A stretch of 22,576 nucleotides of DNA from a virus. The notes beneath the pieces are model-generated. The model saw only the letters and a program-made list of their open reading frames with translations. It made no database searches and was not told where the DNA came from. Where the stretch lies: positions 1 to 22,576 of IMG/VR virus record IMGVR_UViG_3300036859_000090. The stretch is one strand, 5' to 3'. Each line of letters begins with the position of its first letter. The first letter of the stretch is position 1. This document shows positions 1 through 22,576 of the stretch, in pieces. A program made the position numbers and the translations under genes.

Positions 1-1
1 G

Positions 2-103
2 TCCGAATACTGCCGCCGAGTGCTGACGCTTCACGCATGCGGCCACTATGAAGTGGTGACGGCGCAGAAGGAAGGGAACAACAGGGACGGTGAGGGGACT
101 TGA
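2..103 (+). CDS. C-terminal end of a truncated phage gene
   Basis: An open frame enters from the left edge and ends at the TGA at 101-103, leaving 33 residues. These include a Cys/His-containing stretch (C4, H11, C13, H15). The next gene starts 3 bases later, which fits the compact layout. Too little remains to name a function; a short Cys/His motif could be metal-binding, but this is only a guess. Confidence 0.4.
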   Translation, partial: SEYCRRVLTLHACGHYEVVTAQKEGNNRDGEGT

Positions 104-106
104 GGG

Positions 107-298
107 ATGACCGCCACCCAGCTTCGTCTGTCCGCCCTAGCCGTCCTTCAGCCCCTTGGCCCTCGTGTTATTGAGGGACATGCCTTCCCCGAGCCGTTCA
201 AGAGGTCAGGGGCGTTGACTGAGGAAGAAAAGGCCGAGAGACACAGAGCCGCAGCGCGGGAGTGGAGACGGAACAATCGGGCCAGGAGAAGCACATGA
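107..298 (+). CDS. small basic hypothetical phage protein
   Basis: 63 residues. The second half is highly charged and predicted helical (EEEKAERHRAAAREWRRNN), with an Arg-rich tail, so nucleic-acid binding is possible. The start follows a purine-rich GAGGGG stretch at 92-97, and the stop overlaps the next start (ATGA at 295-298). I do not recognise the family. The overlap with its neighbour supports a real gene more than the sequence itself does. Confidence 0.45.
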   Translation: MTATQLRLSALAVLQPLGPRVIEGHAFPEPFKRSGALTEEEKAERHRAAAREWRRNNRARRST

Positions 299-447
299 AT
301 ATCTGGACGAAGGTAAGCCTTATTGGTTGCGTATTCGGAGTCGTTCTCACGATCATCCTTAGCAATTGGCTCGCAGCGTTGTGGGCAATCACCGCAACCA
401 CCCTAGTCTGCTACGTCCACATGCTGGAGAACCGATGCGATGACTGA
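295..447 (+). CDS. small two-helix membrane protein
   Basis: 50 residues, starting at the ATG inside the ATGA overlap with the previous gene. Residues about 7-23 (VSLIGCVFGVVLTIILS) and 24-43 form two hydrophobic segments with only a very short turn between them. A short acidic tail (ENRCDD) follows. It probably sits in the inner membrane as a hairpin. Small hydrophobic proteins of this kind in phage early/middle regions can be superinfection-exclusion or lysis accessories, but nothing here decides the role. Confidence 0.5.
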   Translation: MNIWTKVSLIGCVFGVVLTIILSNWLAALWAITATTLVCYVHMLENRCDD

Positions 448-550
448 CCTACAGCGCGAGAAGCACCGCGCATACCTAATCGAGGTGATCAGGCGATTTC
501 TGCCGCAGCACCTTAAGGAGTTGTTCGATGAGTTACTTGCCTTGGGTTGA
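440..550 (+). CDS. 36-residue charged hypothetical peptide
   Basis: ATG at 440 lies inside the end of the previous gene and the frame runs to TGA at 548-550. The product is amphipathic and helix-like (LQREKHRAYLIEVIRRFLPQ, then HLKELFDELLALG). It overlaps both neighbours, the pattern used throughout this cluster. No family recognised; the short length keeps confidence low. Confidence 0.35.
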   Translation: MTDLQREKHRAYLIEVIRRFLPQHLKELFDELLALG

Positions 551-620
551 GATTTACTTCGCCGCTGGCTTAGTGCTCGCCATTGCGGGTGCCGTGCTTA
601 GTGCTGTGGAGGACAAATAA
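528..620 (+). CDS. 30-residue single-pass membrane peptide
   Basis: ATG at 528 overlaps the end of the preceding frame, and TAA is at 618-620. Residues about 8-27 (EIYFAAGLVLAIAGAVLSAV) form one hydrophobic helix with a small charged C-terminus (EDK). It is the last gene before a non-coding stretch. Candidate toxin-like, lysis-accessory or membrane-anchoring peptide; function unknown. A chance frame is possible at this length. Confidence 0.4.
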   Translation: MSYLPWVEIYFAAGLVLAIAGAVLSAVEDK

Positions 621-632
621 AGCTTCGTGAAG

Positions 633-775
633 TGGTGTGTGTTGCAGCGTGAAGAAGCAAACACGATACCCATGCAAGCAGGGTACGGGTGTACACGGCA
701 AGACCTCTTGAATCCGGAATAGTACAGAGGGATGAACCGCCCGAAGCCGGAGTAGCGACCGGCCAACACGCACCA
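633..775 (+). ncRNA. candidate multi-helix structured RNA
   Basis: No convincing gene lies between 620 and 922. A 12-bp closing helix is visible: TGGTGTGTGTTG at 633-644 pairs with CAACACGCACCA at 764-775, with a single G-U. Inside are four consecutive local hairpins: 648-651/662-665, 667-671/681-685, 704-708/726-730 and 746-750/759-763. Loop bases 675-679 (CAAGC) can pair with GCTTG at 776-780, just outside the closing helix, giving a possible pseudoknot. A terminator follows at 809-840, as expected for a discrete transcript end. I do not recognise it as tRNA, tmRNA, RNase P or a known riboswitch. The strand could also be the reverse complement, but the terminator favours +. Confidence 0.4.
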
Positions 776-808
776 GCTTGACGGAGTTTGAGGAAATAAG
801 GCAGCGAG

Positions 809-840
809 AGCCCATAAGCAGAATGGGTGGGCTTTCTTTT
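809..840 (+). terminator. intrinsic terminator upstream of the HNH gene
   Basis: AGCCCA (809-814) pairs with TGGGCT (828-833), directly followed by a T-rich tail to 840. A shifted pairing CCCAT/ATGGG is also possible. It ends the upstream small-gene transcript, or the candidate RNA at 633-775. Confidence 0.65.
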
Positions 841-886
841 AGTACGGGTTCCTCAGAGACTCGTGCCGACATATTCTGCGGCGTTC

Positions 887-906
887 ACTGGCATCGAATA
901 GCCAGT
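887..906 (+). other. hairpin just upstream of the HNH gene
   Basis: ACTGGC (887-892) and GCCAGT (901-906) form a perfect 6-bp stem with an 8-base loop, ending 15 bases before the HNH start codon. No T-run follows, so it is not a terminator. It may influence translation or be an insertion remnant. Confidence 0.3.
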
Positions 907-921
907 AAGAATTGGGACTAA

Positions 922-1332
922 ATGCGAACCTTCGAGGACTGCGTAGAAAGAATTCCGGAAAGCGGTTGTTGGCTTTGGCTGGCCGGTGTTAACGGAGATG
1001 GTTACGGTTTCTACCAAACCAAAAGAGCGCATCGCGTCTCTTATGAAATGTTCGTCGGCCCGATAAATGGGCTACACGTTCTACATCGTTGCGATGTGCC
1101 TTGTTGTGTCAATCCTGCTCATCTGTTCTTGGGTACTCATGCTCAAAACATGGCAGACAGGGACAGGAAGACACGCGGATTCAGAAAGCCAGGAATGGGA
1201 AAGCTGACGGCCGAACAAGTTCTGGCAATAAGAAAAATGGCTGGTTCCAACGGACAAATTGCGGCTCAATTTGGCGTCACTGATTCCAACATAGAGCATA
1301 TCAAGGCAAGACGAACATGGAAGCACATTTAG
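922..1332 (+). CDS. HNH homing-type endonuclease
   Basis: 136 residues. Residues 36-80 carry the HNH_3-type core: AHRVSYE, then LHRCDVPCCVNPAHLFLGT and QNMADR, giving the His, the Cys pair, the N-P-x-H-L signature and the trailing Asn/Asp. The C-terminal part (about 92-136, LTAEQVLAIRKM...) looks like a helix-turn-helix DNA-binding tail, as in stand-alone phage homing endonucleases. A GGGA motif at 914-917 precedes ATG 922. It is flanked by non-coding structured stretches on both sides rather than by exon halves, so it looks like an inserted free-standing mobile gene. These enzymes nick or cut DNA at a recognition site to spread their own gene. Confidence 0.9.
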   Translation: MRTFEDCVERIPESGCWLWLAGVNGDGYGFYQTKRAHRVSYEMFVGPINGLHVLHRCDVPCCVNPAHLFLGTHAQNMADRDRKTRGFRKPGMGKLTAEQVLAIRKMAGSNGQIAAQFGVTDSNIEHIKARRTWKHI

Positions 1333-1390
1333 CGCGGGCTTAGATTTTTCCTCGCGCGTCGTCGGGTAACAGCAGGGCGCGCGATGTAAG

Positions 1391-1536
1391 GCCAGAACTG
1401 TGGGATAGCCCTGAAATACTGGTGAGCGGCGGCGAAGGCAGCACCGCTCGGGCGAAAAGGCTGCCGGGTGTAAGGCTCCGCACGGCGAAGGCTTACTGAA
1501 GGCACCTAGGATGGTCTAGGTGCGACAACCGCTGGC
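1391..1536 (+). ncRNA. structured non-coding stretch after the HNH gene
   Basis: The 207 bases between the HNH stop and the next gene hold no supported CDS but contain several helices: GAGCGG/CCGCTC (1424-1429/1444-1449), GTAAG/CTTAC (1470-1474/1492-1496) and a perfect 8-bp hairpin GCACCTAG/CTAGGTGC (1502-1509/1516-1523). GCCAG (1391-1395) can close the whole on CTGGC (1532-1536). The motif GGCGAA recurs four times. This could be a mobile-gene-associated RNA, a leader of the next gene, or chance structure in GC-rich DNA. I see no group I intron core. Confidence 0.28.
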
Positions 1537-1539
1537 GAA

Positions 1540-1857
1540 ATGTCAATGGTAAAGATACCCCTAAAGGACGGTACTGAGTATGAACTACCGGAACAATTCT
1601 GGCGCGAACTCTGCGAAACGTATTACGGCGCGGAAACGGAACTCTACCGAATGCGGTTGTGGTGCCTTGCAAATCCTGACAGAAGGAAAACGCGGCGGGG
1701 TGCGAGACGGTTTGTATTCAACTGGATCAACAAAGCATGTCAGATAAAGCCGAAGCTGACAGAAAGAGCCTTGCCGCTCGTAGAGAAGCCGCGCGAACCG
1801 CTGGAGTCGCGCAAGGAACGGTTGGCGGAGTTGAAGAAGGTTCTGAAAGGTGAATGA
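1540..1857 (+). CDS. phage protein with a basic motif typical of replication accessory proteins
   Basis: 105 residues. The N-terminus is a short beta-like segment (KIPLKDGTEYELP). Residues about 38-66 contain MRLWCLANPDRRKTRRGARR followed by FVFNWINKA. This ending (W-x-x-x-NP-x-x-RKT-x-x-G-x-x-RF-x-x-x-W) recurs in small phage replication or recombination-region proteins. DNA binding is inferred from the Arg/Lys cluster. A highly charged helix (ESRKERLAELKKVLKGE) ends the protein. ATG 1546 is an alternative start, and neither has a strong ribosome-binding site. The stop overlaps the next ATG. Confidence 0.7.
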   Translation: MSMVKIPLKDGTEYELPEQFWRELCETYYGAETELYRMRLWCLANPDRRKTRRGARRFVFNWINKACQIKPKLTERALPLVEKPREPLESRKERLAELKKVLKGE

Positions 1858-2051
1858 ACAAAGCCCTTGCTGAACTCTGGAACCTCTACCCAAACAGTAT
1901 CACGGCAGACAAGATCGCACAGAAACCCAAAATGACTAGAGAACAAGCGTTAGGGCTGATGTCGTTGGTAAAGAAACATAAACCAGGGACGGTGAGACAG
2001 GAATTCGTAGAGGAAGCATTGGAAGTTTTGAGATTTGAGCCCAACGAATAG
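1854..2051 (+). CDS. small helical hypothetical phage protein
   Basis: 65 residues, starting in an ATGA overlap with the previous gene. The sequence TADKIAQKPKMTREQALGLM suggests a small helix-turn-helix-like fold, but no family is recognised. Translational coupling with the upstream gene suggests related roles. It is followed by a 7-bp hairpin (2053-2070) and then a very strong Shine-Dalgarno sequence for the next gene. Confidence 0.6.
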   Translation: MNKALAELWNLYPNSITADKIAQKPKMTREQALGLMSLVKKHKPGTVRQEFVEEALEVLRFEPNE

Positions 2052-2077
2052 CGGCTCGCGTGCGGGCCGTAACCAGT

Positions 2078-2084
2078 AAGGAGG
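2078..2084 (+). promoter_or_regulatory. strong ribosome-binding site for the holin-like gene
   Basis: AAGGAGG lies 9 bases before ATG 2094. It is the best Shine-Dalgarno match in this part of the window and decides that start over the out-of-frame ATG at 2087, which opens only a 12-codon frame. Strong independent initiation here contrasts with the coupled starts around it. Confidence 0.65.
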
Positions 2085-2093
2085 TAATGCGGA

Positions 2094-2492
2094 ATGAAGG
2101 AAAACTTGCAGGAGAAGTTGGTTGAGATTCTAACTGGCATTCAAAGTGCCGTAGCCAATGGCTCTGACTTTGTGCTGACGCAGTTGCCAGAGGTCGCACA
2201 GCAATACATCGCCTTCGGGCGGGCATTTGCGTTCGTGGAGCTTGCATTTGTTCTGGTGATTTTTGCTAGCGGGCTGTACTTCTTTATCAAGCTTGGGTTG
2301 CTGTCCAAAAAAGTGGATAACTACGGTGATTGGGCAGTACAAAAGATCGTCTCAACGGCGGGCGGCGCAATTACAACCATAGTGGGTGGTCTTGCAACCA
2401 TTTTTTCTCTGAAAGAACTGCTGATGGTTTGGTTCGCGCCGAAGGTTTGGCTGCTCATCGAGTTGGCACGGCTAATTAACCCGGGCAGGTAG
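2094..2492 (+). CDS. holin-like membrane protein
   Basis: 132 residues. A soluble N-terminal helix region (1-40) is followed by a hydrophobic segment at about 45-67 (AFVELAFVLVIFASGLYFFI), a short charged loop, a glycine-rich hydrophobic segment at about 86-105 and a third at about 106-127 ending in APKVWLLIELARLI. The layout (N-terminal soluble part, then three hydrophobic stretches) and the APK-x-x-L-E-type ending resemble membrane proteins annotated as holin-like in podoviruses. A lysis role is inference; no endolysin is seen nearby. It has its own strong ribosome-binding site. Confidence 0.6.
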   Translation: MKENLQEKLVEILTGIQSAVANGSDFVLTQLPEVAQQYIAFGRAFAFVELAFVLVIFASGLYFFIKLGLLSKKVDNYGDWAVQKIVSTAGGAITTIVGGLATIFSLKELLMVWFAPKVWLLIELARLINPGR

Positions 2493-2497
2493 GCGTG

Positions 2498-2554
2498 ATG
2501 CGGCCTGAATTGCTGGCAGAGGCGAAGGAGGCGATGCGCAAACCATGCCCATGA
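2498..2554 (+). CDS. 18-residue possible peptide
   Basis: ATG 2498 to TGA 2554 encodes a charged 18-mer whose stop overlaps the ATG of the next small gene (ATGA). It could be a translated leader that couples the next gene. It is too short to be secure. Confidence 0.2.
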   Translation: MRPELLAEAKEAMRKPCP

Positions 2555-2685
2555 GTTCAGCACAACGTAGTTCGAAATACTACCGCTCCAGAGGATCAAA
2601 ACTCTACCGGCTGAAGGCGGATGCATGGGCTGCGCGGTTTGCTGATGTGGACGATTGGCTGAAGAGATTGTGGAGGAGGAAGTGA
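2551..2685 (+). CDS. small basic hypothetical protein
   Basis: 44 residues, rich in Arg/Lys/Ser, with a Trp-containing C-terminal helix (DVDDWLKRLWRRK). The upstream GGCGAAGGAGGCG contains a good GGAGG about 20 bases ahead; the ATGA overlap with the 18-mer frame offers coupling. The charge suggests nucleic-acid contact. No family recognised. Confidence 0.45.
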   Translation: MSSAQRSSKYYRSRGSKLYRLKADAWAARFADVDDWLKRLWRRK

Positions 2686-2716
2686 CAGAGGTTTGTTTAT
2701 TCGTAGGAGGTTGGGG

Positions 2717-2995
2717 ATGAATTACAGGGCGGGTGATGAGGTAATTTGCATTGACGCAAGGCCCATTAAGGGCGGCAGATTCACTTTATTGAAGGTAGGC
2801 AAGTGCTACAAAGCAGTCGGCTTCTCTAGGTGTTGCAGCCAATTGGTGGGAGAAGATTTCCCGGGGGTGAACGAGTGCCCCCTATGCCGCGCCACTGACC
2901 AGAGCAATGCGTTCTATGCTTGGCGCTTCATAAAGCTCGACGGACTTAAAGAAGAGATAGTAACGGACCGCACACTGGTAACCACTTCACAATGA
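2717..2995 (+). CDS. Cys-containing hypothetical phage protein
   Basis: 92 residues. The ATG at 2717 is preferred over the upstream TTG at 2693 because AGGAGG and GGGG lie just upstream and the conserved-looking body starts here (YRAGDEVICID...). The middle holds CC...ECPLC, so one metal site built from Cys residues is plausible. Proteins beginning with a GDEVICID-type strand followed by Cys pairs are common small phage proteins of unknown role. It ends in an ATGA overlap with ninB. Confidence 0.65.
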   Translation: MNYRAGDEVICIDARPIKGGRFTLLKVGKCYKAVGFSRCCSQLVGEDFPGVNECPLCRATDQSNAFYAWRFIKLDGLKEEIVTDRTLVTTSQ

Positions 2996-3387
2996 GGCGC
3001 ATCATCCTCGCCAAGCAATCCCGCCCCTTTGCCCACCAATGCATCAACGAAGCCCCAGACGGCTGGTGTCTGACCATTGCGGAGCCTACCCGCAACCTGG
3101 ATCAGAACGCGCTCTTACACGCAGTCCTATCCGACATAGCCGAGCAACTGGAATGGGCCGGGAAGAAGCGAGATATTGAGACATGGAAACGGCTGCTGGT
3201 GGCTGCCTGGATGCGCGCCACGGGGCGCAATGTGACTTTGCTACCTGCCATAGACGGGCAGGGCTTCGATGCGCTGTACGCCCGCACAAGCAAGTTGAGC
3301 AAGGCTGAGTGCGCGGAATTGATCGATTACGTGACTGCGTGGGCTGTTGATAACGAAGTTATCCTGAAGATAATGGAGGCGGCGTGA
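2992..3387 (+). CDS. ninB: NinB-like recombination protein
   Basis: 131 residues, the usual length. The family signature is clear: TRNLDQNALLHAVLSDIAEQ, WAGKKRDIETWKRLLVAAW, then the ending DGQGFDALYARTSKLSKAEC and ELIDYVTAWA. NinB (Orf) of lambda binds single-stranded DNA and acts in phage recombination, replacing host RecFOR functions. It sits among middle DNA-metabolism genes, coupled on both sides by 4-base overlaps. The assignment is secure; the symbol follows the lambda family. Confidence 0.9.
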   Translation: MRRIILAKQSRPFAHQCINEAPDGWCLTIAEPTRNLDQNALLHAVLSDIAEQLEWAGKKRDIETWKRLLVAAWMRATGRNVTLLPAIDGQGFDALYARTSKLSKAECAELIDYVTAWAVDNEVILKIMEAA

Positions 3388-3737
3388 CTTGGGATGAGTG
3401 GCGCGGAAGTATGGATGGTAGGCCGGCAATGTGGATCAAGCGGCTGGTGCGGGTGTTTGGTTGTTGCGTTGATCTGCATAAATTCGTTCGCGCCGATGAT
3501 GCCGAGTGTTTCCATTCTCATAACGCCTACTGCCTGCGCATCATTCTATGGGGTGGTTATGTCGAGGAAGTCGAGGGTCGCGGCCTTCGGGCGTGGCGTC
3601 CTGGAATGGTGGGCATCATCAAGCCGTCATTCTCTCATCGCCTGCACGGACTACTCAAGGGACCGTCATATTCCTTGTGGCTCCGTGGTCCGATCTGCGC
3701 AGAAATAGAACTGCGCGGTTCTGGTTGGCCGGCGTAA
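3384..3737 (+). CDS. cupin-like phage protein
   Basis: 117 residues from a GTG start overlapping the ninB stop. The core reads CFHSHNAYCLRIILWGGY, E, then WRPGMVGIIKPSFSHRLHGL and SLWLRGP. This matches small phage cupin-like proteins: an H-x-H pair, a strand with GGY-x-E, a Pro-Gly turn and a second His. A metal-binding beta-barrel is inferred from H44, H46 and the later His. No substrate is known. It overlaps the following nuclease gene (TAATG). Confidence 0.6.
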   Translation: MTWDEWRGSMDGRPAMWIKRLVRVFGCCVDLHKFVRADDAECFHSHNAYCLRIILWGGYVEEVEGRGLRAWRPGMVGIIKPSFSHRLHGLLKGPSYSLWLRGPICAEIELRGSGWPA

Positions 3738-4039
3738 TGCCCACTCTCCTAGACACCCACCTAAAGGCCGAGAAGATCCCCTACAAAACGGAGGTCCGCT
3801 TTGCCCCACCCAGGCGCTGGCGCTTTGACTACGTGATCGGGGAAAAACTTGCGATCGAGGTAGACGGAGCCGTGTACTCGGGCGGTCGGCATGTCCGAGG
3901 AAAGGGATACGAAGGCGATCTGGAGAAGTTCAACGAGGCCGTGATCCTGGGCTATCGGGTGCTTAGATTCTCCACGGGCCAGGTTAAATCCGGCTTGGCG
4001 ATTGATACGATCAAGAGGCTGATTGGAGGGGTGGGATGA
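3737..4039 (+). CDS. PD-(D/E)XK endonuclease-fold protein
   Basis: 100 residues, ATG in a TAATG overlap with the previous gene. The order of residues is that of a DUF559/VSR-like nuclease: a helix with Glu (KAEKIPYKTEVRF), FDYVIGEKLAIEVDGAVYSGG (the D...E-V-D core at about 37-50), a basic linker (RHVRGKGYEGD), then LGYRVLRFSTGQV. Such enzymes cut DNA; in phage middle regions they act as resolvases or repair/processing nucleases. The exact substrate cannot be read from the sequence. The long upstream extension of this frame overlaps the previous gene and is not used. Confidence 0.75.
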   Translation: MPTLLDTHLKAEKIPYKTEVRFAPPRRWRFDYVIGEKLAIEVDGAVYSGGRHVRGKGYEGDLEKFNEAVILGYRVLRFSTGQVKSGLAIDTIKRLIGGVG

Positions 4040-4425
4040 CGGTTCATTACATCCAGTTCGTTGAAACTTCCTTTGACCGCTTGGCTTATAGGAATAAGCA
4101 CTGGTGGGATGGGCTGCGCTGGTGGCTAGTTGGCCTGCTTGGTGGAGAGAATCCCAACGTATCGGTCAAGGTTACGCGCATACCGATAGACGAAAAGGAA
4201 TTCATGGCGCGGCTTTGGAAGCAAAGGCGGCATCTATTCGACCGTTTCCATCGTGAGCCAAAAACTTTGCTTATTGGTGCTGAGGATTACGAGGAAATGA
4301 TGGATAGTCCGACTATACGCCAAGCGCTTAGATTTGAGGCCGAATACAACTATGGGGCGCATGAAGTCTATGGGCTTAAGGTGATGGTAATCCCGTGGAT
4401 GCGTGGTGCGGTGGTGATGCCGTGA
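4036..4425 (+). CDS. hypothetical phage protein
   Basis: 129 residues, ATGA overlap with the nuclease gene. It has a Trp-rich segment (HWWDGLRWWLVGLL) that may be a short membrane-associated or buried helix. The C-terminal half (TLLIGAEDYEEMM... then VYGLKVMVIPWMRGAVVMP) resembles small phage proteins seen near structural genes, but I cannot name the family. It is followed directly by a coupled 22-residue frame. Confidence 0.65.
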   Translation: MTVHYIQFVETSFDRLAYRNKHWWDGLRWWLVGLLGGENPNVSVKVTRIPIDEKEFMARLWKQRRHLFDRFHREPKTLLIGAEDYEEMMDSPTIRQALRFEAEYNYGAHEVYGLKVMVIPWMRGAVVMP

Positions 4426-4490
4426 GAATGCTGAACCCGCTTCGCAATGACTACGACGAGCTGGATTACTGGGACTGGGCTTGGACATGA
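4422..4490 (+). CDS. 22-residue acidic aromatic peptide
   Basis: GTG 4422 (or ATG 4428) to TGA 4490. The product is Asp/Tyr/Trp-rich (DYDELDYWDWAW). It overlaps both neighbours by 4 bases, which is why it is listed. It may be only a translational bridge. Confidence 0.3.
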   Translation: MRMLNPLRNDYDELDYWDWAWT

Positions 4491-4702
4491 TGAACTATTG
4501 CAAGGACTGCAAGTTTAGCCAGCTGAATCATGACCCGCGCAGCGGCGTGATTTATGAGTGCGTGAGGTATGCAGGCTCCCATGAAAGTCCAGTGTTCGGG
4601 ATAAGCATTATCCCTGTGGATTGCGTTGCGGCCCGGGCAGAGACTGGTTCTTGTCGTCCGGCTGGACTCGGGTATGTTCCGCGCAGAAGGTGGTGGCGAT
4701 AG
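4487..4702 (+). CDS. Cys-rich zinc-ribbon-like small protein
   Basis: 71 residues from ATG 4487 (ATGATG, overlapping the previous stop). It begins MMNYCKDCKF and continues with YECVR, PVFG, VDCVAARAETGSCRP. The spacing of C5, C8, C28 and later Cys residues is that of a small metal-binding knuckle; related phage proteins end in a GxC-P-G-x-x-Y/F motif, here SCRPAGLGY. Zinc binding is inferred and the role is unknown. Confidence 0.65.
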   Translation: MMNYCKDCKFSQLNHDPRSGVIYECVRYAGSHESPVFGISIIPVDCVAARAETGSCRPAGLGYVPRRRWWR

Positions 4703-5034
4703 ATACGCCGGCCCTTGATGACCGTCTCGAATGGCACCTGCTCAATTGGCGGGACTGGATGCGTTCTGGTGAGCATGTAGCCAAATACCCTCATACCGCT
4801 GCCGGCTGTGTGGGAGGAGGGTATACCGGCGACTTTGACGACATGGTAGCGGCTGCTGATAGGCGTTGCGCCGCAATCATGGACGCCCTGATCGGAGACC
4901 TTACGCCCGGTCAGCAATGTGCGATTCACCATGTTTACTTGCGGTCTGTGTGGAGGTTCAGGGACTTGGATTCGGTGTTAGAACGCGCCAAAAGCGAGCT
5001 GAGGTTGGGGATGGCTAAGAGGGGGCTGCACTAG
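4690..5034 (+). CDS. candidate late-gene antiterminator/regulator (Q-like)
   Basis: 114 residues from GTG 4690 (GTG 4693 is equally possible; an upstream TTG at 4621 would overlap the previous gene deeply). The pattern LNWRDWMRSGEHVAKYPHT near the start, a Gly-rich loop, then DLTPGQQCAIHHVYL and a C-terminal ERAKSELRLGMAKRGLH resembles small phage proteins annotated as late regulators or antitermination Q-type. That resemblance is by pattern only. The context is stronger: a TTGACA promoter begins 17 bases after the stop and is followed within 100 bases by a terminator, as in lambda Q-pR'-tR'. A DNA-binding regulator unrelated to Q is the main alternative. Confidence 0.5.
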   Translation: MVAIDTPALDDRLEWHLLNWRDWMRSGEHVAKYPHTAAGCVGGGYTGDFDDMVAAADRRCAAIMDALIGDLTPGQQCAIHHVYLRSVWRFRDLDSVLERAKSELRLGMAKRGLH

Positions 5035-5051
5035 ATATGGTGCGAAAGCCC

Positions 5052-5080
5052 TTGACAACCACAAGGAATTGTGGTCGAAT
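5052..5080 (+). promoter_or_regulatory. sigma70-type promoter
   Basis: A perfect -35 TTGACA (5052-5057) and a 4/6 -10 TCGAAT (5075-5080) are separated by exactly 17 bases. Transcription would begin near 5086-5088 and run into the terminator at 5121-5148. The weak -10 with a perfect -35 suggests regulated strength. Confidence 0.55.
5058..5075. promoter_or_regulatory. palindromic operator in the promoter spacer
   Basis: ACCACAA and TTGTGGT are perfect 7-bp inverted arms separated by GGAA, filling the space between -35 and -10. A dimeric regulator bound here would block or remodel polymerase. Two degenerate copies (ACCACAA-N4-TAGTGTC) lie at 6585 and 6636. Confidence 0.55.
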
Positions 5081-5085
5081 GCAGG

Positions 5086-5148
5086 GGTTCGTCGGCGTTC
5101 TGCACCCTAAAGAAACGTAAAGCTCAGGCATTTGCCCTGGGCTTTTTT
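5086..5148 (+). ncRNA. short leader RNA between late promoter and terminator
   Basis: The predicted transcript from the 5052 promoter is about 60 nt before the first terminator. It contains no clear ORF with a ribosome-binding site. By position it corresponds to the lambda 6S-type leader made from pR' when no antiterminator acts. Ends are estimates from the promoter spacing and the T-run. Confidence 0.4.
5121..5148 (+). terminator. intrinsic terminator, first of a related pair
   Basis: AGCTCAGG (5121-5128) pairs with CCTGGGCT (5136-5143), 8 bp with one G-U, followed by six T. It is preceded by AGAAACGTAA (5111-5120) and followed by CATTTG; both flanks recur at the second terminator. Confidence 0.8.
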
Positions 5149-5177
5149 CATTTGTACTCAAGGAGTTATGCTAATAG

Positions 5178-5315
5178 ATGACTCCCTTTATGGAAGGATG
5201 CCTTTGGATTGTGTTTGTTTGCGGACTCATCGCCGCCGCTGCAGCGCTCGCCCCGCAGAAACGTAAGCCCTGGAGATTGATCCGGGGCTTTTTCATTTGC
5301 CTGCTGCCGGACTGA
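5178..5315 (+). CDS. small membrane peptide spanning the second terminator
   Basis: 45 residues. A hydrophobic helix at about 8-25 (CLWIVFVCGLIAAAAALA) is followed by a positive cluster (PQKRKPWR) and a second hydrophobic stretch (GFFICLL), which looks like a real membrane topology signal. AAGGAG at 5160-5165 lies 12 bases before ATG 5178, longer than ideal; an alternative frame from ATG 5168 (32 residues, Cys/Arg-rich) is too close to it. The reading frame runs through the terminator hairpin at 5265-5293, so part of the C-terminus may be fortuitous. Confidence 0.35.
   Translation: MTPFMEGCLWIVFVCGLIAAAAALAPQKRKPWRLIRGFFICLLPD
5265..5293 (+). terminator. intrinsic terminator, second of the pair
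   Basis: AAGCCCTGGA (5265-5274) pairs with TCCGGGGCTT (5281-5290), 10 bp with one T-G, loop of 6, then T-run to 5293. It has the same flanks as the first: AGAAACGTAA at 5257-5266 and TTTTTCATTTG at 5289-5299. Confidence 0.75.
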
Positions 5316-5523
5316 AGTACGTTACCCGGAGAGGCAATTACTTCGCGCCCCAGCCAGGTAAAGCCGCTCACCCAACAGCCAACGCTAAACGGCATTCCCG
5401 GCTCGGGGCCGATCCAAACACCTGAAAGCGGATGCCAAGCCAAGGCCACTTGCTGCAATCTTGTGGATTGCTGGTCTGGACGCAGCGAGTAAGGGCTATC
5501 TATAACATCATGAAAGGAAACCC
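5316..5523. other. non-coding stretch with several hairpins
   Basis: No gene with a normal start is supported. Stems seen are GAAGTA/TACTTC (5314-5319/5339-5344), GGCATTC/GGATGCC (5391-5397/5430-5436) with a smaller CGGC/GCCG hairpin beside it (5399-5402/5408-5411), and GCAATC/GATTGC (5455-5460/5466-5471). A frame without ATG/GTG/TTG is open to TAA 5490-5492 and could only start at ATT 5337. The stretch may be a leader, a packaging-site region or an RNA. Confidence 0.3.
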
Positions 5524-5661
5524 ATGAAAGGCAAAGGACATTCCGCAACACAGCCTAAATCCGGCTGGTACAAAGGCGGGACAGCTACAACGCCTGGCAA
5601 GGCAAGCTACAGCAAGCCAAAGCCCACAACCGCTCACAGGCCCTCGGGACGTGGTAAATGA
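5524..5661 (+). CDS. small basic, Gly/Ser/Thr-rich protein
   Basis: 45 residues starting MKGKGHSATQPKSGWYKGG and continuing low-complexity with Lys, Pro, Thr and Ser. AAAGGAAA lies 6-8 bases before ATG 5524. It is probably disordered and nucleic-acid binding by charge. The stop overlaps the next ATG. No family is recognised. Confidence 0.5.
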   Translation: MKGKGHSATQPKSGWYKGGTATTPGKASYSKPKPTTAHRPSGRGK

Positions 5662-5822
5662 GCATTAAATCTGCGGCTATCCTGACCGTCAAAGACGCGC
5701 CGGCAATGACCAAACGTGGAAGAAGGGCTATTGCGAATTGGCTACGCAAACAAGCCGACTTCCTTGAGCATGATGGCAAAGCGCTAGCCAAGCGGTTCAC
5801 TGCGCGCTATCTCTATGAGTAA
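5658..5822 (+). CDS. small basic helical phage protein
   Basis: 54 residues from the ATGA overlap. The sequence TKRGRRAIANWLRKQADFLEHDGKALAKRFTARYLYE is a charged helical pair. It lies directly before, and overlaps, the possible small terminase gene. It may act in the same packaging or DNA-binding step; this is inferred from position only. Confidence 0.55.
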   Translation: MSIKSAAILTVKDAPAMTKRGRRAIANWLRKQADFLEHDGKALAKRFTARYLYE

Positions 5823-6234
5823 TCAATTCATCAAAGCCCAAGAACAAGGGCTAGAACCCGGCGACGAAGGTTATCCAAAGGCCGAGAATCAATTCACCTC
5901 CGGCGGGCAGACCGAGCACCCCGAACAGGTCAGAGCAAAGATCAGAGCGGGCGTTGTGGCTCAATTCCTGGAGTCTGTGGTACAGGACAAGGACGAGAAA
6001 ACTGCTGACAGGGTCGCGGCAGCTAAAATCCTCTTCGATAAAACGCTGCCAAGCCTGAGTTCAATAGACCAAGTCAACCACGACGGGGACATGAACAATC
6101 CAGAGCAGACTAAGGCAAAGCTCAGGATGCTCATAAGTAAGTGCGATCCGGCCCTTTTATCCCAGATCCTGGGCGAGTGCGCGAGGGCTAATCCCGGCAT
6201 CGAAGTGGGAAAAGACACCGATCAGGCCGCGTAA
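5815..6234 (+). CDS. possible small terminase subunit
   Basis: 139 residues. After a polar N-terminus the core reads VRAKIRAGVVAQFLESVVQD, then ADRVAAAKILFDKTLPSLSSIDQV, an amphipathic pair of helices with the A-x-K-x-L-x-x-K-x-LP pattern often seen in phage small terminases and related DNA-packaging proteins. The C-terminal part (about 95-139) is a separate helical piece. Position fits: it is the last gene before the sugar island, beyond which lies the large terminase. No helix-turn-helix is obvious, so a scaffold- or adaptor-like role is an alternative. Confidence 0.45.
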   Translation: MSNQFIKAQEQGLEPGDEGYPKAENQFTSGGQTEHPEQVRAKIRAGVVAQFLESVVQDKDEKTADRVAAAKILFDKTLPSLSSIDQVNHDGDMNNPEQTKAKLRMLISKCDPALLSQILGECARANPGIEVGKDTDQAA

Positions 6235-6276
6235 TAACGCCATGCTGCACTGCGCTAGCCCCATAATGACCTGTCC

Positions 6277-6316
6277 CACCATGCATAACTGTGCATAACA
6301 CACTGATTGCATGGTG
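6277..6316. repeat. 9-bp inverted repeat with iteron-like tandem units
   Basis: CACCATGCA (6277-6285) and TGCATGGTG (6308-6316) are perfect inverted copies. Between and overlapping them TGCATAAC occurs twice, at 6282-6289 and 6292-6299. This is a protein-binding-site-like layout: operator, packaging-site or origin element. Confidence 0.5.
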
Positions 6317-6584
6317 TTGGTGCGCCGCACACAGATTTAACATAATGGCTATTCTGCGCAGTGGGTGGGAATAGTGGGTGCTCAGGTGGGAAACCAGCCC
6401 AATCGAGGGGTGGGGCAGCCCCCCCACAGACACATGAGTAATCACACTAGGCCCTCTCCATTTTTTACGGAGCAATGAAGCTCAATGCGGGGCCGGTCTC
6501 ACAGCCAGCGGGGCCGACCGGATGAAGAAACGCGGGGCTATGAACGGGGCGAAAGCCCGCAAGCCGCGACCCGCCCCAAGAGAA

Positions 6585-6605
6585 ACCACAACCTGTAGTG
6601 TCTAG
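6585..6605 (+). repeat. spaced direct repeat, copy 1
   Basis: ACCACAA-N4-TAGTGTC followed by TAG. The second copy lies 51 bp downstream with the same spacing (16 of 21 positions identical). The first half is identical to one arm of the operator at 5058. Confidence 0.5.
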
Positions 6606-6635
6606 TCTCCGAAAACGCGGGTTTATATCCGACCA

Positions 6636-6656
6636 ACCACAATAGATAGTGTCCAG
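6636..6656 (+). repeat. spaced direct repeat, copy 2
   Basis: ACCACAA-N4-TAGTGTC followed by CAG, ending 3 bases before the first start codon of the sugar island. A regulator bound here would sit on the 5' end of the island transcript. Confidence 0.5.
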
Positions 6657-6659
6657 AGT

Positions 6660-7550
6660 ATGCGAGTAATCCTCGGTAAAGGGTTTATCGGGTCTGCTTT
6701 ACAAAAGCGGCTGAACTGCCGGATCGTCAGTCACCAGGAGGCCGACCTTACAAAGCCCTTGGACGCGCTTTCGGCTGTTTCTGGTGCAGAAGTCGTTTAC
6801 CTCTGTGCCGGCAAGACTGGGGGTGTGGGAAGGATGTCTTCCGACCCCATGTCGTTCGTCTACCCGAACGTCAGGATCCACATGGGCGTTTTCGAAGCCT
6901 GCGTAAAAGCCGGGGTTAAAAGGGTGGTCTGTGTCGGGTCTACCACCGGCTACCCGGACTCCGGGGATGCCATGACCGAGGACCGCTATCTGGAAGGCGA
7001 TTTACATCCGGCTTACTTCGTTCCAGGAAACGCCCATCGCTTCATCAAAAGACTGGCGATGATGCACAAAGACCTTGAAACGGTGTTTTTCCGGCCTTCT
7101 AACGTCTACGGGCCTGGAAACAACTTCGATCCTCAAAACTCCCACGTCATCGAGGCAACCATAAGGAAGGTTGCTGAAAGACAGAATCCCTTTGTGATCT
7201 GGGGAACCGGGAATGAGGTCCGGGACGCGATCTATATCGACGACCTCGCGGAAGCCATGACCTACGGCGAGACCTGTGCTCCGGGAGACTACAACGTCGG
7301 GTCCGGGGAAGAGATGTCTGTAAATCATATTGCCGCCAGCCTGCGTCAATATGTCAATTTGCTTGGCGAAGATGCCGGGGTTAAATACAACCCGGATATT
7401 ATCCACGACCTCTCCAAACCCACCGCTATTCCGGCCCGCAGGGTCAACTGCGACAAGTTAAAGTCTCTTGGTTGGAGGCCAAGGGTCTCAATGAAAGAGG
7501 GTTTACGAAAGACCTACGATTGGTATACAGAGCACAAAGGAGCGATATGA
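6660..7550 (+). CDS. GDP-fucose-synthase-like SDR with altered active site
   Basis: 296 residues, extended short-chain dehydrogenase/reductase. The NAD(P) loop is GKGFIGSAL (6-14). CAGKTGGVG (49-57), SNVYGPGNNFDPQNSHVI (147-164), VIWGTGNEVRDAIYIDDLA and the C-terminal LGWRP...LRKTYDWY follow GDP-L-fucose synthase (WcaG/Fcl) closely. In that family the catalytic set is Ser, Cys, Tyr-x-x-x-Lys and His. Here Ser94, Lys130 and His162 are kept, but Cys is replaced (Thr96) and the Tyr position is His126 (codon CAT in HRFIK). It is therefore either a different reaction on a nucleotide sugar or a degenerate enzyme. ATG 6660 has no strong ribosome-binding site. It is the first gene of the island and is coupled to the next by ATGA. 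Confidence 0.85.
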   Translation: MRVILGKGFIGSALQKRLNCRIVSHQEADLTKPLDALSAVSGAEVVYLCAGKTGGVGRMSSDPMSFVYPNVRIHMGVFEACVKAGVKRVVCVGSTTGYPDSGDAMTEDRYLEGDLHPAYFVPGNAHRFIKRLAMMHKDLETVFFRPSNVYGPGNNFDPQNSHVIEATIRKVAERQNPFVIWGTGNEVRDAIYIDDLAEAMTYGETCAPGDYNVGSGEEMSVNHIAASLRQYVNLLGEDAGVKYNPDIIHDLSKPTAIPARRVNCDKLKSLGWRPRVSMKEGLRKTYDWYTEHKGAI

Positions 7551-7825
7551 CAGCAAAGACGATGGAAGACATTTTCACGTTGCGGTTTCTGGCGTCCGAG
7601 GATCACAACGACCCCAAGGACCCATCACATTGGAAAGGATTTCGCTACGGCCTGAAGACGGCCTGGGCTATTGTCTATAAGGCCAATGTGGATAGGCGTC
7701 TTTTAAACGAGTTAGAGGCATTCTCGGAGTGGTCCAAGCGCAGACAACGCGAAAGCGCGGCCTTCATTCTCAAGCAGGCCAAGGTCAAGAGGTTGTCCAA
7801 GAAGGCGAACAAAAAACGCACGTGA
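7547..7825 (+). CDS. small hypothetical protein of the sugar island
   Basis: 92 residues from ATG 7547, with AAGGAG 5 bases upstream and an ATGA overlap with the SDR gene; a longer upstream frame only shadows that gene. It is Trp/Lys-rich (SHWKGFRYGLKTAWAIVYK), with a strongly basic C-terminal tail (KVKRLSKKANKKRT). No enzyme motif is seen. Placement between two sugar-enzyme genes suggests an accessory role, but none can be named. Confidence 0.65.
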   Translation: MTAKTMEDIFTLRFLASEDHNDPKDPSHWKGFRYGLKTAWAIVYKANVDRRLLNELEAFSEWSKRRQRESAAFILKQAKVKRLSKKANKKRT

Positions 7826-8334
7826 TTTCCGACGCAATCCTCGCCCGCCTAGCTTTAGAAGTCGATACCGTCTTCGGTGTTTATGGAGGCGCTATAGCAG
7901 AGCTGTGGGACGCCTTTACCAGACAGGACAAGCTCAAATATGTCTGCCCCATGCACGAACAGGCCGCTTCTTTCATGGCCGAAGGTTACGCGAAGGTACG
8001 CGGTTTTGGCGTTGCAATGGCAACAAGTGGCCCAGGGGGCCTTAATATGGTCACCGGCATTGGAAACTGTTTCTACGATTCCTGTCCTATGCTTTTCATT
8101 ACGGGACAGGTGCAAACAAGATTTATCAAGCCCAGCCCTGAAATAAGGCAGCTGGGTTTTCAGGAAACGGACATCGTTTCCATTGTAAAACCTATTACGA
8201 AGTACGCCGTAACAGTATTGCGCCCCGAGCAGGCCCTCCCGATGTTGGACATGGCGATCTACCTGGCGAAAGCCGGTAGGCCGGGGCCTGTTCTATTAGA
8301 CCTCCCTGTCGATGTACAACGAGCTGATTGCTGA
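7822..8334 (+). CDS. ThDP-dependent enzyme, PYR-domain subunit (acetolactate-synthase-like)
   Basis: 170 residues from GTG 7822 (GTGA overlap). It is a complete N-terminal pyrimidine-binding domain: VDTVFGVYGG, the catalytic-Glu motif MHEQAASFMAEGYAK (Glu46), ATSGPGGLNMVTGIGNCFYD and the domain end RPGPVLLDLPVDVQ. In acetolactate synthase and YerE-type enzymes this Glu activates thiamine diphosphate of the neighbouring chain. The protein stops where the linker to the middle domain should begin, and the next gene supplies the rest from a 23-base overlap in another frame. Candidate role: decarboxylating pyruvate (or a similar 2-keto acid) and attaching the carbon unit to a keto-sugar. The substrate is inferred only from context. 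Confidence 0.85.
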   Translation: MISDAILARLALEVDTVFGVYGGAIAELWDAFTRQDKLKYVCPMHEQAASFMAEGYAKVRGFGVAMATSGPGGLNMVTGIGNCFYDSCPMLFITGQVQTRFIKPSPEIRQLGFQETDIVSIVKPITKYAVTVLRPEQALPMLDMAIYLAKAGRPGPVLLDLPVDVQRADC

Positions 8335-9463
8335 TCTGAAGCAGGCAAAAAAGCCTGTCTTGCTGATCGGGGGAGGGGTTCATAAATACCGGGAAGAGTT
8401 CAAAGCCTTAACCGAAGTCCTAAGGATACCCGCCTATGCGACCTGGAATGCCCTCGATATTGTCACGTCTGATCTTGAGACTTACGCGGGCGTGGTCGGC
8501 ACTTATGGCGGACCCGGACGAAACTTCGGAATTCAAAGCGCTGATCTCCTCATCTCCATCGGGTCCCGTATCTCCGGACGTATCACTGGCGGAATTCCGG
8601 AGAATTTCGCGCCTCTTGCGAAAAAGTGGCTCATTGAGATCGACCCGGGACTACTCGGACAATTTCAACCAGTCAAGTTCGACAGGAATATCGAGTCTGA
8701 CGCCGGAGAGTTCATGTCTGGACTCACTCGGAAACTTGGAGGAGAGAAACTAGATTTTGAGGCGTGGTTGAAAAGGTGCAAAGACTGGGCCGTAAAATAC
8801 GACCCCGTGAAGGCGGAATACTTCAAGAGCTTCCATCATTACGGCTTCGTGCGGAAATTATCAGAAAGGCTCCCCGCAAACGCGGTCCTCGTTTCCGACA
8901 CGGGCGGTAACGTGATCATGATGGGCCACTGCTTCAAGTCGAAGTGGGGGCAAAGGCTTTTCACCTCCAATGGCAATACCGCGATGGGCTTCGCCTTTTG
9001 TGGGGCCTTGGGAGCGTGGTTCGCGAATCCCGAAAGACCCGTAATCTGTCTTATAGGAGACGGGGGGTTCAACATGAACATCCAAGAGATTCAAACCATG
9101 TTGAACTACGGGTGTAATGTTAAAACCTTCATCCTAAACAACCATTGCTACGGCAACACAAAACTTTACCAAAAGTCCAACTACGGATCGAGATTCCTGG
9201 CTTGTGGGCCGGATGGGTACAACCCGCCGAACTTTGAAGCCATTGCTAGGGGCTATAACGTTCCCGTTGTTGACAGGATTGACTGCTACTGCAATCTCGA
9301 AGAAAAGATTGACGATCTCATTAAGCACCCGTTCCCGGCGATCATAGACGTTGTACATCACGATTTCTACGACTACTACCCGAGAATTTCGAGGTTTGAC
9401 CAGGAACTTCACGACCAGGACCCTCTGCTACCAAGAGGGGAGATTGAGGAGAATATGAGATGA
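8312..9463 (+). CDS. ThDP-dependent enzyme, middle and PP-domain subunit
   Basis: 383 residues. Residues 1-150 are the central Rossmann-like domain (KPVLLIGGGVH, GTYGGPGRNFGIQSADLLISIGSR), which binds FAD in acetolactate-synthase relatives. Residues 175-365 are the pyrophosphate domain with the ThDP/Mg motif GDG (249-251) and NN (276-277), plus FTSNGNTAMGFAFCGALGAW. Together with the upstream gene this equals one normal enzyme of about 550 residues, cut exactly at the linker. ATG 8312 lies within the upstream gene with no Shine-Dalgarno, so coupled translation is likely. No key residue is missing. It could also be a frameshifted single gene, but each piece has clean domain borders. Confidence 0.88.
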   Translation: MYNELIADLKQAKKPVLLIGGGVHKYREEFKALTEVLRIPAYATWNALDIVTSDLETYAGVVGTYGGPGRNFGIQSADLLISIGSRISGRITGGIPENFAPLAKKWLIEIDPGLLGQFQPVKFDRNIESDAGEFMSGLTRKLGGEKLDFEAWLKRCKDWAVKYDPVKAEYFKSFHHYGFVRKLSERLPANAVLVSDTGGNVIMMGHCFKSKWGQRLFTSNGNTAMGFAFCGALGAWFANPERPVICLIGDGGFNMNIQEIQTMLNYGCNVKTFILNNHCYGNTKLYQKSNYGSRFLACGPDGYNPPNFEAIARGYNVPVVDRIDCYCNLEEKIDDLIKHPFPAIIDVVHHDFYDYYPRISRFDQELHDQDPLLPRGEIEENMR

Positions 9464-9624
9464 AGGATTGGATCGAGTTTTTTGTAGTCATCTTGCTTGC
9501 GGCGCTTATTTTGACAGCCCCTATGCTTTATATGAGAGATGCCGCCATGCCGCCACAGTTTTTTATGCTACCTATTGCTTGGTGTGGCGTGATGTACCTG
9601 ATTTGGGATTGGGACATATTCTGA
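9460..9624 (+). CDS. small two-helix membrane protein in the sugar island
   Basis: 54 residues from the ATGA overlap at 9460. Residues 6-24 (EFFVVILLAALILTAPMLY) and about 32-49 (QFFMLPIAWCGVMYLIW) are hydrophobic, joined by MRDAAMPP; the C-terminus is WDWDIF. It is probably an inner-membrane hairpin. Its frame is separate from the apparent N-terminal extension of the next SDR gene, showing that this extension is not coding. Possible roles include anchoring glycan enzymes or helping a lipid-linked sugar step; neither is shown. Confidence 0.6.
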   Translation: MKDWIEFFVVILLAALILTAPMLYMRDAAMPPQFFMLPIAWCGVMYLIWDWDIF

Positions 9625-10526
9625 GAATATTAGTCACCGGGGGAGCTGGCTATATCGGCTCCGTCCTCGTACCGAAACTGCTTGAGAAGCACGAAGTCAC
9701 CGTCCTCGATAATTTCATCTACAGGCAGAATTCTCTAGCTCAACTCTGTAAGCAAAAGAACTTCGATGTTTACAAAGTCGATTGTAGAGACTCGCTTTCT
9801 GTAAAGCCCTTCCTGAGAAGGGCTGACGTAATAATCCCGCTGGCTGCTTTGGTGGGGGTTCCGCTCTGTAATCTGAACCCGATAGACGCGGCTTTATTGA
9901 ACCTTCATGCCCCGCTGGAGATGTTCAAGAACCTCTCCCAAGAGCAGCTTGTAATCATGCCGACGACTGAAAGTTCCTACGGGAGCAATGCGGACGTTTG
10001 CACCGAGGAAACACCGGCAAACCCGCTCTCGACTTACGCAGAACACAAGCTGGAGGTCGAAAACGCCCTTCTTCAGAGAGACAAGAGCATAAGCCTGCGG
10101 TTAGCCACTGTTTTCGGCATGAGTCCGAGAATGAGGCTCGATCTGCTGATCAACGATTTCGTCTGGAGGGCGCAGAAAGACCGCGCCTTCGTGCTGTTTG
10201 AAGCGCGGTATAGGCGGACCTGTGTCCATGTAACCGATGTTGCAAGAGCTTTCCTGCACGCCTTGGAGAAGAACCTCAGGGGCATTTACAACGTCGGGGC
10301 TGTGACGTTAACCAAGCAAAGCCTCTGCGAGGCGATAAACAATCATTCGAAATTCACCTTCATAGAGGCGGATTTCGATAAAGACCCGGATCAAAGAGAC
10401 TACATCGTTTCCGACGATAAGATCAGGAAAACCGGATTCCAGCCGATGGTTGACTTGGATACGGGCATTAAAGAGCTTCTGAAGGGCTTCCGGATGCTTT
10501 CCAACTCGGTGCATGGCAACGTCTAA
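9621..10526 (+). CDS. NAD-dependent nucleotide-sugar epimerase/dehydratase (extended SDR)
   Basis: About 301 residues. GGAGYIG (7-13) is the classical GxxGxxG loop, LDNF (29-32) the ribose-binding end, PLAALVG the substrate loop, and STYAEHK carries the catalytic Tyr139 and Lys143 with Thr/Ser at 115-119. RLATVFGMSPRMR and YNVG follow the UDP-glucose 4-epimerase/dTDP-glucose dehydratase pattern. Unlike the first SDR of the island, all catalytic residues are present. The start is unusual: homology begins at CTG 9621, which overlaps the TGA of the membrane gene (CTGA). TTG 9609 would add only four residues and is the conventional alternative; the ATG at 9468 would add a non-homologous 51-residue leader. 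Confidence 0.85.
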   Translation: MRILVTGGAGYIGSVLVPKLLEKHEVTVLDNFIYRQNSLAQLCKQKNFDVYKVDCRDSLSVKPFLRRADVIIPLAALVGVPLCNLNPIDAALLNLHAPLEMFKNLSQEQLVIMPTTESSYGSNADVCTEETPANPLSTYAEHKLEVENALLQRDKSISLRLATVFGMSPRMRLDLLINDFVWRAQKDRAFVLFEARYRRTCVHVTDVARAFLHALEKNLRGIYNVGAVTLTKQSLCEAINNHSKFTFIEADFDKDPDQRDYIVSDDKIRKTGFQPMVDLDTGIKELLKGFRMLSNSVHGNV

Positions 10527-11502
10527 CCTCCAAGCCCTGGAACTGGTAATAGACCGCTCCGAAGGGGGCGGCAAGGTTTCCCGGGAGCTGATGAAGAAGA
10601 AGCTTCGCAAGGCTCAGCGCGAAGGCCGGTTCATGGAGATACCCAAAGACCCGGAGTGGCGTTTCAGGATCTGTTCTGCAAACCTGATGCTGGGAAATTA
10701 CAACTGGGACGGCTGGGAATTCAGGGACCCGTGGGCTACGATGCTCTGGTTAAACCCAACGGCTTTACAAAAGCCCCGGTGGGAAGGGCAGAAGGGCCGA
10801 GTCTTGATTCTTGGAGAGCAGGGTTTAGGGGATGAAATAATGTTCGCCTCCTGCATTCCGGAGATTCAGAAGACCAACGAGATCGGAATTACCTGCATTC
10901 CAAGACTGAAATCCATCTTCGAGCGAAATTTCGGATGCCCTGTTTATGACAGAAACGAAGGCAAAGAACTCACCAGAGCAAGAGAACTCCTCGAAGACTA
11001 CGACTACTACATCGGCTTTGGAGACTTACCACGACTGCTTAGACGCAGCCGCGCTGATTTCCCTGGAACGCCATTCCTCATTCCGGACAGAAATCTGGAA
11101 TCCCAAATGGAAATGTATCGTGGAAAAGTCGGAATCTCATGGAGAGGGCGCAATGGATTCTATCCCCTCAAAGACTTCCCGCCTGGGATAAGTCTCCAAT
11201 ACGACTTGGCCTGGGATGAAGATCCGGAGCTACCCCATATCGACGTTAGAAACGATATGGAAGGGCTTTTGGCTCTGGTATCGGTGCTTGAAAAGGTGGT
11301 TTGCGTTTCGACGACCGTAACGCACTTTGCCGGCGCTTTGGGTAAGAAGGTGGAAGTGATTTTGGCCCCGATTCAAACGGCGAGATCGAAGAATCAAATG
11401 AACTGGCGGCATGGTTTGAATAGACCCACAAGCGACTGGTACAAGTCTGCTTTGATTTACCGGAACCTTGATGAGTGGAGGCGACACCATCGGATTCGGT
11501 GA
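10513..11502 (+). CDS. glycosyltransferase, GT9/heptosyltransferase fold
   Basis: 329 residues. After a basic helical N-terminus (1-60), GEQGLGDEIMFASCIPEI (101-118) is the nucleotide-sugar-fold entry of TPR-linked/GT9-type enzymes. VGISWRG opens the second Rossmann domain, and VVCVSTTVTHFAGALGKKVEVILAP near the end is the donor-binding segment of this GT-B group. It probably transfers a sugar to a lipid-linked or surface glycan on the cytoplasmic side. ATG 10513 overlaps the previous gene by 14 bases. Donor and acceptor cannot be read from the sequence. Confidence 0.78.
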   Translation: MATSNLQALELVIDRSEGGGKVSRELMKKKLRKAQREGRFMEIPKDPEWRFRICSANLMLGNYNWDGWEFRDPWATMLWLNPTALQKPRWEGQKGRVLILGEQGLGDEIMFASCIPEIQKTNEIGITCIPRLKSIFERNFGCPVYDRNEGKELTRARELLEDYDYYIGFGDLPRLLRRSRADFPGTPFLIPDRNLESQMEMYRGKVGISWRGRNGFYPLKDFPPGISLQYDLAWDEDPELPHIDVRNDMEGLLALVSVLEKVVCVSTTVTHFAGALGKKVEVILAPIQTARSKNQMNWRHGLNRPTSDWYKSALIYRNLDEWRRHHRIR

Positions 11503-12220
11503 CGATTTCATTGTCACTTCCATCGTAAAGAAGGCCTACGCAAAACATAACAAGCCGATCTGCGTAGGCGACGGAAGAGATATCAAGTGGGAAGAGGTTT
11601 TCGACAATAACCCAAAACTGTCGAAAGCTGTCTATCCGGGCGCGGTGTGGGTGAACAATATCATGTTCAACAGACCCTACATCGACAACCTCAAAACAAC
11701 GCCTGAGAGGGTTGTTTATAACCCGAGCTTCAAAGCCGAACCAGGGGAAATTTTCCTTACTGATGCCGAGAGAGACCGATTCAAAGACTCCGGATTCATC
11801 TACATCGAACCCAACGTCAAGGGTTCATTTGGTGGTAATAAAGACTGGGGCTTCGACAAATGGCAGGAAGTTGTCAAACGTCTACCCTATCGATTCGTAC
11901 AGGGGAAAGGCAGGAAGCTCGACGGCGTTGAACAGATTCAAACTGGTAGTTTCAGAGAAGCCTGCGCTCTCCTGGAGAGATCAGACTTTTTCGTCGGGAC
12001 GGACGGGGGCCTACATCATGCCGCCGCAGCCCTTGGAAAGCGGGCGGTGGTTGTTTGGGGTGGACTGGTTTCCCCCAAGATCCTGGGTTATGACGCCCAT
12101 ATCAACCTACATTCAGGAACCCATTCCTGCGGCTCGCCAAAAGCCTGTGCTCACTGCCGTAAAGCCCTAGATTGGGTCACTGTAGACATGGTGAAAGATG
12201 CTATCCGTTCTCTTGCCTAG
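11471..12220 (+). CDS. second GT9-like glycosyltransferase
   Basis: 249 residues from ATG 11471 (a TTG one codon earlier is possible). GFGDDFIVTSIV near the start corresponds to the G-x-GD loop, and SDFFVGTDGGLHHAAAALGK followed by RAVVVWGG (171-198) is the heptosyltransferase-type C-terminal motif. It is shorter than usual GT9 enzymes (about 320-350). It ends with a Cys cluster (HSCGSPKACAHC) that could bind metal. It overlaps the preceding transferase by 32 bases; the two are probably different paralogues acting in sequence. Confidence 0.72.
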   Translation: MSGGDTIGFGDDFIVTSIVKKAYAKHNKPICVGDGRDIKWEEVFDNNPKLSKAVYPGAVWVNNIMFNRPYIDNLKTTPERVVYNPSFKAEPGEIFLTDAERDRFKDSGFIYIEPNVKGSFGGNKDWGFDKWQEVVKRLPYRFVQGKGRKLDGVEQIQTGSFREACALLERSDFFVGTDGGLHHAAAALGKRAVVVWGGLVSPKILGYDAHINLHSGTHSCGSPKACAHCRKALDWVTVDMVKDAIRSLA

Positions 12221-12818
12221 TCGTGGAAGGCCGGAGATGTGTTACCTGGCTGTGGAATCTGCGCGCAACACAGCTAAGGGCGACATCGAGATTCTTGTCT
12301 ATCTGGACGAGGACGATCCGAGTACATATTGGGTTGGTGGTAATGTCATCAGGGGCAAGCCAAGGCGCTCGGGCGAGGCCATTCGCCACCTCTACTCCTT
12401 AGCTAAGGGCGATCTATTCTACTTCGGCTCCGACGACATCACCTGGGAAACAGAAGGCTGGGATCTAATCTTCAAGGAGAAGATGTCAACGCATGGACTT
12501 GCTGTTCTCTACCCTGACATGGGGGATTCGTGTAATCCCTGCTTCACAAGAAAGTGGGTCGAAACGGTAGGACTGTTCCCTGATTACTTCAAGCATTTCG
12601 GCCCTGATACGTGGTACGCGGACATCGCTAAGAGAGCAGGAACTTTGATCAACGTCCCAGAAGTCAGGATGACGCACCAAAGAGTAAGGGACGAGACCTA
12701 TACAAGAACGCGGGCGGACGGAGATGGAATGTTCGCCCAGAGAATGCTCGACGAAACCAAAGAAGAGAGACAACGATTAGCCGAGAAAGTAAAGACGCTC
12801 TTATCCTCCGAATCCTGA
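12198..12818 (+). CDS. GT-A-type glycosyltransferase (GT2-like)
   Basis: 206 residues. It starts LSVLLPSRGRPEMCYLAVES, typical of GT2-like enzymes; VYLDEDD and FYFGSDD (74-80) give acidic clusters where the metal-binding DxD lies. The C-terminal half (NPCFTRKWVETVGLFPDYF, then GPDTWYADIAKRAG) matches the acceptor half of such small phage/bacterial transferases. ATG 12198 lies inside the previous gene. It probably makes one glycosidic bond of the island's glycan. Confidence 0.75.
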   Translation: MLSVLLPSRGRPEMCYLAVESARNTAKGDIEILVYLDEDDPSTYWVGGNVIRGKPRRSGEAIRHLYSLAKGDLFYFGSDDITWETEGWDLIFKEKMSTHGLAVLYPDMGDSCNPCFTRKWVETVGLFPDYFKHFGPDTWYADIAKRAGTLINVPEVRMTHQRVRDETYTRTRADGDGMFAQRMLDETKEERQRLAEKVKTLLSSES

Positions 12819-13471
12819 AGGGGATAGAGGAGGCAAGACCGCTTCCAGGAAGGGATAAATGGGAAGCCTGCTGGCGAGAGCACGAAGATCTCATCCCCCC
12901 GTATTATCACTCTGACATCATTCGAGAGTATGGGGAATTCAAGTATGTCCCCAATGGGTATGAGTATTCCAGGTTTTGCGGGATCAGAGACAGGCTTTTG
13001 CATGAATACTGTGAAGATATGCCTGTTTACGAATTCGGTTGCGGAACCGGACATAACCTCACCGGATTGATGAATTGCAAGGGCTTTGATTGGTCCGGAA
13101 GCGCTGTAAGGAAACTCAGAGACCGCGGAATCGATGCGGATGTCTTTGATATGCTGAACCCGACGCCAATGGAAATACCCGGCGCCGCAGTTACATTCCA
13201 TGCGCTTGAACAATTGGGAAAGAACTTCCGGCCTTTCCTTGACTTTCTCTTGGAAGCAAGGCCTAAAGTCGTGGTTCACGTCGAACCGATTTTAGAGCTG
13301 TACGAAGACAACCTTCTCGATTACCTCGCTGTGCAATACCACAAGAAACGAGGCTATCTGGAAGGCTATCTTGAGGCGGTCATAAACTCAGGTGCTGAGA
13401 TTTTAGAGCTGAAGCGAAATCACTTCGGCTCTCTTTACCATGATGCCTATTCGGTGCTGGTATGGCGATAG
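12815..13471 (+). CDS. SAM-dependent class I methyltransferase, probable CTG start
   Basis: 218 residues if started at CTG 12815, which overlaps the previous TGA (CTGA). Motif I is VYEFGCGTGHNL (71-82). FDWSGSAVRKL and DVFDMLNP give the acidic residues that contact SAM; VTFHALEQLG is the motif IV/post-IV region and HFGSLYHDAYSVLVW the C-terminal strands. In this frame no ATG, GTG or TTG occurs between an in-frame stop near 12631 and TTG 12998. Using TTG 12998 would cut the protein just before motif I and discard a plausible N-terminal cap. The likely role is methylating a sugar of the glycan; a small-molecule or protein target is not excluded. Confidence 0.75.
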   Translation: MKGIEEARPLPGRDKWEACWREHEDLIPPYYHSDIIREYGEFKYVPNGYEYSRFCGIRDRLLHEYCEDMPVYEFGCGTGHNLTGLMNCKGFDWSGSAVRKLRDRGIDADVFDMLNPTPMEIPGAAVTFHALEQLGKNFRPFLDFLLEARPKVVVHVEPILELYEDNLLDYLAVQYHKKRGYLEGYLEAVINSGAEILELKRNHFGSLYHDAYSVLVWR

Positions 13472-14232
13472 CGGTCTACGGCTGTGCAACCCCGATCAGG
13501 ATGCACGTAGCAAGAGCGATGGCTACTTACCTCAAGTGCCCTTTGTACGAGGAAGGAAAGCCTTCCTACAGGGGCGGGGATTCGATTGTCTGGGGGTTGA
13601 TAAGGGGTTCTCCCGCAGTAATAGAAGCCACCAAAGCCGCCGGCTGCAATTACTACCAGCTAGACAATGGTTATTTTGGCCGGAATTCATATTACCGTTT
13701 TACAAAGAACGCCTTTCAACAAACAACTTTGAAAGAGCGGAAGCCGGATCGGTGGGAGCATATCAAAAAGCATCACAGCCTTGAATTGAAGCCCTGGAAG
13801 AAAGACGGTTCCAAAGTCCTGTTCTGTCTCTCCACGGAACACCTGTACCGCTTTCTGGGTCTGGATATCGCGGTCTACCGAACCAAGACCCTAAGACGGC
13901 TGAAGGAAGTCACGCAAAGAGAGATCGTGGTCAGGGAGAAAGACGCGGTAGGCCCTATAGAGGACGCCCTTAAGGATGCGTGGTGCGTGGTAACGCATAC
14001 CTCCGCAGTCGCTTTGGATGCGCTGAGGTTCGGGGTTCCGGTGTTTACTACGGGCTTGAATGCCGCAGACCCCTGTGCTTTGAAAGACGTGACTTACTTG
14101 GATACCCCGATTTACCCGGAAAGAGAACCCCTGTTCTGGAGCCTTGCATACAGTCAATGGCTCCCAGAGGAGATGCAATTAGGACGAGCTTGGAATGAAT
14201 GCTTAGAATCTTCCTCGGCTACGACCGTTTAG
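13462..14232 (+). CDS. GT-B-like glycosyltransferase (capsule-type)
   Basis: 256 residues. VYGCATPIRMHVARAM opens an N-terminal Rossmann-like domain, and CNYYQLDNGYFGRNSYYRFT is a segment I associate with phage-encoded capsule-type transferases. The C-terminal AWCVVTHTSAVALDALRFGV (171-190) followed by PVFTTG resembles the donor-site segment of Kdo/capsule transferases (TH/S-S-x-A-x-E/D-A-L-x-x-G-x-P). It overlaps both neighbours (10 and 34 bases). The assignment is by motif only. Confidence 0.6.
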   Translation: MAIAVYGCATPIRMHVARAMATYLKCPLYEEGKPSYRGGDSIVWGLIRGSPAVIEATKAAGCNYYQLDNGYFGRNSYYRFTKNAFQQTTLKERKPDRWEHIKKHHSLELKPWKKDGSKVLFCLSTEHLYRFLGLDIAVYRTKTLRRLKEVTQREIVVREKDAVGPIEDALKDAWCVVTHTSAVALDALRFGVPVFTTGLNAADPCALKDVTYLDTPIYPEREPLFWSLAYSQWLPEEMQLGRAWNECLESSSATTV

Positions 14233-14879
14233 AACCCGTCGTACATCATGTCTGTGCCCATAGCATCTTAAGACGAAGTTCGATACCCGTCAGCATCATC
14301 CCGCTAAACCGCGATTGCCTTCGCGGTTTTTTTTCGCGAAGCCGAGGCCCTTACGACTCGACGGACTTTGCGATAACGAGATTTCTGGTCCCGTTCATTT
14401 GCGAGTTTCAGGGTTTCTCTGTCTTCATGGACGGAGACATGGTTTGCCTGGGAGACGTAGCCGAACTCTCGGGCTATATGACTTTGATGGACCGTTATAA
14501 CTACGCAGTGAGGGTAGTAAAGCATGACTACACGCCGCCCGAAGAGACCAAGTTTCTCGGACAAATCCAGACCAAGTACGAAAAGAAAAACTGGTCTTCC
14601 GTCATGGTCTTCAATAACGCTTTGTGTACGAAACTTACTCCAGACTATGTGGAGAAAGCTCCGGGGTTAGAACTGCACCAATTCAGATGGTGCAAGAAAG
14701 AACAAGTAGCGGACATGCCCAAGGCATGGAATTACCTGGTGGGAGTTTATCCGAAAACAGAGAACGTGAAACTTCTCCACTACACCAAGGGGACACCTTG
14801 TTTCCCTGATTACAAGGACTGCGATTACGCCCAGGTCTGGCATGACGAATACAAGGACATGGTGAATTTTGGACATTGA
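14199..14879 (+). CDS. GT-A glycosyltransferase (GT8-like), last gene of the sugar island
   Basis: 226 residues. IFLGYDRLEPVVHHVCAHSI is the family start. STDFAITRFLVPFI precedes VFMDGDMVCLGDVAEL with the metal-binding D-G-D (78-80). AVRVVKHDYTPP, KFLGQIQTKYEKKNWSSVMV and PKAWNYLVGVYP, then LLHYTKGTPCFPDY, complete a well-conserved pattern. Reaction: transfer from a nucleotide sugar, retaining mechanism if truly GT8. Its end overlaps the terminase start by 11 bases, so island and packaging genes share one transcript. The coding sequence contains a terminator-shaped hairpin (14306-14334). Confidence 0.85.
   Translation: MLRIFLGYDRLEPVVHHVCAHSILRRSSIPVSIIPLNRDCLRGFFSRSRGPYDSTDFAITRFLVPFICEFQGFSVFMDGDMVCLGDVAELSGYMTLMDRYNYAVRVVKHDYTPPEETKFLGQIQTKYEKKNWSSVMVFNNALCTKLTPDYVEKAPGLELHQFRWCKKEQVADMPKAWNYLVGVYPKTENVKLLHYTKGTPCFPDYKDCDYAQVWHDEYKDMVNFGH
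14306..14334 (+). terminator. strong intrinsic terminator shape inside the GT8-like gene
   Basis: AAACCGCGA (14306-14314) pairs perfectly with TCGCGGTTT (14321-14329), loop TTGCCT, and the T-run reaches 14334 (eight T in a row). It lies about 110 bases into the coding sequence. It may attenuate transcription before the terminase gene, or be overridden by antitermination. Confidence 0.6.
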
Positions 14880-16332
14880 GCGCGAGATTGTAAAAGCGCT
14901 TGAAGAGCTTGAACACATCAATGCGATAAACAGACTTTCCAAGTATGACCCCTATCCCTACCAAAGCAACTTCCACAACGCGATAGGGTTTGACACCGAA
15001 ATACCTGCGAAACAGCGCTTCCTGATGGCTGCCAACGGGGTAGGAAAGACCATCTGCGGCGGGATGGAAGCGGCCATGCATTTAACGGGGATTTACCCGG
15101 ACTGGTTCAAAGGGACCCGTTTTCATTATCCGGTTGAAATGGTTGTTGGAGCTAAAACAAACGACGCCGCGGTAAAAGTCGTTCAGAAGATCCTGTTCGG
15201 CGATGCGATGGACAAGCAGAGTCTTGGGACAGGATGCATCCCCAAGAAATACCTGAACACGAATTTCAAGATGAAGCCCGGCATTCCGGGGGCCATTGGT
15301 GAGGCGATGGTGAAGCACATCACCGGGCGATGGTCGAAAGTCGCGGTGATGTCCTATGACCAGAAACCCAAAGCCTTCATGGGAATTCGGTTCGACGTGG
15401 GCTGGCTGGACGAAGAACCGCCTTCGGATATTTGGTCGCAGTTCATCCGAGGCACGTTATCGAGGATCAACGCGATTCTCTACATAACAGCAACCCCGGA
15501 AGAGGGAATGACTCCTACGGTCATTCAGTTTTCCAACGACCTTAAAAAAGGGCAAGCCCTTATACAAGCGACCTGGGCCGATGCGCCCCATTTGAGCGAC
15601 GAAGAGAAAGAACAGCGCCTCGCTGCTTTTCCTGAACACGAACGGGACATGCGCTCTAAAGGCATTCCGATGTTCGGGCAAGGACTTATTTTCCCGTTCC
15701 CTGATGAGCAGCTTCTAGTAGACCCGATTCAGATTCCGGACTACTGGCCGCAGATCGTGGGAATCGACTTCGGTGGCGGAAGATCAAAGGGAGGACACCC
15801 GTTCGCCGCTGCAAACCTCGCGTGGGACAGGGACTCGGATACGGTGTATCTGACCTCTGAATACAGGGTTAAGGCACAAATCCCCACACAACATGCGGAC
15901 ACGATCAAGAAATGGGGTAGTTGGAAACCCGTCGCCTGGCCGCATGACGGCTTGAATACAGAGAAGGGTACGGGAGATCAGTTGAGGGAATCCTACTCGA
16001 ATGCTGGCTTAAACATGCTTCGGGAGAAAGCCACGAATCCCCCTGACTATGCACAAGGACAGGAAGAAGGTCAGGGCGGCATTTCGAGGGAAAAGTCTTT
16101 ACTCGATCTTTACGACAGGATGGAAAACGGCAAATTCAAGGTATTCAGAACTTGCCCAATTTTTGCCGAGGAGAAACGCATGTACCACCGTGACGAACAT
16201 GGAAAGGTCGTTGATCTCATGGATGACGTAATAAGCGCAACTCGTTACGCCCATATGATGCTGCGGCATAGTTCGACCAAGACCTTGAAGCTCAAGAAGC
16301 CTCAAATGGCTGTCGGCATCCGGAACTGGTGA
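14869..16332 (+). CDS. terminase large subunit
   Basis: 487 residues from TTG 14869, with GGTGA 5 bases upstream; the start lies inside the GT8-like gene. The ATPase half has Walker A AANGVGKT (54-61), Walker B FDVGWLDEE (175-183) and ITATPEEG as coupling motif. The RNase H-like nuclease half has IVGIDFGGG (Asp300), WPHDG (Asp360) and VVDLMDDVISATRYA (Asp452/453). It is the motor that pumps DNA into the prohead through the portal and cuts the concatemer. Length and motif set are complete. It is coupled to the portal gene by a GTGA/ATG junction. Confidence 0.95.
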   Translation: MDIEREIVKALEELEHINAINRLSKYDPYPYQSNFHNAIGFDTEIPAKQRFLMAANGVGKTICGGMEAAMHLTGIYPDWFKGTRFHYPVEMVVGAKTNDAAVKVVQKILFGDAMDKQSLGTGCIPKKYLNTNFKMKPGIPGAIGEAMVKHITGRWSKVAVMSYDQKPKAFMGIRFDVGWLDEEPPSDIWSQFIRGTLSRINAILYITATPEEGMTPTVIQFSNDLKKGQALIQATWADAPHLSDEEKEQRLAAFPEHERDMRSKGIPMFGQGLIFPFPDEQLLVDPIQIPDYWPQIVGIDFGGGRSKGGHPFAAANLAWDRDSDTVYLTSEYRVKAQIPTQHADTIKKWGSWKPVAWPHDGLNTEKGTGDQLRESYSNAGLNMLREKATNPPDYAQGQEEGQGGISREKSLLDLYDRMENGKFKVFRTCPIFAEEKRMYHRDEHGKVVDLMDDVISATRYAHMMLRHSSTKTLKLKKPQMAVGIRNW

Positions 16333-18488
16333 TGGAATACAAAGAGCCGAAGACCAGGAAGATTCGGCAAAAGGACTGGGAGAACGTCAGCCGCTTCATC
16401 AAGAAGGAACTCGACCACAGACGAGACTCTCAATACCGGAAAGACCACGAAACGATCTGGAAAGAGGTTGACCGGCAACTGAAGATGCAGCCGATGAAGC
16501 GCATGACCTCTGAAGGACGAGAGATTCCCCCTTCATGGAATTCCGCCTTTGAGCTGGGGGAGCTTTCCAAAGCCTCTGAAATCATCTCTGCGGACGTGAT
16601 GAGGATCACATTCCCTCAAGAGCGGGACTGGTTCGAGGCCCACGTAGAAATTCCGCAGACGGTAGATGAAAACGGCCAGGAGGCAATAGACGAAGAAACC
16701 CAGATCAGGGTTGACGGGCTTCTTAAAGCTTTAATGGCCCAGCAGCAGAACGACTTTGGTTTCCAGCTCTCGGTGGAGTCTTCTGTCAAAGAGGCTTTGC
16801 ATCACGGCTCTTACGTAGCTGAAGTCTTGTGGGATCAGGAGATGGAAGTGCAGGACGGGGCGAAGGTCAGGAAGATTGCCGCTCCTACATGGGTTCCGCA
16901 TTCGATGTGGAACTGCTATCCCGATATGTCTCCGAGAGTCATAGGAACCTCGATGTTCTATCGGGGTTCCATGATCATCGTGTCCTACATGCCTCTGTAT
17001 AAACTGAAGCAGAGGAAGGGCGAGGGCTGGATGCCCTCCCAGTTCGATAAGATTCCCAAGTCAAAACCGGGAAAGAGCGAGGAGCCTAAAAAGCGCGACG
17101 ACTCCGAAATGAAAGACGTGGAACTCGCCACGTATTACGGAGACATCGTAATCGAGAGAGGGGATGGAGATATCTATCTCCCCAATTCGAAAGCGATGAT
17201 TGCAAACGGCGTCATTGTTTACTGGGAGGCAAACGAGCTTCCCTATCCCTCTGTAATCTTCGGTGGGTATGAAAAGCAGGACATCCGGGACCCGTACTTC
17301 ACCAGCCCTTTAATCAAGCAGTCCCCGATACAGAAATTGTGTTCTGTATTGGCGAACAAGTTTGTTGATTCTGTTGCCCTTAATACCGAACCTCCTATCG
17401 TCTATGACGGGAACGATCCTTACATGGTGCAGAACGACGGCCCCATTATTGCTCCGGGGGTTAAAACACCATCCAAGGGCTCGAATGCTTTCCAGGAAGT
17501 GAAGATAGGAGAACCGTCCTGGGCGCTTCAAGGTCTTGAAATGGGCCTGAGGCAGATGCAGGCCGGTACGGGAGTTTCGGAAGTTAGAAGCGCCGTTCCT
17601 ACATCAGACAGGCAAACAGCTTTCGAGGTCAGCAAAGTTGCTCAAGCGGGAGAAGTCAGGACCGTTGACTTTATCAGAAAGCTCAACCGGAACCTCCAGA
17701 CCTGGCTCTACATGCAACACGCTTTGAACATCAAGTACCTCAAAGAATACTCGTTCTACAACGAGGACATGAGGTCCAAGGACTTCGTGAGAGTCACGGA
17801 TAAAGACCTGAAGCAATACGCAGAGACGGCTCACTTCGACGTGGTTGGAGCGAGAGGCGTGTTGGGTGAAGAGCAGCGCGCGGAGAAGATGGGGCTGGTA
17901 ACTGCTTTTGCTTCCCAGAATCCGCTCTTTGCGCCTCTGTTGAAGCCGCAAGATTTGCTTTTGGAAGCCTATAGAGACGCGGGGGTTAAGAATCCCGAAA
18001 GGTTCGTAAACCAGCAACAGGACATGGTTCCCGCCTCTCAGGTAGATCAAGCCGTTCAAGAAGCTACTGCCCCAATGCAGGAAGAAATGGCGAAGATGCA
18101 GGAAGCCCTTTCCAAAGCACAGATGGCCGAACAGGCCAAAGTCATTGACGCGCAGACCAAGCGCGAAGCGGAAGCTGTAAGGCTTCAGCAGGAAGAGAAG
18201 AAGATCATCCTGGCACACCAGGCCGAGATGGAAAGAATCCGCCTCGCTCATCAGGCCAAGCTGATCGAGATTCAGGCTAATGCTGCGGTTCAGGACAAGC
18301 AGGCCGAGATACAAGCCAAAGCCGCCGAGGGTGACAAGGACAAATCAGAGAAGTCGGAAAAGAGAACTGAAGACATCGCTAAAGCGATTGCAAACATGAA
18401 GCCGCCGATTGTGAACAACTACGTCGGTGGCGGTAAGAAGAAGATCAAATTTCCCGGCGGCAAGGAAGCGACGGTAGAGGAAGAGTAA
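16332..18488 (+). CDS. portal protein with coiled-coil C-terminus
   Basis: 718 residues from ATG 16332 (GTG 16329 is possible). The order terminase-portal-structural genes is diagnostic. Supporting segments include ELSKASEIISADVMRITFPQ near the N-terminus, VPHSMWNCYPDMSP, the central QKLCSVLANKFVDSVALNTE, and the stem/clip-like GTGVSEVRSAVPTSDRQTAF. From about residue 575 to 690 the protein is a long Gln/Glu/Lys/Ala-rich helix (MQEEMAKMQEALSKAQMAEQ onward), which would form a barrel or coiled coil inside the head, ending in a Gly/Lys-rich tail. The protein forms the dodecameric DNA entry ring. The long internal extension fits podovirus-like portals. Confidence 0.88.
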   Translation: MEYKEPKTRKIRQKDWENVSRFIKKELDHRRDSQYRKDHETIWKEVDRQLKMQPMKRMTSEGREIPPSWNSAFELGELSKASEIISADVMRITFPQERDWFEAHVEIPQTVDENGQEAIDEETQIRVDGLLKALMAQQQNDFGFQLSVESSVKEALHHGSYVAEVLWDQEMEVQDGAKVRKIAAPTWVPHSMWNCYPDMSPRVIGTSMFYRGSMIIVSYMPLYKLKQRKGEGWMPSQFDKIPKSKPGKSEEPKKRDDSEMKDVELATYYGDIVIERGDGDIYLPNSKAMIANGVIVYWEANELPYPSVIFGGYEKQDIRDPYFTSPLIKQSPIQKLCSVLANKFVDSVALNTEPPIVYDGNDPYMVQNDGPIIAPGVKTPSKGSNAFQEVKIGEPSWALQGLEMGLRQMQAGTGVSEVRSAVPTSDRQTAFEVSKVAQAGEVRTVDFIRKLNRNLQTWLYMQHALNIKYLKEYSFYNEDMRSKDFVRVTDKDLKQYAETAHFDVVGARGVLGEEQRAEKMGLVTAFASQNPLFAPLLKPQDLLLEAYRDAGVKNPERFVNQQQDMVPASQVDQAVQEATAPMQEEMAKMQEALSKAQMAEQAKVIDAQTKREAEAVRLQQEEKKIILAHQAEMERIRLAHQAKLIEIQANAAVQDKQAEIQAKAAEGDKDKSEKSEKRTEDIAKAIANMKPPIVNNYVGGGKKKIKFPGGKEATVEEE

Positions 18489-19112
18489 ATGGCTGTCTCC
18501 GTCACTCACACCAAGGTCCTGGTTGCGCCGGACAGCGGCGCGGAAGACAAGGTTTACGGGATCGATTGGAACGCCGCCCTTACCGTTACCGGGCTTGGCA
18601 CTGCGGCGGAGGCCAATACCGGAGACTTCGACGCTGCGGGAGCGGCGACTACGGCGATAACTAACCACGAAGCCGCTGCCGATCCGCATACGGGGTATCA
18701 GAAGGAAAGCGAGAAAAACGCGGCAAACGGGTATGCCGGGTTAAGTGCCAGTTCCAAGTTGACCGGCTCGCAGCAGGTTTACGGAACGGGCGCAGATACA
18801 GCGTGCGTTGGCAACGATGCGCGGCTGTCGGATGCGAGAACACCCACTGCACACGCGGCCTCTCATTACTCCGCTGGTTCTGATCCGCTGAACATCAAGA
18901 ATCTCGGTGGGTTTCCAGGCGGAACGACGACTTTCTTAAGGGCAGACGGGGCGTTTGCCGCACCGACTGCGACCGCCGCTGACCCGAGTTACAGCCCCGG
19001 GTCATTCACTGTAGCAACAGAAACCGGGAGACTGATTATCAATCACATGAAACTGACAACCACAGAGCGCGCGACTCTGGATGGTACCGGGAGACTGGCG
19101 GTGGGGTTCTAG
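18489..19112 (+). CDS. fibre-like structural protein
   Basis: 207 residues, starting directly after the portal stop. The sequence is Ala/Thr/Gly/Asp-rich with fibre-type segments: NDARLSDARTPTAHAASHYS, then GSDPLNIKNLGGFPGGTTTF and LRADGAFAAP. These resemble collar/shaft repeats of phage tail or head fibres. The C-terminus ends in hydrophobic beta-like strands. Its place between portal and scaffold suggests a head-associated fibre or decoration rather than a receptor-binding tail tip, but this is inference. Confidence 0.65.
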   Translation: MAVSVTHTKVLVAPDSGAEDKVYGIDWNAALTVTGLGTAAEANTGDFDAAGAATTAITNHEAAADPHTGYQKESEKNAANGYAGLSASSKLTGSQQVYGTGADTACVGNDARLSDARTPTAHAASHYSAGSDPLNIKNLGGFPGGTTTFLRADGAFAAPTATAADPSYSPGSFTVATETGRLIINHMKLTTTERATLDGTGRLAVGF

Positions 19113-19756
19113 TGGCCGACATTCTTTTAGACGAGCAAAGCAACCCGAGCGCTCCGGCCTCTGGGAAGGGCGTTATCTTCATTGATAGCACGGCCAGCAC
19201 CATGGCGTTCAAGGATGACGCCGGGCGGGTCTTTGCGTGGACGCAGAACGCGAGTGTCGCCAACCAGGCCATTAGCGCCGCAGACACTTACATGACGAAC
19301 TCTGATCTGCTCATTCCATCGTGGGGATTGCAGGCCAAGACGATCATTCGCTGGCGCTTGTCGGCATCCAAGACTGCGGCAAGCACGGCGCAGCCGGTAT
19401 ACAGCATTCGTATAGGAGCGAACAGGACGACCGGGGACACTGCCAGACTGGCGCTTACTGGTCCGGCACAGACTGCTATTGCGGACATAGGCACTTTGGA
19501 TGTCATGCTCACTGTGCGAAACATAGGCGCAGCCGGTGTCCTTCAGGGGACGGCGTTTTGGTCTCACCGTGGCACGGCAGCAAACACCACAACCAGCGGC
19601 ACGGGTTTTGCCAACGATTCTACCGGACACGTTGAGGGTACCAGTGCTGGTTTTGATAACTCCGCTCTTGGGGGTTCGTTCATCGGCCTCTCGGTTAACA
19701 ACGGCACGGCTGGCGCGTGGACGGTAACGCAGGTTCAAGCAGAGGCCTGGTGGTAA
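19112..19756 (+). CDS. beta-rich structural protein, likely head fibre or decoration
   Basis: 214 residues from GTG 19112 (overlapping the previous stop by one base). ILLDEQSNPSAPASGKGVIF followed by IDSTASTMAFKDDAGRVFAW is a motif found at the base of many phage fibres (a short beta hairpin that labels a fibre gene). The rest is Thr/Ala/Gly-rich and beta-like, ending NGTAGAWTVTQVQAEAWW, which looks like one jelly-roll-type domain. Together with the previous gene it probably makes a composite surface fibre. No carbohydrate-binding residues can be assigned. Confidence 0.65.
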   Translation: MADILLDEQSNPSAPASGKGVIFIDSTASTMAFKDDAGRVFAWTQNASVANQAISAADTYMTNSDLLIPSWGLQAKTIIRWRLSASKTAASTAQPVYSIRIGANRTTGDTARLALTGPAQTAIADIGTLDVMLTVRNIGAAGVLQGTAFWSHRGTAANTTTSGTGFANDSTGHVEGTSAGFDNSALGGSFIGLSVNNGTAGAWTVTQVQAEAWW

Positions 19757-20107
19757 TTGAGCAGCTTCAGTCAGCAGTTTTCCGGCAGCTTCAGTATAGA
19801 CATCGCAGCGCAGACCTCTACAACCACTTCTCCCAGGTTCCGTCCCGGATACATCGCTCCCAAGCGGAAGAAAAAGAAAGTAGATGAACCACCTGCCGTA
19901 GTTGAGATCGCGGTAGAGAAGAAACAGGTCAAGTACGTCTCGGTAAGACAACCCGTATTCGGCCCCTCAATGGCCCCGGTCATGGCGGCTGTGGATGACC
20001 TCGTTCTGCTGATTCAGGCCAGAGCAAGGCATGCCGAGATACAACGCAGGATCACGGAACTGGAAGAAGAGGAAGACATCATCATCATTCTGAGTCAACT
20101 GCAATGA
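19757..20107 (+). CDS. hypothetical virion-module protein with charged helix
   Basis: 116 residues from TTG 19757 immediately after the previous stop. The N-terminus is Ser/Thr-rich (SSFSQQFSGSFSIDIAAQTS), a Lys cluster (APKRKKKKVDEPP) follows, and the C-terminus is a helix with EIQRRITELEEEEDIIIILS. It could bridge the structural proteins around it. No family is recognised. The stop overlaps the next ATG. Confidence 0.55.
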   Translation: MSSFSQQFSGSFSIDIAAQTSTTTSPRFRPGYIAPKRKKKKVDEPPAVVEIAVEKKQVKYVSVRQPVFGPSMAPVMAAVDDLVLLIQARARHAEIQRRITELEEEEDIIIILSQLQ

Positions 20108-20304
20108 ACGAAATCCTGGCTCGATTGCGAAGTTCTGTCGAGTTCCAGCAAGCAATGAAAGAGGCCGCAGAGATGCGGCCTTTGATTTTTCCAATGGACC
20201 CCAAGCAGCCTTTCGAGCAGGAGGCCGCGAAAGCAATGTACCAGTCAGGAATGCAAAACGGGTTTGATCTGCTCTACCAATGGTTAAGAGGCAAGCATGG
20301 CTGA
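20104..20304 (+). CDS. small helical hypothetical protein with internal terminator hairpin
   Basis: 66 residues. SSVEFQQAMKEAAEMRPLIF and FEQEAAKAMYQSGMQNGFDL are helix-like; proteins of this size with a QNGFDLL-type segment occur near the scaffold gene of related phages. It is coupled to both neighbours by short overlaps. A terminator-shaped hairpin occupies codons about 20-29. Confidence 0.6.
   Translation: MNEILARLRSSVEFQQAMKEAAEMRPLIFPMDPKQPFEQEAAKAMYQSGMQNGFDLLYQWLRGKHG
20162..20190 (+). terminator. terminator-shaped hairpin inside a coding sequence
   Basis: AGGCCGCA (20162-20169) and TGCGGCCT (20174-20181) form a perfect 8-bp GC-rich stem closed by a GAGA tetraloop, extendable outward by two pairs. 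A T-rich tail TTTGATTTTT ends at 20190. It stands upstream of scaffold and capsid genes. Confidence 0.6.
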
Positions 20305-20929
20305 AGAAGCTAAGGAGCAAACGCTTGAAGACGTTTATTCAAAGTTCAATGTAGAGGAAGCGGCACAGGAGTTTCAAGCGAAGCCTGTTCAACAACAACA
20401 GGTCAAGCAGGAAGCCACGGTAGTGCCGGACCCGGCATTGGACGTAGACGGATTCAGGAAGTGGGCAGGAAACATAGCTGTCCATGACAACGAAATCAGA
20501 CAGTCCCTTTACTCGATTAACGAGCGACTCGAAAGAAACGAACAAGAGCGCATTCGTGGTCAGGAAGAGGCAGACCTGAAGGCCGCTGTAACCAAGGTCA
20601 AGGAAAAGGTGGACCTTGAGGACGATTTTCTGGAAGTGGCATTAGCTCATAGAGCCAAGAGAGACCCGAAATTCATGAATCTCTGGACCAACCGAAGCAA
20701 GAAACCGGAGGCATGGAATGCGGCTCTTGAAGTGGTAGCTAATGACATCGGAAAGAAGTTCTCCGCAAGGCAGGATCCTCAACTAGCCGAGAACCAGCGT
20801 GCCATGAAGGTCTCGCGGGACCAGATGGCAACGACTCAGAAAACTGACGCCAACGAAAAATGGTCGAAGTTGGATGCCGGCGAGTTCAACCAGGAATGGA
20901 ACAAACTCGTCAGCGGAGGCAATTACTAG
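20297..20929 (+). CDS. scaffold-like protein
   Basis: 210 residues, highly charged and helical, rich in Glu/Lys/Gln, with no Cys. There is a Gln-rich linker (VQQQQVKQEA, about 32-41), a coiled-coil-like segment (NERLERNEQERIRGQEEADL) and a Trp-containing C-terminus (EKWSKLDAGEFNQEWNKLV) that could bind capsid protein. Composition and position directly before the major capsid gene are those of an assembly scaffold, which templates the prohead and then leaves. It is named by context rather than homology. Confidence 0.7.
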   Translation: MAEEAKEQTLEDVYSKFNVEEAAQEFQAKPVQQQQVKQEATVVPDPALDVDGFRKWAGNIAVHDNEIRQSLYSINERLERNEQERIRGQEEADLKAAVTKVKEKVDLEDDFLEVALAHRAKRDPKFMNLWTNRSKKPEAWNAALEVVANDIGKKFSARQDPQLAENQRAMKVSRDQMATTQKTDANEKWSKLDAGEFNQEWNKLVSGGNY

Positions 20930-20943
20930 CCTAAAAACTAGGC
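20929..20943 (+). other. hairpin at the scaffold stop
   Basis: GCCTA and TAGGC form a 5-bp stem with loop AAAAC, overlapping the stop codon. It is the first of two hairpins before the capsid gene, a possible RNA processing or stability element. Confidence 0.35.
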
Positions 20944-20947
20944 CATC

Positions 20948-20979
20948 TGGTCCTAAAAGAAACCCTCTTTTAAGGACCA
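20948..20979 (+). promoter_or_regulatory. hairpin sequestering the capsid ribosome-binding site
   Basis: TGGTCCT (20948-20954) pairs with AGGACCA (20973-20979), and AAAAGA with TCTTTT (20955-20960/20966-20971), with only A20972 bulged: 13 bp in all. The Shine-Dalgarno AAGGA (20972-20976), ideally 7 bases before ATG 20984, is in the 3' arm. The stem would mask the site until ribosomes or factors open it. Confidence 0.55.
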
Positions 20980-20983
20980 ATGA

Positions 20984-22060
20984 ATGGCTGCTTTAATCAC
21001 TGTATTCGACTCGGACGTACCGGCCCCAGTAAATTTTGTACTGATGCGCGGGCTTCTGTCGGCGGCTCGCAAGAGACTGCCGTATTTCAACGGAACCCTT
21101 CCCGGGAACCTTGAGAAGTCACAAGGGTCTGCGTCCGTCAAATGGCGCAGGATCAATAACCTTTCCGCCGTGACCACCGCTCTCGCGGAGGTGAACGGCA
21201 CTGCCGCTGCATTTCTCGGCAGGGACGCGGTAAGGCCGACTGTCACTGATGTGACTGTTGCGACGGCGATGTACGGTAACGCGATTCTGGTTAACGAACG
21301 CGTAGACCTGTTCAACGTCAACAGCAAGAGCGCTCAGCTGATGGATGTTCTCGGAGCAAATGCTGGGGAATCTCTTAACACCCTCATGCGCGACGAGTTC
21401 AACACCGGCTTTACCAAAATCCGCTATGCAAGCGGTGTTGCCAACGATTCCGCCGTAGCTGCGTCGATTTCGTTGAACGACATCAAGTGGTCCGTCAACC
21501 AGCTCAACCGGCTGTCGGCAATGACGTTCATGCCTATCGGTACGGGATCTGTGAACTACAATTCACAGCCCATCCGCTCGGCCTACTACGGCATTACCCA
21601 CCCGGACGTGGAAGAAGACATCCGCGCTCTTACCGGGTTTGTCGGCATCGAGAGTTATGGCGGATACGCCGAAACCCTGCCTTACGAGTTCGGCTCGGTG
21701 GGTGGAGTGCGCTGGTGCGCCACGGAAATCTCTCCGATTTCCTCGGCTGCGTCCGGCGTTTCTTCGAACCTCCTGAGAGGAACGACTGCGGCTCCAGACG
21801 TTTACTCGACCTTTATCTACGGTCGGGAGGCGATTGGCTCCGTGGGTCTCGGCAACATGCACGCGACGACTTCTTACGAAATGTACGATCCGATGAAGCC
21901 GCCCGCTGTTGAACTGATCGTTCACCAGCCGGGTACCTCAGGCATCTTCGATATGTACAACGAAATGGGAAGCCTGGCGTGGAAGACGTGGTTCGCGGCG
22001 AAAACGCTTAATACCGATTGGGGCGTGAAGCTCCGAACCGGCGCAAGCAAGCTCGCCTAA
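20984..22060 (+). CDS. major capsid protein, N4-gp56 family
   Basis: 358 residues. ITVFDSDVPAPVNFVLMRGL at the start, GSASVKWRRINNLSAVTTAL, then YGNAILVNERVDLFNVNS and the DVEEDIRALTGFVGIESYGG/GSVGGVRW region are the signature of the N4-gp56-type HK97-fold capsid protein. It assembles the icosahedral shell around the scaffold. The length is near the lower end for the family and complete. It is read from a start masked by a hairpin and followed by a strong terminator, so it is probably the most abundant late product. Confidence 0.93.
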   Translation: MAALITVFDSDVPAPVNFVLMRGLLSAARKRLPYFNGTLPGNLEKSQGSASVKWRRINNLSAVTTALAEVNGTAAAFLGRDAVRPTVTDVTVATAMYGNAILVNERVDLFNVNSKSAQLMDVLGANAGESLNTLMRDEFNTGFTKIRYASGVANDSAVAASISLNDIKWSVNQLNRLSAMTFMPIGTGSVNYNSQPIRSAYYGITHPDVEEDIRALTGFVGIESYGGYAETLPYEFGSVGGVRWCATEISPISSAASGVSSNLLRGTTAAPDVYSTFIYGREAIGSVGLGNMHATTSYEMYDPMKPPAVELIVHQPGTSGIFDMYNEMGSLAWKTWFAAKTLNTDWGVKLRTGASKLA

Positions 22061-22066
22061 CCTTTG

Positions 22067-22092
22067 GGGGGCCCCTTCGGGGCCCTCTTTTT
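22067..22092 (+). terminator. intrinsic terminator after the capsid gene
   Basis: Nine base pairs (22067-22075 with 22079-22087, one G-T), loop TTC, then TTTTT. It would set a high capsid-to-downstream ratio, since the next genes lie just past it. Confidence 0.85.
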
Positions 22093-22094
22093 CT

Positions 22095-22472
22095 ATGGAC
22101 AACGAAGAGATACTCAGACGGCAACAAGAGGGCATCCAGCTCAGGCGCGAGCTTGGCGACCAGGAATACAGGAAGATCAAGGCCAAGAGACGGCGGGAGT
22201 ATTACGACAAACAGCAGGAAGAGGCAAAACAACTCATGGGCGAAAACTACCATCCAATAGCCAAAGTTCCGACGGTGGAGAAGAAGGAAAAGCCCAGGGG
22301 AACGATGGTCGGGATCATGGTAGTAGACGACTCGGGGGAGCACGTTTTTATGTGGAACGCACCGCATTTGAGGGGAACGATGATGGCCTCGAAACAGAAC
22401 CTGAACGGATACAAGGAAGCGGTCTTTGACGCTTTCCAGAAAGCCTTCGGGAAGCTGACGGAGAACAAATGA
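22095..22472 (+). CDS. hypothetical phage protein with charged N-terminal helix
   Basis: 125 residues. The first 45 are a very charged helix (EEILRRQQEGIQLRRELGDQ onward). The second half is a compact domain (RGTMVGIMVVDDSGEHVFMW, then LNGYKEAVFDAFQKAFGKL). No Shine-Dalgarno is visible before ATG 22095; the terminator T-run directly precedes it, so expression may depend on readthrough. Its position after the capsid gene suggests a virion-assembly role. No family recognised. Confidence 0.65.
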   Translation: MDNEEILRRQQEGIQLRRELGDQEYRKIKAKRRREYYDKQQEEAKQLMGENYHPIAKVPTVEKKEKPRGTMVGIMVVDDSGEHVFMWNAPHLRGTMMASKQNLNGYKEAVFDAFQKAFGKLTENK

Positions 22473-22576
22473 ATTTTTTGTCCGCAGTCAACCGCGTATT
22501 AAGAAGCAACAACATCATTCGCGGGGACGACGACGACATTACGACTTTCAATGACGTACAGCACAACGCCACCCTG
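22469..22576 (+). CDS. N-terminus of a head-tail adaptor-like protein (cut by window end)
   Basis: The first 36 residues, from an ATGA overlap. FLSAVNRVLRSNNIIRGDDD followed by DITTFNDVQHNATL is a start I associate with the adaptor/connector-like protein that follows N4-gp56-type capsid genes in podoviruses. The rest lies outside the window. Confidence 0.6.
   Translation, partial: MNFLSAVNRVLRSNNIIRGDDDDITTFNDVQHNATL

Follow-up and report, generated by a model that had tools for sequence, protein, structure and literature searches.

Does the short stretch of DNA behind a small regulator-like gene in an environmental phage act as a Q-type switch for the late genes, and if so, which of the known Q systems does it resemble? 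The window, by which we mean the whole stretch of 22,576 nt analysed, is an IMG/VR virus record of 22.6 kb in which every recognised gene lies on the + strand, and for which phage records gave no match by either megablast or distant blastn. The gene in question is separated from an upstream NinB gene by small ORFs and is followed on the same strand by packaging and head genes, including those of the terminase large subunit (TerL) and the portal (Table 1), so that it sits between nin/replication genes and late genes. An earlier note, made from the DNA letters alone, had placed the putative switch upstream of the structural genes, in agreement with our annotation; it had also called the layout non-lambdoid, which does not hold, since NinB, Q and late genes follow one another in a lambdoid-like order. 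The named phage MW202481 is likewise arranged as Cro, replication, NinB and Q.

Table 1. Positions of the putative switch and its neighbouring genes in the window
Feature	Coordinates	Strand	Basis
NinB gene	2992..3387	+	PF05772 (E 9.1e-37), phrog_72; upstream of Q-like gene
Putative Q-like antiterminator gene, 114 aa, GTG start	4690..5034	+	relatives, family-level PF06530 match, hhalign, VIA-align
-35 element TTGACA of predicted late (pR'-like) promoter	5052..5057	+	sequence; position conserved in relatives
7-bp palindrome ACCACAA-GGAA-TTGTGGT filling the spacer	5058..5075	+	sequence
-10 element TCGAAT, weak, extended -10 TGn	5075..5080	+	sequence; comparison with L002
Predicted leader start and candidate 5' hairpin GGG...CCC	5085..5107	+	predicted start near 5087; pattern shared by relatives
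Predicted intrinsic terminator (tR'-like)	5119..5148	+	hairpin 5119-5145, -12.5 kcal/mol; U tract to about 5148
Predicted second, tandem intrinsic terminator	5265..5295	+	hairpin and U tract at 5265-5290
First larger gene past the switch, 139 aa	5815..6234	+	counterpart in L002
Terminase large subunit gene	14869..16332	+	PF03237, PF17289
Portal / head-tail connector gene	16329..18488	+	phrog_332, phrog_1216

Several neighbouring features deserve mention in their own right. The 139-aa protein has no Pfam match and no family, and position is the only hint that its gene could encode the terminase small subunit. A block of about 8 kb (6660-14879) with sugar-nucleotide epimerases, a thiamine-pyrophosphate enzyme and unassigned genes separates the late switch from the terminase and, given this location, would be expressed as late cargo. 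The thiamine-pyrophosphate enzyme (7810-9463) is encoded by two overlapping ORFs, the N domain reaching to 8334 and the middle and C domains starting from 8312, and the same split is found in the sister phage L002 (about 8040-9685), pointing either to two subunits or to a frameshift. In the gap that separates an HNH endonuclease gene from the early gene after it, the Rfam Betaproteobacteria-1 RNA (RF02932, 82 bits) is matched at 1351-1469 (+), which suggests that the phage carries such an RNA and that its host is a betaproteobacterium. A 20-residue ORF at 4428-4490 (MLNPLRNDYDELDYWDWAWT in the window), lying ahead of the Q-like gene or running into its start, is kept in L002 (about 4937-5002). 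Very small lysine-rich proteins are found among the first genes past the terminators in several relatives (L016, L030 and L062, some 100-400 nt after the Q stop); these begin MKKPTTKAGK..., and the version in the window (5524-5661) begins MKGKGHSATQ....

The closest relative of the 114-aa protein, 81% identical, is encoded by L002, one of the viral contigs, a single scan of which gave 246 matching stretches; a scan of genome contigs for prophage relatives gave none. Three further relatives with 31-34% identity occur in the named phage records MW202481, Venkman and EBPR podovirus 1 (gp41). The relative in MW202481 (34% identical) is annotated as 'phage antitermination protein Q' and that in Venkman as 'antitermination-like protein'; the labels of all three are annotation only, and we found no experiment on these proteins in the papers searched. 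Searched alone, the window protein gave no significant family match, and none at all to an antitermination family (PF06530 was without a hit at E<=1), and retrieved nothing relevant from the PDB by sequence; an MH1-domain match with E 0.017, below the cut-off, was set aside. At the family level, the profile matches are Phage_antitermQ PF06530 (best E 5.6e-4, 16 members), Sigma70_r4_2 (1.4e-3), phrog_79 'anti-termination protein Q-like' and phrog_248 'transcriptional activator'. The curated cut-off of PF06530 (26 bits) is reached neither by the window protein nor by any relative in the detailed tables, and therefore the 114-aa protein is not a Pfam member, only a distant relative. For profile-profile comparison, we used eight proteins that either carry the annotation antitermination protein Q or are homologues of such proteins (from ST64T, SE1, HK639 and Pm34, QuuD, and relatives); the one from ST64T is described as resembling Q of phage 21. 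A search of the viral contigs with QuuD gave only identical copies among the matches listed. Using hhalign, 67 columns of our family and the Q21-type proteins were brought into register with an E of 3.3e-4 and a probability of only 38%, and the raw score of 25.7 exceeds both the reversed control (13.0) and all 100 column-shuffled controls, the highest of which reached 18.9, indicating distant homology to PF06530. Furthermore, an L-x2-W-x2-W motif in helix 1 is invariant in both the 114-aa family and the Q21-type set.

The AlphaFold2 model of the protein (pLDDT 75) consists of a long helix, a short helix, a disordered loop and then a sigma-R4-like bundle with a helix-turn-helix, which corresponds to the Q21 fold, albeit with a modest Z-score and a pLDDT of 75. 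Foldseek alone ranked sigma region 4 first among PDB hits. A second look using VIA-align placed the Q21 entries 6p18, 6jnx, 6p1a and 6jny as the top four, with Z of 7.2-8.1 (values around 8 being modest for helical proteins) and matches covering 87-100 residues, nearly the whole model, followed by sigma region 4. Q21 itself has a sigma-R4-like fold, in which helix 2 and the loops shift so that a ring arises within the RNA exit channel (PMC6606751); by position, the disordered residues 30-45 of the 114-aa protein would belong to such a Q21-type ring. The earlier note had left room for a protein of an unrelated family; instead, the weak PF06530 match, the hhalign score above all controls and the leading position of Q21 in VIA-align favour a Q protein. 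Its comparison with lambda stands for the cassette, which is of the Q type, but not for the protein, which resembles Q21 (PF06530) and not lambda Q. The 114-aa protein is thus most likely a diverged Q21-like late antiterminator, antitermination itself being what we infer.

Directly behind the gene, the elements described by the earlier note, namely a TTGACA promoter within 20 bases, then some 60 nt of leader, then an intrinsic terminator, are indeed present. TTGACA begins 17 nt after the stop codon, and a 17-nt spacer separates it from TCGAAT, which matches the -10 consensus at 4/6 positions, the usual A being absent from position 2; a TG stands one base ahead of the -10 element. A consensus scan does not list the promoter because of this -10 element. 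Our own weight matrix gives it a score of 11.2 and the second rank among sites on the + strand, hence it is not exceptional in the window alone. The leader would run for about 60 nt from a predicted start near 5087 to the first terminator; the second terminator has a stronger hairpin than the first and lies inside a possible 45-aa ORF (5178), and L002 also has two tandem terminators. By contrast, further terminators within the late genes, likewise claimed by the earlier note, did not hold up: 25 terminator-like sites compare with 22.6 expected, which is not above chance, and terminators are not enriched inside the late genes. Our own terminator scan gave 10 sites on the + and 19 on the - strand. 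The sole textbook-looking intrinsic terminator among the late-gene sites, at 14306-14329 (AAACCGCGATTGCCTTCGCGGTTTTTTTTC), falls within the reading frame of ORF 14199-14879.

We therefore base the case for the cassette on the relatives, since its geometry is kept across them and the window alone is unremarkable. In the interval reaching from 12 nt ahead of the gene stop to 60 nt past it, we took the highest-scoring sigma-70-type promoter, counting scores of 10 or more, and we looked for a hairpin with U tract 25-140 nt beyond it. Among 33 non-redundant homologues, which are related by descent and so not fully independent, 22/33 have the promoter and 19/33 (58%) promoter and terminator, the latter 53-82 nt beyond the -10 element. 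The corresponding counts are 8/388 and 3/388 (0.8%) for control ORF ends on the same contigs, and 20/660 and 2/660 for dinucleotide shuffles, so the geometry is far above chance. A set of 25 promoters less than 85% alike shows that promoter sequences vary and terminator hairpins differ in sequence while the layout is kept; the leader sequence, too, is strongly divergent between relatives, and the geometry is constant. The cassette is present behind the gene in MW202481 and in EBPR podovirus 1, where the relative, promoter and terminator are directly ahead of TerS, TerL and portal. In L002, an additional small gene intervenes, and the cassette (TTGAAC-17-TCTAAT, with its terminator at +280) lies about 200 nt further downstream. 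The main exception, the marine Venkman-type clade (L004, L057, L076, L082 and relatives), has no promoter or cassette directly behind the gene, which another gene closely adjoins; its late promoter must lie elsewhere.

The spacer of the window promoter is filled by a perfect 7-bp palindrome, a candidate Q-binding element or repressor operator. The palindrome ACCACAA-N4-TTGTGGT directly behind TTGACA (TTGACAACCACAANNNNTTGTGG) recurs in four unrelated viral contigs (L306, L307, L308 and L309), compared with about 0.3 expected for 19 fixed bases by our own estimate, and no Q gene of the 114-aa family is found near it in these contigs; it looks like the operator of some regulator. A dimeric repressor bound to the spacer might then be the main control of this promoter, with the Q-like protein secondary or additional, an arrangement compatible with a Q21-like switch. 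We consider this rather unlikely as the main control, because the palindrome is absent from the sister phage and other relatives, and a repressor leaves the terminator and the linked gene unexplained. Among the 25 promoters, neither direct nor inverted repeats between -35 and -10 are clearly enriched or above shuffles, and a Q21-like direct-repeat binding site of the TGAGCA type is not detectable.

The protein could also be a conventional activator with a sigma-region-4-like fold, such as RinA and ArpU are thought to be, which raises initiation at the late promoter, the terminator ending the early transcript or insulating the late operon. The family matches to Sigma70_r4_2 and to the phrog_248 'transcriptional activator', together with the first PDB hits of Foldseek, agree with this, but the sigma-R4-like fold also belongs to Q21 itself (PMC6606751). 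What makes an activator quite unlikely is the cassette: a terminator 53-82 nt past the -10 element in many relatives would be needless for an activator and would block its own target, and many relatives have promoters near the consensus (TTGACA/TATAAT), which should therefore need no activator. That promoter, leader and terminator are a stand-alone small RNA gene or an attenuator, with late genes using other promoters and an unrelated neighbouring protein, is very improbable even though the transcription unit of about 60 nt is complete and the leader hairpin and CGTAA stretch are kept in relatives, given that the unit is tied to the 114-aa gene family and rare behind other genes, keeps its geometry while the leader sequence differs strongly, and has no Rfam match, and that lambda pR' also yields such a short RNA, which is not its main role.

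Considering the Q21 resemblance and the layout kept in most relatives, the Q21-like gene, promoter, leader and terminator very probably form a late-gene on-switch. The full reading, in which a diverged Q21-type antiterminator lets polymerase pass terminators into the late genes, has in our estimate a probability of about 0.8. Modelled on Q21 and lambda for loading, pausing, readthrough and late timing, the switch would work as follows. The early transcript that yields the 114-aa protein would include ninB as well. Polymerase starting at the promoter that adjoins the gene end would normally stop at the first terminator, and probably also at the second. Once enough protein has accumulated, it may bind the promoter spacer, load while the polymerase pauses early on, and cap the RNA exit channel; the polymerase so modified would pass both terminators into a co-directional block of about 17 kb with sugar-metabolism genes, terminase, portal and head genes.

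A variant of the loading step is conceivable though doubtful, in which loading or pausing is signalled not by a direct-repeat DNA site but by the 5' leader hairpin or the palindromic spacer. At the leader start, relatives have GGG(A)-N9-CCC followed by CGTAA in common, a pattern that is degenerate in the window. Over the family, the hairpin is more stable than shuffles (p 1.4e-5; p 0.07 for a control 200 nt downstream), but not in the window alone (p 0.70), and in a covariation check of the hairpin the count of double changes was reached by 25/500 shuffles. As candidates for a -10-like pause element in the first transcribed bases, GATAAT-like words occur at +12/+13 after the -10 element in several relatives, but against shuffles the combined p is 0.27, and the window has no clear case; Rfam has nothing at the leader. 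If such loading were true, the family would form a branch of Q proteins, distributed among environmental phages, that is recruited by a code of its own.

The mechanism is already established, and what we describe is a probable diverged switch of this kind in a little-described group of environmental phages; the value of the finding lies chiefly in the size of the family, in how little of it is annotated and in the anchored promoter set that accompanies it. It would extend Q21-type antitermination to a large, almost unannotated environmental phage family, of which no tested relative reaches the Pfam cut-off. The 25 anchored late promoters with their leaders allow one to ask how Q specificity and loading site co-evolve, and a practical rule for late promoters of metagenomic phages is to search right behind the Q-like gene.

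Among known systems, lambda Q/pR'/tR' has the same order of Q gene, late promoter, short leader, terminator and late genes, but its Q is of another protein family (PF03589) and its leader, about 194 nt, is far longer. Lambda Q and Q21 have only a helix-turn-helix in common (PMC6606751, PMC7171158). AlpA of Pseudomonas aeruginosa and GafZ of Caulobacter are antiterminators that load between -35 and -10 (the GafZ element being putative) and pass a downstream terminator (PMC9371919, PMC11150451); the likeness lies in an element between -35 and -10 and a terminator downstream, but they are not phage late switches, and we compared them by description. Compared with Q21 (PF06530), the aligned identity is only 13-14% with the family below the Pfam cut-off, the window protein is shorter (114 aa versus 162-172 for the Q21-type proteins compared), and the family has no detectable TGAGCA-type direct repeat. 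However, both have helix 1 with L-x2-W-x2-W, a short loop-helix and a sigma-R4-like C-terminal half, and in both the gene lies behind nin-type genes, with a promoter a few bases past the Q stop and a terminator within about 100 nt. The Q21-type phage SE1 shows a similar order of Q stop, TTGACA with a TGAGCA repeat, and a terminator about 90 nt on. Since the cassette is as compact as in Q21-type phages and the lambda leader is longer, phage 21 is a closer model than lambda.

Follow-up and report, generated by a model that had tools for sequence, protein, structure and literature searches.

A ThDP enzyme encoded as two ORFs in a predicted sugar-modification island of a phage lineage

What could a phage make with a run of sugar genes placed directly before its large terminase gene, and where would the product be attached? 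The window, which is the whole stretch of 22,576 nucleotides of IMG/VR virus record IMGVR_UViG_3300036859_000090, carries such genes as an unbroken plus-strand run at 6660-14879 in its ORF map.

Gene order and conservation of the island

Each neighbouring gene pair of the island overlapped by 3-34 nt, which bears out the coupling described in the original prediction, but the run holds 12 ORFs rather than the ten that had been counted. The end of the last gene, g10, overlaps the ORF of the terminase large subunit (14869..16332, plus strand, TTG start at 14869), as had been proposed, and the identity of this terminase was backed by a PHROG match (phrog_2, 2.3e-30). The left neighbour (5815..6234, plus strand, 139 aa) is a possible small terminase gene; its place was conserved in relatives L002, L003 and L004 with 88, 48 and 38% identity of the product, but no Pfam or PHROG family was matched in profile searches. 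No sigma-70-like promoter was found in 5700-7000.

These three relatives, which came from other metagenomes than the window and whose large terminases were 94% (L002), 70% (L003) and 68% (L004) identical to that of the window, carry the same ten genes at the same site ahead of the large terminase gene. A mis-joined contig, which the original prediction had named as a possible artefact, was ruled out by this shared gene content and position. The island genes shared by the four phages were all under purifying selection. An integrase was encoded in L003, which may therefore be temperate.

Two ORFs were specific to the window. One is g2 (7547..7825, plus strand, 92 aa), which had no family match and for which L002-L004 leave no space, the PYR gene overlapping g1 in those relatives. 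Another is a hydrophobic ORF of 54 aa (9460..9624, plus strand), for which there is no space in L002. Two genes, g4 at 9621 and g8 at 12815, start with CTG inside a CTGA overlap, and both starts recur in L002; for the conserved N-terminus of g8, no ATG, GTG or TTG was available in the window or L002.

A ThDP enzyme divided between two genes

The acetolactate-synthase/YerE-like thiamine-diphosphate (ThDP) enzyme of the window is encoded by two separate ORFs, cut at a domain boundary. The first (7822..8334, plus strand, GTG start) encodes a subunit of 170 aa with the PYR domain only (TPP_enzyme_N, 1.4e-32), and the second (8312..9463, plus strand), which overlaps the first by 23 nt in a different frame, encodes a subunit of 383 aa with the TH3 and PP domains (TPP_enzyme_M, 7.1e-22; TPP_enzyme_C, 1.3e-36). 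The single PYR-TH3-PP chain of the ThDP decarboxylase superfamily (AHAS/YerE type) was not found, and the interdomain linker, usually of about 25 residues, was absent. The catalytic Glu51 motif, as defined for this superfamily (PMC3534367), was present in the PYR subunit as HEQAASFMA at residue 45 and in all six enzymes with the same split. The TH3-PP subunit carries the cofactor motif GDG-X24-27-N, in the form of GDGGFNMN at 249 (GDG-X24-NN), and the D280 motif as DLLISIG at 78. The dN/dS was 0.07 for the PYR gene and 0.08 for the TH3-PP gene.

In a survey of related loci, the PYR / TH3-PP split was observed in six viral contigs (the window, L002, L003, L004, L091 and L132) and a different one, PYR-TH3 / PP, in a seventh, L054, while the enzyme was encoded as a single chain at 33 bacterial loci and 41 viral ones. 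L106 (3300037470_000091), a viral relative with the fused enzyme, has its genes in the same g1-ThDP-g4 arrangement as the window. The bootstrapped tree requires the split to have arisen independently two or more times. No homologue close to the ThDP enzyme of the window was found among isolated phages, whose best matches were less than 35% identical over the TH3-PP half, many of them resembling host DNA within phage records. Campylobacter phages A11a and A18a were also among these matches, and the A11a record is marked UNVERIFIED. This split, the most unusual feature of the island, had been overlooked in the original prediction.

Could the two ORFs be one protein after all? Programmed ribosomal frameshifting would fit the short, out-of-frame overlaps of 4-23 nt among the split enzymes, but the downstream ORF is offset by +1 in four contigs (the window, L002, L004 and L132) and by +2 in L003 and L091, and this variation among relatives is the reason for its rejection. 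In addition, a separate ATG or GTG start is available for the downstream ORF in each case, a slippery site common to the split contigs was not found, neighbouring island genes show similar overlaps, and the linker is missing, all of which make frameshifting highly improbable. Still less credence is due to an error of sequencing or to gene decay. The tree does not demand independence of every split, and L054 by itself could be an error; against this, six contigs share the same boundary with about 25 linker residues gone, and the pseudogene reading was ruled out by the low dN/dS and the catalytic motifs kept in both halves. Since the split was kept or repeated in related viruses, it is genuine and gives a known type of enzyme a new form that can be tested.

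A literature search on split AHAS-type enzymes turned up only a transketolase case, the split-gene enzyme of Carboxydothermus hydrogenoformans, which is active as alpha2beta2 without an interdomain linker (PMC7661550). Like the phage enzyme, it has PYR and PP on separate chains; it differs in belonging to the transketolase family with PP on its first chain, whereas the phage enzyme, a member of the decarboxylase family, has a TH3 domain. By this analogy, the phage enzyme may be a hetero-oligomer whose PYR and PP domains are contributed by different polypeptides. Without the linker, a bulky acceptor may gain access to its active site.

Sugar chemistry predicted for the island

Two SDRs flank the ThDP genes. 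The Cj1427-like NAD-dependent SDR g4 (9621..10526, plus strand), a predicted nucleotide-sugar C4-dehydrogenase, matched PDB 6vo6 over residues 3-311 (331 bits, E 6.5e-98), an entry labelled putative epimerase/dehydratase by the search tool and which we take to be Cj1427. Y145 and K149 of its YxxxK motif were invariant in the alignment, and its dN/dS was 0.04. From this strong homology, g4 is probably an enzyme oxidising nucleotide sugars at C4, like the GDP-heptose C4-dehydrogenase Cj1427, which acts on C4 of GDP-manno-heptose (PMC10680097). The other SDR, g1 (6660..7550, plus strand), is GDP-L-fucose-synthase-like and of a phage subfamily; it matched a GDP-L-fucose synthase (PDB 8du0, E 1.3e-47) and reached 164 bits against NF047922, for which the cut-off is 500. 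In all phage homologues aligned, YxxxK is replaced by Y119-x-x-x-G123 and the Cys of SxC by Thr, so the SYK triad and catalytic Cys of GDP-L-fucose synthase are not conserved in g1, for which the dN/dS was 0.11.

The capsule GDP-heptose pathway of Campylobacter jejuni thus offers Cj1427 as a strong counterpart of g4 and C4-reductases from the same broad family as g1. That pathway is not known to include a ThDP step, whereas the phage island encodes a ThDP enzyme, and the phage lacks the genes with which C. jejuni makes GDP-heptose. The nucleotidyltransferase family PF00483 was absent in eight related or comparison viral records (a search set outside which the window lay), and family profile searches gave no nucleotidyltransferase match among the island genes of the window, so the NDP-sugar probably comes from the host. 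GDP-heptose or GDP-hexose is the probable substrate. Sugar activation, which the original prediction assigned to the island, was hence not recovered, while nucleotide-sugar modification and several transfers were supported.

For the TH3-PP half, the two closest solved enzymes were JanthE (8rph) and 5ahk, and the top fold match was JanthE (E 2.6e-21), a YerE-like enzyme (PMC12247030). Similarity to ordinary AHAS was nearly as strong, so the donor and acceptor of the ThDP enzyme have to be deduced from gene context. Among 34 bacterial loci, the ThDP gene had a g4-like SDR at a distance of up to about 8 kb in 23 and an HddA-like heptose kinase nearby in 21; among 48 viral loci, the numbers were 33 and 11. 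Similarity and context together suggest that the ThDP pair adds an acyl unit to a nucleotide-sugar ketone. An acetolactate synthase aiding branched-chain amino-acid synthesis of the host, a classic auxiliary metabolic gene, is an unlikely alternative in spite of acolac_lg being the best NCBIfam model (below its cut-off) and of such genes being listed as viral ilvB auxiliary genes (PMC8226683): the ThDP genes sit between two sugar SDRs and adjoin glycosyltransferases, no regulatory subunit gene exists in the island, and the Cj1427-like SDR, often with the heptose kinase, is nearby in both bacteria and viruses.

YerE adds the carbon branch for yersiniose. The YerE-like enzymes (YerE, ErwE and JanthE, the last being the best solved relative of the phage TH3-PP half) share the AHAS-type three-domain fold and motifs with the phage pair and are likewise encoded with sugar SDRs. 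PMC12247030 describes no split for the members that it covers, while in the phage PYR has its own gene and there is no linker; the phage context favours a Cj1427-type 4-ketone as acceptor over CDP-4-keto-3,6-dideoxyglucose.

The remaining genes, all on the plus strand, would transfer or methylate the product. The best assigned glycosyltransferases are g7 (12198..12818; GT-A, phage type; phrog_14945 glycosyltransferase, 1.6e-15; GT2 match weak) and g6 (11471..12220), a member of the heptosyltransferase family GT9 (PF01075, Glyco_transf_9, 1.1e-7) with weak matches to solved LPS heptosyltransferases. Annotated relatives support g5 and g10. The former (10513..11502), probably GT-B and heptosyltransferase/TibC-like, matched no Pfam family and is 37% identical to a protein of MW202713.1 annotated 'glycosyltransferase tibC', whose gene is likewise upstream of a large terminase gene; the latter (14199..14879), GT-A and GT8-like, matched phrog_28018 of unknown function (5.9e-44) and GT8 below cut-off (0.0058), and is 49% identical to a 'putative glycosyltransferase' of Pelagibacter phage Mosig. 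For g9 (13462..14232), conserved with a dN/dS of 0.03 and possibly GT-B, the AlphaFold model was poor (pLDDT 51.6) and a fold search with it gave no significant match; solved-structure searches returned nothing for g5, g7 or g9. Among the five glycosyltransferase-like proteins originally proposed, firm matches were obtained for g7 and g6, and g9 is unsupported. The proposed methyltransferase, g8 (12815..13471, 218 aa), keeps the SAM-methyltransferase-like motif EFGCGTGxN in four phages but had no match in family profile searches.

Taken together, g4 would take a nucleotide sugar from the host, probably GDP-heptose or GDP-hexose, and oxidise it at C4 to a 4-ketone. The two-subunit ThDP carboligase would then decarboxylate a 2-keto acid, e.g. 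pyruvate, and join the acyl unit to the 4-ketone, giving a C-branched sugar comparable to that of YerE and yersiniose. The product may be reduced or epimerised by g1, with its altered active site lacking the catalytic Lys, and methylated by g8, after which four or five soluble glycosyltransferases would transfer the branched sugar and others in the cytoplasm onto virion proteins or host LPS core. This pathway of C4 oxidation, ThDP carbon branching and cytosolic glycosyl transfer, with activities predicted from sequence and the island as a stable glycosylation module of a podophage lineage, has about an even chance of being right as a whole.

Possible targets of the proposed glycan and meaning of the split

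Where the glycan goes is a more tentative matter. It could alter the host surface (LPS core), changing a receptor or blocking superinfection, and this is a possibility of somewhat less than even weight. GT9, GT8-like and GT2-like enzymes, the enzyme set of LPS-core synthesis, are all in the island, and the integrase of L003 hints at a temperate life of that relative; the genes lie, however, within the late packaging/structural block. The flippase GtrA and polyprenyl glucosyltransferase GtrB of gtrABC serotype-conversion clusters had no counterpart, with no match to such families in the island and no clear membrane helix among its enzymes (top values 1.85 for g4 and 1.78 for g5). Decoration of virion proteins is held just as tentatively, and it would suit the late gene block, the cytosolic enzymes and the TibC-type annotation of the g5 relative. 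It has precedent in mycobacteriophages Che8, Corndog and Myrna, which also encode glycosyltransferases, the island having five candidates plus sugar-building enzymes. Against it, no substrate protein was identified, and conservation of the fibre region does not extend from the window to L002. Phage DNA, also named in the original prediction, is a very unlikely target: one g7 relative weakly resembles TET-associated glycosyltransferases (0.041), but searches of the window and nine other viral records gave neither a TET/JBP nor a thymidylate-synthase-like base modifier, the TET/JBP search being one without positive control.

Phages may have cut a three-domain ThDP carboligase at its domain joints more than once, with loss of the linker, to give a two-subunit enzyme for a virus-specific C-branched heptose or hexose that decorates virions or host LPS, a joint reading that falls somewhat short of even odds. 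On that same reading, a viral branched-sugar pathway and such a split architecture would be unreported for the decarboxylase superfamily as far as the literature was searched. YerE-like enzymes are sought in biocatalysis for the chiral tertiary alcohols that they form, and a 2025 review considered that viruses may hold surprising relatives of them (PMC12247030). The phage enzymes would be two-part versions of this type, and because the split coincides with linker loss, they allow a test of how the linker relates to the size of the acceptor. In the viral contigs of the survey, ThDP enzymes with a Cj1427-like SDR close by were common, and they may be mistaken there for amino-acid auxiliary genes (ilvB).

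Gene layout and translation starts

The window spans the entire IMG/VR entry (22,576 bases). At 6660-14879, 12 consecutive ORFs were identified, all on the + strand, with every neighbouring pair sharing 3-34 nt. The large terminase gene, recognized by its phrog_2 match, was located on the right of this island, and a conserved ORF of 139 aa was present on the left, beyond a gap of 425 bases. This left ORF matched no family in the family searches, and it may be the small terminase. A 54-aa hydrophobic ORF (9460-9624), lying between the ThDP gene and g4, was not present in the diverged relative L002. Left of the island, a NinB protein (2992-3387) and an HNH endonuclease (922-1332) were revealed, together with a Betaproteobacteria-1 RNA (Rfam RF02932, 1351-1469, + strand, 82.3 bits, E 4.6e-14), which was not found in the related loci checked. 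The RF02932 match may hint at a betaproteobacterial host.

ATG, GTG and TTG were absent at the conserved N-termini of g4 (the Cj1427-like SDR) and g8 (methyltransferase-like) in L002, and at that of g8 in the window. CTG was present at the N-termini of both genes, at 9621 (g4) and 12815 (g8) in the window and at 4730 and 7936 in L002, each time within a CTGA in which the preceding stop overlapped the start. This arrangement suggests coupled initiation at CTG for g4 and g8. For g4 in the window, a start at TTG 9603 or 9609 instead is possible.

The split ThDP enzyme

The ThDP enzyme of AHAS/YerE type was encoded by two ORFs, with TPP_enzyme_N in the PYR gene (7822-8334) and TPP_enzyme_M and TPP_enzyme_C in the following TH3-PP gene (8312-9463), as assigned by Pfam. 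Its bacterial relatives, from Nitrospira and others, each consisted of one chain, about 600-650 aa long and containing a linker of roughly 20-35 residues, and identity to most of them was about 43-51%. Single-chain forms, counted as loci with one ORF holding both domains, were observed at 33 bacterial and 41 viral loci, a few of the viral ones being possible near-duplicates. In the window, in the island-bearing relatives L002, L003 and L004, and in two further viral loci (L091 and L132), the linker was nearly absent and the first chain stopped directly after the PYR domain (...DVQ...). The downstream ORF began 4-23 nt inside the end of the upstream ORF, with its own ATG or GTG, and the Glu51, D280 and GDG motifs were retained in all halves. 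Programmed frameshifting was also considered, and it is argued against by the differing frame offset, the downstream ORF being shifted by +1 in four of these loci and by +2 in the other two. In another viral locus, L054, the linker was kept and the break lay between TH3 and PP instead; seen in one contig, this break could be a sequence error.

In the tree, five related split sequences and L054 formed one group (96/88), which adjoined the fused viral sequence L106, and L132 was placed apart from this group. Two changes were needed on the tree for split versus fused, and three for the three-state version. The viral contigs compared were metagenomic, and the virion genes of the carriers differed, with a P22-type portal in L091 and L054, an SU10-type capsid in L132 and another type in the window. 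In L132, which belongs to another phage type, a GHMP kinase (9158-10165) resembling the Nitrospira HddA-like protein directly followed the split ThDP gene. The literature searched, mostly open-access papers, contained no description of a split enzyme of AHAS/YerE type, so the apparent novelty reflects that search and is not proven.

Predicted sugar pathway and its target

The best match of g4 was PDB entry 6vo6, with 331 bits, far ahead of every other match. This entry, named in the database only as a putative sugar-nucleotide epimerase/dehydratase, is taken to be Cj1427. Cj1427 is an enzyme that oxidizes GDP-manno-heptose at C4 (PMC10680097). For the TH3-PP half, JanthE was closest both by profile and by fold, and the PYR half was closest to PDB entry 5ahk. 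JanthE is a YerE-like enzyme joining 2-keto acids to ketones (PMC12247030). In Nitrospira loci, an SDR similar to g4, an HddA-like kinase and an HddC-like transferase were found near the ThDP gene, with HddA- and HddC-type scores below the curated cut-offs. The g1 product was similar to GDP-fucose synthase, but the Lys and Cys of that enzyme were absent. In the simplest pathway, judged from these similarities, g4 would oxidize C4, the ThDP enzyme would then add a carbon branch, further SDR and methyl steps would follow, and the sugar would finally be transferred. Cj1427-like SDR genes were very common in viral contigs, with 336 stretches confirmed; loci L139-L216 came from the best 80 of the 336.

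The island enzymes were soluble by hydropathy, which fits cytoplasmic protein glycosylation or work on the LPS core and makes a gtr-type O-antigen system a poor fit. Either a virion protein or the LPS core could be the target. Modification of phage DNA is unlikely, as the usual base-modifying partners were not found, in contigs that may be incomplete and with a TET/JBP search run without a positive control.

The pre-terminase slot among relatives

By terminase search, L002, L003 and L004 were obtained as contigs of 43-45 kb, with terminase identities to the window of 94%, 70% and 68%, respectively. Each of them carried all ten core genes at the corresponding position ahead of the terminase gene, and this recurrence confirmed that the island of the original prediction is real. 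Across all ten core genes, dN/dS between the window and L002 was 0.03-0.11. Gene order differed, with g7 and g8 swapped in L003 and L004 and g5 placed first in L004. The slot held only g5, g6 and g7 in the more distant L005, and in MW202713.1 it combined g5 with a methyltransferase-domain gene, a g9-like gene and a PLP enzyme; in Baldr and a Vibrio phage, which have related terminases, no sugar gene was annotated there. Since its gene content varies across these genomes, the slot is a modular home of glycan genes in this lineage.
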